In this document: positions 1 to 64,000 of the stretch, in pieces
Layout: the number at the start of each line of letters is the position of its first letter
Position numbering within the stretch: position 1 is the first letter of the stretch
From: an uncultured Draconibacterium sp.
GTDB taxonomy: Bacteria; Bacteroidota; Bacteroidia; Bacteroidales; Prolixibacteraceae
NCBI RefSeq assembly: GCF_963677155.1
Contig: NZ_OY781884.1
Span: 1,916,501-1,980,500 of the forward strand
DNA: 64,000 nt
Direction: 5' to 3'
Translations under genes and position numbers: made by a program
Notes under the pieces: generated by a model
What the model was told of the DNA's origin: nothing
Database searches by the model: none
What the model saw: only the letters and a program-made list of their open reading frames with translations

Positions 1-2
1 CC

Positions 3-299
3 GATGTTTCGGTAAAATTACTAAAAGGCGATAAGCGCCCCATTTTAAACGAGCAGGCGCGAGCCGAGGTGTTGGCAGCCTTTGGCTGTGTTGATGCGGT
101 AATTCTTTTCGATGAAGAAACGCCGGCGGAAATTATTGCAAAAATTATCCCCGATGTGCTGGTTAAAGGTGCGCAATACGAAATTCAGGAAATTGCCGGC
201 CACGACACCGTATTGAATAACGGTGGAAAAGTGGAAACGCTGGAATTAATTGAAGGAATTTCAACCAGCGAAATTATTGAACGAATAAAGAAACTTTAA
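3..299 (+). CDS. rfaE2: D-glycero-beta-D-manno-heptose 1-phosphate adenylyltransferase, C-terminal part
   Basis: This gene is cut by the left edge; the reading frame is open from base 3 and about 98 residues remain. The fragment reads SVKLLKGDKRPILNEQARAE, then DAVILFDEETP, DVLVKGAQY and ending EGISTSEIIERIKKL. This matches the C-terminal half of the nucleotidyltransferase (cytidylyltransferase-like) domain of RfaE2/HldE, which activates heptose phosphate with ATP for lipopolysaccharide core synthesis. The start and the N-terminal HxGH motif are outside the window, so a bifunctional HldE cannot be excluded. It ends 71 bases before radA on the same strand. Confidence 0.85.
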   Translation, partial: DVSVKLLKGDKRPILNEQARAEVLAAFGCVDAVILFDEETPAEIIAKIIPDVLVKGAQYEIQEIAGHDTVLNNGGKVETLELIEGISTSEIIERIKKL

Positions 300-370
300 A
301 AACTCTGTATAAAACTCAGTGTTCGATGTGGTTATTTTCCACCATAGAAACGACGGAGAAACTCAAAAAA

Positions 371-1729
371 ATGGCAAAAACAAAAACCATATACACCTGT
401 CAGAATTGTGGTGCACAATCGCCGAAATGGCTCGGAAAATGCTCCACCTGCAACGAATGGAATACCTACGTTGAAGAGATTGTAGAGAAGAAACAATCTA
501 CCGGAAAACTTTCGGTGCAAATTTCGGGAAACCAACCCATCACACTCGAAAATATCGAAATGGCCAGAACCCAACGCATTTCTGTTGGTATTGAAGAATT
601 TAACCGTGTTTTGGGAGGTGGAATCGTTCCCGGCTCGCTAATACTTTTAGGTGGCGACCCCGGAATTGGAAAATCAACACTGGCACTTCAGTTGGCATTG
701 GGATTAAACGGGAAAAAAGTACTGTACATTTCGGGCGAAGAAAGCTTGCAACAGATAAAACTGCGTGCCGAACGTTTAAGCAATGCCCAAAGCAACTGCC
801 TGTTTTTAAGCGAAACATCGTTGGAACATATTGTTGCACAAAGCGAACAGGCAAAACCGGAGTTGCTAATCATCGACTCGATACAAACCATTTCAACTGA
901 ACTCATTGAATCATCGCCGGGCTCGGTTGGGCAGGTTCGCGAGTGCACATCGGCAATTTTGAAATTTGCCAAAAAAAATCATGTTGCCGTGGTGTTGATC
1001 GGGCATATTACCAAGGAAGGAAGTTTGGCCGGGCCCAAAGTACTTGAACACATGGTCGACACGGTTTTGCAGTTTGAAGGCGACACCAATTATATGTACC
1101 GCATTTTGCGCTCGAACAAAAACCGCTTTGGCTCCACCAACGAACTCGGTATTTTTGAAATGCGTAGCGACGGTTTGCGCGAAATCACCAATCCTTCTGA
1201 GCAATTGATTTCAAAAGTAAGCGACGATGTTAGCGGCACCGCCATTGCTGCAACCGTAGAAGGCGTGCGGCCATTTCTGATCGAAATTCAGGCATTGGTA
1301 AGCTCTGCGGCTTATGGAACTCCTCAGCGTTCATCTACAGGTTTTGATTTGCGACGACTAAACATGCTTTTAGCCGTACTGGAAAAGCGGGCAGGTTTTA
1401 AACTCATAGCAAAAGATGTTTTCCTGAATATTGCAGGTGGATTAAAGATTAATGATCCGGCAACCGATTTGGCGGTAATCTGTTCCATCCTTTCTTCTAA
1501 TATCGATATTGCTATTAACCACAAAATATGTTTTGCCGGCGAGGTTGGATTAACCGGTGAAATACGTGCCGTAAGCCGCATTGAGCAACGCATTGCCGAA
1601 GCAGCAAAACTGGGTTTCTCGCGAATTTATGTACCTACGCTAAACAAAGGATTCGATGCTTCGAAATTCAAAATTGATATTGTAAAAGTAAGCCGTGTGG
1701 AGGAAGTATTCAAAACTATTTTCGCGTAA
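371..1729 (+). CDS. radA: DNA repair protein RadA (Sms)
   Basis: RadA is a RecA-like ATPase and branch-migration helicase that acts in recombination and repair. The start at 371 (MAKTKT) is chosen because the zinc finger follows at once; an earlier in-frame ATG at 326 would add an atypical 15-residue tail. Visible motifs are the four-cysteine finger (Cys10, 13, 24, 27), Walker A GGDPGIGKST near residue 94, the RadA signature KNRFG near residue 250, and a C-terminal Lon-like domain. The length of 452 residues is usual for the family. It may be co-transcribed with the preceding rfaE2. A palindromic repeat lies just downstream of its stop. Confidence 0.97.
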   Translation: MAKTKTIYTCQNCGAQSPKWLGKCSTCNEWNTYVEEIVEKKQSTGKLSVQISGNQPITLENIEMARTQRISVGIEEFNRVLGGGIVPGSLILLGGDPGIGKSTLALQLALGLNGKKVLYISGEESLQQIKLRAERLSNAQSNCLFLSETSLEHIVAQSEQAKPELLIIDSIQTISTELIESSPGSVGQVRECTSAILKFAKKNHVAVVLIGHITKEGSLAGPKVLEHMVDTVLQFEGDTNYMYRILRSNKNRFGSTNELGIFEMRSDGLREITNPSEQLISKVSDDVSGTAIAATVEGVRPFLIEIQALVSSAAYGTPQRSSTGFDLRRLNMLLAVLEKRAGFKLIAKDVFLNIAGGLKINDPATDLAVICSILSSNIDIAINHKICFAGEVGLTGEIRAVSRIEQRIAEAAKLGFSRIYVPTLNKGFDASKFKIDIVKVSRVEEVFKTIFA

Positions 1730-1755
1730 AACATAATAGGAATGCCGGCGCGAAT

Positions 1756-1817
1756 CGTCACCCTGAACTTATTTCAGGTGCTTTATTTAAAAATGCTGAA
1801 ACGAGCTCAGCATGACG
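1756..1817. repeat. REP-like imperfect palindrome (CGTCACCCTGAA type)
   Basis: This intergenic palindrome has a left arm CGTCACCCTGAACTTATTTC and a right arm that, reverse-complemented, matches it at about 17 of 22 positions (ending CTCAGCATGACG). The word pair GTCA(C)CCTGAA...TTCAGCATGAC is familiar from scattered intergenic elements of Bacteroidota genomes. It sits 26 bases after radA and could act as a transcript end or mRNA-stabilising hairpin. No transposase is linked to it. Confidence 0.6.
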
Positions 1818-1912
1818 TTCAAAAGGCGATAAAACTAAAACGATACACAAATAAGCTTTTTTAACGACCTTTTTTTGAAAAAAGATTTAACTATTTATAA
1901 TTTGGCAGCCAA

Positions 1913-2293
1913 ATGAAAAATGCCTTTCTGATACTAATTATTGCTGTGTTCGCATTTACTGCGTGCGAGAACGAGATTATGCCCAAACCCGAGCATTTAA
2001 TCAAGGAAAAGAAAATGATCAATATGCTGGTTGATGTACATCTGGCCGAAGCTGCATATAACCATTTCAGATACGACTCGGCAATGATAAACAGCCGGAC
2101 AGAGAATTTTTACTATTCGGTTTTAGATAAATACGAAGTTCCTGATTCAGTCTTCGAACAATCACTGGTTTACTATGAAAGTTTCCCGAAAGATTTCGAG
2201 AAAATGTACCGCAAAGTAATGAGCCGACTGAGTGAAATGGAACAAGAACGTTCAGGCCGGAAAGAATTGCTGCCATTTGAAAAAGAAAAATAA
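1913..2293 (+). CDS. DUF4296 domain lipoprotein
   Basis: This is a small (126-residue) secreted lipoprotein of unknown function. A hydrophobic signal runs over residues 1-16 and ends in the lipobox FTAC, with Cys18 as the predicted lipid anchor. The body, with PEHLIKEKKMINMLVDVHLAEA followed by YYSVLDKYEVPDSVFEQSL, matches DUF4296, a family found almost only in Bacteroidota. It is followed after 8 bases by an amidohydrolase with which it probably forms an operon. There is no basis for naming a role. Confidence 0.8.
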   Translation: MKNAFLILIIAVFAFTACENEIMPKPEHLIKEKKMINMLVDVHLAEAAYNHFRYDSAMINSRTENFYYSVLDKYEVPDSVFEQSLVYYESFPKDFEKMYRKVMSRLSEMEQERSGRKELLPFEKEK

Positions 2294-2301
2294 TCAGCAA
2301 G

Positions 2302-3492
2302 GTGAGAAAAATCGCCGCTACATACGTCTTCCCCGGAACAACTTCGCCAATAAAGAACGGAATTTTAGTTTGTAACGATGAAGGAACAATAATCGACATC
2401 CTTGATCGGGGCAATTCATTCAGAGAAGAAGCCGGCGTGGAGTTTTACAGCGGCATTTTGGCTCCCGGATTTGTAAATACCCATTGCCATTTAGAATTTT
2501 CTCACCTCCAAAATAAAATCGAGAAACACATTGGGTTTAACGGTTTCTTAAAGGAAATAAACCAGTTAAGAGATGAACCGGCCGACAAAGAAAAGGCCAT
2601 GCAAATTGCCGACAGAAAGATGTGGGCGGCAGGAATTGCAGCTGTTGGCGATATTTCCAACTCCGGGCTTTCTGTTTCAGTAAAACAAAAAAGCAAAATT
2701 GCCTACCATACTTTTATTGAAGTTTTCGGCTTTCATCCGTCGTTGGTTGAGAGGGCTTTTTCAAAGGCAGTGGAAGTTCTGGAATCATTTAAGCAAGCTA
2801 AGCTTTCTGCTTCAATCGTTCCGCACTCACCGTATTCCGTTTCGCATAAATTGTTTCAGAATGTTCTTAAAGAAGCTCAGAAAAAAGGAGGGCCGTTCAG
2901 TATCCACAATCAGGAAAGCAAAGCAGAAACGGAGTTCTTCTTGTCGGGGAAAGGCGATATCGCCAAACATTTCAGCGATAATTTAAAGCTGGAAACCCAA
3001 CACTGGAAACCTACCGGAAAATCTTCGTTGCAATCCATTGTTGAATATCTACCAAAAGAAAATCAGCTGCTTTTGGTGCACAACACACAAACCCAAAAAG
3101 AGGATATTAAAGCACTAAAACAGCACCGCAGCCTCGCCAATACCTACTTTGTTTTGTGTCCCAACTCCAATTTTTTTATTGAAAATGAAGTGCCGCCCGT
3201 AAATCTTTTTCGGGATGAAAAGCTCCACATCTGTCTGGGAACCGACAGTTTGGCATCGAACACTAAACTTTCAATTCTACAGGAGATTCTTACTATTCAA
3301 CAAAACTTTCCTGATGTCTCCCTTGAAGAGCTGATTTTATGGTCGTGTATTAACGGCGCAAAAGCATTAAACATTGAAGACTCTTTTGGATCGTTCGATA
3401 AAGGGAAAAAACCCGGTGTAAACCTGATTACCGGCATCGATTTCAAAACCATGAGACTGACCCCAAAGGCAAAAGTTAAAAGACTGATTTAG
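2302..3492 (+). CDS. Amidohydrolase-superfamily metal-dependent hydrolase
   Basis: This 396-residue protein belongs to the amidohydrolase superfamily (ATZ/TRZ/aminofutalosine-deaminase-like branch). It shows the metal-binding signature ILAPGFVNTHCHLEFSHL near residue 55, histidines in VPHSPYSVS and SIHNQESKAE, and the late metal aspartate in LGTDSLASN. The start is GTG at 2302; no in-frame ATG fits the conserved N-terminus. Cytosolic deamination or dechlorination of a cyclic substrate is typical of the branch. Assigning it to futalosine-type menaquinone synthesis would be a guess, because no other pathway gene is nearby. Confidence 0.75.
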   Translation: MRKIAATYVFPGTTSPIKNGILVCNDEGTIIDILDRGNSFREEAGVEFYSGILAPGFVNTHCHLEFSHLQNKIEKHIGFNGFLKEINQLRDEPADKEKAMQIADRKMWAAGIAAVGDISNSGLSVSVKQKSKIAYHTFIEVFGFHPSLVERAFSKAVEVLESFKQAKLSASIVPHSPYSVSHKLFQNVLKEAQKKGGPFSIHNQESKAETEFFLSGKGDIAKHFSDNLKLETQHWKPTGKSSLQSIVEYLPKENQLLLVHNTQTQKEDIKALKQHRSLANTYFVLCPNSNFFIENEVPPVNLFRDEKLHICLGTDSLASNTKLSILQEILTIQQNFPDVSLEELILWSCINGAKALNIEDSFGSFDKGKKPGVNLITGIDFKTMRLTPKAKVKRLI

Positions 3493-3520
3493 CCCGAATT
3501 CTCACCCAAATATTTTTAGC

Positions 3521-3528
3521 TACTTTTG
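3521..3528 (+). promoter_or_regulatory. Candidate promoter -7 element for dusB
   Basis: TACTTTTG followed by CA fits the Bacteroidota primary-sigma -7 consensus TAnnTTTG and lies 18 bases before the dusB ATG. No clear -33 TTTG is visible. Confidence 0.5.
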
Positions 3529-3545
3529 CAGCAATTTTCAGAGGA

Positions 3546-4562
3546 ATGATTAAGATTGGCAACATAGAACTAGAGGGTACTCCCCTTTTTCTGGCACCGA
3601 TGGAAGATGTCACCTACAAGTCGTTTAGGATGATGTGTAAGAAGTTTGGTGCCGATGTAATGTACACCGAGTTTGTTTCGTCGGAAGCATTAGTGCGCGA
3701 TGTAGAAAAAACAAAACAAAAAATGCATTTATTTGAGTTCGATCGTCCGGTGGCCATTCAAATCTATGGCCACAATATTGACTCAATGGTTCGAGCAGCA
3801 CAGGTTGCAGAAGAATTTGAGCCTGACTTTATCGACATCAATTACGGTTGCCCCATGAAAAAAATCGTGCGCCACGGTGCAGGTTCGGCCCTATTAAAGG
3901 ACGTGAAAAAAATGCAGAAGATGACTGCAGAAATTGTAAAGGCCGTTAAAACACCGGTTACTGCAAAAACACGACTGGGCTGGTCGGCCGGAAATCTGCC
4001 CATTGTTGAGGTTGCCGAACGATTGCAGGATGCCGGAATCCAGGCACTCGCCATCCACGGGCGTACACGCGAACAATTATATACCGGCGAAGCCGACTGG
4101 ACATTGATTGGCGAAGTGAAAAACAATCCCAAAATTCAAATTCCAATTATCGGCAACGGCGACATTAACAGCGGGAAAAAAGCCAAACAGTTACTTGATG
4201 CAACAGGTGTAGATGCGTTAATGATAGGGCGCGGGGCAATTGGCAGACCTTGGTTATTTCGCGAGGTAAAACACTACCTGCAAACCGGGGAAGAACTTCC
4301 ACAACCTACGGTTAACGAAGTAGCGGAAACATTAAAAGAACAACTTCGTTTAAACTTAGAGTGGCGCGACAATGAACGGTCGGGGATTTTAATGATGCGT
4401 CGTCATTTTGCCAAGTATTTCCCGGGATTACCGAATTTCAGGGAACTAAAGATTCAACTGCTACGTGCCGAAACAAACGACGAGGTGCACACAATTCTTG
4501 AACAAATTACCGAAAAATACGGTGCATTTCAGCTCAATTTTTCAACGGCCAGCTTAAAATAA
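3546..4562 (+). CDS. dusB: tRNA-dihydrouridine synthase B
   Basis: This FMN- and NADPH-dependent enzyme reduces specific uridines in the tRNA D-loop to dihydrouridine. The protein (338 residues) begins with the typical LFLAPMEDVTYKSFR. It carries the catalytic cysteine in DINYGCPMKKIVRHGAGSALL near residue 100, the FMN-contact motif AIHGRTREQLYTG, and IGNGDI...MIGRGAIGRPW. It is NifR3/DusB-like in length and motifs. It is followed after 7 bases by a YkvA-family gene, so the two are probably co-transcribed. A second, divergent Dus family member is encoded at 45277-46212. Confidence 0.93.
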   Translation: MIKIGNIELEGTPLFLAPMEDVTYKSFRMMCKKFGADVMYTEFVSSEALVRDVEKTKQKMHLFEFDRPVAIQIYGHNIDSMVRAAQVAEEFEPDFIDINYGCPMKKIVRHGAGSALLKDVKKMQKMTAEIVKAVKTPVTAKTRLGWSAGNLPIVEVAERLQDAGIQALAIHGRTREQLYTGEADWTLIGEVKNNPKIQIPIIGNGDINSGKKAKQLLDATGVDALMIGRGAIGRPWLFREVKHYLQTGEELPQPTVNEVAETLKEQLRLNLEWRDNERSGILMMRRHFAKYFPGLPNFRELKIQLLRAETNDEVHTILEQITEKYGAFQLNFSTASLK

Positions 4563-4569
4563 AACAAAT

Positions 4570-4950
4570 ATGTACGACAAATATTCAAAATATTTTTCCG
4601 AACAATCGCTGTGGGACAAGCTCAAGGATTTTGGGAAAGCTGCCGGAGCAAAAGTTGTTTATGCCGTTTTGTTGTTATACTACACTTTCGAAGACAAAGG
4701 AGTTGGTCTGAAAACTAAACTCAGCATTGCCGCCGCACTGGGCTATTTTATTCTGCCAACCGATGCTATTGTTGACTTTACGCCATTAATTGGTTTTAGC
4801 GACGACCTTGGCGTATTGCTTTTTACCTTATCGGCAGTGGCAGGTAGTATCACCCCCGAAATAAAAGCGAAAGCACGCGAAAAACTTAACGAATGGTTTG
4901 GCGAAATCGACCCCGAAGAACTTCAGGACATAGATAAAAAAACTTTTTAA
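4570..4950 (+). CDS. YkvA-family (DUF1232) membrane protein
   Basis: This 126-residue protein has the DUF1232 core: KTKLSIAAALGYFILPTDAIVDFTPLIGFSDD, one hydrophobic segment containing the family's LP-D-x-I-P/D-x-P-like pattern, then a second hydrophobic stretch VLLFTLSAVAG. Function is unknown for the family. It is a small inner-membrane protein and is translated directly after dusB. Confidence 0.85.
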   Translation: MYDKYSKYFSEQSLWDKLKDFGKAAGAKVVYAVLLLYYTFEDKGVGLKTKLSIAAALGYFILPTDAIVDFTPLIGFSDDLGVLLFTLSAVAGSITPEIKAKAREKLNEWFGEIDPEELQDIDKKTF

Positions 4951-5003
4951 GACTTCTTTACAAGCATGTTAACAGAGGTTAAACTACTACTTTTATAAAG
5001 TTG

Positions 5004-5019
5004 TGGCATACCCTTTGCA
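5004..5019 (+). promoter_or_regulatory. Sigma-54 (RpoN) promoter
   Basis: TGGCATACCCTTTGCA matches the sigma-54 consensus TGGCAC-N5-TTGCW at all key bases: GG at 5005-5006 and GC at 5017-5018 with the exact spacing. The predicted start is near 5030. A helix-rich, ORF-poor stretch and a strong terminator follow. Confidence 0.75.
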
Positions 5020-5029
5020 TATATCTAAT

Positions 5030-5185
5030 TAGTTACATATCCGTAACCATCATGTTTTTAAATTGAGTGATTAAAAGTAAGGCTGCGGCCTTGAACATGG
5101 ATTTTGTTTTTTGTTTTTGAGGAGGTTAGATCTACCTTCATATTGTTAGCTAGACTGGTCCCGCTCCTGCGGGACCTTTGCTTTT
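5030..5185 (+). ncRNA. Candidate sigma-54-dependent small RNA
   Basis: Between the sigma-54 promoter and the terminator at 5157-5176 lie about 150 bases with no credible reading frame. The only ATG frames stop after a few codons. Foldable parts are AAGGC-TGCG-GCCTT at 5079-5092, a near-palindrome GGTTAGATCTACC preceded by GAGGAGG at about 5119-5134, and the terminator stem. The transcript could alternatively be a leader of the TauE gene that starts at 5264. The terminator argues for an independent RNA. Confidence 0.45.
5157..5185 (+). terminator. Rho-independent terminator
   Basis: A perfect 8-bp GC-rich stem GGTCCCGC / GCGGGACC (5157-5164 and 5169-5176) with loop TCCT is followed by TTTGCTTTTC. 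It ends the sigma-54 transcript before the TauE gene. Confidence 0.75.
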
Positions 5186-5263
5186 CTCCCCTGCTGCATA
5201 TTAAATAATAATATTTTAGTATTGAACTCCGGTTATTAGTAAATTAGCGGCTTATTTTTTACT

Positions 5264-6010
5264 ATGCTCGAACTTGACTTCTCTACGCTTCAATGGATTT
5301 TATTGGCCTTCTGTGGTATGCTGATTGGCATGTCTAAAGTAGGTGTTCCCGGTGTTTCAATGCTGGTTGTTCCCGCGTTGGCGCTAATTTTTGGAGGAAA
5401 AGCCTCAACCGGAATTTTACTTCCAATGTTAATGATGGCCGACTTTTTTGGTGTTGGGTATTATCACCGTCATGCCGAATGGAAATACCTGTGGAAACTG
5501 CTGCCCTGGGCTTTTGTAGGTATTGGTATTGCGCTGTGGGTTGGCGAGGTGGTAAACGATACATGGTTTAAAAATATAATCGCCATTCTGGTATTTCTGT
5601 GTATTGGTTTAATGCTTTGGCGCGACCGCAAAAAAGGACAAAACCTTTTCCCTGACACCTTGTGGTTTTCTGCAACAATGGGTGTTTTAGGAGGTTTTGC
5701 CACAATGATTGGGAATGTAGCCGGGCCAATTTTTGCCATTTATCTACTGGCCATGCACTTGCCCAAAAACAGCTTTATTGGTACCGGAGCCTGGTTTTTT
5801 CTTATCGTTAATTTCTCGAAATTTCCATTACATATTTTCGTATGGAAAACCATCAACTGGAATACTTTAACCCTCGACCTAATGCTCTTACCGGCCATCG
5901 CTATCGGAGCTTTTGCCGGAATAAAACTGGTACAAAAAATATCGGATAAACTATATCGAACCGCTGTAATAATTGTAACTGCCTTGTCGGCATTTTTACT
6001 CTTAATTTAA
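5264..6010 (+). CDS. TauE/SafE-family anion permease
   Basis: This is a 248-residue polytopic inner-membrane protein with about eight hydrophobic segments and two copies of the family's glycine-rich motif, at GMSKVGVPGVSMLVVPAL and LGGFATMIGNVAGPIFAIYLL. TauE/SafE proteins move sulfite, sulfoacetate or other small organosulfur anions; the substrate here is unknown. Its stop overlaps the ATG of the following methyltransferase by one base (TAATG), so the two are translationally coupled. Confidence 0.88.
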   Translation: MLELDFSTLQWILLAFCGMLIGMSKVGVPGVSMLVVPALALIFGGKASTGILLPMLMMADFFGVGYYHRHAEWKYLWKLLPWAFVGIGIALWVGEVVNDTWFKNIIAILVFLCIGLMLWRDRKKGQNLFPDTLWFSATMGVLGGFATMIGNVAGPIFAIYLLAMHLPKNSFIGTGAWFFLIVNFSKFPLHIFVWKTINWNTLTLDLMLLPAIAIGAFAGIKLVQKISDKLYRTAVIIVTALSAFLLLI

Positions 6011-6717
6011 TGAAACAACTACAACAATTCTTTCAGGACAAAACGGTAAAAACTCTTTTGGATGTTGGAACCGGAACCGGAAGTTTTATATCTATTTTAA
6101 AAGAAACATTCAACAATACTAAATTCACCGGTATCGATCCGGACAGAGCATCGCTTGAAAAAGCAGCAAAACTGCATCATGATGTGCAATTCAGAGTTAT
6201 GACCGGCGAACAACTTGATTTCCCGGATTCCACTTTCTATGCAGCAAGTATTTCAATGGCCATGCACCATTTACCCGATGTTCAGCAAACTTTCAACGAA
6301 ATGAAACGCGTGGTAAAACCCGGTGGTTGGCTTATTATAAACGAACTGTTTAGTGACAACCTGAATCCTGCACAAGAAGTACATAAAAACATGCATCATT
6401 TCAGAAGTTCTATTGATCGCTTAAATGGAATTTGCCACAATGAAACGTTTACCCGAGCCGAAATTCTGGAACAGGTAAAAAAGGCAGGACTGGAAGTTTG
6501 CAAGGATTTTAACCAGGAAAAAGATCGTGTAAAACCAAGTGCTGAAGAAATATCAAAGCGAAAAGACCAGCTAGTCAAAATGCTCAACCAAATTAAAGAT
6601 AAGCCGGAATACCACAAGTTGAAAAAGCAAATTCCTCTGATTGAGAAGGCGCTGAAACATCATGGATTTCAGATGGCAACACGAGTGGTTATTATTGCTA
6701 AGGTAAAAAAAGATTGA
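6010..6717 (+). CDS. Class I SAM-dependent methyltransferase
   Basis: This is a 235-residue cytosolic protein with the SAM-binding motif I LLDVGTGTGSFI near residue 16. The acidic end of strand 2 reads FTGIDPD, motif II is near MHHLPD, and GGWLIINEL fits the post-motif strand. It is closest in pattern to the methyltransferase type 11 group. Substrate is unknown. It overlaps the TauE stop by one base. The C-terminal half is lysine-rich and helical. Confidence 0.85.
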   Translation: MKQLQQFFQDKTVKTLLDVGTGTGSFISILKETFNNTKFTGIDPDRASLEKAAKLHHDVQFRVMTGEQLDFPDSTFYAASISMAMHHLPDVQQTFNEMKRVVKPGGWLIINELFSDNLNPAQEVHKNMHHFRSSIDRLNGICHNETFTRAEILEQVKKAGLEVCKDFNQEKDRVKPSAEEISKRKDQLVKMLNQIKDKPEYHKLKKQIPLIEKALKHHGFQMATRVVIIAKVKKD

Positions 6718-6784
6718 TACAGATTGATTGAAGTTCATGTAGATCGTTTTCTCAGAACCAGTAGCTCGGGGCTAATAGTTAATT

Positions 6785-8074
6785 CTACAGCCTGTTATTC
6801 ACAATATTATTATAAATTGATCCGAACTGTACGCGAATTCCAACATTAGCACCAACCTCGAAAGAGGAAGGTAACTGAACTTTATTCAACAAAATATCTT
6901 CCAGCGAAATTTCACCTTTAGGCAAATAAATCTGGTCGTGAACATTTTCAACGGTAAACCCCATTCGTACCGAGAGTCCTCGAATAATACGAACCGACAA
7001 GTCGGTATCAAAAGTAATCCTGTTTTTGGTCCAGTCGTGCATATAGTTCGTTGCATTTAGTCCTGCCTTTACCTCGCCCCAGGTTTGCACAATCTGTAAA
7101 TCAAGGCGTAAGGACTGCTCCCAAAGGCTTTCTTCCATTTTATCATAAATGCTCTCCTCGTAATACTTCATCCACTCGGGGCCAATATAATAAGCAATTG
7201 TAAACACCTTCCGGTCCGATTCGTCCCAGGGAAAAATGTTATATTCAATTGCCGGTTTTACCGACATCGAATACTTTGTATTTCGATAATTGCTATTGTA
7301 GAAACTTCCGAATAAACCTGTTGACCAACGCGACGATAAACTTTTTACTGCACTCGACGAGGCGTAAGTTGACGTATTATCCGAGCGATACTCTTCTCCT
7401 TCGCTGGTGTATTTTTGCGTATCTACCGACCGACGGGCATTGTTTCTAATTCTAATATCCTCCGTAACCTTATCAGCGCGCCCATAAAACGAGTAGCGAT
7501 AATTCTTTTTACTTTCCTCAAGATTTACACGGCCACTAACATCTCCTCTAAAAGTCCAGTTGTTCCACGGATCCTTAACTTCAGTAACCTGAGTCTGCTC
7601 GGCTTCATCGCGGTAATGAAAACTTAGTTGATCGGAAGCTTTTGTCTGGTTTATAAAAGGCATCAGGCCTAACGAAAGTGCGTCTTTCAGTTTCTGGCGT
7701 TCCTCTTCGTTTGTATCGTCGGCAAGTGTAGTGCAGGTAATGGTAAAATCGCTAAAATTCTCAAACGTAAGGTTATTGTACATTAGCGAATACACCATTC
7801 CGCCCGAACCACTTACCCGGTTATTTATAATGATATGCACATCGGCAACGGCCGGATCGTTTACAAAATCGGCAAAACGCATATTGCGGCGCATAAAATC
7901 CATATCGAGCCGAACGCCTTCGATATAAACTTTAATTTTTGCGCCGCGCTTGTTGTACGACACCGATCCCCAACTTTTTATACGGATATCTTTTTCGGGA
8001 TTTTTGGCAGCCGAAGCGTTAGTCAATGAAAAATAAATTAAAAGTGAAAAAATGGTCAGAAAGCGCAGTATCAT
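6785..8074 (-). CDS. Unknown secreted, probably outer-membrane beta-barrel protein
   Basis: No family is recognised with certainty. The ATG at 8074 is preferred because AAGGAGG stands 7 bases before it; a TTG at 8098 would extend the frame. The first 22 residues form a signal peptide ending near NASAAK. A mixed domain of about 150 residues follows. After residue 160 the sequence alternates polar and aromatic residues with frequent Y/W/F, as in membrane strands (FRGDVSGRVNLEE, YRYSFYGRAD, FTIAYYIGPEW), ending with VGIRVQFGSIYNN. It is convergent with the methyltransferase, 67 bases away. Confidence 0.6.
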   Translation of the reverse strand: MILRFLTIFSLLIYFSLTNASAAKNPEKDIRIKSWGSVSYNKRGAKIKVYIEGVRLDMDFMRRNMRFADFVNDPAVADVHIIINNRVSGSGGMVYSLMYNNLTFENFSDFTITCTTLADDTNEEERQKLKDALSLGLMPFINQTKASDQLSFHYRDEAEQTQVTEVKDPWNNWTFRGDVSGRVNLEESKKNYRYSFYGRADKVTEDIRIRNNARRSVDTQKYTSEGEEYRSDNTSTYASSSAVKSLSSRWSTGLFGSFYNSNYRNTKYSMSVKPAIEYNIFPWDESDRKVFTIAYYIGPEWMKYYEESIYDKMEESLWEQSLRLDLQIVQTWGEVKAGLNATNYMHDWTKNRITFDTDLSVRIIRGLSVRMGFTVENVHDQIYLPKGEISLEDILLNKVQLPSSFEVGANVGIRVQFGSIYNNIVNNRL

Positions 8075-8134
8075 TTTAGTCCTCCTTATCAGGTTCAAGT
8101 TGGTTTAGAAAGAAAATATATATTAACAGCAGCT

Positions 8135-8142
8135 CAAATATA
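8135..8142 (-). promoter_or_regulatory. Candidate promoter -7 element of the envelope gene
   Basis: On the minus strand TATATTTG fits TAnnTTTG and lies about 60 bases upstream of the ATG at 8074. Confidence 0.45.
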
Positions 8143-8220
8143 GAATTTAGGCTGCAATTATTAAAACTTACTTTCTGATTTTCATTTACTTTGTGGTACT
8201 TTTAATATCGTAAGAGCAAC

Positions 8221-8652
8221 ATGGCACGCAGAGAGAAAAAAGCACGGAGTAAAGGATCAGCCGGCAACAACCGAAAATCGGGCGAAGACTTTTTACAAAA
8301 TAACAAACAAAAAACCGGTGTTCTTGAAACTAACAGCGGTTTACAATACTTAATTGTGGAAGAAAAACAGGGCTCCAAACCCGGACTTTTTGATACGGTA
8401 AAAATACATCAGCGTGCTTTACTACTCGATGGCAAAATATTGGAAGATACTTACCGCCAAAACCAACCCGATGAAGTTAAAATAGAAGAACTTATTGAGG
8501 GACTACAGGAAGGCTTGCCGATGATGAGCCTAGGCAGCCGTTATAAATTCTGGGTACCTGCCGACCTGGCCTGGGGAAGAAAAGGAACGGGTAATAAAAT
8601 TCCGCCCAATGCAGTTTTAAGTTTTGATATACGCCTGATTGAGATTTGCTGA
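8221..8652 (+). CDS. FKBP-type peptidyl-prolyl isomerase
   Basis: This 143-residue protein has a strongly basic, disordered-looking N-terminus (MARREKKARSKGSAG), no signal peptide, and a C-terminal FKBP domain. Recognisable parts are VKIHQRALLLDGKILEDTYRQNQP, EGLQEGLPMMSLGSRYKFWVPADLAWG and IPPNAVLSFDIRLIEI. The usual tyrosine of VHYTG is changed to Gln (VKIHQRA), so isomerase activity may be reduced. Cytoplasmic location and a possible ribosome or nucleic-acid contact through the basic tail are inference. It ends two bases from the convergent marC. Confidence 0.85.
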   Translation: MARREKKARSKGSAGNNRKSGEDFLQNNKQKTGVLETNSGLQYLIVEEKQGSKPGLFDTVKIHQRALLLDGKILEDTYRQNQPDEVKIEELIEGLQEGLPMMSLGSRYKFWVPADLAWGRKGTGNKIPPNAVLSFDIRLIEIC

Positions 8653-8654
8653 AA

Positions 8655-9272
8655 TTAGCTCCTGTGAAGGTTGAGCCACGATTTTATGCCAGCCATAATC
8701 ATCTCAATAGCAACAGAACCCACAAAAAGAGCCGTAATACGTCCGGCTAAATCAAAGTAGCGTTCAATTAATTCTTCGCGCTTTTGACGAATTACATCGT
8801 GCAGAAATTTTAAAAACACCAAAACCAAAACACACAGCATAACCGCTACCACAATAGAAGCACACGACAGCAAAATATCGTTACGTTTACCAATTACCAC
8901 ACTGGCACTTATGGTTCCGGGGCCAATTAAAACAGGCATAGCAATAGCTCCTGCAATGTGTTTCGATTCGCCACGCAATATTTCAATAGCCGTTGGTCCG
9001 CGAAAAACAAACTGTAGACCTATGAGCAGAAAAACAATACCACCAAACAGTTGAAAAGAGGCAAAACGAACTTGAAATACATCGGAGAAAATGCGATCGC
9101 CTAACACGGCAAAGCTACAGAAAGCAACACACGAAATAAGCCCGGCACAAAATAATACCCGCCGAAACTGCTTATTATCGAGCTTCTGAACAATATCGAT
9201 TAAATAAACGATTACCAAAAACGGATTTAATAAGACAAGTAATAATAGTATTGATCTTGCAAATTCATTCAT
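8655..9272 (-). CDS. MarC-family (UPF0056) integral membrane protein
   Basis: This 205-residue protein has six hydrophobic segments. It starts with ILLLLVLLNPFLVIVYLIDI, contains the family's GGIVFLLIGLQFVF and AIAMPVLIGPGTISASVVIG motifs, and ends with GSVAIEMIMAGI. The MarC family is found in many bacteria and its transport role is unproven. The name comes from a locus linked to multiple antibiotic resistance, but a role in resistance is not supported. It has its own promoter upstream. Confidence 0.88.
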   Translation of the reverse strand: MNEFARSILLLLVLLNPFLVIVYLIDIVQKLDNKQFRRVLFCAGLISCVAFCSFAVLGDRIFSDVFQVRFASFQLFGGIVFLLIGLQFVFRGPTAIEILRGESKHIAGAIAMPVLIGPGTISASVVIGKRNDILLSCASIVVAVMLCVLVLVFLKFLHDVIRQKREELIERYFDLAGRITALFVGSVAIEMIMAGIKSWLNLHRS

Positions 9273-9344
9273 ATCGAACCGGGAATTTTTATAGTTGTTT
9301 TTGAGCTACTTCCTATTTGCGAGTATCACCGCCAGCTATCGGGG

Positions 9345-9352
9345 CAAATATA
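9345..9352 (-). promoter_or_regulatory. Candidate promoter -7 element of the MarC gene
   Basis: TATATTTG followed by CC on the minus strand fits TAnnTTTG. It lies about 70 bases upstream of the start codon. Confidence 0.5.
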
Positions 9353-9478
9353 AAAATAGATATTAGGAATCCAATAGGTTACGAATATCAATTCTTTACA
9401 TGTAAAAATGGAGGAAACAAGCTCCGATAAAATTATAGCAATAACCGACTAACATAGCCCCAGTCCTCTTAATTCCAA

Positions 9479-9510
9479 CAAAAAAGCCGCTCCTGAATAA
9501 GGAACGGCTT
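9479..9510 (-). terminator. Rho-independent terminator after ppiD
   Basis: Read on the minus strand, GCCGTTCC-TTATTC-AGGAGCGGC forms an 8-9 bp stem followed by a run of T (the A run at 9479-9485). It lies 25 bases after the ppiD stop. Confidence 0.8.
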
Positions 9511-9534
9511 CTACATATCGTTATGCGTTTTCTA

Positions 9535-11661
9535 CTAATAGAATTTCGCTCTTTTGTCTTCAATCTCTACCGAATTACGGTATACTTTAAATACTTCCGA
9601 ACCTACACGGTAAGTATTTGTTTGTGCCAAACGCATTTTTTCAGCAGCCACATCAATACCAGGACCTTCGTTAATAGCAGTTGGCATTACAATATAAACA
9701 CCATTGTTGCCTGCAATTGGTTCCGATACTTGATCAACCTTAAGTGCCCCAACTGTACCAATCACGTCAGGCTCCAAGCCGATTCCGGGAACTGAGTATG
9801 AGTTAAAGTTAATTGCGTTTGCTGTTTGAACTTCAGTATCAAGAGCAGCCGCAGCACCAGCTAAATCAGCATTGTCGTTTAAAGCAGCTTTTGCTTTTTC
9901 AAGCAACAATCCAGCTTTCTTCTCTTTTGTAACAGCTAACTCAACACGTGCTTTTACATTTTCGAAAGGAGCAATTCCCTTCTCAGTTTTACTTGCCAAA
10001 ATGGCAACTACAAAGTTGTCGCCCAGCTCGAAAATACGCGAGTCCTGGTTATTGGTCAAAATATCGTTCACATCAGCGTCGTAGGCTGCTCTAACTAATG
10101 GACGTGCATCTTCCAATCCAACGATTGTTCGTTGATTCTGACTAACATTTGCTACTCGTTTTGTAAGGCCCTGTTCACTCACCGCAGTATTAAATGCTTC
10201 GGCAGTTGAATTTTCACCAATAAACTGGCTTGCTTTAGCATACACATTTTGGTAAGTTTTTGTACTTGGCTCAACGTTGCGGGTAAGGTACGCCACCTGC
10301 ACCTGACGGGTAAGCTTTCCGCGTTTTGTAGTTTGTACCAAGTGAATTCCGAATTGCGAGGCTACAATTGTTACACTATCAGTAGTATTGTTAAATGCTG
10401 CATTCTCAAAAGGTTTAACCATTTGACCACGCTTAAACCAACCTAAATCTCCACCATTTATAGCAGAACCCTGATCGGCAGAATTAGCGCGTGCCAGTTC
10501 AGCAAAATCAGCTCCGTTCTCAATCATTGTTTTCAAGCTGTCGGCCAGTTGCTGTGCAACAACCAACTGAGCCTGAGTACTTACCTGTAATAATATATGA
10601 CGAGCCTCAACCGAATCAGGCATCATTTCTGATTTGTACAGTTTTACCAAGGTAAATGATTCACCTTCTTTGTACGGACCATAAACTGAGCCCACTTCAG
10701 CACCTTCGTCGTAAATCCAGTTACCAATGGCTTCCGGCAGGTCGTCTTTTTTCTCCCAAACATCATTAAAGCTAACGTCTGAATTGGTATCGATAAACTG
10801 AATCGTGTTTTCAGTTTCTTCAAAATCGGATTTAATATCATTGATCCACGCTTCAGCATCAGCAAAATCTTTTTCCGATGGTTCTACCGGATAAGTAAGG
10901 TATTCAATTCTTCTGCTGGCTTCCGATTTGTAATCTTCTTTATGTGCGTTGTAATAATCTCTCAAATCAGTTTCAGTAACAGTAACATCTTCGTCGGCAA
11001 CAGTACTGAGTGGCAACGCAATGTAATCGAAGTTAACCGATTTGTTTCCGGCTGTTGCACTGGCTTCAGCCTGCTCATCGGTAACGTATATACCTTTTGC
11101 AACCATATTAGAGTATTTGCTTTGGGTACGTTCTTCAACAATTTGTTTTTCGATGTTTAACCATGATGCACGCTGATCTGCATTAACTGCACCAGTTTCC
11201 ATACCTTTAAGAAAACGAACTACCGAAGTACGATCGAACTGACCGGTTTCAGGATTACTGAATATTTGACGAACAATTTGGTGTGGATTTGCTCCCTGGA
11301 TTAAATCGAATAACTCTTCTGAGCTAACTTCTATTCCAAGATCTTCGTAGGCTTTGCCCATTACAATCTCGGCAATTTTTCGTTGCCAGGCCTGATCGCG
11401 TATTTGTGCCCAGGTATTATCATCTAACTGACTTTGCCCATAGTTTTGTTTGAATATCTCCCCAAGGTCTTCTACCTCCTGCTGAAATTCAGGATATTGT
11501 ATTGATTCGCCGTCGATTACTCCAACTTCTAAGCGGTTTCTTTGAAACATTGACGAGCCACCTTTTAATAAGTCTCCAAGGACAAATGCTGCCAATGATA
11601 AACCGATTACAATTGCTACCAATAATCCTGCTTTCGTTCTGATTGTTTGTAACGTTGCCAT
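9535..11661 (-). CDS. ppiD: PpiD/SurA-like membrane-anchored peptidyl-prolyl isomerase
   Basis: This 708-residue periplasmic folding factor is anchored by an N-terminal membrane segment (residues 11-30, LLVAIVIGLSLAAFVLGDLL). It has a SurA_N-like chaperone region and a central parvulin domain (VEARHILLQVSTQAQL ... INGGDLGWFKRGQMVKPFENAAFN). A second, less conserved rotamase-like region follows. The domain order matches Bacteroidota PpiD. It follows the CorC-like gene on the same strand after about 160 bases and has its own terminator. Confidence 0.9.
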   Translation of the reverse strand: MATLQTIRTKAGLLVAIVIGLSLAAFVLGDLLKGGSSMFQRNRLEVGVIDGESIQYPEFQQEVEDLGEIFKQNYGQSQLDDNTWAQIRDQAWQRKIAEIVMGKAYEDLGIEVSSEELFDLIQGANPHQIVRQIFSNPETGQFDRTSVVRFLKGMETGAVNADQRASWLNIEKQIVEERTQSKYSNMVAKGIYVTDEQAEASATAGNKSVNFDYIALPLSTVADEDVTVTETDLRDYYNAHKEDYKSEASRRIEYLTYPVEPSEKDFADAEAWINDIKSDFEETENTIQFIDTNSDVSFNDVWEKKDDLPEAIGNWIYDEGAEVGSVYGPYKEGESFTLVKLYKSEMMPDSVEARHILLQVSTQAQLVVAQQLADSLKTMIENGADFAELARANSADQGSAINGGDLGWFKRGQMVKPFENAAFNNTTDSVTIVASQFGIHLVQTTKRGKLTRQVQVAYLTRNVEPSTKTYQNVYAKASQFIGENSTAEAFNTAVSEQGLTKRVANVSQNQRTIVGLEDARPLVRAAYDADVNDILTNNQDSRIFELGDNFVVAILASKTEKGIAPFENVKARVELAVTKEKKAGLLLEKAKAALNDNADLAGAAAALDTEVQTANAINFNSYSVPGIGLEPDVIGTVGALKVDQVSEPIAGNNGVYIVMPTAINEGPGIDVAAEKMRLAQTNTYRVGSEVFKVYRNSVEIEDKRAKFY

Positions 11662-11825
11662 TGATTTACAGTTATTTTTTGTCTAAAATCGTTTGAATTT
11701 TTCGAGCTACGAAGATAATAATTTTAACTGTTTTACCTCCAATATCGAACATTTTTTCCCCACGCAGCCAATAAGCTGAAAAACATCACATTTTCAATAC
11801 TTTACGCAAAATGTATTTTTAAGAA

Positions 11826-13091
11826 TCAATCGTCCAGAAGTTTGAGTTTTACCAATTCGATTTTAGTATTGCTTGCCTTTAGGATTTTAAACTGAAATTT
11901 TTCGATTTTTATAACCGAATTGACTTTGGGTATACTTTCGTAGTTGTAAAGAATAAATCCGGCAAGTGTTTCAAAATCTTCGTTTTCTGGAAGTTCGAGG
12001 AAATATTTTTCATTCAGCATATCAATTTCTGCTCGTGCTGAAAAAATAAACTCAGAATCGCTTATTTTCTTTTCAATTATACCCTTCACATCGTGCTCGT
12101 CTTCTATCTCGCCAAATATTTCTTCCAGAATATCTTCACTGGTCACCATTCCTGCCGTTCCGCCAAATTCATCAACAACAATGGCAATGCTTCGGTGCTC
12201 TTGAATAAAGGTACTCAACAATTTATTTGCCGGCATGGTTTCGGGTACAATCAATACATTTTTTATAAACGGATCGATGGTTTGCGGGTTTTTAAACAAT
12301 ATGGAAGAGTGCACATAACCAATTATATTGTCGATACTCTCGCTAAATATCAAAATTCTTGAATAACCAGTTTCAACAAATTTTTGACGCAAATCGTTTA
12401 TCGAAGCTCCGGTTTCCATCATTTCAATTTCGGTACGCGGAATCATTACCTCGCGCAACTTTATTTTCGAGAAATCGAGGGCATTTTTAAACAGCTTGAT
12501 CTCTGTTTCAACAAGTTCTTTATGCTCTGTATTTGTCCGGTCGTTCTCTTTTATAAATTCATCAAGATCAATCCTGCGAAACACTTTGTTTTTGTCTTCG
12601 TTGCCGGGTTCGGTATTAAAAACATTTCTCAACAAAAAGTTGGTAATGCCCATAGAGAAACGTGTTACCGGAAAAAATACCACATAAAAAAAAGCCAGTG
12701 GCAAAGCAAAAACATTCAGCAGCGTATTGGGGAAGATGCGAAATAGTGTTTTGGGTAAAAACTCGGCAAACAGTAAAATTACAAATGTTGAGATTATAGT
12801 TTGCAGCAATAAAACCACCGACTCCGATTGGATAGAGTTTAGCAAAAGTGGTTCTAAAACGGCAGCAAAAGCAATACCGTAAACTACCAGCGCAATGTTG
12901 TTACCAACCAACATGGTAGCAATATACTGCCCTCCGTTATGGGTTAAAAACTTCAATAATTTTGAACTAAACGGATCGGATTGTTTATCCAGCTCCAGGC
13001 GCAGTTTATTCGCTGAAACAAAAGCAATCTCCATTCCTGAAAAAAAGGCCGAGAGAATGATCGTAATCAGAATCAGCAAATACGGGTTCAT
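11826..13091 (-). CDS. CNNM/CBS-domain transporter-associated protein (CorC/HlyC family)
   Basis: This 421-residue protein has an N-terminal CNNM membrane domain (about 4 hydrophobic segments in residues 1-150, with SGMEIAFVSANKLR). A CBS pair follows from MIPRTEIEMMETGASIN through FIQEHRSIAIVVDEFGGTAGMVTSEDILEEIFGEIEDEHD, and the C-terminus is a CorC_HlyC domain. Members take part in Mg or Co homeostasis; the Bacteroidota gliding protein GldE is a relative. The ATG at 13091 is preferred over a TTG two codons upstream at 13097. It directly follows lptC, so LPS-export context is likely. Confidence 0.88.
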   Translation of the reverse strand: MNPYLLILITIILSAFFSGMEIAFVSANKLRLELDKQSDPFSSKLLKFLTHNGGQYIATMLVGNNIALVVYGIAFAAVLEPLLLNSIQSESVVLLLQTIISTFVILLFAEFLPKTLFRIFPNTLLNVFALPLAFFYVVFFPVTRFSMGITNFLLRNVFNTEPGNEDKNKVFRRIDLDEFIKENDRTNTEHKELVETEIKLFKNALDFSKIKLREVMIPRTEIEMMETGASINDLRQKFVETGYSRILIFSESIDNIIGYVHSSILFKNPQTIDPFIKNVLIVPETMPANKLLSTFIQEHRSIAIVVDEFGGTAGMVTSEDILEEIFGEIEDEHDVKGIIEKKISDSEFIFSARAEIDMLNEKYFLELPENEDFETLAGFILYNYESIPKVNSVIKIEKFQFKILKASNTKIELVKLKLLDD

Positions 13092-13097
13092 AAACAA

Positions 13098-13796
13098 CTA
13101 GTTAAAGTTTACAGCTTTTTTGGGTGGTGTTTTCGAAATAACCGGATCGTTTATATCTTCTGCTGGCTTTTCAAAGTTACTACCGGTTGACTGCGGCTTA
13201 TTTTTATTATCTACCGCTACATAAATTACTCCTTTCGGATTTGTAATTTTCCAGTTTTGCATATCCTGATCAGATGTTAATCCTGTTCCGGTTATAATTT
13301 TGTCGGCACTAATAATCTTCACGTATTCTTCGGTAAAGATCGTTTCGTGTTTTTTGTCCCAAATAAGATGTTCAGTTTTTAGCGAGTCGCCATTTTCGTT
13401 GGTAACAATCACATTATTTTTAGCTTCCCACTTATCTTCTTTAATAAATTCCTTGGCATAATCGGCCTTAATACTGGAAGTTACTTTATGATTCTCGTCG
13501 TATTTAATCAGTAATAAACCTTTTGGAAACTCGTTAAATGTTTTGCCTTCGTTTTCAAAACGAAGTAATTTTGGAGCTTTAAGAAAAAAACGTATCGTAC
13601 CTGAATCGGTGGAGAGTGTTTCGAAATTTGTAGCCTCTAAAGTCGGCAAATTTTCGGGGGAACCAAAAGCTTTTATCTTATCAATGTCGTTTTTCTTACA
13701 AGCAAAGAAAAGTATTGCAGTTCCCAACACGGGAACTGCAATACGAGACATTCTTATTAATTGCAATATTTTAAAAGCGAACTTTTGTGTTTTCAT
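13098..13796 (-). CDS. lptC: LPS export protein LptC
   Basis: LptC is the inner-membrane-anchored periplasmic part of the Lpt lipopolysaccharide bridge. The sequence (up to 232 residues) has a hydrophobic N-terminus with lipobox-like LFFAC, then alternating short strands typical of the OstA/LptC fold (FFLKAPKLLRFENEGKTFNEFPKGLLLIKY, EAKNNVIVTNENGDSLKTEHLIWD). The first ATG (13796) overlaps the TPR gene stop by 26 bases. An internal ATG at 13751 would also leave a good signal sequence, so the start is uncertain. It abuts the CorC-like gene. Confidence 0.85.
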   Translation of the reverse strand: MKTQKFAFKILQLIRMSRIAVPVLGTAILFFACKKNDIDKIKAFGSPENLPTLEATNFETLSTDSGTIRFFLKAPKLLRFENEGKTFNEFPKGLLLIKYDENHKVTSSIKADYAKEFIKEDKWEAKNNVIVTNENGDSLKTEHLIWDKKHETIFTEEYVKIISADKIITGTGLTSDQDMQNWKITNPKGVIYVAVDNKNKPQSTGSNFEKPAEDINDPVISKTPPKKAVNFN

Positions 13797-15417
13797 TAAT
13801 CCAACCTCCTACGTGATAGGTAGTACCTTCCTGCAGTCCTTCCATAAATGCATCTTCCTTATTAGGGAAATAAGCTTTGTATTTTCTAAGGTTTTCTGCT
13901 GCATCAATTGAACAGTCTTCGCCGCGACGCGCTTTTGCAAAGTAATCGCATGCTAACCAGAATACTGCTGATTTCTCCAAAGCAGTTCCTGCAAATTTTT
14001 GTGAAGCAGCAACATAAATATTTGCAATCAGCATGTTTGCATCACATAAATCAGGATCCAATTGAAGAGCTTTTCTGGCATCGTTACGAGCTCCTACATA
14101 GTTGCCGTCTTTTGTAAAACGAACTAAACCGCGCTCGTAAAGATATGAAGCTTTCAATTTATTATCAGTTTCCTGGTCAATAGCCATTTGGTAATATTCA
14201 CGTGCTTTTTCAACATCGTCCTTTTTCAGGAATCGACGAGCCATGTTAAAGGCTGCTTCTGCTGAAGGATCCAATTCATACAAACGCTCGGTAGCTGCAC
14301 CAAAAAGTTCAGTCTCGGTACAGTTGGCTCTACCCAAACGACGCAACATTGATTTAATAAAATCAGCATCGTTTGATTTTTCGCGGTACTGAGGTTCGTA
14401 AATATTTACCAAAGCTTCACAATCAGCAGCTCCCGATTTGCCGAAAATATTTTCGATATAAGGAATTACTGTTTCCTGCGTTAATTTTACTTTATCAGCA
14501 TCTTCATTGGCATCAACAATTGCGTTCGCAATTGAAGTACACTCTTCGTAGTTCTTAACAACCTGCTCTTTTGGGAGCTCACCCAATTTAAACAGGGCAA
14601 CAGTTGTTTGCATATACACTAAAAGAACAGGTGGCTCGGTTTGGTCGCCTTGTAGCTTTACCGATTCAGACAACCACTCATAAGCTGACTTATGAATTGC
14701 TTTTAAAGCCTCACCTTCAGGAGCTTTATCTCTGTCCTGACTCAATTTATACTTCAACCATGATGTACCTTTACGGCCTAACACATTACCACGGTCACCA
14801 AAGTACTTCATTCTTTTGTCGTACAGTTTCATGTACTTATCAATGTATTTATCACGCTCTGCATCAGTCTTGGCATTTTCAATCAGGTACTCGTAAATCT
14901 TAGAACCATGAATATACAGGTTCATAGTAGATTTAGGATACTTGTTATACAGCTTTTGCCAGTGAGGTATAGCCGACTTATAATCCTTTTGTTTGTAGAA
15001 TTCGGTGTATAAAGAAAGTCCATTTAAGAAATCTTTATCCTGTGCTTTCATCAGCTCTTCCAATGTACTCAGATTCACTTCTCCAGTTTCTTCTACAGCA
15101 TCGCCCCCTTCTGAAGGTAAACTTCCGCTAAAAGCAAAATCAAATACATCGCCGGATTTTCCTTCGATATCCAATTTTTTTGATTCATCAATAAAAGTGA
15201 ACCTAATGTATTTTGTTTTATCACTAGCTTCAACTTCGTATTTACCATCAAAACTGGTCATCATTTCTCCACCCTTATGGGCTTCAACAGTAATCCCAGC
15301 TGCCGGTTCTCCGTCCATATAAACAGTTCCTTTAATAACTCTTTGCGCTTGTGCAACTGTAACACCGACCATTACAACTGCCGCGATTAAAAGAGATATG
15401 CGTAAAATAGCTTTCAT
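13771..15417 (-). CDS. Secreted TPR protein with N-terminal carboxypeptidase-regulatory-like domain
   Basis: This 548-residue protein has a clear signal peptide (ISLLIAAVVMVGVTVAQAQ). It then has a CarboxypepD_reg-like beta domain (VIKGTVYMDGEPAAGITVEAHKGGEMM, residues 27-100), then helical repeats. Recognisable TPR units include DPSAEAAFNMARRFLKKDDVEKAREYYQMAIDQE and GARNDARKALQLDPDLCDANMLIANIYVAA. It is likely a periplasmic or outer-membrane-associated scaffold. It lies between an outer-membrane protein gene and lptC in one run of minus-strand genes. The precise role is unknown. Confidence 0.8.
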   Translation of the reverse strand: MKAILRISLLIAAVVMVGVTVAQAQRVIKGTVYMDGEPAAGITVEAHKGGEMMTSFDGKYEVEASDKTKYIRFTFIDESKKLDIEGKSGDVFDFAFSGSLPSEGGDAVEETGEVNLSTLEELMKAQDKDFLNGLSLYTEFYKQKDYKSAIPHWQKLYNKYPKSTMNLYIHGSKIYEYLIENAKTDAERDKYIDKYMKLYDKRMKYFGDRGNVLGRKGTSWLKYKLSQDRDKAPEGEALKAIHKSAYEWLSESVKLQGDQTEPPVLLVYMQTTVALFKLGELPKEQVVKNYEECTSIANAIVDANEDADKVKLTQETVIPYIENIFGKSGAADCEALVNIYEPQYREKSNDADFIKSMLRRLGRANCTETELFGAATERLYELDPSAEAAFNMARRFLKKDDVEKAREYYQMAIDQETDNKLKASYLYERGLVRFTKDGNYVGARNDARKALQLDPDLCDANMLIANIYVAASQKFAGTALEKSAVFWLACDYFAKARRGEDCSIDAAENLRKYKAYFPNKEDAFMEGLQEGTTYHVGGWINENTKVRF

Positions 15418-15447
15418 AATGAGTTTTATTTGTTTTTCTTTTTAATT

Positions 15448-16728
15448 CTAATCAATTCTTCGCTGCATAAACCACAAATCGTGTAGGCTCACACTTACAT
15501 TAACTTTTGCATACTTTTCAAGAACTAAATTATATTCTTTTGTTCCTCGTTGCCCAAACTCGGCACTTATATTAAGTGTTGAGCTAGAGCGATACAATGG
15601 TAAACCAACTCCAAAACTTATGCCAAAGTCATTTATATGCTGCCCGGCAAAGGTGTGGTAAGTTTGTTCGTATTTAAAACCTGCGCGATATGCAACACGG
15701 TTAATAAAGCTTCTGATTGAAAACTTATCCGGAATCCACTCAGCCCCAATCGCAAATTTATTTAAATCTGTTAAAAAATTACTTTTGCTTCCAAGAAATT
15801 CGGTATTGCCCCATCCTTCGTGGTAATAATCCAAATTTATTTCATACACATTTTCTTTGGCCAACGACAAGCCTCCGCCAATCATTAGTGGGAAAGTCAA
15901 CTTTCCCTTCTCTTCTTCACTGTACTTCAAAGTGTCTTGATCCCCCACTTGACCGTATCTAAGGTTCTTTAGAATAATATCCGATACAAAGTCAGTATAT
16001 TCGGGCGAATTGGCGAACACCAATCCAAATGTTAAACTTTTATCATTTTTCATTGGCAAGGTTGCCTGTGCCCCCAAATCCAATCCAAAGTCTCGAATTC
16101 GAACTTTTGAGGAACGTTGTATATTATAAAATGTAGGATCAGCGAATGTTACTTCCGCATTTCGGGTTAATTGTCCGAAACGATAGTTCAGATTCGCACC
16201 AATTGATACATTTTTAATTGGTTCGATAGCAATTCCCCAACGGGCATTCGAAATGGTTCCTGCTCCGTAATAAGTATTATATACGTTACCTACATTTTCG
16301 ATGTCGGTGGTTGATGTTACGAAATAACCTACATCAGAATAGGGTGTTAAACTTAAGCTTGTTGCCGCCCAGCTTGTTAACCTAAACCCCATGGCAAAAT
16401 ACTTGAAGTTTACATCGTTCGTCTTCATACTCGTACTTTCGGTTTGGTTATTGGCAAATTTGCCCTCCAAACCAAACTCAAAAATAAAGTTGAGCGAATC
16501 AAGCGATGTGTAACTGGCGGGGTTGGCCGCATTTATTTGCATGTTGTACCTGCTTGCAAGGCTTGCTCCCCCCATTGCCGACGAACGCCCGAGCGAATAG
16601 GGTTGCAAATCACCAAGACCATAACGCGAATACGGCGATGTGGTATTATTATTTAACTGTGCAAACAATACAGCCGGGACAAATAGTAACCCGGCGATCA
16701 AAAAACTTACTCTATTTAGTCTCCCCAT
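15448..16728 (-). CDS. FadL/OmpP1-like outer membrane barrel protein
   Basis: This 426-residue protein has the signal peptide MGRLNRVSFLIAGLLFVPAVLFAQ. The N-terminus NNTTSPYSRYGLGDLQPYSLGRSSAMGGASLA has the pattern seen in Bacteroidota FadL-like transport proteins. The remainder is strand-rich with alternating aromatic residues. The end, ...YAKVNVSVSLHDLWFMQRRID, could be a last strand. The ligand is unknown. Its start lies 17 bases inside the end of coaX, which indicates a tight operon. Confidence 0.7.
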   Translation of the reverse strand: MGRLNRVSFLIAGLLFVPAVLFAQLNNNTTSPYSRYGLGDLQPYSLGRSSAMGGASLASRYNMQINAANPASYTSLDSLNFIFEFGLEGKFANNQTESTSMKTNDVNFKYFAMGFRLTSWAATSLSLTPYSDVGYFVTSTTDIENVGNVYNTYYGAGTISNARWGIAIEPIKNVSIGANLNYRFGQLTRNAEVTFADPTFYNIQRSSKVRIRDFGLDLGAQATLPMKNDKSLTFGLVFANSPEYTDFVSDIILKNLRYGQVGDQDTLKYSEEEKGKLTFPLMIGGGLSLAKENVYEINLDYYHEGWGNTEFLGSKSNFLTDLNKFAIGAEWIPDKFSIRSFINRVAYRAGFKYEQTYHTFAGQHINDFGISFGVGLPLYRSSSTLNISAEFGQRGTKEYNLVLEKYAKVNVSVSLHDLWFMQRRID

Positions 16729-17446
16729 TATGTTGTAAAATGCGGTTTAAACCAATACTGGTTAAATTAAAGTGTACAAAGAAAGAATTTTTTAATTTCT
16801 TATCAAAAAATTCGGCATCGCCCCCGGTCATAATAACTTTTAAATTATTATAATTTTCCTTAAATGAGGTAATTGCATGATCTACTTCGAACACAATGCC
16901 GTGTTGTACTCCGGCTCTAATTGCCTGCTCGGTTGTTTTTCCAATTAGTTCTTCAATAACTCCCTTTTCTACTTTAGGAAGTTTTCCTGTAAACTGGTTT
17001 AATGCCTTAAAGCGCATCGCCAAACCAGGTGAAATATTTCCGCCCAGGTATTTACCTTCGGCGGTTAACAAATCGTAGGTAATTGCAGTTCCGGCATCAA
17101 TAACCAAAACATTTGTATTAGGATACAGCTCGAAAGCTCCTACAATTGCCGCAATGCGGTCTTTTCCCAATGTCTCTTTCGACTCGTAACAGTTTTCAAC
17201 AGGCAACCGAGTTGCAGCATCAAGTTCAATAAAGAGCTTGAACTGTTCGGTCAGCGCAACTTTTAACTCATCAGGATAATCTTTTACCGACGATAAAATT
17301 GCACGATCCAACCCCTCGTATTCTTGTTTTAATGTACTGATTAAAGCAGGTAAAAACGCATCAACCGACACCGTTTTCACCACCTCGTTTTTGGTACAAA
17401 CCGAATACTTTGTTCGAGTATTGCCTATATCTATTACAAGATTCAT
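16712..17446 (-). CDS. coaX: Type III pantothenate kinase
   Basis: CoaX phosphorylates pantothenate, the first step of coenzyme A synthesis. The protein (244 residues) starts with the family's phosphate-binding MNLVIDIGNTRTKYSV. It carries KESKETLGKDRIAAIVGA-like sequence (YESKETLGKDRIAAIVGAF), the DAGTAITYDLL motif near residue 115, GGNISPGLAMRFKALN and VIMTGGDAEF. The start shares one base with the nadC stop. Confidence 0.95.
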   Translation of the reverse strand: MNLVIDIGNTRTKYSVCTKNEVVKTVSVDAFLPALISTLKQEYEGLDRAILSSVKDYPDELKVALTEQFKLFIELDAATRLPVENCYESKETLGKDRIAAIVGAFELYPNTNVLVIDAGTAITYDLLTAEGKYLGGNISPGLAMRFKALNQFTGKLPKVEKGVIEELIGKTTEQAIRAGVQHGIVFEVDHAITSFKENYNNLKVIMTGGDAEFFDKKLKNSFFVHFNLTSIGLNRILQHNGETK

Positions 17447-18291
17447 TAATCAATAATGCGCTGACTGATGTCGAGTGCTTTTACCGAATGTGTTAATGCA
17501 CCAATCGAAATATAATCAACGCCAGTTTGCGCTACTTTGCGAATACGTTTGATGGTCATATTCCCCGATGCTTCAACTTTAGCACGACGGTCGATAATAT
17601 CAACACACTCTTTCATCATTGTTGAACGCATATTGTCAAGCATTATAATATCAACGTCGGCAGCCAGTGCTTCTTTTACCTGGTCGATAGTTGTGGTTTC
17701 CACCTCAATTTTAATACTTTTTGGAATGTTCTTACGAATAGCGTCCACTGCTTTGGTAATGCTTCCCGCAACCTGTATGTGGTTGTCTTTAATCATTACC
17801 ATGTCGTACAATCCAAAACGGTGGTTCGAGGCACCTCCCATCCGAACCGCGTACTTATCTAGGTAACGGTATCCGGGCAAGGTTTTTCGGGTATCCAGAA
17901 TCTCTACTTTTGTACCCTCTGTTTCCTTCATGCATAAATTCGAATAGCTGGCAATTCCCGATAAACGCTGAAGAAAATTCAGTGCTTTACGCTCGCCGGT
18001 TAACAACGCACGATAGTTTCCTTTAAACTGGGCAATTATATCACCGGGAACTACATGAGTTCCGTCGGGCATAAATACTTCCCATTCCAGATTATTATCA
18101 AATTTTCTGAAAACCATTTCTGCAACTTGCAAACCTGCCACAACACCCTCTTCTTTAGCTACAAACTGTGCTGTTTTTATATCGTTACTATCTATAAGGT
18201 TGTTTGTAGTTATGTCTCCGTCGCCGATATCTTCGGCGTAAGCCATGTCGAATAAAACTTCGGCCGACTTTAATGTTTTCTCATCCATCAT
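17446..18291 (-). CDS. nadC: Nicotinate-nucleotide pyrophosphorylase (carboxylating)
   Basis: NadC converts quinolinate and phosphoribosyl pyrophosphate to nicotinate mononucleotide in de novo NAD synthesis. The 281-residue sequence has EDIGDGDITTNNLI near residue 18, the substrate loop GERKALNFLQRLSGIAS, TRKTLPGYRYLDKYAVRMGG with its catalytic Arg and Lys residues, and IEVETTTIDQVKEAL...IMLDNM. It starts four bases after the nadB stop. nadA is not in the window. Confidence 0.97.
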   Translation of the reverse strand: MMDEKTLKSAEVLFDMAYAEDIGDGDITTNNLIDSNDIKTAQFVAKEEGVVAGLQVAEMVFRKFDNNLEWEVFMPDGTHVVPGDIIAQFKGNYRALLTGERKALNFLQRLSGIASYSNLCMKETEGTKVEILDTRKTLPGYRYLDKYAVRMGGASNHRFGLYDMVMIKDNHIQVAGSITKAVDAIRKNIPKSIKIEVETTTIDQVKEALAADVDIIMLDNMRSTMMKECVDIIDRRAKVEASGNMTIKRIRKVAQTGVDYISIGALTHSVKALDISQRIID

Positions 18292-18295
18292 AGCT

Positions 18296-19867
18296 TTACT
18301 TTCTTATGGGTTCAAACTCAATGTTCTTGTTATTTTGTTGAATAATATGTGTTTTAAAATCAGGATTCTCCTTCTGAAAATCTTCACGGATATGCCCACC
18401 ACGACTTTCTTCGCGAACCAGTGCTGATTGCGCAATGAGTTTACTAATAAGCGACATATTCCTGATTTTAATTAAATTATATTCGTTTTGAGTCTTGTTG
18501 AATTCTGAAACAATTTCAGTAAGACGACTAAGTGCAGCCTCCAGATCTTCCCGGTTTCTGACAATTCCCAGCTTCTTCGACATAATTTGTGCCAACTCAT
18601 TCTGGTATTTCAGAAAAAGTTGCTCGTTATTTGCATCTAATGTAATTGGCTCGGGCGCTTCAATCAGATGCTCCGACGCAACAAGTTTTGCAGCTTTTTC
18701 GCTGGCCCGCTTGCCGAAAACCAAACACTCGAGCAAAGAATTACTTGCCAAACGATTGGCTCCCATTACTCCGGTTGATGCAGCCTCGCCACAAACAAAG
18801 AGACCCGAAACATTTGTTTCAGCATCGAGATTAGTGCGAATTCCGCCAACCATATAGTGCGCTGCCGGCGCAATAGGTAAATTATCTTCGGTTAAATCAA
18901 AACCAAATCCGGTTAAATGTCTGTCGATATTCTTAAATCGCTTTCTGATCTTTTCCTTATCCAAATGTGTTAGCGACAAAAAGATATGATCCTCATCTGA
19001 TTTTTGAATTTGCCTAAAAATACTGTAAGCAACTACATCGCGCGGTGCCAGTTCGGCCAGCGGATGAATATCTTTCATAAAGCGTTCGCCTTTCGAATTA
19101 AGCAACCACGCTCCTTCTCCTCGAACTGCCTCGCTAATCAGGTAAGCTTCTTTTCCCGGCACATATAAGGCCGATGGGTGAAACTGAACAAATTCAAGAT
19201 CAGCTAGTCGCGCCCCAGCATCGTATGCCAATGCAATTCCATCGCCGGTTGCTGTATGTGGATTTGTTGAACGCTCAAAAACCCGCGACAAACCACCCGT
19301 TGCAACAATTACAGCTTTTGTTTTGAATATGATATTTCTGTTGGTTTTAAAATCGTAAGCCTGAAGCCCCACAATGGCATTGTTGTGCTTGAGCAATTTA
19401 ACGGCCACCACAAACTCGAAAGCTTCTACGTTCTCTTGCTCCTGAATAAGGCGTAGCTTAAACAAAGTCAGCTCTTTTCCGGTTGCATCGCCACCCGCAT
19501 GTAGAATACGTCGCTTGCTATGTCCACCTTCCAGCCCCATCACAAACTCGCCGTTTTTCTTATCGAATTGCATTCCCAAATCGATTAGTTCCTTTACACG
19601 TTCGCGACCTTCATTTACCAATACATCTACCGCATCGTGGTCGCAAATACCACGTCCGGCAACCAATGTATCCTGTGCATGTTGCTCTGGCGAATCATAA
19701 TCAGCAATTGCGGCAGCAATTCCTCCCTGCGCATAATACGAATTACTAACATCAAGCTGAGATTTAGTAACTATCGCAACGCGTCCATATTTTGAAGAAT
19801 GATAAGCAGCCGACAATCCTGCCAGCCCACTTCCTATTACAACCGTATCAAATTCAAGTATTTGCAT
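18296..19867 (-). CDS. nadB: L-aspartate oxidase
   Basis: NadB is the FAD enzyme that oxidises aspartate to iminoaspartate at the start of NAD synthesis. The protein (523 residues) has the N-terminal dinucleotide fold TVVIGSGLAGLSAAYHSSKYG, the flavin loop SYYAQGGIAAA, LEGGHSKRRILHAGGDATGKEL with active-site residues, EFVQFHPSALY and GEAASTGVMGANRLASNSLLECLVFG. It heads the run nadB-nadC-coaX-envelope genes. A good promoter element lies about 30 bases upstream. Confidence 0.96.
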   Translation of the reverse strand: MQILEFDTVVIGSGLAGLSAAYHSSKYGRVAIVTKSQLDVSNSYYAQGGIAAAIADYDSPEQHAQDTLVAGRGICDHDAVDVLVNEGRERVKELIDLGMQFDKKNGEFVMGLEGGHSKRRILHAGGDATGKELTLFKLRLIQEQENVEAFEFVVAVKLLKHNNAIVGLQAYDFKTNRNIIFKTKAVIVATGGLSRVFERSTNPHTATGDGIALAYDAGARLADLEFVQFHPSALYVPGKEAYLISEAVRGEGAWLLNSKGERFMKDIHPLAELAPRDVVAYSIFRQIQKSDEDHIFLSLTHLDKEKIRKRFKNIDRHLTGFGFDLTEDNLPIAPAAHYMVGGIRTNLDAETNVSGLFVCGEAASTGVMGANRLASNSLLECLVFGKRASEKAAKLVASEHLIEAPEPITLDANNEQLFLKYQNELAQIMSKKLGIVRNREDLEAALSRLTEIVSEFNKTQNEYNLIKIRNMSLISKLIAQSALVREESRGGHIREDFQKENPDFKTHIIQQNNKNIEFEPIRK

Positions 19868-19897
19868 CTGTTTTCTATGCCTCCAGCAAACGAGCCT

Positions 19898-19906
19898 GCA
19901 AAGTTA
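19898..19906 (-). promoter_or_regulatory. Candidate promoter -7 element of nadB
   Basis: The minus strand reads TAACTTTGC, a full TAnnTTTG(C) match, about 31 bases upstream of the nadB start. A TTTG lies 14 bases further upstream, which is closer than usual for the -33 element. Confidence 0.55.
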
Positions 19907-19937
19907 GCATTTCTTTTAAGCAAATACCTATGTTTTA

Positions 19938-20194
19938 TCACTTAGGTTTTACTTTGCGCGGCGAAGACAATGCCTTGCCTTGAAAAACGCCACATGACTT
20001 TCCCTGTAATTTCAATTTCCCGGAGATAAGATAACCGGTTGTTCGTACGGATATCTATGTGGCGGTAATTCGCTTCCCTTTTGCGATTCAAATTCACACA
20101 TAATCGACTTATCTTCAAAAGCCAGTGCCCGCATTTTCACCGGACAACAAGGTTTTAAACTATTGGAAATTACTTTTGGTAAACATCTTATATC
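19938..20194 (-). pseudogene. Frameshifted, truncated cupin-domain gene
   Basis: On the minus strand one frame reads ...KMRALAFEDKSIMCEF, then SQKGSELPPHRYPYEQ, and hits a stop soon after. Moving by one base at about 20038 continues the domain as GYLISGKLKLQGKS, exactly what follows EQ in many cupins (consensus PPHxHPxEQxGYLxSGxLxL). The reading after that ends at TGA 19938-19940 without the rest of the barrel. The histidine motif is also damaged: HRY in place of H-x-H. It is a decayed remnant upstream of nadB. Confidence 0.65.
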
Positions 20195-20413
20195 CTTTTG
20201 GTGTTTCGGTTAAAAAAAAAAGTTGCATACCAAATTAAACCATGCGCAAACCTGAAAGTCTCTGTAATTGCTTATTTGGTGTACAATCAGGTTAAATATT
20301 AATCGCCCAATGTGTAGTTTTTACATAATAAATTCTGAGACACAAAAAAATTAATGATTTTTACACTCCAAATAAACCTATGATTCGAAAATCTAAATAA
20401 AACAAAAATAGCC
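20195..20413. other. Gap before the RND operon with a 7-bp inverted repeat
   Basis: No gene is seen here. A perfect inverted repeat AACCTGA (20249-20255) / TCAGGTT (20287-20293) spans 45 bases about 120 bases upstream of the adaptor gene and could be an operator or stem-loop. The rest is AT-rich leader sequence. Confidence 0.3.
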
Positions 20414-21592
20414 ATGAGTTGGAGAAAAACTACGTTTATTGTTGTTGCCCTTATTATTTTGCTAGGAGGCGCAGCAGCATTATCAGAACTCTTCGTTTCA
20501 ATGAAACCGGAGCAAATTAAACGGCCCGATGTTGAAATGAAACGATCAGTTAAAGTTAAAACAGTTAACTATTCGGAAATTACCTCACCACTTTCACTCC
20601 CCGGAGGACGTGCCGTATCGGGCAATGAGGTGTTATTGGTTGCCGAAGCATCAGGTAAAATTGAACCGGGAGCTGTCGTACTGCGAAAAGGTACATCGTT
20701 TAAAAAAGGACAACTGCTTGCCGAAATATACAAAGACGAGGCAGAGCTTGCCTTAAAAGCAAAAAAAGCAAAGCTTTTAACGACAATGACCTCTTTATTA
20801 CCCGATATAAAAGTAGATTTTCCAGATCAGCTAAATGTTTACGAAACATTTTTCAGAGCCATCGATCTGGATAGCGACCTACCAGAAATGCCAGTGGTAA
20901 AAGATGAAAAACTAAAAGTATTTTTAGCCAGCCGAGGTGTTTTAACTGAGTATTACGATATTAAACAAGATGAGAAAAAATTGAAACGCCATACGCTTTA
21001 TGCTCCTTTCGATGGAACATTTACGCAGGTTAATTACGAAACCGGATCGTATGTGAATACGGGAGGACAAATCGCCAAAATGATTCGCACCGACCATGTA
21101 GAGATTGAAGTTCCTGTTCCGAATGAAGACAGCGAGTGGATAGAAATTGGCGATAAAGTCTTCATTCATTCCAATCTCGACGATTCTTCAATTTCCGGCA
21201 AGGTGGTGCGTAAATCAAACTTTGTTGAAGCAGAAACACAATCGCTAAGCATTTTTGTTCAGGTGGATCAAGCCGATTCCGACAAAGTTCTTCCCGGACA
21301 GATCTACGAAGTAACTTTCCCCGGACAAAAAATTGCTAATGCCATGGAAATTCCACGTGGTGCAGTTTTTAACTCAAGTACCGTTTATGTTGTTATTGAT
21401 GGCGAACTAAAAAAACGTGAAATTAACGTGATAAAACGCAACGAAACTACACTGATTTTTGATGGTTTACCAACAGGAAGTAAAGTGGTTGCGGAGCCAT
21501 TAATAAATGTAAAAGAAAATACTCCGGTAAATATTCTGGACGAAACAGGCAACAAAAAGCCAATCTCCCGAAACCAGGCTAAACCTCAATAG
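20414..21592 (+). CDS. RND efflux periplasmic adaptor (membrane fusion protein)
   Basis: This is the 392-residue adaptor of a tripartite pump. An N-terminal membrane anchor (residues 8-25) is followed by the lipoyl-like half motif VLLVAEASGKIEPGAVVLRKGTSFKKGQLLAEIY. A short hairpin follows, then LYAPFDGTFTQVNYETGSYVNTGGQIAKM completes the lipoyl domain, with beta-barrel sequence near EVPVPNEDSEWIEIGDKVFI. The helical hairpin is short for the family. The pump gene follows 17 bases downstream. Confidence 0.9.
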   Translation: MSWRKTTFIVVALIILLGGAAALSELFVSMKPEQIKRPDVEMKRSVKVKTVNYSEITSPLSLPGGRAVSGNEVLLVAEASGKIEPGAVVLRKGTSFKKGQLLAEIYKDEAELALKAKKAKLLTTMTSLLPDIKVDFPDQLNVYETFFRAIDLDSDLPEMPVVKDEKLKVFLASRGVLTEYYDIKQDEKKLKRHTLYAPFDGTFTQVNYETGSYVNTGGQIAKMIRTDHVEIEVPVPNEDSEWIEIGDKVFIHSNLDDSSISGKVVRKSNFVEAETQSLSIFVQVDQADSDKVLPGQIYEVTFPGQKIANAMEIPRGAVFNSSTVYVVIDGELKKREINVIKRNETTLIFDGLPTGSKVVAEPLINVKENTPVNILDETGNKKPISRNQAKPQ

Positions 21593-21609
21593 AAAAAGGA
21601 GAAAGATCA

Positions 21610-24600
21610 ATGAAAAAGATAGTTGAACTATTTGTAAAATTTCCATTTTACGCCAACCTGATCCTGCTTTTCCTTATCGTAGTGGGTAGCATAAGTTTTC
21701 TTTCGATGAAGAAATCTTTCTTCCCCGAGCGCGAATCGCATATGATCACCGTTCGCGTAGCTTATCCCGGGGCTTCTCCGGTTGAAATGGAAGAAGGGGT
21801 TACCTCGCGCATTGAAGAAGCAGTGAGAGCCATTCCGGGTATTTACGAGATCAATTCGGTATCGGCAGAAAACAGTGCCAGCATACGAATTGAGATTCAG
21901 CCCGGATACGATATTGATGAAGCACTTATTGAAGTAAAAAACGCGGTAGATGGAATTTCGGCACTACCAACAGCGGCCGAACGCCCCATTGTGGCGAAAA
22001 CACGAACTACATCGCCGGCAGCACGTTTGCTGGTTACCGGCGACGTTGATTTAATGACACTAAAATCGTACGCCCAGCAGGTGGAAGAAGATTTTTTGGG
22101 ATCAGGAATTATGAGCCAGGTTACCATTTCGGGTTTCCCTAGCCTCGAAATCTCTGTTGAAGCCCAGGAGGAAGACTTGCTGCGCTACGGACTAACTTTT
22201 AATGATATACAGAATGCCATAACTAACAACAACCGCGATGTTTCTGGCGGACAACTAAGATCGAAAGATGAAGAGCTGTTAATTCGTTTGCGCTCGCGGA
22301 GTGCTGATCCGAATAAAATTGGCAACATTATTTTACGTGCCAATCCTGATGGAAGCGTACTTCGCATTAACGATATTGCCACAGTAAAAATGAAATTCTC
22401 GGATGTGCCTAACAAAGCACTAGAGAGAGGAAATCCGCTGATCAACATCAACGTAATGAAGCTGATTACGGAGGACCTTGACGAGATTGATCAATACGTA
22501 AAAGAATATGTTGCCGATTTTAATTCACATACACATGGCGTTAAATTAATCTACTCACGTTCGTATCTCGAATTGTTAAAATCGCGTCTCGACCTGCTGT
22601 ACAGTAATGGAGGAATGGGATTGATTCTAGTGGTTCTTATCCTTGGAATCATGCTTAGCACCCGCCTTTCGTTATGGGTTGCCTGGGGAATTCCGGCTTC
22701 TTTTCTGGGAATGTTCATCGTTGCAAATATGATTGGCGTCACCATTAATATGATGTCGCTTTTTGGCATGATACTGGTTATCGGGATCCTCGTTGATGAC
22801 GGAATTGTAATCGGAGAAAATATCTTCCAGCATTTCGAACGGGGGAAAAGCCCGATGCGGGCAGCCGTTGACGGAACAGTGGAAGTTATTCCAGCTGTAA
22901 CATCATCGGTATTAACTACCGTTGTTGCTTTCTCTCCGCTAATTTTTATTACCGGCCGTATGGAAATGATGTACGAAATGGCGATAATTGTAATCGCCAG
23001 TTTGCTCATCTCACTATTTGAAGCCTTTTTGGTTCTTCCGGCTCACCTTGGAAACGAAAAGGTGCTAAACCGAAAAACACTTCACCGCAAGGCAAAAGGA
23101 CTACGAAAATATACCGAAGGATTTTTTACATGGCTACGCGATTATGCTTATGACCGGGTTATTCGACTGGTTTTGGAATGGAGATATATTGTAATTGGAA
23201 TTCCCGTGGCAATGATTGTAATTACACTTGGTTTAATTGGTGGTCAGCTGATTAAGACAACGTTCTTCCCGCGAATGGAGTTCGATTCTTTTAACATTAA
23301 CATTGCTTTTACGCCGGGTTCTGGCGAACGCCAAACCATGGAATACCTGGAGCGCTTTGATAGTATCGTGTGGGTGGTTAACGAGGAGATGATGGAAGAA
23401 TATAATGATACAATTCCGATTATCGAAAACAGTATAATTAATCTCGGTTCTGCTTTTAGCCGCGACGAAAGCGGTGCACACTGCGGAAATATTGACGTAT
23501 CGCCAAGAAACTCGGAAGAAACCGGAATTAGTTCGTATGAAATTATCCGTCGTTTAAACAAAAAAATCGGAAATGTTCCCGAAGCCGAGAAATTTACAAT
23601 TGGTGCCAGCAACCGTTTTGGTAATCCGGTTTCTATTGGTTTAATGTCGCGAAATACCCAAGAGTTGGAAGCTGCACGCGATTACCTCATGGACAAACTG
23701 CTACAATATCCACAACTTAAAGATGTGGTTAATACAAATGCCTTAGGGAAACAGGAAATTCTTTTGGAACTAAAACCAAAAGCCTACATGCTTGGCCTAA
23801 ACGAAACCTACATTGCCGGCCAGGTACGTCAGGCATTCTACGGCGGACAGGCACAACGCCTGCAAGTTGGCCGCGACGAGCTTCGTATTTGGGTACGCTA
23901 CCCGGCCGAAGGACGCGAGCGCATTGGTCAGTTGGAAAAAATGAAAGTTAAAACACCGCAAGGAGAATATCCGTTAATGGAGTTGGTTGATTACGATATG
24001 AAACGTGGTCCGGTAAACATTAACCGTTTTAACGGGAAACGCGAAATCAGGGTGAATGCCGATATGGTTGACCCGGATGCTTCGGTTACCGAAACTTTGG
24101 ATATGATTAAAGCCGAAGTAATTCCTGAACTTAAAGTGCTTTACCCTGGAATAACAGTAATTTTCCAGGGACAGCAGCGCGAGAGTGAACGAAACATGAG
24201 CGATCTGGCTTTTCTTTTCCCAATGGCTTTTCTGGCTATTATCTTTATCCTCATGATCAGTTTCCGTTCATTCGAACAACCAATGATTATCATTATTATG
24301 ATCCCAATTTCGATTCTCGGTGCTGTTTGGGGCCACGGTATTCATGGCAAACCGCTTTCAATTTTAAGTTTGTGGGGAATTGTAGCACTTACCGGTGTAA
24401 TTGTTAACGATGCGGTGGTGCTTCTTTCCAAATACAACCTGCTTATCGAGGAAGGACTAAAAGTAAAAGAAGCCATTGTTGAGGCCGGAAAATCACGGCT
24501 TCGTCCTATTATTCTAACTACGCTTACAACTGCTTTCGGTCTGTATCCACTTATTCTCGAAACCAGTTTCCAGGCGCAGTTCCTTATTCCAATGGCCATT

Positions 24601-24819
24601 TCGCTGGTATACGGAGTAGCATTCGGAACCATGTTTATACTGTTGTTCTTCCCTGCACTTATTTTGGTGCTGAACGACATCCGGAGATTTGTTCGCGAAC
24701 AGTGGTACGGAAGAAAATATGAACGCGAGCACGTGGAAATTGCATGGCAAAATGCACAACGTAAAATCGATAACAGCATTTATCACGAAGAAGATGAAGA
24801 GGAGGATACCAATGAATAA
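21610..24819 (+). CDS. RND efflux pump inner-membrane transporter (AcrB/HAE family)
   Basis: This 1069-residue proton-driven transporter has the standard two-fold layout: TM1 near residues 12-32, a periplasmic porter/docking region, and TM2-6 from residue 330. The motifs GILVDDGIVIGENIFQH (paired TM4 acids) and ALTGVIVNDAVVLLSKYN lie in the two halves, and TM7-12 occupy residues 840-1030. The start ERESHMITVRVAYPGASPVEMEEGVTSRIE is typical. The substrate cannot be read from the sequence. A Shine-Dalgarno-like GGAG precedes the start. Confidence 0.95.
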   Translation: MKKIVELFVKFPFYANLILLFLIVVGSISFLSMKKSFFPERESHMITVRVAYPGASPVEMEEGVTSRIEEAVRAIPGIYEINSVSAENSASIRIEIQPGYDIDEALIEVKNAVDGISALPTAAERPIVAKTRTTSPAARLLVTGDVDLMTLKSYAQQVEEDFLGSGIMSQVTISGFPSLEISVEAQEEDLLRYGLTFNDIQNAITNNNRDVSGGQLRSKDEELLIRLRSRSADPNKIGNIILRANPDGSVLRINDIATVKMKFSDVPNKALERGNPLININVMKLITEDLDEIDQYVKEYVADFNSHTHGVKLIYSRSYLELLKSRLDLLYSNGGMGLILVVLILGIMLSTRLSLWVAWGIPASFLGMFIVANMIGVTINMMSLFGMILVIGILVDDGIVIGENIFQHFERGKSPMRAAVDGTVEVIPAVTSSVLTTVVAFSPLIFITGRMEMMYEMAIIVIASLLISLFEAFLVLPAHLGNEKVLNRKTLHRKAKGLRKYTEGFFTWLRDYAYDRVIRLVLEWRYIVIGIPVAMIVITLGLIGGQLIKTTFFPRMEFDSFNINIAFTPGSGERQTMEYLERFDSIVWVVNEEMMEEYNDTIPIIENSIINLGSAFSRDESGAHCGNIDVSPRNSEETGISSYEIIRRLNKKIGNVPEAEKFTIGASNRFGNPVSIGLMSRNTQELEAARDYLMDKLLQYPQLKDVVNTNALGKQEILLELKPKAYMLGLNETYIAGQVRQAFYGGQAQRLQVGRDELRIWVRYPAEGRERIGQLEKMKVKTPQGEYPLMELVDYDMKRGPVNINRFNGKREIRVNADMVDPDASVTETLDMIKAEVIPELKVLYPGITVIFQGQQRESERNMSDLAFLFPMAFLAIIFILMISFRSFEQPMIIIIMIPISILGAVWGHGIHGKPLSILSLWGIVALTGVIVNDAVVLLSKYNLLIEEGLKVKEAIVEAGKSRLRPIILTTLTTAFGLYPLILETSFQAQFLIPMAISLVYGVAFGTMFILLFFPALILVLNDIRRFVREQWYGRKYEREHVEIAWQNAQRKIDNSIYHEEDEEEDTNE

Positions 24820-26101
24820 AATAGTAACACTATTGTTAATAATGGCTACGGGATTGTTTGCCCAGGCCCAGCAGCCACTTACTCTTACCAACGCCATAAC
24901 GAAAGCACTGGAAAATAACTACGATATTGTTATTGCCAAGGAAAACCAACGGGTTGCCGAGATTGAAAACAACTGGGGAAAGGCAGGCCGCTACCCATAC
25001 ATCAACCTTTCGATGGGCGACAATAACTCGCTACGAGTAGTTGATGGAGACAACACCACCTCGATAGGTTTATCGGGTGGCGCATCAGTAAACTGGACCA
25101 TTTTTGATGGATTTTCGGTGAGCATTACCAAAACCCGTTTGGAGGAGTTGGAAAACCTATCGAAAAACAATACGGCAGTTATGGTTGAAAGTACTATCCA
25201 ATCGGTAATTCTGGCCTATTACGATGTTTTGCTACAAAAAGAAATTCTGGCAACTTATAAAGAAGTAATGGCACTTTCGCAAGATCGTTTTCAGAAAGCT
25301 GAGCAACAAAAAGAATACGGATCAGCAGTGACTTACGATGTTTTGCAAGCACAAAATGCTTACCTGGCCGACCACGCAGGTTATCTGTTACAGGAAGTAG
25401 CCTACAAAAATTCGAAACGTAATCTGGCTTATTTAATGGCAGAAAAAGAAGTCGTTGACTACAAATACACCGATAAGTTTGAAGCCATTACTGAAGATTA
25501 TACGCTGGCCGGTTTGCGAGGGCAAATGATGGAAAACAACAAAAGTTTGCAAAACCAGTACATTAATCAGCGCCTGCTGGTAAATGCCATTGCATCGGCA
25601 AAAAGTGCTTTTTCTCCATCATTAGGATTTACAGGAGGAGTGACCGGATCACGCTCCGGAACAAAAATTGGCGATGCAGACATGAACTGGGCAAACTCGG
25701 CTAATTTTTACGGAAACCTCACGCTTAGCTGGAACTTGTTTAGCGGTGGAAACCGGAAACGCGCTTTGCAAATTGCCGAGATCGACAGCGATATTGCTGA
25801 AATTCAGCTAACCGACATGCAACACGACCTGGACAACAGCCTGGCCAACCTATTCGAGTTTTACCAGGTGCGCAAAGAGTTACTAACAGTTGCCGACGAA
25901 AATCTGGCAGCGGCACAACTTAACTTGCAAATTTCGCGCGACAAGTTTGAGGCGGGTGCCATCAACTCCTTCAACTTCCGCGATGTACAGGAAATCTACC
26001 TGCGCGCATCGCAAGGCAAACTGGAAGCGATCTATAATTTTATCAACGCACAAACATCACTGCTACGCTTAACCGGTGTAATTGTGCAGGAATATGAATA
26101 A
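24812..26101 (+). CDS. TolC-family outer membrane efflux protein
   Basis: This is the third part of the RND pump, a trimeric outer-membrane channel. The ATG at 24812 gives a proper signal peptide (MNKIVTLLLIMATGLFAQAQ). It overlaps the pump stop by 8 bases and has GAGGAGG eight bases upstream. The protein (429 residues) shows the repeated TolC pattern LTNAITKALENNYDIVIAKEN and a second repeat near SAKSAFSPSLGFTGGVTG. GAINSFNFRDVQEIYL lies in the last helix. A strong terminator closes the operon. Confidence 0.93.
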   Translation: MNKIVTLLLIMATGLFAQAQQPLTLTNAITKALENNYDIVIAKENQRVAEIENNWGKAGRYPYINLSMGDNNSLRVVDGDNTTSIGLSGGASVNWTIFDGFSVSITKTRLEELENLSKNNTAVMVESTIQSVILAYYDVLLQKEILATYKEVMALSQDRFQKAEQQKEYGSAVTYDVLQAQNAYLADHAGYLLQEVAYKNSKRNLAYLMAEKEVVDYKYTDKFEAITEDYTLAGLRGQMMENNKSLQNQYINQRLLVNAIASAKSAFSPSLGFTGGVTGSRSGTKIGDADMNWANSANFYGNLTLSWNLFSGGNRKRALQIAEIDSDIAEIQLTDMQHDLDNSLANLFEFYQVRKELLTVADENLAAAQLNLQISRDKFEAGAINSFNFRDVQEIYLRASQGKLEAIYNFINAQTSLLRLTGVIVQEYE

Positions 26102-26106
26102 ATAAA

Positions 26107-26143
26107 ACAAGCCGATGGAGAGTTCTTCATCGGCTTGTTTTTA
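26107..26143 (+). terminator. Rho-independent terminator of the RND operon
   Basis: A perfect 11-bp stem ACAAGCCGATG / CATCGGCTTGT with loop GAGAGTTCTT is followed by TTTTAA, starting 5 bases after the tolC-like stop. Confidence 0.9.
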
Positions 26144-26235
26144 ACAACCTCTAATTCTCTCACTTCTTTCTTTAACACTATTTCATCTTTATTAAATCTG
26201 CTCCCTCTCATCAGGTGTATTTAAACCATTATAGT

Positions 26236-26243
26236 TACATTTG
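26236..26243 (+). promoter_or_regulatory. Candidate promoter -7 element of the phosphofructokinase gene
   Basis: TACATTTG fits TAnnTTTG, 33 bases before the ATG and after the RND terminator. Confidence 0.5.
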
Positions 26244-26276
26244 AAAAGTTTTTAAGGCAACCACAAAAACATAGGA

Positions 26277-27599
26277 ATGGCTGAAGAATTTTATGTTGAA
26301 AGACTGGGAAAATGTACTGTTAAATCGCCGCTAAACCTATCAACGGTTGAAGGAGACGGGATTTTTGATTTTACTCGCGATGACGAACGTATCCTCTACT
26401 ATAACACAGTATCAAAAGTAAAAGAACAATTGGAAAAAGGCGAAGAACCACTTTCGTTTGAGCGTGCCGGTCCCAGAGAGCATCTATATTTCGAGCCAGC
26501 CAAAACACGCGTTGCGATAGTTACTTGTGGTGGCTTATGTCCCGGCCTGAATAATGTGATTCGCGGCATTGTAAATAATCTCTGGGAACGATACGGCGTA
26601 AAGAAAATTTACGGAATAAAATACGGTTACTCTGGTTTTATTCCCGAGTACAACTTTCCTTATATCGAGCTTGATCCTGAGGTGGTTGACGACATACACA
26701 AGGCTGGTGGTACCATTCTTGGTTCGTCGCGTGGAGTGCAACCTGCAGAAACGATTGTTGACACACTTGAACGCCTGAATATAAACATACTTTTTACCAT
26801 TGGTGGCGACGGCACACAGCGCGGAGCACATGCAATTGCCGAGGAAATTAAGAAGCGGGATCTGAAAATATCAATTGCCGGTATTCCAAAAACGATTGAT
26901 AACGACATTAACATGATTGAGCGTTCTTTTGGTTTCGAAACGGCTTTTTCCATTGCCATGACGGTTATTCAGAATGCACACTATGAAGCAAAAGGCGTAT
27001 ACAACGGCATTGCAGTTATAAAGCTTATGGGGCGCGATTCAGGATTTATTGCTGCAAACGCTGCATTGGCCTGCCCCGATGTAAATTTTGTACTGATACC
27101 GGAAATGAATTTCGATCTTGATGGAGAAAAAGGCTTTCTAAATGTTCTGAAAAAAAGGCTTCAGGAAAAGCAACATGCGGTAATTGTTGTTGCCGAAGGT
27201 GCCGGTCAGTTCTTTTTCGGAAAAGACAACAAAAGTACCGTTGAGAATAAAGTTTACGAAGATATCGGCTTATACATACGAGATAAAATTCGTGAGGAAT
27301 TCGAAGCCTCAGACATCCCATTTTCGCTAAAATACATCGACCCAAGTTATATTTTACGCAGTACACCAGCCAACGCCAACGACAGTAAATTTTGTTTTCA
27401 ACTGGCACAAAATGCGGTACATGCAGCAATGGCCGGAAGAACTGATTTTCTAGTGGGTTACTGGCAGGGAGCTTTCACAATTTTACCAATTTCGTTGGCT
27501 ACAAAAGAACGTAAAAAAGTGAACCTCGAAGGAAACCTTTGGGGAAGTGTTATGGAAGCTACCGGGCAACCTGTTTGTATGAAAAACAACCCTGTTTAG
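26277..27599 (+). CDS. pfkA: ATP-dependent 6-phosphofructokinase, plant/long type
   Basis: This 440-residue glycolytic kinase acts on fructose 6-phosphate. Key signatures are VAIVTCGGLCPGLNNVIRG near residue 80, ILGSSRG, and IGGDGTQRGAHAIAEE near residue 176. The Gly of GGDGT is at the position that favours ATP over pyrophosphate. Next come AGIPKTIDNDI near residue 204 and the late ILRSTPANANDSKFC loop. The combination of GGDGT with PKTIDND is that of plant-type ATP enzymes rather than of the short bacterial PfkA. It appears to be monocistronic. Confidence 0.9.
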   Translation: MAEEFYVERLGKCTVKSPLNLSTVEGDGIFDFTRDDERILYYNTVSKVKEQLEKGEEPLSFERAGPREHLYFEPAKTRVAIVTCGGLCPGLNNVIRGIVNNLWERYGVKKIYGIKYGYSGFIPEYNFPYIELDPEVVDDIHKAGGTILGSSRGVQPAETIVDTLERLNINILFTIGGDGTQRGAHAIAEEIKKRDLKISIAGIPKTIDNDINMIERSFGFETAFSIAMTVIQNAHYEAKGVYNGIAVIKLMGRDSGFIAANAALACPDVNFVLIPEMNFDLDGEKGFLNVLKKRLQEKQHAVIVVAEGAGQFFFGKDNKSTVENKVYEDIGLYIRDKIREEFEASDIPFSLKYIDPSYILRSTPANANDSKFCFQLAQNAVHAAMAGRTDFLVGYWQGAFTILPISLATKERKKVNLEGNLWGSVMEATGQPVCMKNNPV

Positions 27600-28071
27600 A
27601 AAGCTCCAATTCTTTTTCTTTTTTCCCTGTGTAAACAGTGCTGTTTTTGTTTGAAATTGAACAAATGTCTTTTTATAAAGAGACGATCAGAAAGATGTTC
27701 AGGCAAAATGCCGTAAAATTTTGGATTCGAAGTTACGACATAAAAGGCCATTGCCTAATATTCTGTTTTATTTTAAAAGGTGACCCTTTTGAAACAATTA
27801 ATTTGTAGTGTTTTATAGCACATTATATACTTCCCGTGTTAATTTTTTGGTTTTTAGCGAATAAGCATCATGCTTCTAGTAGTGTGTTAAAACCTCTGCT
27901 TTTATTTTTAGTTCTTATTGTTTAACTTAGAGCCTGAGAAATAATGTACCCCTTGTCTTTAACCCAGGCAAGACTAAAAATGAAACAAGCATGTAAAATA
28001 TTACACCAGGATGATGACTAAAATACATGCGGATTACATATCATACCTTTAAAAACAAACAATCTTATAAT
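27600..28071. other. Gap with no confident gene
   Basis: This is AT-rich sequence after the phosphofructokinase gene. A small stem AAACAG-TG-CTGTTT followed by TTG at about 27635-27651 may end that transcript. A 47-codon frame at 27665-27808 (starting MSFYKETIRK) has no recognisable family or promoter and is not called as a gene. Nothing else is supported. Confidence 0.3.
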
Positions 28072-28272
28072 ATGAAAATTCCTTATAATATATTTATCTT
28101 TTTATGGTGTATCATTGGCATTGGCATTTTAGGCTTTAGCTTTATAACAGACATCTATAAAGGTCAGATTAGTTTTAACCGTGAAACATTTACACAATTT
28201 CTATGGTTTCTCGTTCTTATATTGTATAGTTTCAATTATATAAAAAATTTAAGGGTAAAAAAGAATGATTAA
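28072..28272 (+). CDS. Small hypothetical membrane protein
   Basis: This 66-residue frame has two hydrophobic segments (residues 7-26 and 42-56), a short loop, and a basic tail NLRVKKND. The ATG at 28072 is preferred over the one at 28027 because it places the first membrane segment near the N-terminus. No family is recognised, and no promoter or terminator is clear. The hydrophobic pattern is typical of a real protein, but chance cannot be ruled out. Confidence 0.4.
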   Translation: MKIPYNIFIFLWCIIGIGILGFSFITDIYKGQISFNRETFTQFLWFLVLILYSFNYIKNLRVKKND

Positions 28273-28389
28273 TGCCTCCTTACAGACTTGTCTGACCATA
28301 GTCTCTCGCTGATAGTTATCTAAAACAAAGAATATGCATATTGTTTTTATTAAGATGTTTTAAATGCTCATTGGTATTCCCGGGAAAAT

Positions 28390-29085
28390 TTAGCTTGTTT
28401 TTATTTCGAGGAAGAACCCGCTGCCATGAATATTCTTTATCTCAATGTTCGGATCGCCCTTCAGATATTTGCGCAGCTTGGTAATAAAAACGTCCATGCT
28501 GCGGGCAGTAAAATAACCGTCTTCGCCCCAGATTTTGCGGAGTGCCGTTTCGCGCGAAAGCAGTTCGTTTTTGTTTTGACAGAGTAGTTTTAGCAAATCG
28601 GCTTCTTTTGGCGATAACTTTTGTTTATCTCCATCGCGAACAATAACGCGTAACTTTGAATCGAACTCATACGAACCTATGGAAAAAAGAAATTCATCAA
28701 TGACTGGTTGCGTTAACTGCCGCTTTATAATCGCCTGAATTTTACACAACAACACTTCCGTGTCGAAAGGTTTGGTAATGTAATCGTCAGCCCCCACGTT
28801 GTAACCTTTCAGAATATCCTCTTTTAAGGTTTTTGCCGTTAGGAAAACCATCGGAATTTCCTTATCAAGTTTACGTATTTCGGTGCCAATGGTAAACCCA
28901 TCGATATGGGGCAACATCACATCCAGGATACAGATTTGAAAAGACCCGGCTTTAAATTTATCCACTGCATATTTTCCGTCGTCAACCCAGATAACTTCAT
29001 AGTCGTTCAGCTCGAGGTACGACTTTAATACCGCCCCAAAACTCAGGTCGTCTTCTACCAGAAATATGTGTTGTTTCTTTGTCAT
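28390..29085 (-). CDS. OmpR/PhoB-family response regulator (RprY-like)
   Basis: This 231-residue regulator has an N-terminal receiver with phosphoacceptor region CILDVMLPHIDGF (Asp near residue 55), the acidic pair VEDD near residue 11, and the conserved FLTAKT and TKPFD motifs. A C-terminal winged helix follows (KLSPKEADLLKLLCQNKNELLSRETALRKIWG ... RSMDVFITKLRKYL). It lies downstream of its cognate histidine kinase, separated by an 84-base palindromic spacer. It is the likely binder of the TTAAC array at 30964-31000. Confidence 0.93.
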   Translation of the reverse strand: MTKKQHIFLVEDDLSFGAVLKSYLELNDYEVIWVDDGKYAVDKFKAGSFQICILDVMLPHIDGFTIGTEIRKLDKEIPMVFLTAKTLKEDILKGYNVGADDYITKPFDTEVLLCKIQAIIKRQLTQPVIDEFLFSIGSYEFDSKLRVIVRDGDKQKLSPKEADLLKLLCQNKNELLSRETALRKIWGEDGYFTARSMDVFITKLRKYLKGDPNIEIKNIHGSGFFLEIKTS

Positions 29086-29095
29086 TCCTTCTTTT

Positions 29096-29160
29096 TGTCA
29101 TTTCGAGCGCAGTGAGAAAACTGTAACAGATTTCTCAGTCGTACCTTCTTCGAAATGACA
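29096..29160. repeat. REP-like nested palindrome (TGTCATTTCGA type)
   Basis: A perfect 11-bp outer inverted repeat TGTCATTTCGA / TCGAAATGACA encloses an inner 7-bp repeat TGAGAAA / TTTCTCA. This word pair is common between genes in Bacteroidota. It lies between the sensor kinase and response regulator genes, where a stem in the mRNA could adjust their relative expression. On the plus strand it is followed by CTTTTTT. Confidence 0.65.
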
Positions 29161-29169
29161 GCTTTTTTG

Positions 29170-30924
29170 TTATTCCCTCACAAAAGGTAAAAATACATCA
29201 AATTTGCTTCCCTTGCCGGGTTCGCTGCTCACGGAAATATTTCCGCGATTCGCTTCCAGCACAGCTTTAACATAACTCAATCCCAACCCAAAACCTTTAA
29301 CATTGTGAATATTACCACTGGTTTGACGGTAAAAACGTTCAAATATTTTTGCCTGAACAGCTTTGCTCATACCAATTCCTTTATCGCTTACCGAAATCAC
29401 CACACCTTTTTGCTGATTAATAGTTGATACAACAATCTCGGGAGTATTGTCGGAATATTTATTGGCGTTGTCGATCAGGTTGTAAACCACATTTGTACAG
29501 TGAATCCGGTCGGTAGTCACCATTGAATTAATGGCTTTCAAATTCAGTTCAATCTTGCCGCCACGTTTTTCAACCTGCAATTTTATCCCTTGAACGGCAT
29601 CGCTGATCAAATCGTGCACATCAATGGTTTCCCAGTTAAATTCAAAGTCTTTTTTATCCAATCGCGCTATCGTGAGAATATCCTCCACCTGCCTGTTCAT
29701 ACGGGTATTTTCCTTTTTAATCATGCCCGCAAAATATTTTATGCGCTCCGGATCATCCAGCACTTTTCGGTTAGTGATGGAATCGGTTGCCACCGAAATT
29801 GTAGCAATGGGTGTTTTGAACTCATGTGTCATGTTATTGATAAAATCCGATTTCATTTCTGAAATTTTCTTTTGCCGTATAATGTAAAAAATACTGAGGG
29901 CAAAAGTCATCAGAATGATCAACGAAAATACAAACGAAGCAATCAGCAACCAATTTAGCGAGCGATAAATAAAACTATCTCGATCGGGGAATACAACGGC
30001 CAGTTTTATGTTTTTCTGAAAAATATCGTTGGGATAAAGCTGCGCCTGGAAAATGGTGTTTGCTACTTCCAGCGAATCAGTTACCGGTTTGGGAAAACTT
30101 AACTCATCGCCACGAAAAATTCCGTATTCAAAATCGAGCTGTATATTGTTTTCGTCAAGCTCCTTTTTAAGCACGTCGTAAATCAGCTTTTCATCCAACT
30201 GACGCACATCCCATGTAGCCACTTCGGTAACTACTTTATTTGCCACTCGTTTCAGACTGGTGGCTTTAAGTCTTACACGTTTTGAAATATCGGGAGCCAG
30301 AAATTGAAAAGTATCCAGATCGGTAAGCAGCGAATCGATCTTAACTGTACTAATTGTATAAAGCGAATCAGCACTTCTTATTATCGTATCGCTTTTCACA
30401 AGAACAACACTTCCCTTATCTGGATTATCGCCGGCAACCACTACATGTTTTTTCCCCGTCGTAGAATTACTCAGCTGATACGCATACGACTGTACTCGGT
30501 GGTTGTCAGAATCGTTGTCGACATGAAACTCGACTCGGGCTTCATGGTTGTCGGGCGCAAATTCACGAATAATTCTCACTGGCCTACGAACTGAGTCGGG
30601 AAGCTGCCGCGCAAAACGCGCCTTCCCAGAAGAAACATTCCATGACAATAAATCATCCGAGTCGGTGTCAAACTCAAAATCGAAATCAAAATCCTGAAGC
30701 AAATTGAGCGAATCGCCGGCAAAAACCATTTTGTTTACCACTCCAAAATTGTGCAAATCTTCTAAACGACTTACGGTTTGCTGTAGTGCCTGATTAACAC
30801 CACGTTCGAACATCTCGTTTTTTACCCGGATGGCGTTATTCATCCACACCAATTGAACGGCAATAATCCCCAAAATAGAAATGCCCATTAAAATGATTAA
30901 TCCGGTAAAAAGCTTTTTGTTCAT
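29170..30924 (-). CDS. Sensor histidine kinase (RprX-like)
   Basis: This 584-residue kinase has TM1 at residues 5-27 and a large periplasmic sensor region of about 300 residues. TM2 is near residue 325-350, the H-box MTHEFKTPIATISVATDSI near 365, the N-box NLIDNANKYS, VSDKGIGMS (G1) and GFGLGLSYVKAVLE (G2). The periplasmic part contains a notably acidic stretch DFDFDFEFDTDSDD near residue 78. A divergently transcribed secreted protein has a very similar acidic stretch. It pairs with the regulator downstream. Confidence 0.92.
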   Translation of the reverse strand: MNKKLFTGLIILMGISILGIIAVQLVWMNNAIRVKNEMFERGVNQALQQTVSRLEDLHNFGVVNKMVFAGDSLNLLQDFDFDFEFDTDSDDLLSWNVSSGKARFARQLPDSVRRPVRIIREFAPDNHEARVEFHVDNDSDNHRVQSYAYQLSNSTTGKKHVVVAGDNPDKGSVVLVKSDTIIRSADSLYTISTVKIDSLLTDLDTFQFLAPDISKRVRLKATSLKRVANKVVTEVATWDVRQLDEKLIYDVLKKELDENNIQLDFEYGIFRGDELSFPKPVTDSLEVANTIFQAQLYPNDIFQKNIKLAVVFPDRDSFIYRSLNWLLIASFVFSLIILMTFALSIFYIIRQKKISEMKSDFINNMTHEFKTPIATISVATDSITNRKVLDDPERIKYFAGMIKKENTRMNRQVEDILTIARLDKKDFEFNWETIDVHDLISDAVQGIKLQVEKRGGKIELNLKAINSMVTTDRIHCTNVVYNLIDNANKYSDNTPEIVVSTINQQKGVVISVSDKGIGMSKAVQAKIFERFYRQTSGNIHNVKGFGLGLSYVKAVLEANRGNISVSSEPGKGSKFDVFLPFVRE

Positions 30925-30963
30925 GTTTCAAATATAGGTAAAACCACCTGCCAATTGTAGATT

Positions 30964-31000
30964 TTAACTTTTCCTTAACAGATTTTAACCGGCCTTTAAC
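30964..31000. promoter_or_regulatory. Four TTAAC direct repeats at helical spacing (probable response-regulator box)
   Basis: TTAAC occurs at 30964, 30975, 30985 and 30996, i.e. steps of 11, 10 and 11 bases, one DNA turn each. This is the layout of PhoB/OmpR-family tandem sites. The array ends about 24 bases before the -7 element of the divergent secreted-protein gene and lies just upstream of the kinase start, so it could control both directions. Confidence 0.6.
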
Positions 31001-31023
31001 GGATTGATTGACAGGCCTCACCC

Positions 31024-31031
31024 TATATTTG
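31024..31031 (+). promoter_or_regulatory. Promoter -7 element of the acidic secreted-protein gene
   Basis: TATATTTG followed by C fits TAnnTTTG, with a TTG 17 bases upstream (31004-31006). The TTAAC array ends directly upstream, as expected for an activated promoter. Confidence 0.6.
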
Positions 31032-31103
31032 CTTCGTAAATCACAAAGTTGATTTCAGCGAACATATTCAAACGAATACATAATAATTTTAATAATTACC
31101 GAC

Positions 31104-32009
31104 ATGAAACAAGTACTATCACTTACAGGAATTTTAGCCCTTGCCTTATTTTTATCATCTGCAATTTCGATTAACGAAGCTCCGCAGTATCCTCCAAAAA
31201 CAAAAAAGGACAAAAAACACATAAAAATAGTAAAGGTTGAGGATGATGGCACAAAAATGGAAATCGACACAGTTATTGAGGCCAATCAGGTTTTTGTGTG
31301 GAATGGCGACACAATTGACGACGGCAAAGAGTTAAAATGGATATCGAAAGAGGATTTCGATTTTGACATAGACTTTGACGTTAACGTTGAAAGCGACGAA
31401 AACGGGAATGTTTTTATTTTGAAGGGAGATGGAGCCTCAAAGCCAGTTACATATAGTTTCAAAACTGACGATGGCGACTCGACAAGACATATAATGATGG
31501 AAGTAACTTCGGATGATCTGACTTCTGATATCATGCAGTGGCACAGCAAAAATGGCAGCAAAATGTTTTTTGATGCGCCAAGATCAGTTGGCCCGAAAGT
31601 TTTTCACATTAACAAACAAAAAAGCGGAAACGTAATCGACCTTAGCGATCCGGGTATTATTTCGTTCGAGAAAAAAGAGTTGAAAAACGGAAAGGAAAAA
31701 ATTGTAATCGTGCGCGAAAAGCCAAGCAAAGAAGATATGGAGATACACGAAGAAATTATTATGCACAACAGTAGTGCAGCACCAATGATAATTCACGAAG
31801 GAATGCCGAATATGACCAAAAGAATCAAAGTAATTGCGGACGATGACGGCCACGTTGAGATTTTGGAAGATGGCAAAAGCTGGATCGTTGAGGGAAGCGA
31901 TAAAGACACAGAGTTTATTGAAAAAGATGGCAAAAAGATCATTATCAAGAAAACAAAAAAAGATGGTGAAATGAAAGTTGATGTGGAGGTGGAAGAGGAA
32001 AAAAACTAA
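31104..32009 (+). CDS. Acidic secreted protein of unknown function, divergent from the two-component pair
   Basis: This 301-residue protein has a signal peptide (residues 1-22, LTGILALALFLSSAISI). The mature protein is dominated by charged strand-like repeats, including FDFDIDFDVNVESDENGN near residue 91 and a Lys/Glu-rich C-terminus (KKIIIKKTKKDGEMKVDVE). No family is recognised. The position, the TTAAC array and the shared acidic motif with the kinase sensor region suggest a target, accessory or ligand-binding partner of that system; this is inference. A terminator follows. Confidence 0.7.
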   Translation: MKQVLSLTGILALALFLSSAISINEAPQYPPKTKKDKKHIKIVKVEDDGTKMEIDTVIEANQVFVWNGDTIDDGKELKWISKEDFDFDIDFDVNVESDENGNVFILKGDGASKPVTYSFKTDDGDSTRHIMMEVTSDDLTSDIMQWHSKNGSKMFFDAPRSVGPKVFHINKQKSGNVIDLSDPGIISFEKKELKNGKEKIVIVREKPSKEDMEIHEEIIMHNSSAAPMIIHEGMPNMTKRIKVIADDDGHVEILEDGKSWIVEGSDKDTEFIEKDGKKIIIKKTKKDGEMKVDVEVEEEKN

Positions 32010-32035
32010 TTATAGACAACAATACCAGAAACAGC

Positions 32036-32071
32036 AAAGCCGGTGCATATAGTTGTACCGGCTTTGTTTTT
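32036..32071 (+). terminator. Rho-independent terminator
   Basis: Stem AAAGCCGGTGCA / TGTACCGGCTTT (one mismatch) with loop TATAGT is followed by GTTTTTA, 26 bases after the secreted-protein stop. Confidence 0.85.
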
Positions 32072-32088
32072 ATGCAATATGCTTGCAT

Positions 32089-32117
32089 AAAAAAAGCGGC
32101 ATTCTGTTGAGTGCCGC
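32089..32117 (-). terminator. Rho-independent terminator, minus strand
   Basis: On the minus strand GCGGCA / TGCCGC forms a stem followed by TTTTTTT (the A run at 32089-32095). It closes transcripts coming from mtnP, about 150 bases after its stop, and faces the plus-strand terminator. Confidence 0.75.
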
Positions 32118-32266
32118 CGGAAACTGAATAGCCAATTATAGCAAGTTGGCTGAAATATGTAGTTTTAACTGAACGGTTATAAAAACTGCGTTTCATGGCA
32201 TTGAGGCAGTTGTATCACGATTTACAAATGCTGTGCCAAAAATGCGACTCAACCATTCAATCTAAA

Positions 32267-33019
32267 CTATTTTTGTAGTGATGTAATGGTGTTTTGCAAA
32301 AGCGCAATTACATGCTTAACATTCTCGTTGAATACTTTCAGCACCTCTTCCCAGGTAACAGGCGCTTCATCAACATTCCAACAATCGTAATCGGTACTTA
32401 GGGCCACCGCCGCATACGGAATCTCCAGCTCATTAGCCAGTGCACACTCGGGTGCTGTCGACATATTTATAACATCAGCGCCCCACACACGAAACATATT
32501 TGACTCGGCGCGTGTCGAAAAACGAGGTCCTTCAATTGTTATTACCGTTCCGCATTTATGGAATCCAAGATCCAATTTTTTGGCATTTTCGATCAAAGCA
32601 TGGCGAAGCTTCCAGTTAAACGGATCTGACATTGCCGGGTGATTTAGCTTTCCGTCTTCAAATTCTTCAACAAAGCTGTTTTTTCTGAAGCGGGTAAAAT
32701 CAATAAACTGATCGAGCATCACAATGTCACCGCGGCCAATCTCCAAACGAAGACTTCCACAGGCGGTAGTAGCTAAAATGTGCGTACATCCCAACTCTTT
32801 TATGGCCCAAATATTAGCCCGGTTATTCACTGCCGAGGGCGGAATAGAATGATCGCGGCCATGCCTCGATAAAATAGCCACTTCTACGCCACCAATCTTG
32901 CCGCATTTAAACGACGAAGAAGGCGCTCCATATGGCGTTTCAACATTTACTTCAGTTACCTCTTTCAGAATGGCAGGATCTTCCAATCCTGAACCTCCTA
33001 TTATTGCAATTTTTTTCAT
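32267..33019 (-). CDS. mtnP: S-methyl-5'-thioadenosine phosphorylase
   Basis: MtnP cleaves methylthioadenosine with phosphate to adenine and methylthioribose 1-phosphate, recycling the by-product of SAM use. The 250-residue protein has the phosphate loop IGGSGLED, RHGRDHSIPPSAVNNRANIWA, TACGSLRLEIGRGDIVMLDQFIDFT and the substrate region MSTAPECALANELEIPYAAVALSTDYDCW. The length and the last motif agree with MTAP rather than purine nucleoside phosphorylase. It follows mtnA by four bases. Confidence 0.93.
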   Translation of the reverse strand: MKKIAIIGGSGLEDPAILKEVTEVNVETPYGAPSSSFKCGKIGGVEVAILSRHGRDHSIPPSAVNNRANIWAIKELGCTHILATTACGSLRLEIGRGDIVMLDQFIDFTRFRKNSFVEEFEDGKLNHPAMSDPFNWKLRHALIENAKKLDLGFHKCGTVITIEGPRFSTRAESNMFRVWGADVINMSTAPECALANELEIPYAAVALSTDYDCWNVDEAPVTWEEVLKVFNENVKHVIALLQNTITSLQK

Positions 33020-33023
33020 AGCG

Positions 33024-34130
33024 TTATCTGTTAATTTTCTCGGGATATAATCTTAAAATACTTTCTTTATCTGCTTTACAAATACCTCGTTCCGATATCA
33101 ATCCACTCACCAGACGCGCCGGAGTTACATCGAAACCATAATTAGCAACCGAACTTTTTTCGGGAATCAAACGCACCTTCTTTATTTGCTCATCGTGCCA
33201 GCCTTCAATCTCCGCCACCTCATCGCCCGCTCGTTGTTCAATGGGAATTTCCTTCACTCCATCATTCATTTCCCAATCGAATGTACTTGATGGCAGTGCT
33301 ACATAAAAAGGCACATTATTGTCGTGGGCAGCCAGCGCTTTCAAATATGTTCCGATTTTATTGGCCACATCGCCGTTAACGGTTGTTCGGTCGCTGCCAA
33401 CAATTACCATATCAACCATTTGGTGTTGCATTAAGTGGCCACCGGCATTGTCGGGAATCACCGTGTGCGGCACTCCCTGTTCACCCAGTTCGTAGGCAGT
33501 TAATCGTGCTCCCTGGTTACGCGGCCGCGTTTCGTCTACCCAAACATGCACCGGAATTCCTTTTAAATGCGCTTTATAGATGGGTGCAGTTGCGGTTCCC
33601 CAATCAATACAAGCCAACCAGCCTGCATTGCAGTGGGTTAAAATATTCACTGTGCTACCTTTATTCTCATAAATTTCCTCGATAATTTCCAACCCATACT
33701 CCCCTATTTTATCGCCAAATTCTATTTCCTGCTGTTTTAATTCGCCGGCTTTTGCCAGAACTTTTGCTTCTAATTCCGCATCATTTTTATGCGCCAAAAT
33801 AAAAGTCAGCATTTCATCTACAGCAAAAGCCAGATTTACAGCTGTTGGGCGCGATGATTTTAAATACACCGCCACCTGGTTTAAGTCTTCTTCCCAATTT
33901 TTACTTTCTAGCTGAAAAAGAGCCAGGTACATGCCATAAGCCGCAGTTACTCCAATTAATGGCGCGCCACGAACCACCATTTCTTTAATGGCAAAAAAAG
34001 CATCGCTGGCAGAACGCATGGCAAAAGTTTCGAAGACAAAAGGCAGTTTCCGCTGATCGATTACCTGAATGATTGTCGGGTCGTTCGTGTCAATCCAAAT
34101 GGTATGATAATGTTTTCCCTGAATGTTCAT
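33024..34130 (-). CDS. mtnA: S-methyl-5-thioribose-1-phosphate isomerase
   Basis: MtnA isomerises methylthioribose 1-phosphate to the ribulose form in methionine salvage. The 368-residue protein has the eIF2B-like fold with the conserved VVRGAPLIGVTAAYGMYLA and NILTHCNAGWLACIDWGTAT (catalytic Cys). It also has VWVDETRPRNQGARLTAYEL and DMVIVGSDRTTVNGDVANKIGTY (catalytic Asp). It lies just upstream of mtnP. Later salvage genes (mtnB-D) are not in the window. Confidence 0.95.
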   Translation of the reverse strand: MNIQGKHYHTIWIDTNDPTIIQVIDQRKLPFVFETFAMRSASDAFFAIKEMVVRGAPLIGVTAAYGMYLALFQLESKNWEEDLNQVAVYLKSSRPTAVNLAFAVDEMLTFILAHKNDAELEAKVLAKAGELKQQEIEFGDKIGEYGLEIIEEIYENKGSTVNILTHCNAGWLACIDWGTATAPIYKAHLKGIPVHVWVDETRPRNQGARLTAYELGEQGVPHTVIPDNAGGHLMQHQMVDMVIVGSDRTTVNGDVANKIGTYLKALAAHDNNVPFYVALPSSTFDWEMNDGVKEIPIEQRAGDEVAEIEGWHDEQIKKVRLIPEKSSVANYGFDVTPARLVSGLISERGICKADKESILRLYPEKINR

Positions 34131-34222
34131 TTTTGATAAACTTCTTGTGTTTTCTAAAGTTTAATATGAAGTTAAAAAAGATTTTCCCTAAATGCTTACT
34201 TTCGTGAAATAAATTTGGAAAT

Positions 34223-34846
34223 ATGAAAGCAGACCTTACGAACATAAAAAATATCATTTTCGATTTGGGGCGCGTGTTGTTAAACCTTGATTTTGATGCT
34301 TCGATAAAAGCCTTTCAAAAGCTTGGAAGCGATGGAGCAATTCTCAACCACAAAAATGCGTACGCCGACCCGATTTTCTACAACCTTGAAATTGGAGAAA
34401 TAACGCCTGCGGAGTTTAGAAGTGGCGTAAGAAAACTACTTCAAAACGAACAGCTTACAGACGTACAAATTGACGAGGCTTGGTGTACAATGCTCCTTGA
34501 CATTCCGGTACACCGTGTAAAAAAGGTACAGGAACTCAGCCAAAACTACAACCTCTATTTGTTTAGCAATACCAATCAAATTCATATCAACCGATTGCTT
34601 TCTGAATTTAAGGAGCAGTATGACTTCGATTTCCCGTCGCTGTTTACCGCAGTTTATTATTCACACGAGATTCACGACCGGAAACCGGAAATCAGCTCGT
34701 ATGAAAAGGTAATTGCACTGTCGGGGGTTAATCCTGAAGAAACGTTGTTTATTGACGATTTGGAGAAAAACATCGTTGCCGGACAAACAGCCGGATTAAA
34801 AACATTCTGGTTACAAAATGGGATGGAGATGGCAGAGCTATTTTAA
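34223..34846 (+). CDS. HAD-superfamily hydrolase (HAD-IA)
   Basis: This 207-residue cytosolic phosphatase-like protein has motif I IIFDLGRVLLNLDFD; the second Asp of the usual DxD is replaced by Gly-Arg (DLGRV), as in many HAD-IA proteins with DxG. Motif II is LFSNTNQIH, a Lys is in RKPEISSYEKVI, and motif IV is ETLFIDDLEKNIVAGQTAG. The substrate is unknown. It is divergent from mtnA, and its last 9 bases overlap the end of the convergent cyclophilin fusion gene. Confidence 0.85.
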   Translation: MKADLTNIKNIIFDLGRVLLNLDFDASIKAFQKLGSDGAILNHKNAYADPIFYNLEIGEITPAEFRSGVRKLLQNEQLTDVQIDEAWCTMLLDIPVHRVKKVQELSQNYNLYLFSNTNQIHINRLLSEFKEQYDFDFPSLFTAVYYSHEIHDRKPEISSYEKVIALSGVNPEETLFIDDLEKNIVAGQTAGLKTFWLQNGMEMAELF

Positions 34847-36175
34847 AATTCGAACACGTTTTATCCGAATATCTTCAAGCGGACGCCAACGCCTGTCGGT
34901 TTCTACCTGAACGATCTTATCGACCACATCCATTCCTGAAGTTACCTGCCCAAAAATGGTATAACTGCCATCAAGGTGGGGTGCGCCGCCTATGGTTTTA
35001 TAAACCTGCCTTTGTTCGGCCGAAAACTTGTAATTGTTGATTTCTTCCAACTCGTCCAGTCCTTTATCAAAATATTTTCGCCCCGAAACGATGTAAAACT
35101 GCGAACCGTCGGAACGTTGACGCTGATTTTCGGTATCCGGTTTTCGTGGCGAACCAATCATTCCACGCTTATGATACAAACCGGGAACAATATGCGCAGG
35201 AATAGTGTAGCCCGGGCCTTTCCACCCCACATTTGCCCCAGGCACTGCATAACGCGTATCAGCGGCTCCACTCTGTATGCCAAAATCTGCAATCACACGG
35301 TGAATCAATAAACTATCGAAATAATGCTCCTTGGCCAGACGGATAAAATTATCTCGGTATTCGGGTGTTTCATTAAAAAGTTTTATGGAAATGTTTCCGT
35401 AATCGGTTTCCAAAACAAGCCCTTTTATTTTGCGATTTTCAGCAGCAATCTTTTCGTTCGATGTATTTTTTAGCATCTCCAAAGGCTCAGGAGTTTCGCT
35501 TTTCTTTCGCAGCATAGCTACAATAAATTCTGCCGGAATGGCAAAACTCTGTTGCTCAAAATTAACAGTACCGGAATATACCACGCCAATCGCTTTCCCG
35601 GTCGACACAAAAATTGGCGCACCAAACTGCGATGTCCGAATCTTATTGGTGATGCGATACAACCTCGTCCCCCTGATATTGGCAAGGTTCAAAACCTTCC
35701 CCGTAAAAAGTTGCAGGGTTTTCCCGGTTTTTGGTGCCACATAAAACGATTTGGCAAAATTGGGTAAAGTGTCTTTTTGCAAAGCAATGGCTTCGCGGCT
35801 GATACTGTCAACTTTCAATATAATCAGGTCGTTTATACGATCGAAAGCCACAAAACTACGTGCGGTGTATTTTCTATTCTCATCAAATGGCTGAACTTTT
35901 ACATTGGTGGCCTGATTGACAAGGGAATATTTAGTAACCAGCAAATCTTCACCAACAAAAAATCCCTGCCCCGATTCCAGTATCCGGTCACCATCGTATG
36001 AATCAATTTTTGCAATCGAGCGCATTAACTGATTCCAGATATCCTGTTTTTCATCTGCAGCAGCGTCTGGTTTTAATGTTGTTTTCTCCTGCTGTGTCGT
36101 TTCCTTCTTTTCTTTATTTCCACATGAGCTAAAAAGAACCACAGCAAGTACTATAAAAAGAATTTGTTTTGCCAT
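34838..36175 (-). CDS. Lipoprotein with degenerate HtrA-like protease domain fused to a cyclophilin
   Basis: This 445-residue protein has lipobox LFSSC (Cys18). Residues 62-225 follow the HtrA/trypsin fold: SGQGFFVGEDLLVTKYSLV, NDLIILKVD, SQFGAPIFVSTGKAIGVVYS. The catalytic His is replaced by Ser84 (TKYS against TNxH) and the nucleophile by Phe184 (QFGAP against NSGGP). Only Asp116 remains, so protease activity is not expected. Residues 252-445 form a cyclophilin domain (IHRVIADFGIQSGAAD, GSQFYIVSGR, LDGSYTIFGQV). It lies downstream of two more cyclophilin genes in one operon. Confidence 0.8.
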   Translation of the reverse strand: MAKQILFIVLAVVLFSSCGNKEKKETTQQEKTTLKPDAAADEKQDIWNQLMRSIAKIDSYDGDRILESGQGFFVGEDLLVTKYSLVNQATNVKVQPFDENRKYTARSFVAFDRINDLIILKVDSISREAIALQKDTLPNFAKSFYVAPKTGKTLQLFTGKVLNLANIRGTRLYRITNKIRTSQFGAPIFVSTGKAIGVVYSGTVNFEQQSFAIPAEFIVAMLRKKSETPEPLEMLKNTSNEKIAAENRKIKGLVLETDYGNISIKLFNETPEYRDNFIRLAKEHYFDSLLIHRVIADFGIQSGAADTRYAVPGANVGWKGPGYTIPAHIVPGLYHKRGMIGSPRKPDTENQRQRSDGSQFYIVSGRKYFDKGLDELEEINNYKFSAEQRQVYKTIGGAPHLDGSYTIFGQVTSGMDVVDKIVQVETDRRWRPLEDIRIKRVRILK

Positions 36176-36179
36176 AACA

Positions 36180-36989
36180 CTACTTAATCACATTCACTTT
36201 GATTTTTACATCATTGTAAGGCCGGTTATTGCTATCGGTTTTTAGAGCTGCAATTTTATCAATAACATCAAAACCCGAAATGCATTCGCCAAAGATTGTG
36301 TATTTCCCATCCAGTTCGGGATAACCGCCAACTGTAGTATACGCTTCGCGCTGGGCATCAGAAAATTCAAGCGTATTGAGATCCAAATTGTAATCGGTTT
36401 CAATATCGGCTTTTATTTCGCCGGCAAGCTCCCTGAATTCTTTTACCTTCTTCTCTTCTTTTAACTTCTTCAGCTGCTCCCGAACTTCGGGCGTCATATA
36501 CTTCTCCACAATTTTTTTCCGGATAGGAACATTCACAGCCATTTCCATAGTATCCAAAGCACCACTGGTATGCACGCTTCCTTTTACAATAAAAAACTGC
36601 GAAATATCCGATTGCTTAAACGGATTTACCTCGTCGGGCTGACGGGGCGCACAAAGCGATCCCTTTTTATGAAAATAATGCTTCAGAATTTCATCGTCAA
36701 CGGTTTTATCCGGGTCGCCATAACCAATTCGTTTCCCCGGAGGTGCGTTCCGCGAGCTTTTTGAACCTCCTTGAATCAGGAAATCCTCAATAACACGGTA
36801 AAACAAAGTGCCATCGTAATAACCTTCGTTAGCCAATTCGATAAAAGCGTTTCGGTGTTTTGGCGTGTCGTCGTAAAGCATAAAACGCATGTCTCCGTAA
36901 TTTGTCGAAATTTCAATAATATGCGATTGCGCAGAAGCTGAGACAGCTAATAAACAAACAAATACAATTAATAATCCGGTTCTAAGCAT
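36180..36989 (-). CDS. Secreted cyclophilin-type peptidyl-prolyl isomerase
   Basis: This 269-residue protein has the signal peptide MLRTGLLIVFVCLLAVSASAQ. The cyclophilin core shows FYRVIEDFLIQGG (catalytic Arg) and DISQFFIVKGSVH. A helical insert of about 70 residues is rich in Lys and Glu (EQLKKLKEEKKVKEF), and the core ends with YTTVGGYPELDGKYTIFGECISGFDVIDKI. The insert between core strands is shared with the next gene. It is likely a periplasmic proline isomerase or chaperone. Confidence 0.9.
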   Translation of the reverse strand: MLRTGLLIVFVCLLAVSASAQSHIIEISTNYGDMRFMLYDDTPKHRNAFIELANEGYYDGTLFYRVIEDFLIQGGSKSSRNAPPGKRIGYGDPDKTVDDEILKHYFHKKGSLCAPRQPDEVNPFKQSDISQFFIVKGSVHTSGALDTMEMAVNVPIRKKIVEKYMTPEVREQLKKLKEEKKVKEFRELAGEIKADIETDYNLDLNTLEFSDAQREAYTTVGGYPELDGKYTIFGECISGFDVIDKIAALKTDSNNRPYNDVKIKVNVIK

Positions 36990-36992
36990 AAA

Positions 36993-37811
36993 CTATTTTG
37001 TGCGTTTTACTTCCATTTTAATATCCAATTTCGGACGATCATACTGATCCGTTTCAACGGCTGCAATCTTATCCAAAACATCCAGTCCCTCAACAACCTC
37101 GCCAAAAACAGTGTACTCTCCATCTAACGAAGGATAACCTCCAATGGTGGTATATGCCTCGCGCTGCTCGTCGGTAAACGAAAATTTGGGCTGATTAGTC
37201 CAGGCACTATCAGCAGCTGCACGTAGCTCTGCAACAAAAATATTAAACCCATCCTGATCATTATTTTTTCGGTATTCGTCTAACTTCGGTTTTGCTTCGG
37301 CAAATTTTTCCTGCAAAAATTCATTTTTGGCGCGGCTGTTCAACATCATTTCCATAGTATCAAGTTTTCCGGGTGTAAAAACCTCGCCCTGCACAATATA
37401 AAACTGCGAGCCGCTTGATCGTTTTTCAGGATTCGAAGAGCCGCCTCGACGTGCTGCCGCTAACGCTCCTTTTTTATGAAAATGTTGCGGAAGGATTTCT
37501 GCCGGAATAGTATATCCCGGATTTCCAGCCCCCAAACGGGCGCCGGGCGCTGCATCTTTCGAGTCGGGATCGCCTCCCTGAATCATAAAGTTTTCCATTA
37601 CCCGGTGAAAAAGCAATCCATCGTAATAACCTTCATCAATTAGTTTTAGAAAGTTCTTTTTGTGCTCCGGCGTATCGTCATACAGCTTCAATTTTATTTC
37701 GCCAAAATCGGTTGAAATAACAACCAACTCCTGCTCTTTGCTCTGTTTGGCATTGCTACACGAAATTCCTGCTCCCACAAAAGCAATTAATAGTAAAACA
37801 ATTAATTTCAT
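36993..37811 (-). CDS. Lipoprotein cyclophilin-type peptidyl-prolyl isomerase
   Basis: The ATG at 37811 is chosen because it gives a lipoprotein signal (MKLIVLLLIAFVGAGISCSN, Cys19); an upstream frame to 37904 would bury it. The 272-residue product has the best conserved cyclophilin core of the three: FHRVMENFMIQGGDPDSKDAAPGARLG, SSGSQFYIVQG and YTIPAEI. It carries the same helical insert as its neighbour and a late GGYPSLDGEYTVFGEVVEGLDVLDKIA. It is the first gene of the three-gene run. Confidence 0.92.
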   Translation of the reverse strand: MKLIVLLLIAFVGAGISCSNAKQSKEQELVVISTDFGEIKLKLYDDTPEHKKNFLKLIDEGYYDGLLFHRVMENFMIQGGDPDSKDAAPGARLGAGNPGYTIPAEILPQHFHKKGALAAARRGGSSNPEKRSSGSQFYIVQGEVFTPGKLDTMEMMLNSRAKNEFLQEKFAEAKPKLDEYRKNNDQDGFNIFVAELRAAADSAWTNQPKFSFTDEQREAYTTIGGYPSLDGEYTVFGEVVEGLDVLDKIAAVETDQYDRPKLDIKMEVKRTK

Positions 37812-37957
37812 TCGTTTATTATGGTCAATTCTCAATGGTAACTCACAGAACTCGCTAATAATCCTCTTCCATTGTGTAAAATTCTTACATGCTCGCTTCC
37901 TCATTCCTATATAATTTCCTTATTTTGACATTCTAAAATTCCCGTAAAGATAAAAAG

Positions 37958-38860
37958 ATGATAAACATACACTCCTGGCTTCTTTTAATGTTCGTGTTTT
38001 TTTCATGTACAGCACCCGAAAAAGAGATAGACAAGCCAACTGCACAATTAAAAGCCGAAAAATATATTCCTGAAGTGGCAGATAAATTAGACGAATTATC
38101 AGGATTAATGATTTTCAATGATCATTTTTGGGGATTTAACGACAGCGGAGGCAAAAACGAATTATATGGATTTAATAAATCGGGCAAAATAGAATACGAA
38201 ATTGAGCTTAACGATGCCAAAAACAAGGATTGGGAATCGATTACACAAACCGATAAATACATTTTTGTAGGCGATTTTGGGAACAACATGGGCAACCGCG
38301 ATAACCTGCTCATTTACAGAATCGACAAAAAAGATCTTTCGGAAAAAGCAGAACAAAAAATTGATACCAAAAAAATTAAATTAAAATATGCCCTACAGGA
38401 TAACTTCTCGTATTTAAAAAAAACCACGCCGTACGATTGTGAAGCTATGGTAGCCTTTAAAGACAAACTGTACCTTTTTAGTAAAAACTGGCGCGACGAA
38501 ACTACCTGGCAGTACAATGTGCCCACAAAAAAAGGCGAGTACGAAATAACCCCAACCGATACTTTTAATGTAAAGTGCCTGGTTACGGGAGCCGATATCA
38601 GCCCCGATAATAAAACACTGGCGCTTGTGGGTTACGAAAATTACCGCTCGTTCATCTGGTTATTTTCCGACTTTCCGGGAGATCGCTTTTTTGAAGGTAA
38701 AAGCCAACAAATTAAACTAGAAGGTATTGACGGTGCCCAAACAGAAGGAATATCTTTTTTAAACAACGACAGTATTTTGGTTTCGTGCGAAAAAACCAAG
38801 AGCTACAACCAACAGGTTTTTCTTTTCGATTTAAATAAACTCAACAATGGAACACATTAG
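37958..38860 (+). CDS. Lipoprotein with beta-propeller-like repeats
   Basis: This 300-residue lipoprotein has lipobox VFFSC (Cys17). The sequence contains repeated strand units such as LDELSGLMIFNDHFWGFNDSGG, KDWESITQTDKYIFVGDFGNN, YDCEAMVAFKDKLYLFSKNW and GADISPDNKTLALVGY. This is the pattern of SdiA-regulated or esterase-like propeller proteins. The role is unknown. The acetyltransferase gene begins 14 bases before its stop. Confidence 0.7.
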   Translation: MINIHSWLLLMFVFFSCTAPEKEIDKPTAQLKAEKYIPEVADKLDELSGLMIFNDHFWGFNDSGGKNELYGFNKSGKIEYEIELNDAKNKDWESITQTDKYIFVGDFGNNMGNRDNLLIYRIDKKDLSEKAEQKIDTKKIKLKYALQDNFSYLKKTTPYDCEAMVAFKDKLYLFSKNWRDETTWQYNVPTKKGEYEITPTDTFNVKCLVTGADISPDNKTLALVGYENYRSFIWLFSDFPGDRFFEGKSQQIKLEGIDGAQTEGISFLNNDSILVSCEKTKSYNQQVFLFDLNKLNNGTH

Positions 38861-39386
38861 GATAAACCACAAAATCAGGCTCGAACTGATTAACTCGTCG
38901 ATGGCCGAAATTGTATTTCAAACCATTGACCGCGATCGCGAATACCTGAAAAAGTGGCTCCCGTTTGTGCAGTACACCAGCAAAGTTGAAGATACGCAGG
39001 CTTTTATAACCAGCATCACCGGCAGCGATAACAAAAGCGACCTGGTTTACACCATATGGTACAATGAGGAATTTGCCGGACTGATTGGTTTTAAGGACTC
39101 CGATTGGGGGAACCGGAAAACCGAACTCGGTTATTGGCTGGCCGAAAAAATGCAGGGAAAAGGAATTATAACCACTTGTGTTGAAAAACTTGTTCGTTTT
39201 GCTTTTCAGAAACAAAAAATGAACCGCATACAGATTAAAGTGGCGGAAGAAAATTTACAGAGTGAGAAAATTCCACTAAAACTGGGATTTGTATACGAAG
39301 GCACTGAACGTCAAGGGGAACACCACAGCACCGGTTATGTGAATCTTAGAATTTACAGCAAGCTCAAACACGAAATCGCAGATTAG
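38847..39386 (+). CDS. GNAT N-acetyltransferase (RimJ/RimL type)
   Basis: This 179-residue protein begins IRINHKIRLELINSSMAEIVFQTIDRDREYLKKWLPF and has the acetyl-CoA-binding region TELGYWLAEKMQGKGIITTCVEKLVRFAF. It ends IKVAEENLQSEKIPLKLGFVYEGT. This is the pattern of ribosomal-protein or small-substrate N-acetyltransferases. The 14-base overlap with the lipoprotein gene indicates coupled translation. The substrate is not known. Confidence 0.88.
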   Translation: MEHIRINHKIRLELINSSMAEIVFQTIDRDREYLKKWLPFVQYTSKVEDTQAFITSITGSDNKSDLVYTIWYNEEFAGLIGFKDSDWGNRKTELGYWLAEKMQGKGIITTCVEKLVRFAFQKQKMNRIQIKVAEENLQSEKIPLKLGFVYEGTERQGEHHSTGYVNLRIYSKLKHEIAD

Positions 39387-39485
39387 TTGCAACTTTTACC
39401 AGTTTTTCATGTCGGTATTAATGTAAAACAATGGTTATAATGCAGTTTGTTAGCCATAAAGTACTACTAACTCATTGATAATTTA

Positions 39486-39493
39486 TATATTTG
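39486..39493 (+). promoter_or_regulatory. Candidate promoter -7 element of the ACP-like gene
   Basis: TATATTTG fits TAnnTTTG and stands 38 bases upstream of the ATG at 39532. Confidence 0.5.
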
Positions 39494-39531
39494 ACCCGGA
39501 AATTCATTTGTTCGAATTTTAAACAATAACA

Positions 39532-39798
39532 ATGGAAACAGAAACATTTACAGAAAAGTCGCTACGAAGAAACCTCTACCGGGTGTTGCGTAAAACAGGT
39601 GTTAACAGAGATAACATTTGTTTAACCGCCTCGTTTTATGAGGATCTGAATTTCGACAACATTGACTGGACTATTTTTATTCACTATTTAGAACGCATCT
39701 TCAACATACGGATAAATGATGAGGAACTAAATAGTTTTTCGAATGTGAACGATACGCTCCTGTACTTACGAGGAGAATTGGTTTATTCGAGTAATTAG
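39532..39798 (+). CDS. Acyl-carrier-protein-like small protein lacking the carrier serine
   Basis: This 88-residue protein aligns with the ACP helix pattern. FYEDLNFDNIDWTIFIHYLERIFNIRINDEELNSFSNVNDTLLYL corresponds to the ACP stretch from EDLGADSLD onward. The serine that receives phosphopantetheine is Asn43 here (FDNID), so it should not carry an acyl group. It stands alone with its own promoter and terminator, not next to fatty-acid or polyketide genes. A structural or regulatory role is possible but not shown. Confidence 0.6.
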   Translation: METETFTEKSLRRNLYRVLRKTGVNRDNICLTASFYEDLNFDNIDWTIFIHYLERIFNIRINDEELNSFSNVNDTLLYLRGELVYSSN

Positions 39799-39816
39799 GC
39801 ATTAGAAACAGAAATG

Positions 39817-39853
39817 AAAAAAAAGGGATTCAATAGATTTGAGTCCCTTTTTT
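39817..39853 (+). terminator. Rho-independent terminator after the ACP-like gene
   Basis: AAAAAAGGGA...TCCCTTTTTT with an interior TTC/GAG pair and an A/T-rich loop forms a stem ending in a T run, 19 bases after the stop. Confidence 0.8.
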
Positions 39854-39914
39854 ATTTGAACTTTTCAGATGAAAGTTTGTATCTTATACAACAAAATTTA
39901 AATGACCAAACAAA

Positions 39915-40730
39915 ATGGAAGAAGTAAACAGTTTATCCGAAAAACTTTATGGTTTAGTAATGACCTATGGCCCCAAATTAATCGGGGCAATCATTACTCT
40001 AATTATTGGCTTGTGGGTTATCTCTATTCTAAGAGGTGCGATACGTAGACGTTTTGAAAAACAAGATGTGGATCCCTCTCTTCGAGGCTTTCTAAACAGC
40101 CTGCTTGGAATTGGTTTAAAAGCCATGCTTTGGATCGCCGTTATTGGAATGATGGGCGTTCAGATGACCTCATTTGTTGCTATTTTAGGTGCTGCAGGTT
40201 TGGCCGTGGGAATGGCATTATCCGGCACCTTACAAAATTTTGCCGGAGGAGTAATGATTCTCATTTTTAAACCATTTAAAGTAGGAAACTATATAAGTGC
40301 ACAGGGGCACTCGGGCACTGTAAACGAAATTCAGATTTTTAACACCATCCTGAAAACGCCGGATAATAAAACCATAATCATTCCGAATGGAGGATTGGCA
40401 ACCGGTTCCATGATTAATTTCTCTGCCGAAGCAAAACGCCGTGTTGACTTTACTTTTGGTATTGCCTATGGCGATGACGTGGATAAAGCGAAGGAAGTTT
40501 TAATGAAATTGATAAAGGCTGACGAAAGAATAATTAACGACCCGGCCGAACCTTTTATTGCAGTTAGCGAACTGGCCGACAGCTCAGTAAATCTAGTAGT
40601 TCGTGTATGGGCCGAAGCTGCCAATTACTGGGGAATTTATTTCGATCTTCATGAAAAAGTTTACAAAACATTCGAAAAGGAAGGTCTCAATATTCCTTTC
40701 CCGCAAATGGATGTACATGTACAGAAATAA
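39915..40730 (+). CDS. MscS-family mechanosensitive channel
   Basis: This 271-residue protein has three membrane segments (residues 17-37, 64-85 and 87-112). The pore helix region is AILGAAGLAVGMALSGTLQNFAGGVMILIFKPF, followed by the beta domain GNYISAQGHSGTVNEIQIFNTILKTPDNKTIIIPNG. This is the small-conductance channel type that releases solutes on osmotic downshock. A shared terminator follows. Confidence 0.95.
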   Translation: MEEVNSLSEKLYGLVMTYGPKLIGAIITLIIGLWVISILRGAIRRRFEKQDVDPSLRGFLNSLLGIGLKAMLWIAVIGMMGVQMTSFVAILGAAGLAVGMALSGTLQNFAGGVMILIFKPFKVGNYISAQGHSGTVNEIQIFNTILKTPDNKTIIIPNGGLATGSMINFSAEAKRRVDFTFGIAYGDDVDKAKEVLMKLIKADERIINDPAEPFIAVSELADSSVNLVVRVWAEAANYWGIYFDLHEKVYKTFEKEGLNIPFPQMDVHVQK

Positions 40731-40751
40731 AAAAAATTATATGCTACAAAG

Positions 40752-40780
40752 AAAAAGGCGCTCAATCAAGCGCCTTTTTT
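40752..40780. terminator. Bidirectional terminator between mscS and the ECF remnant
   Basis: AAAAAGGCGCT-CAATCA-AGCGCCTTTTTT is a perfect stem with T runs on both strands. It serves the mscS gene (plus) and overlaps the end of the minus-strand gene at 40762. Confidence 0.85.
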
Positions 40781-41124
40781 GTTTTTATCTTAATTACAGT
40801 TTTACCTCCGTCATTGGTTTTCTCGATTTTTTCAACCTCATTATTTTTCAATAATTCCTTCACCTTGTCGCTTTTTACCTTTTTACCATCAATGTAATAA
40901 ACCGCATTGGTGTCGCCGGGGGTGGAAAGGAAAATCGGCTGTCGCCCATATTTCTCCGCCAGTTCGCGCTGCCTCTCAAACCTCTCGCGTTGTTTCTCGA
41001 ATTGCAGTTGCGCCTGTTGTTCAACATCGCATGTTTCTTCTTCATTTTTCAGAATACGAAACAACATCGGGTACAGCTTTACCGAATATGGAATCACCGT
41101 ATTTTTAAACTCTTCAGTGGTCAT
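40762..41124 (-). CDS. Chimeric remnant: ECF sigma factor start joined to an unrelated tail
   Basis: Residues 1-36 (MTTEEFKNTVIPYSVKLYPM, then LFRILKNEEETCDVEQ) match the beginning of an ECF sigma-70 factor, region 2. The expected continuation (DVVQE-x-FLKLW and regions 2.4 and 4) is absent. The frame passes into a coiled segment FEKQRERFERQRELAEKYG and then YYIDGKKVKSDKVKELLKNNEVEKIEKTNDGGKTVIKIKTKK, which resembles tails of secreted or anti-sigma-linked proteins. A CGTC-type ECF promoter (ACTCGTCCAATATAACAG before the ATG) remains. It probably arose by an in-frame deletion; whether it is expressed is unknown. Confidence 0.5.
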   Translation of the reverse strand: MTTEEFKNTVIPYSVKLYPMLFRILKNEEETCDVEQQAQLQFEKQRERFERQRELAEKYGRQPIFLSTPGDTNAVYYIDGKKVKSDKVKELLKNNEVEKIEKTNDGGKTVIKIKTKKALD

Positions 41125-41344
41125 CTGTTATATTGGACGAGTTGCTTTCAGTTTTATAACAAACATTCTCAGAAAAAACGTAAAACATTTCCCACAGCCT
41201 CTGCTAACCCCCTAGATATCAGGGATTCCTAAACTTTCATTTTTCAGACAGAATCCCTATGATCTGCAAGATATAATTCAAATCATTTCAATTCCAGCAA
41301 TCAAACGAGGTAGAAAAACTAATTTTGTTATTTTCGCGGCACCA
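41125..41344. promoter_or_regulatory. Intergenic region with an ECF-type promoter (minus) and an 8-bp inverted repeat
   Basis: Next to the minus-strand gene, CGTCC about 16 bases before its ATG resembles ECF -10 elements. At 41221-41258 AGGGATTC...GAATCCCT forms a perfect inverted repeat with a 22-base loop, about 85 bases upstream of mntP. No manganese riboswitch pattern was recognised. Confidence 0.35.
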
Positions 41345-41923
41345 ATGACTATCACAAAATTCATAACCTTTTTACTTCTCGGTATTGGCTTAAGTTTCGA
41401 TTCCTTTGCAGTTTCTGTGTCGTGTGGTTTGATGAAACGCGAGATCAAATTTAAACAAGCCACAATCGTTGCTGCGTCACTGGCATCTTTTCAGGCCACT
41501 CTCCCAGTTATTGGCTGGCTGGTAGGCGAAGCGCTAAAAAACCTGATTGCCTCGGTAGATCATTGGATCGCTTTTGGCTTATTGGGATTAATCGGCGGAA
41601 AAATGATTCTGGAAGGGATTAAAGAAAATGGAACACTCAACAACTTTGATCCCTTTAAAATTAGTGTATTAATTGGTCTTTCGGTAGCAACAAGCATTGA
41701 TGCATTGTTTGTTGGATTAAGTTTTGGATTCCTCAATATTCCCATATTATATCCGATCTTGGTTATTGGCTCAGTAACTTTTATTGCAGCCATGTTGGGC
41801 ATGCTGTTTGGGAAAAACATCTCGGCTAAAAGAAGTCACCAATCGCTTATTTTGGGAGGAATAATTTTAATTGTCATTGGGCTCAAAATATTGATAGAAC
41901 ATTTGCTACTTCACTCTTCCTGA
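41345..41923 (+). CDS. mntP: Manganese efflux pump MntP
   Basis: MntP exports Mn(II) across the inner membrane. The 192-residue protein has six hydrophobic segments. The repeated acidic motifs are LSFDSFAVSVSCGL near residue 20 and ATSIDALFVGLSFGF near residue 120, each with the Asp that binds metal in this family. The length is typical. The next gene on the same strand, queD, starts about 110 bases downstream and is probably separate. Confidence 0.92.
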   Translation: MTITKFITFLLLGIGLSFDSFAVSVSCGLMKREIKFKQATIVAASLASFQATLPVIGWLVGEALKNLIASVDHWIAFGLLGLIGGKMILEGIKENGTLNNFDPFKISVLIGLSVATSIDALFVGLSFGFLNIPILYPILVIGSVTFIAAMLGMLFGKNISAKRSHQSLILGGIILIVIGLKILIEHLLLHSS

Positions 41924-42031
41924 CGAATTTCATTTTCCCAAAAACTCTTTACAAAAAATTGCGTTATTTGGATCAGGAATACAATACGTCGGATAAAAAC
42001 CGTAATTTCACAACTTTAAATTTATACACAA

Positions 42032-42481
42032 ATGGCGAAGATTAGAGTTACCAAGAAATTCCATTTTGAAATGGGCCACGTACTGCACAATTACGATGGC
42101 TTGTGCCGCAATATTCACGGACACACTTACAACATGGAAGTGACTTTACTTGGTGAGATAAGGGAGGAGAAAGAACACCCGAAAGACGGGATGGTGATTG
42201 ACTTTGGAAAGCTAAAAAAACTGGTGAAAGACAAGATCGTAAATGTGTACGACCACAGCTTAGTGGTAAGCCAAATTTACGCCGACAAAAACCAGGAACA
42301 CCTGCTAAAAGCTACCGAACGGCTGATCGTTCACGATTTCCAGCCCACATCAGAAAATATGTGTGTATATTTTGCCAGCGTTCTTCAACAAGAACTGCCC
42401 CAAGATGTTTCTTTATATAGTATTCGCCTTTACGAAACAGCAACATCGTATGCCGAATGGTTTGCTGAAGACAATAAGTAA
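42032..42481 (+). CDS. queD: 6-carboxy-5,6,7,8-tetrahydropterin synthase (QueD)
   Basis: QueD converts dihydroneopterin triphosphate in queuosine (preQ0) synthesis. The 149-residue protein shows the zinc histidines in KKFHFEMGHVLHNYDGLCRNIHGHTYNMEV (catalytic Cys in GLCRNIHGH), DFGKLKKLVKD and YDHSLV, and ends RLYETATSYAEW. A 6-pyruvoyl-tetrahydropterin synthase role is a less likely alternative. It is followed by polA after 24 bases. Confidence 0.9.
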   Translation: MAKIRVTKKFHFEMGHVLHNYDGLCRNIHGHTYNMEVTLLGEIREEKEHPKDGMVIDFGKLKKLVKDKIVNVYDHSLVVSQIYADKNQEHLLKATERLIVHDFQPTSENMCVYFASVLQQELPQDVSLYSIRLYETATSYAEWFAEDNK

Positions 42482-42505
42482 TTTTGTATCCTGAAATCCA
42501 ACATT

Positions 42506-45280
42506 ATGGCTGAAAACAAACAGCAAAAACTTTTTCTTTTAGACGCTTTCGCACTGATTTACCGCAGTTATTTCGCATTTATCCGGAATCCCAGGTTTAA
42601 CTCAAAAGGTGTAAATACCTCGGCAATGCTGGGGGTTACCAACACCATTGTACAGGTTTTGGAAAAAGAAGATCCTGAGTATCTCGCTGTGGTTTTCGAT
42701 GTATCGGCACCAACTTTCAGACACGAAATGTACAAAGAATACAAGGCCAACCGCGATGAAATGCCGGAAGACCTGCGCAAATCGATTCCATACATCCGCA
42801 AAATTATTGAGGCTTTTAATATTCCCATCATTGAAAAAGAAGGTTACGAAGCCGATGATGTTATTGGAACACTCGCAAAAAAAGCCGAAAAAGAGGGCTT
42901 CACCACTTACATGATGACGCCCGATAAAGATTATGCGCAGCTGGTTTCCGATCAGGTATTTATGTATAAACCCGGAAAAGGAGGTGGCGATGTAGAAATT
43001 TGGGGTTTACCAGAAGTACAGGAAAGCTTTGGTATTGAAACCGCCGACCAGGTAATTGACATACTTGGATTAATGGGAGACTCGGCAGATAATATCCCGG
43101 GATGCCCCGGCATTGGACCCAAAACTGCACAAAAACTTATTGCTGAATACGGAAGCATTGAAGAACTGTACCAAAATACTGATAAGCTAAAAGGCAAACA
43201 AAAAGAACGAATCGTTGAAAACGAAGAGCAGGTGCGTCTATCGAAAGTGCTGGCAACTATCATTACTGATGCGCCAGTTCCGTTCGACCTTGACAAACTG
43301 AAGAAAGACGAGCTCAACAAAGAGGAATTGGTAAAATTGTTTAACGAGCTTGAATTTAAAACGCTGATTTCGCGATTAAAACTGAGTAGTGCTCCGGCAG
43401 AACCGGCCATGCAGGGAACACTTTTTGGCGCCCCTGAAGAAGTTGTTGCCGAAGCTCCAAAAACGAAAGAAAATATCGACTCAGTTCCTCACCAGTATTA
43501 TTTGGTTGAAAACGAACTGCAACGCGCGAGTCTGCGGGCCGAGCTTTCGGTGCAAAAGGAATTTTGTTTTGATACCGAAACCACAGGATTAGATACGCAA
43601 ATTGCCGAGATCGTTTGTATGTCGTTTGCATTTAGGGAACATGAAGCGTACTGCGTTACAATTCCCACGGACCGGAAGGAAGCACAAAAAGTAATGGATG
43701 AGTTCCGCGAAATTTTTGCCGATCCCAACATTATCAAAATCGGACAGAATATTAAGTACGATATTCTCATTCTGAAGAATTATAACCTGGAGGTAAAAGG
43801 GCCACTTTACGATACTATGTTGGCACATTACCTCATTCAGCCCGACATGAAACACAACCTTGATATGTTGTGTTTGCAGTACCTGAATTACGAGAAAGTA
43901 CCGACCGAAAACCTGATTGGAAAAAAGGGAAAAAACCAGCTAACCATGCGATCGGTAACAACAGAGAAGTTGCGCGATTATGCCTGCGAAGATGCCGACC
44001 TGACTTTGCAATTAAAAAATGCTTTAGATCCGGAACTGGATAAAGCTGGTGTACGCGAGCTTTTTGAAACTCTTGAAATGCCGCTGGTTCCGGTGCTGGC
44101 AAAAATGGAAAGTACTGGTGTAAAATTAAACTTTGACGAGCTGAATAAGTACGCCAAAGTTTTACGCGAGCAAATCATCGAACTGGAAAAAGAAATTATT
44201 GATCTGGCCGGAGAAGAGTTTAACGTTTCGTCACCCAAACAATTGGGGCCCATCCTTTTTGAGAAATTAAAAATTGATACCAACGCGAAAAAAACCAAGA
44301 CGAAACAATATTCCACTTCCGAAGAGGTATTGATTCGTTTAGTCGATAAACACCCAATTGTTCAGAAAGTATTGGATTTCCGTGGATTGAAAAAACTGTT
44401 GTCGACTTACGTTGAAGCCTTACCGCAATTGATTAATCCAAAAACAGGAAAGATTCACACATCATATAACCAGGCTATTGCCGCTACCGGACGATTGAGT
44501 TCCAATAACCCGAATCTGCAGAATATTCCGATCCGCGATGCAGCGGGCCGCGAAATCCGTAAAGCTTTTATTCCCTCGGATGAAAAGCATACTTTCTTCT
44601 CTGCCGACTACTCGCAAATTGAGTTGCGGATTATGGCAGCACTAAGTGGCGACGAAGAAATGCAACGCGCTTTTAACGAGGGAAAAGACATTCACTCGAT
44701 TACCGCAGCAAAGATTTACCAGATACCCGAAAGCGAAGTTGATTCAGATATGCGCCGTAAAGCCAAAACGGCCAACTTTGGGATTATTTATGGTATTTCG
44801 GCATTTGGATTGTCGCAGCGTTTAAATATTCCACGCACCGAAGCCAAAGATTTGATTGACGGCTACTTCGAGAATTTCCCAAAAATTAAAGCATTTATGG
44901 ACAAACAAATTCACCTGGCTCAAGAACAGGGTTTTGTTGAAACCATAAAAGGCCGCCGCCGCTATTTAAACGACATTAATTCGGCCAATGCTGTAGTACG
45001 TGGTATGGCCGAACGAAATGCAGTAAATGCTCCAATACAAGGTTCTGCGGCAGATATCATTAAAATTGCAATGATCAATATTCACAACAAAATGGAGGAG
45101 CAAAACCTGCAATCGAAAATGATTTTGCAGGTGCACGATGAATTGAATTTTGATGTGTATAAACCGGAACTGGAAACGATCCGTTCGTTGGTTAAAAACG
45201 AAATGGAAAATGCCGTGGACATTGGCGTTCAGTTAACGGTTGAAAGCAACGCCGCCGATAACTGGCTGGATGCTCACTAG
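42506..45280 (+). CDS. polA: DNA polymerase I
   Basis: This 924-residue repair and lagging-strand polymerase has three domains: an N-terminal 5'-3' exonuclease (residues 1-290, LLDAFALIYRSYFAF, GYEADDVIGTLA, LMGDSADNIPGCPGIGPKTA), a 3'-5' proofreading domain, and the polymerase. The proofreading motif is intact (FCFDTETTGLD near residue 352). Polymerase motif A is FFSADYSQIELRIMA near residue 696, motif B is RRKAKTANFGIIYGIS, and motif C is QVHDELNFD near 873. The last 4 bases overlap the convergent dus gene. Confidence 0.97.
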   Translation: MAENKQQKLFLLDAFALIYRSYFAFIRNPRFNSKGVNTSAMLGVTNTIVQVLEKEDPEYLAVVFDVSAPTFRHEMYKEYKANRDEMPEDLRKSIPYIRKIIEAFNIPIIEKEGYEADDVIGTLAKKAEKEGFTTYMMTPDKDYAQLVSDQVFMYKPGKGGGDVEIWGLPEVQESFGIETADQVIDILGLMGDSADNIPGCPGIGPKTAQKLIAEYGSIEELYQNTDKLKGKQKERIVENEEQVRLSKVLATIITDAPVPFDLDKLKKDELNKEELVKLFNELEFKTLISRLKLSSAPAEPAMQGTLFGAPEEVVAEAPKTKENIDSVPHQYYLVENELQRASLRAELSVQKEFCFDTETTGLDTQIAEIVCMSFAFREHEAYCVTIPTDRKEAQKVMDEFREIFADPNIIKIGQNIKYDILILKNYNLEVKGPLYDTMLAHYLIQPDMKHNLDMLCLQYLNYEKVPTENLIGKKGKNQLTMRSVTTEKLRDYACEDADLTLQLKNALDPELDKAGVRELFETLEMPLVPVLAKMESTGVKLNFDELNKYAKVLREQIIELEKEIIDLAGEEFNVSSPKQLGPILFEKLKIDTNAKKTKTKQYSTSEEVLIRLVDKHPIVQKVLDFRGLKKLLSTYVEALPQLINPKTGKIHTSYNQAIAATGRLSSNNPNLQNIPIRDAAGREIRKAFIPSDEKHTFFSADYSQIELRIMAALSGDEEMQRAFNEGKDIHSITAAKIYQIPESEVDSDMRRKAKTANFGIIYGISAFGLSQRLNIPRTEAKDLIDGYFENFPKIKAFMDKQIHLAQEQGFVETIKGRRRYLNDINSANAVVRGMAERNAVNAPIQGSAADIIKIAMINIHNKMEEQNLQSKMILQVHDELNFDVYKPELETIRSLVKNEMENAVDIGVQLTVESNAADNWLDAH

Positions 45281-46212
45281 ACGGCAATTTCGTTAAATAT
45301 TAACCTGACAGTTGGATTGTATCTATTCAGGGCTTTCACCTTTTTAATGTGTTTCATCACCTTTTTGGGGTTTGGAAAACATTGGGCAAAGTAAATCCAG
45401 AACTGCTTCATTTTATTCAGCGCATTGCCTTCGTTATCCATAACCTGAAGATAACGATCCAGCATGGTTTGATGAAAGGTGTATAACAAATCTGCACGCT
45501 CATTTGCTGTAAAAGAAATACCTTTAATTTCATGCGGGAGTAGTGGATTCATTAAAATTCCGCGTCCCAACATCCAGGTATCGATACCTGGAAATTTGTG
45601 TTGTTTGGAAATTAAATCCTCTTTCGAAAAGATATCGCCGTTGTAAACCAGTTTGTGTTTTAGATTTTCTGTAGTATAAGAAAATGCATCTTTATCAATC
45701 TCACCCGAATACAACTGGCCGGCCAACCGCGCATGCAAAATCACCTCTTTTAACGGAAACTGATTCAATACCTTTATAACGTCTTTTATCTCACCTACAG
45801 ATTTTAACCCGGCTCTTAATTTTACAGAAAGCTCTCCCTTTGCACTGCTGTAAAAATGATCAAGTATCTTATATATCTCATCCGGGAAGGGCAATAGTCC
45901 AGAGCCTTTCCCCCGGTTGGTGACCATCGGATACGGACATCCCAGATTCAAGTTAAATTCTGAATACCCCTGATCAGCTAAAACATTTTTCAGTAATTCG
46001 AACTCCGCTGCATCTTTTGCCAAAATCTGAGGAACCACCCTATTTTGTGTATTATTTTCCGGGAGTATTTCGCGCGAATACTTATTCGGGACAGCATTGT
46101 TTTTCAGCGAAATATAGGGGATAAAATAAGCATCAGCGGTATTAAACACCTTTGCGTACGACGCCCGGTACACATAGTCGGTAAATCCCTGCAACGGGGC
46201 CATATAAATCAT
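45277..46212 (-). CDS. tRNA-dihydrouridine synthase family protein
   Basis: This 311-residue second Dus enzyme has MIYMAPLQGFTDYVYR at the start and the catalytic cysteine in NLNLGCPYPMVTNRGKGSGLL near residue 95. The FMN region is VILHARLAGQLYSGEID and KLVYNGDIFSKEDL, with WMLGRGILMNPLL. It differs clearly from DusB at 3546 and probably modifies other D-loop positions (DusA/DusC type is not distinguishable). It is convergent with polA and divergent from the DUF4271 gene. Confidence 0.88.
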   Translation of the reverse strand: MIYMAPLQGFTDYVYRASYAKVFNTADAYFIPYISLKNNAVPNKYSREILPENNTQNRVVPQILAKDAAEFELLKNVLADQGYSEFNLNLGCPYPMVTNRGKGSGLLPFPDEIYKILDHFYSSAKGELSVKLRAGLKSVGEIKDVIKVLNQFPLKEVILHARLAGQLYSGEIDKDAFSYTTENLKHKLVYNGDIFSKEDLISKQHKFPGIDTWMLGRGILMNPLLPHEIKGISFTANERADLLYTFHQTMLDRYLQVMDNEGNALNKMKQFWIYFAQCFPNPKKVMKHIKKVKALNRYNPTVRLIFNEIAV

Positions 46213-46325
46213 TCCTGCAATTTTTTGTTTTATGCGTCACAAAATAACAAAAATTACTCCGCCTGTGAGAATAAAAAAGCCTGCTTGTTCTTCTGCCCGA
46301 TTAAGTTCTCATCTTAATATTTTGG

Positions 46326-46333
46326 TATCTTTG
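46326..46333 (+). promoter_or_regulatory. Promoter -7 element of the DUF4271 gene
   Basis: TATCTTTG followed by CGCC fits TAnnTTTG. The predicted transcript start (about 46340) is only some 8 bases before the ATG at 46348, so the mRNA would be almost leaderless. Confidence 0.5.
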
Positions 46334-46347
46334 CGCCATTGAAAATT

Positions 46348-47220
46348 ATGGGGGTAAATTACACATATAACCAGGATACAATTGCAGCGAACAACGCAAG
46401 AGCAGTGTTGCCCTCAACCGTTGAAAAAACAAACACAAACCCACAGGGAAATAACGTCAACACTAAGCGACAAAAGATACAAACTGTCGATAGTTCCGAC
46501 TACATAGCACCGCGGCAACAAGCTAAAATGCAAAGTACGCAACTTGAAAAAAACTCACTGGTTTTATCTAACCGGGAACGCGAGTATCCGGGCAACGATT
46601 GGTTAACCATTATTATTTTTGTGGCCATTGCCATTTTCGCCAGTATACGCTATTCGTATGCCAAATATATTAAGCAACTATTTTTATCGCTATTTAATTA
46701 TGCCACCTCAACACGCATGCTCAACGATAAAACCTACCCTGTTTTTCACGCGGCATTTCGTCTTGAGGCCATCTTTTATATCATTTTCCCGATATTTATA
46801 TTTCAGTGTTTAAACCTGTTTAAATACCAAAATACGGCACTAACGCCAACGTATTTAGCCTTAATTTTCGGGGGAACTTTACTCTACTTTTTTGCCAAAA
46901 AAGTTATCTATTTAACATTAGGATTGATGTTTGAAACGCAAAATGAAACACGGGAATATTTGTTTAACTACGATAATTTTAATCGTTCGCTCAGTTTAAT
47001 TTTCTTGCCCGTTGTTATACTAATTCAGTTTGCACCACTTAAAACCCCAGTATTTATAGCCATTTTAGGACTTGTTATTCTCCTTCTTTTTAATCTAATA
47101 TTACTAAGAAGGGGGACAATTATATTATTGAAAAAACAATTTTCTTTATTTTATCTGTTTTTGTACCTTTGTACCCTTGAAATTTTACCCTTGCTTTTAA
47201 TTTATAAAGTTGTTGTTTGA
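46348..47220 (+). CDS. DUF4271 integral membrane protein
   Basis: The ATG at 46348 (MGVNYTYNQ) is preferred over a TTG three codons earlier. About 90 polar residues are followed by six hydrophobic segments (for example WLTIIIFVAIAIFASIRYSYA, FRLEAIFYIIFPIFIFQCLNLF, FYLFLYLCTLEILPLLLIYKVV). The family is restricted to Bacteroidota and usually stands upstream of hemD, as here. No biochemical role is known. Confidence 0.8.
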   Translation: MGVNYTYNQDTIAANNARAVLPSTVEKTNTNPQGNNVNTKRQKIQTVDSSDYIAPRQQAKMQSTQLEKNSLVLSNREREYPGNDWLTIIIFVAIAIFASIRYSYAKYIKQLFLSLFNYATSTRMLNDKTYPVFHAAFRLEAIFYIIFPIFIFQCLNLFKYQNTALTPTYLALIFGGTLLYFFAKKVIYLTLGLMFETQNETREYLFNYDNFNRSLSLIFLPVVILIQFAPLKTPVFIAILGLVILLLFNLILLRRGTIILLKKQFSLFYLFLYLCTLEILPLLLIYKVVV

Positions 47221-47256
47221 AGAAAAGGGGGAAAGTCTCATTAAAAGCATAAAAAT

Positions 47257-48003
47257 TTGAAAGTCAAGAGCATTTTAGTTTCACAACCGGAGCCAAGTAC
47301 AGCAAAATCACCGTATTTTGAATTGGCTGAGAAGAATGGCCTGAAAATCGACTTCAGACCGTTCATTCAAGTTGAGGGAGTTCCTGCCAAGGAATTTCGC
47401 CAAACACGAACGCAGATACTTGAGCATACTGCTGTAATTTTTACCAGCCGTACTGCTATCGATCATTTTTTCAGAATTGCACAGGAATTGCGCATTACAG
47501 TACCTGATTCAATGAAATATTTCTGTATTTCTGAAGCAACTGCTTTCTATCTCCAAAAGTATATCGTGTACCGTAAGCGTAAAATATTTTATGCCGATGG
47601 TAGATTCACCGATTTGGTGAATGTGATGAAAAAACATAAAGATGAGAAATTCCTTGTGCCACTATCGGATATTCACAAACAGGAAATTCCAACCCTGCTA
47701 GACAAGGGTGGCTACAAGTATACGAAAGCAATTTTATACCGTACTGTTAGCGCCGATTTATCGGATTTGGCAGATATAAAATATGATGTGCTTGTATTTT
47801 TCAGCCCATCGGGAATTAAGTCACTATTCCAGAACTTCCCCGACTTTGAGCAAAATTCAACACGCATAGCATGTTTTGGCCCGTCAACAGCAAAGGCAGT
47901 TGAAGAAGCTGGATTAAGGCTGGATATTCAGGCTCCAACAGCGCAGGCTCCTTCAATGACTATGGCTCTTGAACAATACATCAAAAAGAACAACAAGAAT
48001 TAA
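47257..48003 (+). CDS. hemD: Uroporphyrinogen-III synthase
   Basis: HemD closes the linear tetrapyrrole into uroporphyrinogen III for heme and related cofactors. The 248-residue frame opens with TTG (KVKSILVSQPEPS), since no in-frame ATG fits. It has the two-domain pattern of the family: AVIFTSRTAIDHFF, FCISEATAFYL, VLVFFSPSGIKSLFQNF and ACFGPSTAKAVEEAGL. Sequence conservation in HemD is low, so the call rests on these segments and on the DUF4271-hemD-rnpA gene order. Confidence 0.85.
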   Translation: MKVKSILVSQPEPSTAKSPYFELAEKNGLKIDFRPFIQVEGVPAKEFRQTRTQILEHTAVIFTSRTAIDHFFRIAQELRITVPDSMKYFCISEATAFYLQKYIVYRKRKIFYADGRFTDLVNVMKKHKDEKFLVPLSDIHKQEIPTLLDKGGYKYTKAILYRTVSADLSDLADIKYDVLVFFSPSGIKSLFQNFPDFEQNSTRIACFGPSTAKAVEEAGLRLDIQAPTAQAPSMTMALEQYIKKNNKN

Positions 48004-48024
48004 ATAGAAAAATATATATTTTTG

Positions 48025-48060
48025 AAAGGCCGTCCGTCGTTTGACGTATGGCCTTTACTT
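48025..48060 (+). terminator. Stem-loop between hemD and rnpA
   Basis: AAAGGCC...GGCCTTT with an inner CGTC/GACG pair forms a long hairpin followed by ACTTTTTT. It is placed between the hemD stop and the rnpA ATG and may attenuate read-through. Confidence 0.6.
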
Positions 48061-48064
48061 TTTT

Positions 48065-48490
48065 ATGGAAACAAAAGATAAAATAGAATCGCCGGTATCC
48101 TACACGCTAAAAAAGGCGGAGCGTTTGTGCAGCAAAAAAGTTATCGATAAACTTTTTGCTGAGGGCGAATCATTTTTAGCATTTCCAATAAAAGTCGTTT
48201 TTAAAATTACTGAACTTCCTCACCCCGTTCCTGTTCAGACCGGATTTTCGGTAAGCAAAAAAATATTTAAACGAGCAGTTAAGCGAAACAGGATTAAACG
48301 CCTGATGCGCGAAGCATACCGATTGAACAAACAAATGCTCAACACCCATGCAGAAAAGCAACAAATGGCCGTTTTTTTTATTTTCATTGGCAAAGAGCTG
48401 CCAACATTTGTGCAAGTTGAAAAAGCCATGAAGAAAGCCTTGTACAAGCTGTCCGATTCGTATGCTGAGACAGCAAGCAAAAAAGCATAA
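48065..48490 (+). CDS. rnpA: Ribonuclease P protein component
   Basis: RnpA binds the RNase P RNA and helps mature tRNA 5' ends. The ATG at 48065 (METKDKIES) is chosen because an upstream ATG at 48041 would lie in the hairpin. The 141-residue protein has the family motif TGFSVSKKIFKRAVKRNRIKRLMREAYRLNK (RNR core at about residue 80), with the preceding region SYTLKKAERLCSKKVIDKLFAEG. It is rich in Lys and Arg as expected. Confidence 0.93.
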   Translation: METKDKIESPVSYTLKKAERLCSKKVIDKLFAEGESFLAFPIKVVFKITELPHPVPVQTGFSVSKKIFKRAVKRNRIKRLMREAYRLNKQMLNTHAEKQQMAVFFIFIGKELPTFVQVEKAMKKALYKLSDSYAETASKKA

Positions 48491-48520
48491 AAAGCCCCGG
48501 AAAATCTCCCGAGGCTTCAT
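48488..48520 (-). terminator. Terminator between rnpA and the DAHP synthase gene
   Basis: On the minus strand AAGCCTCGG / CCGGGGCTT forms a stem with one mismatch followed by TTTTT. It stands just after the DAHP synthase/chorismate mutase stop and can also work weakly for rnpA. Confidence 0.65.
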
Positions 48521-48540
48521 ATTTTTTCCAGTCCAAAATC

Positions 48541-49632
48541 TTATTCCTGATCCATAATTTCGGTTTGCATACGTACCGAATCTTCATGAATGAGTTGAAA
48601 AAGTATTTTCACAAACGTTTCATTTACGTCCATACTCTTCCCCAACTTTACGCGGTTTTCCATTAATTGTGTCCAACGGTTTATCTGAAGTGCGGTAACA
48701 TTATTGTCGCGTTTGTACTCGCCAATCTGTTTAACAATCTGCACACGCGAAGCCAGTGTTTCCAGCAATTCGGCATCAATGGCATCAATTCGGTTACGCA
48801 ACACATCCAATTGATTGTCAAAATCAGGATTGCCTGCATTCTCGTAACGAATAACCAACTTATCAAGCATTTTCCCCAAATCGGCCGGAGTAAGTTGCTG
48901 ACCAGCGTCACTCAATGCACACGAAGGGTCGCGATGTGATTCAATCATTAATCCTTCCATGCCCATATCAAAAGCCTTCTGCGAAATTTCTTGAAGATAT
49001 TCACGTGTTCCGGCAATGTGGCTTGGGTCGCAAATTACAGGCAAATTAGGCAGCAAACGCTTTAACTCTATAAAGGTTTTCCAGTTGGGATAGTTACGGT
49101 ATTTTGTTTCGCGGAATGGTGTGAAACCACGATGAATTCCAACAATGTTTTTAATACCTGCCTGATGGATTCGCTCAACAGCACCCATCCAAAGTTGTAC
49201 GTCTGGATTCACCGGGTTTTTAATCATTACCACGGTATCCGTTCCTTTCAATACATCGGCAATTTCCTGCACCACAAAAGGGCTGGCCGTAGAACGTGCT
49301 CCAATCCACAATACATCAAGCCCGGCTTTTAAAGCCTCTTCAGTGTGTTGTGCGTTGGCCACTTCTGTTCCTACCGGCAAATCGGTTTCTTCTTTTACCT
49401 GCTGCAGCCATTTCAAACCGATCGATCCAACGCCTTCAAACGACCCTGGGCGTGTTCTGGGTTTCCAAACTCCACCACGAAAAACAAATACGCGTTTGTC
49501 TTTTGCCAGCAAACGGGCTGTTTCCATGGTTTGTTCTTCCGTTTCAAGACTACATGGCCCTGAAATCAGCAGTGGATTGTCGATATTCGGTATCCACGCT
49601 TTAATCGGATTAATGTCTAATTTTAAAGTCAT
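48541..49632 (-). CDS. 3-deoxy-7-phosphoheptulonate synthase / chorismate mutase (fused)
   Basis: This bifunctional 363-residue enzyme enters (DAHP synthase) and branches (chorismate mutase) aromatic amino acid synthesis. The N-terminal part is a type I-beta (KDOPS-like) synthase: LLISGPCSLETEEQT, FRGGVWKPRTRPGSFEGVG, VMIKNPVNPDVQLWMGAVERI, CDPSHIAGTREYLQ. The C-terminal 90 residues are an AroQ chorismate mutase (LDVLRNRIDAIDAELLETLASRVQIVKQIGEYK). It follows tyrA by two bases in one operon, downstream of a Tyr/Phe leader. Confidence 0.94.
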   Translation of the reverse strand: MTLKLDINPIKAWIPNIDNPLLISGPCSLETEEQTMETARLLAKDKRVFVFRGGVWKPRTRPGSFEGVGSIGLKWLQQVKEETDLPVGTEVANAQHTEEALKAGLDVLWIGARSTASPFVVQEIADVLKGTDTVVMIKNPVNPDVQLWMGAVERIHQAGIKNIVGIHRGFTPFRETKYRNYPNWKTFIELKRLLPNLPVICDPSHIAGTREYLQEISQKAFDMGMEGLMIESHRDPSCALSDAGQQLTPADLGKMLDKLVIRYENAGNPDFDNQLDVLRNRIDAIDAELLETLASRVQIVKQIGEYKRDNNVTALQINRWTQLMENRVKLGKSMDVNETFVKILFQLIHEDSVRMQTEIMDQE

Positions 49633-49634
49633 GA

Positions 49635-50531
49635 TTATTTTGTATAAAGTTTTGTCAATTTCTCTTCATTCTTCAGAAAATGCGGATTCTTGCCTTCAAG
49701 AATTCCACGGATATTATTTGCATTGTTGATCAAATCAAGCATTTTATCGTCCTCTTCATTTTTCATACAATCGCGGAATTCGATAAGATGTTTGATATAT
49801 ACGTTCAGCGATTCAACAACGTATCGACGATTTTGTTGAAAAATAGGGTGCCACATAGTAGCCGAACTTTTTGCCAGACGAACCGTTGAACGAAAACCGC
49901 CACTAGCCAGATCGAAAATAATTTTACGCTCCTCTTTTGTCTGAACAGCATTAGCCAGCGCATAAGCAGCGGCGTGCGGCAAATGCGATACAAAAGCAGT
50001 GCTGTGGTCCTGTTCATCCGAAGTCATATAAGCAATGTCCATTCCCAGCACCTGAAACATCTTTTCGATTAAAGCGACATGTTGCGGACCGGAGTCTTCC
50101 TGGTCGCATAATATGGCAATTTTGCCTTTAAACAATCCTTCCAAAGCTGCTGTTGGCCCCGAGTCTTCGGTTCCCGACATGGGGTGACCCGGAACAAAGT
50201 TTTTTCTCCGTTTGTGGTTAGCCACCAAATCAACAATCACCTTTTTTGTCGATCCCATATCAGCCACTGTAGTTCCGCTGCTAATCAAATCGAGCACTTG
50301 CGGTAAAACCTCAAGTTCTTTGTTTACCGGAATAGCAATAATTACCAGATCGGTATCACTTACCCCGTTTTCCAGCGTTTCAATCCGGTCTACCAATCCA
50401 ATTTCTAAGGCTTTGGCAGCATTTTCTTCGCTGGCATCAACACCAATTAACTCGGTGGCAAACCCCGATTTTCGCAAATCGCGGGCAATTGATCCCCCAA
50501 TTAATCCAAGTCCTATTACTGTTGTCTTCAT
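49635..50531 (-). CDS. tyrA: Prephenate dehydrogenase
   Basis: TyrA oxidises prephenate to hydroxyphenylpyruvate for tyrosine. The 298-residue protein has the NAD fold TVIGLGLIGGSIARDLRKSG, VIIAIPVN, ADMGSTKKVIVDLV, GHPMSGTEDSGPTAALEGLF (catalytic His) and HLPHAAAYALANA. It is the first structural gene of the operon with DAHP synthase/chorismate mutase. A terminator lies 35-65 bases upstream of its start, preceded by an aromatic-rich leader peptide. Confidence 0.93.
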   Translation of the reverse strand: MKTTVIGLGLIGGSIARDLRKSGFATELIGVDASEENAAKALEIGLVDRIETLENGVSDTDLVIIAIPVNKELEVLPQVLDLISSGTTVADMGSTKKVIVDLVANHKRRKNFVPGHPMSGTEDSGPTAALEGLFKGKIAILCDQEDSGPQHVALIEKMFQVLGMDIAYMTSDEQDHSTAFVSHLPHAAAYALANAVQTKEERKIIFDLASGGFRSTVRLAKSSATMWHPIFQQNRRYVVESLNVYIKHLIEFRDCMKNEEDDKMLDLINNANNIRGILEGKNPHFLKNEEKLTKLYTK

Positions 50532-50565
50532 TTATTTATTATGTTTATTTACTTCACTTTTAATC

Positions 50566-50601
50566 ACAAAAAAAGGTCCCGAATTTTTCGAGACCTTTCT
50601 G
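50566..50601 (-). terminator. Attenuator-type terminator upstream of tyrA
   Basis: On the minus strand GGTCTCGAA / TTCGGGACC forms a 9-pair stem (one mismatch) with a 3-base loop, followed by seven T (A run 50568-50574). It stands between the leader peptide stop and tyrA, so it would stop the operon unless prevented from folding. Confidence 0.75.
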
Positions 50602-50628
50602 TAAAATATTTTTAATTTAAACAATACC

Positions 50629-50703
50629 CTACTTCCTGACCCCGTTTTCAGAACCATAATAAAAATAAAAGTAGAAATAGTTATTGTTAAAATTCTTTGT
50701 CAT
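50629..50703 (-). CDS. Tyr/Phe-rich leader peptide of the tyrA operon
   Basis: This is a 24-codon frame starting ATG 50703 and ending TAG 50629. Codons 9-16 read YFYFYFYY, and a further Phe is codon 5. It starts about 12 bases after the predicted transcription start and is followed by the terminator at 50566-50601 and then tyrA. This is the arrangement of classical amino-acid attenuators: ribosomes stalled on the aromatic codons when Phe or Tyr is short would change folding of the mRNA. No translation or regulation data can be read from sequence alone. Confidence 0.75.
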   Translation of the reverse strand: MTKNFNNNYFYFYFYYGSENGVRK

Positions 50704-50721
50704 TTCTTCAATTTCTGTCAA

Positions 50722-50729
50722 CAAATATA
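50722..50729 (-). promoter_or_regulatory. Promoter -7 element of the leader-tyrA operon
   Basis: TATATTTG on the minus strand fits TAnnTTTG and precedes the leader peptide ATG by 18 bases. Confidence 0.6.
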
Positions 50730-50797
50730 GAGATATATTTTTGAAATGAAATTTTTATCCTGTTTTTACTCTTAATTTTGAAGCTAATATTTAAAAT

Positions 50798-53302
50798 TTA
50801 GTTTTTAATTAACTTTTTTGTAAGCACAGTTTGCCCGTCTTGACTCACTTTCATTAGGTACATACCATTTCCGTATCCAGAGAGACTAATTTCATCGGAA
50901 TACTCGCCAATCACTCCTTGTTCTTCTGTGGTATATATTTTTTGTCCTACAACGTTATAAAGTTCAATTTGAAGTTGTGACTCTTTCTGAACAGCTGAAA
51001 TCTTCACCGTAATATTATCGGTAAAGGGATTTGGGTAAACGTTGATCTCTCCCGGCGACAACAAGGTAATATCGGCTGATACCGGTCGTTGAATCTCCAG
51101 ATTATCAATTGCCCACCCCCAGCCTGTTGCGTAAGGATCGGAATACAACCGGAAACGAATCAGAATCGTATCACCGGCAACAAAGTAATCGTTATCGGTT
51201 AAAGTGATCGATCGATTTACAAACCAGTCGGCCGTCCCCATGGTTTCGGAGTCTTGTCCACCTCTTGGTATTCCTTTTTCGTAATTTGTTTGCCACACAG
51301 GCTGATCTGACGAATCGTAACCATCGGCAAGTGGATACCAGTTGTCTCCGTTATTTTTACTGCCCTCAACAATCACATAATCGTAAAAATCGCTGTCGCC
51401 ATATACCGAAGTTGAGTCTCCCGGCTCAACCAAAACCACTTCCGTAAAGTTCATGGTTCCCTTATCTTTAATTATTATTGGTTTCTTCAGCAAGGTTGCA
51501 AACTCCAGTTCCCCGTTGTCAATTTCGGGCGCCGGATACGGATGTTGGCTATGCAGCGCTCCATTGTCGAAATCAGGAGCCGTATAAATATCAAAATCAG
51601 AAAGAAGGAAATCAGGTGTTTCTGAGTTAAAATCGTTTGAATAATAACTAACCGCACCAAAAATGTCCTCAATTTTAAACGAGAAATAGCTTTCTGCATC
51701 GGCTGGCAGTCTTGTGCTATTCGGAATGTTTGCTGCATCGATGGCAAAAATAGCATAAGTAATCTCATCTCCATCAGCTAAGGTATTCAGGTCAAAAGGG
51801 AAATTGCCAATATATTCATCTGCAAAATCTCTTTGCAATGCAAAAGGTTCCTGTGCTTCTCCATTGATAAAATATTGCACATAAGCTGTATCAACACCCA
51901 GATTATCGCTAATATCCGCAACCAACTGCTGCTCTTCATTCAATAATAGAAAATAATCAATTTCGTCGTGCGCAATAACAGGCTTTTGGGTATCGGTACC
52001 AACATGAATTGTATAAAACTCAGTTGATGCCAATGCAGGAGCAGTTCGCATGCGATTCATTGTGTCTTGTACTTCGATATAGTACGAGATTCTATCGGTA
52101 CCAGCTTCGGGCACATAAGTTACTGAATACGTTCCGTCACCTTCCGTATCAATTAAATTAAGCGTATCCGAATGGCTTTTAAACTCGTCTAATGAATATA
52201 TAACTTTAGGTGTTCCGGCTTTTACACCATAATCACTTTCAAACCATCCGCTAAAAACCAATGGTTTTAGTTCTTCAATATCTTTAACCTGATCGAAACG
52301 AATAAAGATATTCTTCCAACCAATATCGTCCATTATACCTTTGGTTATCGGGCCAGGATCATGAATGGCTTCGGCCATTCCGATGGCGTGGGTCATCAGC
52401 GAATTTTCACTTGTATGGCCATAGGTATTGTCATCCAAATGATAAATACTTGATCCGGCATTAAAAGTAAGCGGTGTATAAAGTTTTGGTTTAAGTCCAT
52501 CATTCCTGTTTTGTGCAATAGTACTATTCGCATACAGATCATTTGAAATGAGTGCTCTTTTCAACTCACTGCTAACATTTTCAAAAAATGAAGTATCAAC
52601 AAGCTGCTTTCCATCAATTTCTCCCTTTTCCACTAAAAGATCAAACGAAGTAGCTTCCCCAAACTCAATGTTTCCATAAGCTCCGTATTCGTTATTGCTA
52701 TCAACAAAAAGGAAGCCGGTAAATCCAAGACCGTGACCAATTTCGTGCATTACAACAGAGACCAAATCGTAAAGAGTATTCGGGCAATTCATATCAGTAC
52801 CATAATACCAGTCAATCTTGCTGCTAAAATTTGCGATCATATCGTAACGGCTCTCCCCATTCATCTCTCTTTTGGCAATTTTTTCGGCTATGGCAACCGG
52901 ATAATAACGTCCTTTGAAAGGAGCATCCTTAAAATCTTTGTAATAGGCTTCGGGACCGCAATTGCCCAAAACATTCGTTTCCAAATTGTCGCTCCAGTTA
53001 GCTTGCATCCGTATTGGCACATCCGATTCAATAATCGACTCCCAGATACTAACAGCATAGGCAAACGCCTCCTGCGCCTCGGGTGTAAAATCGTTATAGT
53101 CGACTATTATTTCTGATTTTGCTGCTCCGGCTGATTTCAGAAGAAACTCGGCAGGCGGCGCTATTCGCACCCTTTCGACTTCGCCTGATCCGTAACAAAC
53201 CGGATGTGGCACTTTTATGCTTTGGGTGTAACTCTTCATTTGTGCACTTGAGGATAGCGCTACAAGAATCAACAAACTTAACAATGTATAATACTTGCTC
53301 AT
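50798..53302 (-). CDS. Secreted zinc metallopeptidase with T9SS sorting domain (copy 1)
   Basis: This 834-residue protein has the signal peptide YYTLLSLLILVALSSSAQ and a metal site SVVMHEIGHGLGFTGFLF near residue 188 (HExxHxxGF). Two Ig-like regions lie in residues 350-530, and an adhesive MAM/immune-inhibitor-A-like region includes DYVIVEGSKNNGDNWYPLADGYDSS. The type A T9SS sorting domain VYPNPFTDNITVKIS...GNGMYLMKVSQDGQTVLTKKLIKN closes the protein. It should be exported to the cell surface or medium. It is a paralogue of the gene at 53571. Confidence 0.88.
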   Translation of the reverse strand: MSKYYTLLSLLILVALSSSAQMKSYTQSIKVPHPVCYGSGEVERVRIAPPAEFLLKSAGAAKSEIIVDYNDFTPEAQEAFAYAVSIWESIIESDVPIRMQANWSDNLETNVLGNCGPEAYYKDFKDAPFKGRYYPVAIAEKIAKREMNGESRYDMIANFSSKIDWYYGTDMNCPNTLYDLVSVVMHEIGHGLGFTGFLFVDSNNEYGAYGNIEFGEATSFDLLVEKGEIDGKQLVDTSFFENVSSELKRALISNDLYANSTIAQNRNDGLKPKLYTPLTFNAGSSIYHLDDNTYGHTSENSLMTHAIGMAEAIHDPGPITKGIMDDIGWKNIFIRFDQVKDIEELKPLVFSGWFESDYGVKAGTPKVIYSLDEFKSHSDTLNLIDTEGDGTYSVTYVPEAGTDRISYYIEVQDTMNRMRTAPALASTEFYTIHVGTDTQKPVIAHDEIDYFLLLNEEQQLVADISDNLGVDTAYVQYFINGEAQEPFALQRDFADEYIGNFPFDLNTLADGDEITYAIFAIDAANIPNSTRLPADAESYFSFKIEDIFGAVSYYSNDFNSETPDFLLSDFDIYTAPDFDNGALHSQHPYPAPEIDNGELEFATLLKKPIIIKDKGTMNFTEVVLVEPGDSTSVYGDSDFYDYVIVEGSKNNGDNWYPLADGYDSSDQPVWQTNYEKGIPRGGQDSETMGTADWFVNRSITLTDNDYFVAGDTILIRFRLYSDPYATGWGWAIDNLEIQRPVSADITLLSPGEINVYPNPFTDNITVKISAVQKESQLQIELYNVVGQKIYTTEEQGVIGEYSDEISLSGYGNGMYLMKVSQDGQTVLTKKLIKN

Positions 53303-53389
53303 TTTACTATTATAATAACACTTTTAGCGCAGTAAGTTTCATATTTAAAAAAACTTGGGCAACAAAAAGTTCATATAAATTAGACAAGA

Positions 53390-53423
53390 GTAAAAAAAAT
53401 GCCGGAATTTTCATTCCGGCATT
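53390..53423 (-). terminator. Rho-independent terminator of the second metallopeptidase transcript
   Basis: A perfect 11-bp stem AATGCCGGAAT / ATTCCGGCATT with loop of four bases is followed on the minus strand by TTTTTTTTA. It stands 30 bases after the stop of the small membrane protein. Confidence 0.9.
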
Positions 53424-53452
53424 ACCTAATTTAAGGTCGTAATACCAATCAT

Positions 53453-53566
53453 CTAATATTCTAACCTTTGCGCTTTTTTCTCTCTTAGTAGTTTGTACAA
53501 CACCACTAAGGATGTTACTAGTCCTGCAAATGCTGCAATAAAAGCAATCATTAATAAAGTTTCCAT
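53453..53566 (-). CDS. 37-residue single-membrane-segment protein
   Basis: This short frame begins METLLMIAFIAAFAGLVTSL and ends KKAQRLEY. Residues 3-24 form one hydrophobic helix with small residues (A, G) and are followed by a basic stretch LLREKKAQR, a normal N-out/C-in design. The ATG stands 4 bases after the stop of the upstream metallopeptidase gene, and a strong terminator follows, so the two genes form one transcript. No family is recognised. The exact fit into the operon makes it a credible overlooked small protein. Confidence 0.6.
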   Translation of the reverse strand: METLLMIAFIAAFAGLVTSLVVLYKLLREKKAQRLEY

Positions 53567-53570
53567 AGTT

Positions 53571-56018
53571 CTAATTTTTTATGATTTTTTGAGTAATTGT
53601 ATTTAAATTATTATCTGATATACTTGCCATGTAAACTCCGGGAGCTACATTAGGAAGATCGATTTTTATTTTGCCTGAATAGGACGCATTGTAAAGTGTT
53701 TCGCGATGCACAGTTTTACCGTATAAGTCGGTAATCGTTACTTCAACATCATCTGCCACATCCGAGCGGAACCCGTCGATATAGATGCTGCTTTTAAACG
53801 GATTTGGGTAAATGCTTACCTCACTGGAAGCCAACTCTTCATTAACATCAGTGGTAACTTGCTGAATAGAGAGGTTATCGATAGCCCATCCCCAACCGGT
53901 AGTCGCTTTATCGGATGCTAACCGAAAACGAAAAATCACGGTGTCGCCTGCTTCAAAACCTGTGTTGTCAGTTAGGTTTATCGTTTGTTTCAGGAACATG
54001 TTCTCTGCTCCGGATGCCTGCGACACCGCACTTTTTAACGAACCTGTAAATTGCGAACTCCAAAGATCATCAACACTTGAGTCGTAACCATCTGTAATAG
54101 GTAACCAACTTTTTCCATTGTTTTTACTTGCCTCTACGATTACAAAATCCCAAAACTGCTCTTCGGTATAAACTGTTCCTTCTACGCCCGGTTCTACCAA
54201 AACTACCTCATCAAAACTCATTAGACCATTTTCTTCAAGAACAATCGGATATTTTAACTGGGCAAGCAGGTTGTATTTTTGATTATCGGTTTGTGATTCA
54301 GGATATGGATTTATAGTGTGCAAATTACCACTTGTGAAACCAGCCGGTAAGGTTACTTCAAAATCAGAAATTTCGAAATCGGTATTTGGCGAATCAAAAT
54401 TATTAAAGTACCCAGTCAATGCTTCACTTGCTTCAAATACTGAAACGTTATAATATCCACTTGCTGGCATACGGCGTTGGTTCTCTCGCGATGTATTGTC
54501 GATAGCTACAATGCTATACTCAACAACATCGTCGCTAAATAATTGAGTAGGAAATTCGAGTTTCCCGGCGTAATTATCTGCACCCTTTTTTGATAAAATA
54601 AATGGTTCCTGATCTTGTCCGTTAATACGGTACTGAACCTCAACTCTGTTTATTCCAACATTATCGCTTGCAACAGCTGCAAAGTTCATTACAGGGCTAT
54701 TTGCGTTTACCAGTTTTTCCGGATTATGCTGCAATACCGGTGGATAATAGTCGTCGCCTATGCGGAAACTAAGTTTTTGCTCCGGTGCACGTTCAGGATA
54801 GCTGTACACTACATTTCCTGTAGTTTTTGCCTCGTAGTAATAAAATATTTTACCAGTTGTGTTATTCAGTGGTAAATCTCCTTCAAACTGATTTGTATTG
54901 CTATTGTAGGCAAGACTTACTGTTTGTGATGTTGCAAAGTTATCGGTTGAAAAAGTGATTTTTACGGATGATTGATCGATATCCATTTCGCCTCCTACCT
55001 CAACAAACACAGGAAGTTTCTCACATGATTCTTCGAAATCCTTAATCTCGAACCCATCAAAACTAACCGACTTCCATCCCAACTGTGCCAAAACATCCAT
55101 TGTTTTATCACCCGGGTAATGAATGGCTTCTCCTCTACTAATAAAAGGAGTCATCAATGCGTTAGCATCTCCCCCGCCAAATTCATTTTCAGGATAATGG
55201 TAAATACTTGTTCCAATGTTCCAGCTTTGAGGAGCATATACTTTTACCGATTCAGAATTACCCTGGTTTTTCAATACAAGGTTATTCGAAAGCAATTGCT
55301 CTGCAAGTGTTGCTGACGGACGTGAGAATAAATTCTCATCGGCAATTTGTTCGTTTTGCTGATTATAAACATATACATCGTAAATACTAGGAGCATTCGC
55401 GCTGTTGTCAATAATTCCCTGATTGTTTTCCACACCGAAGAAACCAATAAATCCCAAACCATGTACCAATTCGTGTAACACAACGGTTACAAAATCGTAC
55501 TCGTTTGACGGACAATCTCCGTTGGTGCCAAAATACCAGTTAATTGAGCTGCTAAACGTACACTCAATATCGGCTTCTGTTCCGTTCAATTCTTTTTCGG
55601 CAAGTTTTTCAGCCAGCGCAACAGGATAATATACATTACCGAGTCTTGCTCCTTTAAAATTACGGTACATACTGCCTGGTGCACTACTCGCCAATACATT
55701 ATTTCCCAACCCGTTCCATGTTGCTCGTACTTTAACCGGTACGGGCGACGAAATCAAGTTCTCGTAAATTGATACGGCGTACAAAAATGCAGGTTTTGCA
55801 TTTTCAGGAAAGTTCACAAACTCCACCTGAAAATCGGAATTTAATACCGATCCGGATTTTAAGTTTGTTTCATGGGGTGCAATAAATGATTTTTTACTCT
55901 CTTCGGAAGCAATGTTAATCGGGGCATTGATCTTTTTGATCCTTTCCTGATCGGATTGCTCAGCCCTGGCATAAAAAGCGCCAACTAATACCAGGGCGGT
56001 AATAATTAAATGTCTCAT
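53571..56018 (-). CDS. Secreted zinc metallopeptidase with T9SS sorting domain (copy 2)
   Basis: This 815-residue paralogue of the gene at 50798 has signal peptide LIITALVLVGAFYARAE and metal site VVLHELVHGLGFIGFFG near residue 181. It has the same inner layout with Ig-like regions and an adhesion region (DFVIVEASKNNGKSWLPITDGYDSS), and the T9SS type A end SIYPNPFKSSIYIDG...APGVYMASISDNNLNTITQKIIKN. It is followed by the 37-residue membrane protein. The 1-kb region upstream contains repeated GGGTTTGTA words. Confidence 0.88.
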   Translation of the reverse strand: MRHLIITALVLVGAFYARAEQSDQERIKKINAPINIASEESKKSFIAPHETNLKSGSVLNSDFQVEFVNFPENAKPAFLYAVSIYENLISSPVPVKVRATWNGLGNNVLASSAPGSMYRNFKGARLGNVYYPVALAEKLAEKELNGTEADIECTFSSSINWYFGTNGDCPSNEYDFVTVVLHELVHGLGFIGFFGVENNQGIIDNSANAPSIYDVYVYNQQNEQIADENLFSRPSATLAEQLLSNNLVLKNQGNSESVKVYAPQSWNIGTSIYHYPENEFGGGDANALMTPFISRGEAIHYPGDKTMDVLAQLGWKSVSFDGFEIKDFEESCEKLPVFVEVGGEMDIDQSSVKITFSTDNFATSQTVSLAYNSNTNQFEGDLPLNNTTGKIFYYYEAKTTGNVVYSYPERAPEQKLSFRIGDDYYPPVLQHNPEKLVNANSPVMNFAAVASDNVGINRVEVQYRINGQDQEPFILSKKGADNYAGKLEFPTQLFSDDVVEYSIVAIDNTSRENQRRMPASGYYNVSVFEASEALTGYFNNFDSPNTDFEISDFEVTLPAGFTSGNLHTINPYPESQTDNQKYNLLAQLKYPIVLEENGLMSFDEVVLVEPGVEGTVYTEEQFWDFVIVEASKNNGKSWLPITDGYDSSVDDLWSSQFTGSLKSAVSQASGAENMFLKQTINLTDNTGFEAGDTVIFRFRLASDKATTGWGWAIDNLSIQQVTTDVNEELASSEVSIYPNPFKSSIYIDGFRSDVADDVEVTITDLYGKTVHRETLYNASYSGKIKIDLPNVAPGVYMASISDNNLNTITQKIIKN

Positions 56019-57065
56019 TACAATTTTAAATTAGGGTTTGTAAAAATTGTCATGCCTAAATCTCAATTTGCGCAAAGGTCATTTCGGCATGTTTTTAGGA
56101 AACTTACGTTGCGGTGTACCTGTTTCAATTGGGTTTGTTTGTTATTGAAACAGTGGGTTTGTAACCCGCGTTGCTTATTCCCTAAGACTTTTTTTTCAGT
56201 AAACAAAGAACTTAATCTTCTTGGAAAACGACTTCTATATTTGTCCTCTAACGTTCATTACAAAGAACCTGACTTTTAATCAAATGCCCTAATTATTGTT
56301 GCTGATTGGCTGGCCGCTGATTGACCAAAATTAACTGCTGAAAAGCTGATGATTTTTTCAAATCCTTAAACCGAAATCCGAAATCGGCATGTTTTGCTGA
56401 GAAGAAGGGTTTATTTTTCTTAGACCATTTGTCTAACCTTTACCCACAAAGCTCTCATACTTTTTTACTCAGCAATTCTCAATCGAAATCTTTTCCGCTC
56501 CTTATCGTTCTGCCTGAATTTTTGGTTCCTGACATGATTTACCGGGTTTGTAATGTAAATCATTGGGTTTGTAGAAACCTCGATTCTACACCAATAAGTT
56601 TCGCTTAACTGCGATTAGTAATTAAATTTTTTTCTGTTGATTACAGCGTCCTCAATAATTAAATGGTTTTGTTTCATTACAACACAAATTAGGTTCTAAC
56701 TTCTCAATTACAAATAATGAAACATTCGTTTGAATCCGGGAAATCTTTTACAAAACTCTTGCACAAACGAATACATATTGAGTAAGCAAAAAATCCGTTT
56801 TACACACATTTTAATGATGTAAAGCGGTGGGTTTGTAATTTACTTCCACAAAATATCCACCCTGTAACAAGGTTTCTTAACGCAAAAAATTCAACTTTTG
56901 ATTTTAAAATTTGATGATTGATGTTGTGTTGAAAATCAAAAGCGCCAGTCAAAGAACGGTTCTATATTTATGGGTTTGTAGGTGTAAATGTAGGAATTAA
57001 TTTAAATAAACCAAATTTTTTTTCATAAGTTTAGCTCGATAACAAAATTTAAGATTGTCTTTTTT
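56019..57065. repeat. 1-kb intergenic region with six GGGTTTGTA words and an inverted repeat
   Basis: No gene is supported between the divergent metallopeptidase and GH32 genes. The 9-mer GGGTTTGTA occurs at 56034, 56155, 56544, 56565, 56828 and 56972, always on the plus strand, with a variant GGGTTTGTT at 56131. A perfect 9-bp inverted repeat TGTTTCAAT / ATTGAAACA lies at 56121-56152. Flanks often contain TGTAAA. Confidence 0.5.
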
Positions 57066-58517
57066 ATGAACTTTTTATCAACAACCTTATTCTCTATTGC
57101 TCTGCTGATTAGCCTCCCGGCACAAAAAAAAGAACAAAAACTTTACGATGAACTTTACCGGCCACAATTCCATTTTACGCCGGAAAAGAACTGGCATAAC
57201 GATCCGAACGGGCTGGTTTTTTACGATAATGAATACCACATGTTTTATCAATATAACCCAAACGGAAACGAATGGGGATACATGCACTGGGGCCATACTA
57301 TAAGTACCGATTTACTTCATTGGCAACAACTTCCGCTTGCCGTTTACCCCGATGAAGGCTCGACCGACAAAGAAAGATGCACCGCCTATTCAGGCTCAGC
57401 AATTGTTGATGAAAACAACCTGCTTGGCAAACAAAGCGGAAGCAACAAAACACTGGTGGCTTTTTATACCAGCCAGCATTGCGGACAGCGCATTGCCTAC
57501 AGCACAGATAAAGGTAGAACCTGGGAGAAATACGAAGGCAATCCAATAATTCCGTTAGATGAAAATGACGATGCCCGCGACCCAAAAGTATTCTGGCACG
57601 AAGGAAGTGGAAAATGGGTAATGGCACTTTACCGCAAGTCGGGCGACGACGAAAGCACCAAGGGAGTTTCGTTTTATACTTCTACAAATCTTACTGACTG
57701 GAGTTGGGAAAGTCATATTAATGGTTTTTACGAGTGCCCCGACCTGGTAAAATTCCAGGTTACCAACCGTCCCGATGAAACCAAATGGGTACTTTTCGAT
57801 GGCGACGGTAGCTATTTTATTGGCAGTTTCGATGGCAAATCATTTATCCCTGAAACAGCAAAAATGAAAAGCGATTGGGGAAAAAATTATTACGCCACAC
57901 AAACCTGGAGCAATATTCCCGAGTCGGATGGCCGCATTATACAAATTGCATGGATGCGAGGCGGTAAATTTCCTGATATGCCTTTTAACGGACAAATGTC
58001 GTTTCCTTGCGAACTGTCGGTTACCAAATTCGATTATGGCTACCAACTCGTACGCAAACCAATTTCAGAAATTGAAAAATTGCATAGCAAGCATTATTCG
58101 TGGGAAGACAAAAACGTTTACCCCGGGCTTAACGACAACAAACTAAAAAAGGTATCGGGCGATTGCCTGCACATTATTGGCGAATTTGACCTGAAAACAA
58201 CCGATAATTTTGGTTTTATGCTTCGCAACAGCAACAAGTCGGCCGGAACAGAGATTCTGTATAATGCAAAACGGGAAACGCTAACCGTACTTGGTTGCAC
58301 CGTACCACTTCCGCCTGTAAACCATACAATTAAACTGGAAATATTGCTTGACCGCTCCTCTATTGAAATATTTGCCAACGACGGAAAAAAAGTGATTAGC
58401 AACTGTTTCACTCCAGCCGAAAAAGCAACCGACGTTATACTTTTCACCAACGGCGGAGAACTGGGAATTAACAAAATCGATGTTTACGAAATGAATTCAA
58501 TCTGGGAAGAAGAATAA
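57066..58517 (+). CDS. GH32 fructan hydrolase (levanase/invertase family)
   Basis: This 483-residue secreted glycosidase cleaves beta-fructosyl linkages in sucrose or fructans. A signal sequence (residues 2-19) precedes the five-bladed propeller. The nucleophile is in NWHNDPNGLVFY (Asp46), RDPKVFW carries the transition-state stabiliser (Asp172), and FYECPDL carries the acid/base (Glu223). A C-terminal beta sandwich follows (IKLEILLDRSSIEIFANDGKKVIS). No SusC/SusD or fructokinase gene is near. It is followed by a thioredoxin-like gene after one base. Confidence 0.93.
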   Translation: MNFLSTTLFSIALLISLPAQKKEQKLYDELYRPQFHFTPEKNWHNDPNGLVFYDNEYHMFYQYNPNGNEWGYMHWGHTISTDLLHWQQLPLAVYPDEGSTDKERCTAYSGSAIVDENNLLGKQSGSNKTLVAFYTSQHCGQRIAYSTDKGRTWEKYEGNPIIPLDENDDARDPKVFWHEGSGKWVMALYRKSGDDESTKGVSFYTSTNLTDWSWESHINGFYECPDLVKFQVTNRPDETKWVLFDGDGSYFIGSFDGKSFIPETAKMKSDWGKNYYATQTWSNIPESDGRIIQIAWMRGGKFPDMPFNGQMSFPCELSVTKFDYGYQLVRKPISEIEKLHSKHYSWEDKNVYPGLNDNKLKKVSGDCLHIIGEFDLKTTDNFGFMLRNSNKSAGTEILYNAKRETLTVLGCTVPLPPVNHTIKLEILLDRSSIEIFANDGKKVISNCFTPAEKATDVILFTNGGELGINKIDVYEMNSIWEEE

Positions 58518-58518
58518 A

Positions 58519-59013
58519 ATGGTGAAACACATTAAAACAATAATAGTTAGCCTGGTAATGATTTTACCAATGGTATTAAACGCACAGGAACAAAAGATTT
58601 ACGATACCACAGCTGATGCAAAACAAGACATCGCTGAAGCTGTTGAAGCAGCACAAAAATCAAACAAACATGTATTTCTGCAAATTGGCGGAAACTGGTG
58701 CCCGTGGTGTATCAAATTTCACAATTTCGTTCATGATAATGAAGAGCTCAGTTCATTTATGAAAGACAACTTTGAGGTAGTAAAAGTAAACTACGATCAA
58801 AACAACCGCCAGGAAGAACTGCTGCAAGAACTTGAATTTCCACAACGTTTCGGATTCCCTGTTTTTGTTATACTTGATGCATCGGGTAAACGTATCCACA
58901 CGCAAAACTCGGCCTTTTTAGAAAAGGATAAAAGTTACGACAAAGACAAGATCCTACATTTTCTAAAAAACTGGTCGCCAACTGCTTTAGATCCGGCGCT
59001 GTACAAAAAATAA
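58519..59013 (+). CDS. Secreted thioredoxin-like protein (CPWC)
   Basis: This 164-residue protein has the signal peptide IKTIIVSLVMILPMVLNAQ. It then has a thioredoxin fold with redox motif GGNWCPWCIKFHNFV (Cys61, Cys64) and a cis-proline region QRFGFPVFVILDASGKR. CPWC is unusual beside the CGPC of thioredoxin and resembles Thioredoxin_7/DUF255 proteins. It is coupled to the GH32 gene by one-base spacing and stops directly next to the convergent transporter gene. Confidence 0.85.
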   Translation: MVKHIKTIIVSLVMILPMVLNAQEQKIYDTTADAKQDIAEAVEAAQKSNKHVFLQIGGNWCPWCIKFHNFVHDNEELSSFMKDNFEVVKVNYDQNNRQEELLQELEFPQRFGFPVFVILDASGKRIHTQNSAFLEKDKSYDKDKILHFLKNWSPTALDPALYKK

Positions 59014-60600
59014 TCAGAAAAACATTGTAATTAGCTGCACACAAATAATCAGCAGTACCATTGCCACCGGATAAACCGTGGCATAGGCTATGGAGTGCGC
59101 GTTAGAGTCGGTCATAGAATCGGCAGCTGCCAGCCCGGGAGTACTTGTCATACTTCCACTGATGGCTCCCAAAAGAGTCAGAATATTCATCTTAAATAAA
59201 TACTTCCCGAAAATACCTGCCGCAATCATTGGCAAAATGGTAATGGCGCCCCCGCACAAAAACAGCTCAATTCCGTATTGATTAAATGTTTCCACAATTT
59301 TTTGCCCGGCACCTGTTCCAACCGCTGCCAAAAACAGCAATAAACCAAACTGACGAACCAGCTGGTTCGCGGCACCTGTCATAGTCCATAGCACGGGACC
59401 GGTTTTACCAATACGGCTTAGTACCAATGCCACAATAAGTACTCCCCCGGTAAGCCCCAGGCTGAAAGAAAAAGTTCCCATTGCAATACTGATTTTTCCA
59501 ACCAGTACTCCAAGAATAATTCCGAGAGCTACCGGCAAAATATCGGTGTCGGATAAACGTTTCTGGTCGTTGCCAAATATTTTTGAAACCATATCCATGT
59601 TGGCACGGCTACTGGCAATTACCAGCTTATCGCCAAAATGCAGTTTCGAGTCAGGACTTGGAACAATATTAATACCTGCACGGCGAATACGGGTGATGGT
59701 TGCACCATAAGTATATAGCAAATTAATCTGCCCAATAGTTTTATTCACCACTTCTTTATTGGTAACCAATACTGATCGCACATCGTATTTTGCATCTATT
59801 GAAATTTCCTGTTCTGTTTGCGAACCGATCAATAACTCCACATTTCTTAGTGCTTCCTCGGTCCCTACAGCTTTTATAAAATCACCTTTCAGCAATAAAG
59901 TCTTAGGGTTAGGAGTAACTGCAACGCCATCGTGCACCACGCGTGAAACTACTGCTTTGGTCATAAACCGGATGCGCAACTCACCTATCGTTTTGCCAAC
60001 AACATTTTCGTTTTCAACCACAAAATTGCGCCTAATTACCTCCGGAAATTCATCTTTCAAAACCGCAAGATGTTCTTCTTCAGCTTTAGCAATTGAAGTG
60101 CCCAATATTTTTGGAAGGAAACGAATGAACAAAATTACCCCTATTACACCAAAAGGATACCCCACACCATAACCGATGGAAGCCAGCGGCGAGCCAGTAT
60201 AATCAATTGCCGCAGCTAAACCTGGCGTACTGGTTAACGAACCGGTTAATAATCCAACCGCAATATTGGAATCAATTTTAAAAATTGAGATAACAAGAAC
60301 AGTTATTACAGAGGCCAGCACAATAAGCAACGAGGCAAATCCGGCCAGTTGCCTCCCTTCTTTCTTAAACGACTCGAAGAAACCGGGACCTGCCTGAATT
60401 CCAATAGTAAAAATAAACAGCACCAAACCGAGGTACTGAAAATCTTTTGGAATAACAACACCGTAGTGACCAAAAACAAGGGCTACAAAAATTACTGCCG
60501 AGACATCAAGCGACAGACCAAAAACCTTGATCCGGCCAACGATAAAGCCCAATGCAATAATTACAAAGAGAGCAAAATAACTATTTCCGAGAAGTTCCAT
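59014..60600 (-). CDS. AspT/YidE-family transporter with two TrkA-C domains
   Basis: This 528-residue inner-membrane protein of the aspartate:alanine exchanger family has two homologous membrane halves (residues 1-165 and 365-528), marked by GSLTSTPGLAAAIDYTGS and GSMTSTPGLAAADSMTDS. Two cytosolic RCK/TrkA-C domains lie between them (ENVVGKTIGELRIRFMTKAVV and NKEVVNKTIGQINLLYTYGA). The substrate is unknown. It has its own promoter and stops without a gap against the thioredoxin gene. Confidence 0.9.
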   Translation of the reverse strand: MELLGNSYFALFVIIALGFIVGRIKVFGLSLDVSAVIFVALVFGHYGVVIPKDFQYLGLVLFIFTIGIQAGPGFFESFKKEGRQLAGFASLLIVLASVITVLVISIFKIDSNIAVGLLTGSLTSTPGLAAAIDYTGSPLASIGYGVGYPFGVIGVILFIRFLPKILGTSIAKAEEEHLAVLKDEFPEVIRRNFVVENENVVGKTIGELRIRFMTKAVVSRVVHDGVAVTPNPKTLLLKGDFIKAVGTEEALRNVELLIGSQTEQEISIDAKYDVRSVLVTNKEVVNKTIGQINLLYTYGATITRIRRAGINIVPSPDSKLHFGDKLVIASSRANMDMVSKIFGNDQKRLSDTDILPVALGIILGVLVGKISIAMGTFSFSLGLTGGVLIVALVLSRIGKTGPVLWTMTGAANQLVRQFGLLLFLAAVGTGAGQKIVETFNQYGIELFLCGGAITILPMIAAGIFGKYLFKMNILTLLGAISGSMTSTPGLAAADSMTDSNAHSIAYATVYPVAMVLLIICVQLITMFF

Positions 60601-60617
60601 TTATGCTAAGTTTGGTA

Positions 60618-60625
60618 CAAAGGTA
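60618..60625 (-). promoter_or_regulatory. Candidate promoter -7 element of the AspT-type gene
   Basis: TACCTTTG on the minus strand fits TAnnTTTG, 18 bases upstream of the ATG at 60600. Confidence 0.5.
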
Positions 60626-60694
60626 AGTAATAGTTTTTGGGACTAACAAGCATTGAAGCCGAGATACATCCCGATTTAATGTTAACTACAAAAA

Positions 60695-60722
60695 CAAAAA
60701 AACCGGATAAAACTTATCCGGT
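60695..60722 (-). terminator. Rho-independent terminator after pepE
   Basis: A perfect stem ACCGGATAA / TTATCCGGT with loop of three bases is followed on the minus strand by a run of T (A run 60696-60702). It lies 23 bases after the pepE stop. Confidence 0.9.
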
Positions 60723-60744
60723 CACTCTATAATTATGTCCCAAT

Positions 60745-61452
60745 TTATGGCAGTAAAAAGCTAAAATCGTCGCCGGCTTTTAACTCGTAAGGCTCCTGTC
60801 CTTTTTTAAAGATACGACAACTCCTCTCTCCTATAAGCTCCAATTTATCGTCTTCCACTTTAAACATGGTTCCTTCGCGCAACCCTGCCACGTAACACGT
60901 TGGATTAACCTCAAGGAATTCAGCTATTCGCTGCTCACGGGTTTCTCCTCCATGCCCTTCAGGATTGGCATCCAGGTAGTGCGGATTGATCTGGAACGGT
61001 ACCATATTTATACAGTCAAATCCCAGCGGATCGATGATTGGCATATCGTTGGTGGTGCGCAATGTTGGGCAGGCCACGTTCGATCCGGCACTCCAGCCAA
61101 TGTACGGAGCTCCGTTGTATACGCGTTCGCGAATCGGGTTCATTAACTTCTGATCATGCATCATACGCACCAGTTGCCAGGTGTTTCCACCACCAACAAC
61201 AATGGCTTCGGCTTCTTCAATTGCTTTCACCGGATTTTTAAATGTATGAATACCTTTAATGTGATGCCCCACTTCGGCAAAACGCTCTTCCACTTTTTCG
61301 CAATAGGTATCAAACGAAAAAGTAACGGCTGCATACGGAATAAAAACTGCAGTTACCGACTCTTCGCCCAGAATTTTTTTTATCTCGTTTTTCGGATAAT
61401 CCAGGTAAGGTTCGCCCGGCATCGTTGAGTTGCTTATCAGTAATAACTTCAT
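60745..61452 (-). CDS. pepE: Dipeptidase E (alpha-aspartyl dipeptidase)
   Basis: PepE is a cytosolic serine peptidase that hydrolyses Asp-X dipeptides. The 235-residue product starts at ATG 61452 (MKLLLISNST); a TTG five codons earlier is less likely. The nucleophile elbow is YIGWSAGSNVACPTLRTTNDMP, the substrate region VVGGGNTWQLVRMM lies before it, and INPHYLD holds the catalytic His. It is the last gene before a strong terminator; the creatininase-family gene lies upstream on the same strand. Confidence 0.93.
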   Translation of the reverse strand: MKLLLISNSTMPGEPYLDYPKNEIKKILGEESVTAVFIPYAAVTFSFDTYCEKVEERFAEVGHHIKGIHTFKNPVKAIEEAEAIVVGGGNTWQLVRMMHDQKLMNPIRERVYNGAPYIGWSAGSNVACPTLRTTNDMPIIDPLGFDCINMVPFQINPHYLDANPEGHGGETREQRIAEFLEVNPTCYVAGLREGTMFKVEDDKLELIGERSCRIFKKGQEPYELKAGDDFSFLLP

Positions 61453-61537
61453 TTCTTTTTTGACCAATTTATTATGGCCGAAAGAACTGAAATCTTACGG
61501 ATTTTTCCAATGATAAATCCAGGTTTTTCAGAAATTT

Positions 61538-62308
61538 TCATTCATACATATCACCCAAATCGCAAGCTGCTAATTCCACAAAATAATCTGCTATTAGTGT
61601 GGTTACATCGTCCACAAACTTCTTACCTTTTTCGGCAGTGGCTTTTTTGGGGTTTCCAACACCAGTGTCGGCCGAAACTTTATCCCACTGACGGGGTGCC
61701 CAGGCCGTTTTATTTTTTAGCCCTCCCAATTTAAAGGCTCTTGCTTTTCCATCGCCAGCCTCATCAAGCGGCCTTACCAAGTCGGGAAAAAAATGCATAA
61801 TCATACTTGTTTCCATTTCGTTAGCATGGTCACCGGCTTTCTCAAAATAATCCTCCTGATTGAGCATCCGAAACCACTCTACGAGCGAAATAAACACATC
61901 GGGAAACTGAGGTTGTAGTTCGCGCACCAGCGGCTTAAAATCATTTCCGCCATGACCATTCATCAGCACCAGCTTTTTTATTCCCTGACAACTTAGAGCA
62001 GTTAACAAGTCTTTCAAAATTACAAGTTGCGTAGATGGTTTGGTGTGCAAACAAAACGGCATATCAATCTGCCCCATGTTTTGTGCGCCCAGCGGAATTA
62101 CCGGAAGCACCATTATTTTTGCGCCTTTTTCCCAGGCCTTACCCGCTGCCTGCTCGGCAATTTTAGCCGTCTCCAGCGAATCCGTTCCATAGGGCAAATG
62201 GTAGTTGTGTGGCTCGGTGGCTCCCCAAGGCAAAATAGCCACGTCGTATTTCTGAGTTTTGACTTGTTTCCAGTTGGTTTGTTCCAACACATAAGGTTTA
62301 GCGTTCAT
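61538..62308 (-). CDS. Creatininase-family amidohydrolase
   Basis: This 256-residue protein shows the binuclear metal motif ILPWGATEPHNYHLPYGTDSLE (residues 25-46, E-x-H-x3-HLPxxTD), GQIDMPFCLHTKPS, LVLMNGHGGND and GDHANEMETSMIMHFFPDLV. The family includes creatinine amidohydrolase, MftE and FAPy deformylase-like enzymes. The substrate here is not known. It stands 25 bases downstream of an outer-membrane protein gene and about 85 bases before pepE. Confidence 0.88.
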   Translation of the reverse strand: MNAKPYVLEQTNWKQVKTQKYDVAILPWGATEPHNYHLPYGTDSLETAKIAEQAAGKAWEKGAKIMVLPVIPLGAQNMGQIDMPFCLHTKPSTQLVILKDLLTALSCQGIKKLVLMNGHGGNDFKPLVRELQPQFPDVFISLVEWFRMLNQEDYFEKAGDHANEMETSMIMHFFPDLVRPLDEAGDGKARAFKLGGLKNKTAWAPRQWDKVSADTGVGNPKKATAEKGKKFVDDVTTLIADYFVELAACDLGDMYE

Positions 62309-62333
62309 TCTGTTAGGTTTAGTTCATTGTCCT

Positions 62334-63155
62334 TTATAATTGGAGCAAAGTGATACCAAAAGTAAATGGCGTAAGCTCCGGCCCTTTTTCGGTTTTAAAC
62401 AGCGGCACCAAATCGTAGCTGGCAAACACATTAAACCATCGGTAACCCGTACGCACCATAACCGAGTATTTAAAACGGTGCATCGAAAAATCATCCACCA
62501 CTTTTAATTTCTGCTTCTTCTCCTCCTTATACTTTATTTTGGTATGACTACTCAGTCGTAAACTCCCCACAACACCTGCCGAAAAAAACAGGCGGTTATC
62601 GTAATGATTGATAGGAATCTGAAATTCGAGCAGCAAGGGCAGCGTAATCATCTCAACAGCCAGTTTCGATTTCTGATTCTCGTTAAAGTACAGGTGTTCG
62701 GGCGAGATCACTCCATTACTGGCTTTTACAATAGTCGTATTATCTTCCAGTCGATAACTTTGCAATTGCAGCCCCAGCCCGGTAATCAGCCCAATGGTAT
62801 TTCTGTTTTTCTGCAAGCCAATACTTTGTTGTAAAAAGTTGAAATACGCCGAATTCGAGCGAAAAACATCGTTATCCATAAACTCCGAATCATAACCGGA
62901 ATAATCTTCGTTAAGCAGCATATTAAAACCAAAATCTATGCCTACCCAATGCCCCGAAAAGTCATCTTGCCACAATTTCAAGCCGTTATGAGTAACTTCC
63001 GAAATATCGATTTTACGCAAAAAACGTTTCGGATTTTCTAACGGAACAATGCTGTCGTTTTCCTGCGCCTTTATTTCAAAACCTGAAAAACAAAGGGAAA
63101 GCAATAGGAGTATCTGAGTTTGAAGTATTCTTTTCATGGGCTTTCTGTACTTCAT
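62334..63155 (-). CDS. Porin-family outer membrane protein of unknown function
   Basis: This protein of about 273 residues has signal peptide MKRILQTQILLLLSLCFSGFEIKAQ. The ATG may be 63155 (an extra MKYRKP) or 63137. The mature part has alternating strand segments such as HWVGIDFGFNMLL, LITGLGLQLQSYRLEDN, NRLFFSAGVVGSLRLSSHTKIKY and FTFGITLLQL. This is typical of the Bacteroidota PorT/OmpW-like small barrels. No role is known. A TTTG-N17-TACTTTTG promoter precedes it. Confidence 0.7.
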   Translation of the reverse strand: MKYRKPMKRILQTQILLLLSLCFSGFEIKAQENDSIVPLENPKRFLRKIDISEVTHNGLKLWQDDFSGHWVGIDFGFNMLLNEDYSGYDSEFMDNDVFRSNSAYFNFLQQSIGLQKNRNTIGLITGLGLQLQSYRLEDNTTIVKASNGVISPEHLYFNENQKSKLAVEMITLPLLLEFQIPINHYDNRLFFSAGVVGSLRLSSHTKIKYKEEKKQKLKVVDDFSMHRFKYSVMVRTGYRWFNVFASYDLVPLFKTEKGPELTPFTFGITLLQL

Positions 63156-63181
63156 ATCTAACACTTACATATGAACACTAA

Positions 63182-63210
63182 CAAAAGTACACGTTTGGAA
63201 AGAATTCAAA
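63182..63210 (-). promoter_or_regulatory. Promoter of the outer membrane protein gene
   Basis: On the minus strand TTTG-N17-TACTTTTG has both -33 and -7 elements of the Bacteroidota primary sigma consensus. It is the best such match in the window. Confidence 0.65.
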
Positions 63211-63338
63211 GCCAATTTGGTGTTAAAAATGGTAATTACCAAACAATGCAAATCAATTCGGTAGAATACAAAGCGAACTCCCAAAGTTAAATTTATGAAA
63301 CAACAAGCTATAAACCTCTGAAATACAAATAAAAAGAA

Positions 63339-63346
63339 TACCTTTG
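63339..63346 (+). promoter_or_regulatory. Promoter -7 element of the DEAD-box gene
   Basis: TACCTTTG followed by CGGCC fits TAnnTTTG and lies 17-23 bases before the possible start codons. Confidence 0.5.
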
Positions 63347-63362
63347 CGGCCACTTAAAAAAA

Positions 63363-64000
63363 ATGATTATGAGTTTATTCGAAACAATGGGGTTAAAAGC
63401 CGAAATCCTGGGGGCGATCCAGGAACTTGGTTTTGAGAATCCCACGCCAATCCAGGAACAAACAATTCCGTTTCTACTGGAAAACGATCAGGACATGGTT
63501 GCCTTGGCTCAAACAGGAACGGGAAAAACAGCGGCATTTGGCTTACCCATTGTTCAGCAGTTCGACATTTCGGTAAAAGCCCCACAGGCTTTAATACTTA
63601 GTCCGACACGCGAACTTGCTTTACAAATAGCAAAAGACCTCGAGAATTTCTCGAAAAATATTAAAGGAGCAAAAATTGCTACGTTATATGGCGGCTCCGA
63701 CATCAGGAAACAGATTAAAGAGCTTGAGAGTGGTGCCCAAATTGTTGTGGGAACTCCAGGCCGTACACTCGACCTGATAAAAAGGAAGAAATTAAAAGTA
63801 AACGAAATCCAGTGGTTGGTACTCGACGAAGCCGACGAAATGCTTTCGATGGGTTTTAAAGACGACCTTGATGCCATTTTGAAAGATACTCCGGCAGAAA
63901 AACAGACACTGTTGTTTTCGGCAACAATGCCAAAAGAAATCGTACGAATTGCCAGTACATACATGGCTAATCCGCACGAAGTTACAGTGGGAAAAAGGAA
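63363..64000 (+). CDS. DEAD-box RNA helicase, N-terminal part
   Basis: This gene is cut by the right edge; about 212 residues are present. Starts are possible at 63363 or 63369. The Q-motif FENPTPIQEQTIPFLL, motif I AQTGTGKT, Ia PTRELALQ, GG (YGGSD), Ib TPGRTLDLI, II VLDEADEMLSMGF and III SATMP are all visible in order. This is a cold-shock/ribosome-type DEAD-box helicase (CsdA/DbpA/RhlE group). The subgroup cannot be fixed without the C-terminus. Confidence 0.95.
   Translation, partial: MIMSLFETMGLKAEILGAIQELGFENPTPIQEQTIPFLLENDQDMVALAQTGTGKTAAFGLPIVQQFDISVKAPQALILSPTRELALQIAKDLENFSKNIKGAKIATLYGGSDIRKQIKELESGAQIVVGTPGRTLDLIKRKKLKVNEIQWLVLDEADEMLSMGFKDDLDAILKDTPAEKQTLLFSATMPKEIVRIASTYMANPHEVTVGKR

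Follow-up and report, generated by a model that had tools for sequence, protein, structure and literature searches.

A predicted ribosome-mediated attenuator, with an antiterminator strand that copies the terminator, upstream of tyrA in Draconibacterium and its relatives

The MTKNFNNNYFYFYFYYGSENGVRK region upstream of tyrA is, with a probability that we put at about 0.9, a ribosome-mediated transcription attenuator. In this reading, which comes from sequence comparison and folding, a strand within the leader ORF (X) and the 5' arm of the terminator (T5) form an X:T5 switch that would control tyrA and the DAHP synthase/chorismate mutase gene. The charged tRNAs that it senses are most likely those for Tyr and Phe, plus that for Trp in most relatives within the family.

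Layout of the tyrA leader

The window (the whole 64,000-nucleotide stretch of DNA that was analysed) presents on its minus strand a TAnnTTTG box, an aromatic leader ORF, an intrinsic terminator, tyrA and a DAHP synthase/chorismate mutase gene, in that order. An ORF rich in codons for the products of the pathway and an intrinsic terminator, two features of a leader-peptide attenuator, are thus both found before the first gene. The features are as follows.

50722..50729, minus strand: Bacteroidota -7 promoter box TATATTTG (TAnnTTTG, consensus from PMC9723704)
50629..50703, minus strand: leader ORF MTKNFNNNYFYFYFYYGSENGVRK, 24 codons from an ATG start, with aromatic ORFs at the equivalent site in family loci
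50682..50688, minus strand: strand 1, AACAAUA, codons 5' of the run, with partner UAUUGUU past the stop codon (90.2% of alignment cells paired)
50656..50679, minus strand: control codons, run YFYFYFYY, codons 9-16 (read from the sequence)
50638..50644, minus strand: putative antiterminator strand X, CGGGGUC, within the ORF, mimicking the 3' arm of the terminator (from comparison)
50623..50632, minus strand: strand 2, GUAGGGUAUU, which includes the stop codon (83.4% of cells paired with strand 3)
50620..50626, minus strand: UAUUGUU, 3' partner of strand 1 (90.2% of cells paired)
50601..50610, minus strand: strand 3, AAUAUUUUAC, 3' partner of strand 2 (83.4% of cells paired)
50589..50595, minus strand: core of the terminator 5' arm (T5), GGUCUCG, common to terminator and antiterminator (alignment pairing)
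50568..50581, minus strand: terminator 3' arm CGGGACC and U tract (hairpin scan, alignment pairing)
49635..50531, minus strand: tyrA, prephenate dehydrogenase, ATG at 50531 (NF006307, above cut-off)
48541..49632, minus strand: DAHP synthase/chorismate mutase (both domains match, below the curated whole-protein cut-offs)

The promoter-like TATATTTG, the 24-codon frame with its YFYFYFYY run at codons 9-16, the terminator and tyrA all lie where the first-pass annotation had placed them. Among ORFs of 8-60 amino acids on both strands of the window (ATG, GTG or TTG starts), MTKNFNNNYFYFYFYYGSENGVRK is the only one with at least seven aromatics in eight residues. An alternative in-frame TTG start gives a 31-codon version of the leader; the ATG is the likelier start because this upstream TTG is the end of the promoter box. 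Spacers of 11 and 6 nt separate X from the last run codon and from the stop codon, respectively. The hairpin at 50600-50570 is the sole terminator-like one in the 701 bases scanned (shuffles have a mean of 0.3), and bases 50660-50565 fold far better than shuffled sequence (z -4.63).

Two adjacent large ORFs, 50798-53302 and 53571-56018, resemble related secreted metalloproteases by eye, and the former bears a T9SS sorting domain. The nearest named relatives by TyrA are Draconibacterium species, which are 96-98% identical.

Conservation and covariation within the family

Of the 37 genomes of the genus, 36 had a TyrA match at E <= 0.001 (only a weak partial one in two cases), and of 127 family genomes 117 had one at E <= 1e-30. 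Our family set comprises 110 loci, one per genome, from 23 genera, with the window's own locus counted in. An aromatic leader frame 5' of tyrA and a DAHP synthase/chorismate mutase homologue are present in all 110 of the loci examined, and two loci beyond the set (L221 and L222) also carry the unit. Single loci depart from the common form: a contig end cuts L056 before the start of the ORF, the run of L055 is broken into three plus three aromatics, and the unit of L050 lies farther from tyrA than our first scan reached. The ORF stops before strand X in L071, L076, L082 and L110, with X just beyond the stop codon, a position that a terminating ribosome might still cover.

Run residues over the 110 loci are overwhelmingly aromatic (Y 409, F 344, W 75, others 22), with Trp within the run in 75 loci. 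Their order and identity vary across the family (YFYFYFYY, FYYWFYYF, FYFWFGY and others), as do the flanks. In the 70 nt 5' of the leader ATG, 102 of 109 family loci have a TAnnTTTG box, compared to 3 of 109 for a control stretch, and its position is -26/-27 in 57 of those 102. A strict terminator test was passed in 95/110 loci, and the remaining 15 show, by eye, a mismatch-interrupted hairpin followed by a T run. In eleven loci of one genus, g2 (L042, L050, L053, L054, L057, L058, L061, L063, L066, L067 and L069) the terminator stem is mismatched and fails the strict test, and the 5' arm still pairs well with X, as if the antiterminator constrained this arm more than the terminator does.

The first-pass annotation had read the region as an attenuator with a Tyr/Phe leader peptide, placed before tyrA and the DAHP synthase/chorismate mutase gene, and had staked that reading on the presence of an aromatic-rich frame at this place in related genomes. 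The conservation described above supports the claim, which can also be extended to Trp, present in most family runs, and to similar units in other families and orders.

Strand X has the consensus CGGGRUC in most rows of the alignment and reads CGGGGUC in the window (50644-50638). It copies the terminator 3' arm, CGGGACC, and is complementary to the 5' arm, GGUCUCG (50595-50589). In a pairing alignment of 53 of the 110 family loci, picked for diversity, the X:T5 helix is paired in 99.2% of cells. Four of its seven pairs are changed on both sides somewhere in the alignment, a count reached by 29 of 500 shuffles; double-changed cells number 19 versus 4.6 in shuffles, which none of the 500 reaches. 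Sliding the partner of X by 1-3 columns lowers the paired cells to 9.8-62.3%. When changes are placed on the TyrA tree, X:T5 has four same-branch double changes versus 0.30 expected, three of which keep the pair, and only 2 of 23 one-sided changes break pairing.

The terminator helix itself is paired in 93.3% of cells across the same 53 loci. Strand 1 pairs with UAUUGUU (hereafter 1:2) in 90.2% of cells, and on the TyrA tree this helix has five same-branch double changes versus 2.13 expected, all of them kept, with 30 of 63 one-sided changes breaking it. For strands 2 and 3 (GUAGGGUAUU and AAUAUUUUAC; 2:3) the paired fraction is 83.4%, eight same-branch double changes compare with 3.89 expected, three are kept, and 46 of 101 one-sided changes break the pair. 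Judged by sequence comparison, support thus appears strong for X:T5, moderate for 1:2 and weak for 2:3.

An antiterminator that excludes the terminator is accordingly backed by covariation, though the window taken alone is weak: X:T5 scores -6.2 kcal/mol there and 19 of 50 shuffles are equally good, so that the case for this helix is a comparative one. Over the 110 loci, the mean for X:T5 is -11.5 kcal/mol, versus -7.4 for shuffles and -10.1 for partners taken from other genera. The cognate pairing is better than the median non-cognate pairing in 72/110 loci, a weak separation that follows from the conservation of the arms. At most 2 of 50 shuffles match X:T5 in 48/110 loci; at the other end, the number of equally good shuffles out of 50 is 30 for L071, 21 for L082 and 29 for L107.

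A different antiterminator had been proposed in the first-pass annotation, namely pairing of TTCTGAAAA (50653-50645) with TTTTACAGAA (50606-50597). Both segments lie at these positions, but over 53 relatives the pairing forms in only 59.2% of cells (274 of 463, versus 99.2% for X:T5); it is not conserved, and we reject it as the antiterminator. The accompanying worry that the pairing touches only the A flank of the stem is removed, because the conserved antiterminator pairs the next codons, CGGGGTC, with the core at 50595-50589. The earlier interpretation thus stands for the kind of regulator and falls for the pairing that it proposed.

Proposed switch and competing explanations

We modelled the fold of the nascent RNA in different ribosome states, with the ribosome masked and RNA polymerase just past the 5' arm, for 109 loci (L056 left out). 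The mean number of X:T5 pairs is 6.71 with the ribosome stalled mid-run (at least four pairs in 97/109 loci), 6.80 with it stalled at the last run codon (100/109), 3.57 in ribosome-free RNA (49/109) and 0.03 with the ribosome at the stop codon (0/109). The corresponding values for the window are 3.3 mid-run, 6.5 at the last run codon, 0.0 in free RNA and 0.0 at the stop, and its segment from X to T5 folds as a composite antiterminator of -10.9 kcal/mol. Five loci (L003, L004, L005, L055 and L107) are modelled with fewer than two X:T5 pairs when the ribosome is stalled mid-run.

Once the 3' arm is present, the terminator is favoured at equilibrium, with the exception of 5/109 loci when stalled mid-run. 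We thus reject equilibrium folding as proof of switching, and the switch must be kinetic. Switching is kinetic in classical attenuators as well. A ribosome covers about 15 nt on each side of its P site, so starvation at the last run codon should halt it a little before X, and at the stop codon it should lie over X.

These elements suggest the following sequence of events. Transcription would start just past the TAnnTTTG box, and a ribosome would soon load on the leader ORF. When aromatic amino acids are ample, the model predicts that the ribosome reaches the stop codon and covers X and strand 2, and the terminator forms. When charged tRNA is scarce, the ribosome would stall in the run, leaving X free and strand 1 masked; with the footprint given above, a ribosome starved at the final codon of the run would have its front edge at about the start of X. 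Strand 2 would then pair with strand 3 and X with the terminator 5' arm, pairings that comparison supports, and the 5' arm could not join the terminator in time, so that RNA polymerase would presumably read through. In RNA that carries no ribosome, strand 1 may pair with strand 2 and termination may tend to win, a step with moderate support; 49/109 loci still form at least four X:T5 pairs in this state.

Other explanations of the same features have to be weighed. The hairpin could simply serve the secreted metalloprotease gene upstream as its 3' terminator, with the ORF there by chance. In the window the upstream gene does share the strand of the unit, as it does in 95/110 family loci according to a crude longest-frame test, and a metalloprotease homologue is found at 65/110. 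This explanation is nonetheless very improbable: the promoter box stands 5' of the ORF at 102/109 loci, the unit is also present in 14 loci with an upstream neighbour on the opposite strand (longest-frame test), other families and orders have it 5' of pheA or an aminotransferase gene, and X covaries with the terminator arm. The length and nearly pure aromatic composition of the runs would also suit arrest of the ribosome by the poly-aromatic nascent peptide, in the style of SecM and TnaC, rather than starvation at the codons, and exit-tunnel effects of the peptide are compatible with the sequence. Yet residue order, residue identity and flanks vary freely, a pattern that codon sensing predicts and a fixed arrest motif does not, and we consider arrest improbable.

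Control acting only on tyrA translation or RNA stability, with the hairpin in a structural role, seems to us the least probable of the three, at a chance close to negligible. The window has 36 nt between the U tract and the start of tyrA, and leader genes near a structural gene have been proposed, in a passage of PMC4833913, to help reinitiation. Against such control are the T run that follows the hairpin in family loci, the gap between unit and tyrA, which ranges from 7 to 249 nt across the family, and the difference in first gene outside it.

Occurrence in Bacteroidia and relation to known leaders

Units of the kind that we assign to ribosome-mediated attenuation are also found outside the family. 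An order-level TyrA search matched 41 of 198 genomes at E <= 1e-30, three of them of the window's own family, and our order-level claims cover these matched genomes. The outside-family set comprised 46 tyrA loci (38 of the order plus 8 named ones), in which a strict scan required an ATG ORF of 8-45 codons with at least six aromatics in eight residues and a terminator within 130 nt. This identified 48 units 5' of tyrA in 39/46 loci; the antisense strand of these 201,455 nt yielded no unit. Two of the loci, L158 and L184, share a contig as judged by its length, which leaves 38/45 distinct loci with units. Of the seven loci without a unit, two hold only 1,414 and 135 nt of upstream sequence, and some of the seven have weaker candidates. 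X:T5 complementarity exceeds that of 200 shuffles at p <= 0.05 in 42/48 units (41/47 distinct), with a mean of -14.9 kcal/mol versus -6.9 for shuffled sequence. Tandem units stand 5' of tyrA in nine loci by the strict scan (L157, L187, L188, L199, L212, L213, L214, L217 and L219).

The next gene, read by eye for 12 outside-family units, is PheA-like in eight and an aminotransferase gene in two, with no long frame in the last two; Pfam agrees for the four of these ten identifications that were checked. In a set of 29 class pheA loci, drawn from 33 matches in 119 genomes and with the window genome's own pheA not counted, a unit precedes pheA in 13, versus 1 of 26 phylum loci outside the class and 0 on the antisense strand. 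The window genome's own pheA (L031) lies apart from tyrA and the scan found no aromatic leader before it; in other families the leader often precedes pheA. The leader may have stayed with, or moved to, tyrA in this genome.

Other operons of the same genome have leaders of their own. Two serial Trp leaders, MQKINTIWLPWWGLLT and MRTNNNIWWWRSNFLQIS, precede trpE (L223), each with a hairpin and T run behind it as judged by eye and by folding (the hairpin scanner lists one of the two), and the locus has a single Trp_leader match of 24 bits, below the gathering score of 41. Upstream of hisG (L279) is a His-rich leader, MTGRTLHHGHHWKNQPSGRL, followed by a terminator-like hairpin and T run, and upstream of leuA (L281/L284) a Leu/Ile-rich leader, MTKNINISILNLLIGILLLTRKK, followed by a hairpin and T run (both by eye). 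The scans used found no Thr/Ile leader for the thr operon.

Neither the window nor 20 sampled related loci yielded an Rfam match at the gathering score. The best match of the leader region is Phe_leader (RF01859), at 27.1 bits versus a gathering score of 55 (E 0.0097) and thus below threshold. Bacteroid-trp (RF01692) has no gathering match in the window or the 20 loci and is absent from matches up to E 5 in 50540-50780; T-box has no gathering match in the window and is absent from the six matches up to E 5 in that interval. The enterobacterial pheL layout consists of a short ORF with Phe codons, an intrinsic terminator and a mutually exclusive antiterminator. The MTKNFNNNYFYFYFYYGSENGVRK unit resembles pheL/RF01859 in all three elements and differs in its mixed Tyr/Phe(/Trp) run, its sequence, its operon content, its TAnnTTTG promoter and the location of its antiterminator strand, which follows the run directly within the ORF. 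Bacteroid-trp is a Trp-codon leader and differs from the unit here in reading Trp rather than Tyr/Phe. Table 1 of PMC2864571 lists it as a Bacteroidetes cis-regulatory RNA.

Further parallels come from published work. A 2021 transcriptome study of Flavobacterium psychrophilum describes strong clues for leader-peptide attenuation before amino-acid operons and a 5' element before pheA that is conserved in other Flavobacteriaceae and has no Rfam hit (PMC9723704). This element shares phylum, pathway, conservation beyond the species and the lack of an Rfam hit with our unit, whereas the account in section 19 of that study gives no antiterminator, tyrA-led operon or tandem layout. A map of B. thetaiotaomicron includes sORFs described as reminiscent of attenuation (PMC7366714). 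Corynebacterium and Streptomyces trp attenuators are described as having complementary triples common to antiterminator and terminator (PMC1262725), the same principle as X, in which one strand mimics another, but with Trp codons, in another phylum and with other sequences. The uORFC-13-1 motif before Acholeplasma aroF similarly combines a uORF coding for at least one Phe with a terminator before a DAHP synthase gene, in an unrelated phylum and with another structure (PMC8632094). Ribosome-mediated attenuation, including strand mimicry, is thus an already known kind of regulator. The literature that we searched holds no prior account of the X antiterminator, of the spread through the class, of a run that pools Phe, Tyr and Trp or of the tandem layout, and an earlier description may exist elsewhere.

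Taken across the class Bacteroidia, we lean towards the view that a compact attenuator generally controls how aromatic amino acids are made. In it, an antiterminator strand in the last leader codons would copy the terminator 3' arm and one leader would pool the supply of Phe, Tyr and Trp; several lineages would have two serial units, which should multiply readthrough probabilities and sharpen the response. With this locus, the control of aromatic amino acid synthesis in Bacteroidia, on which we found little literature, gains a concrete candidate switch at the RNA level that can be tested. If our reading is true, RNA polymerase does not outpace the leading ribosome in this group, whose mRNAs are described as lacking Shine-Dalgarno sequences (PMC6847099). 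The unit would serve as a natural assay for transcription-translation coupling, because the switch needs the first ribosome close behind RNA polymerase, and the serial units in relatives would make the gain of serial attenuators measurable.
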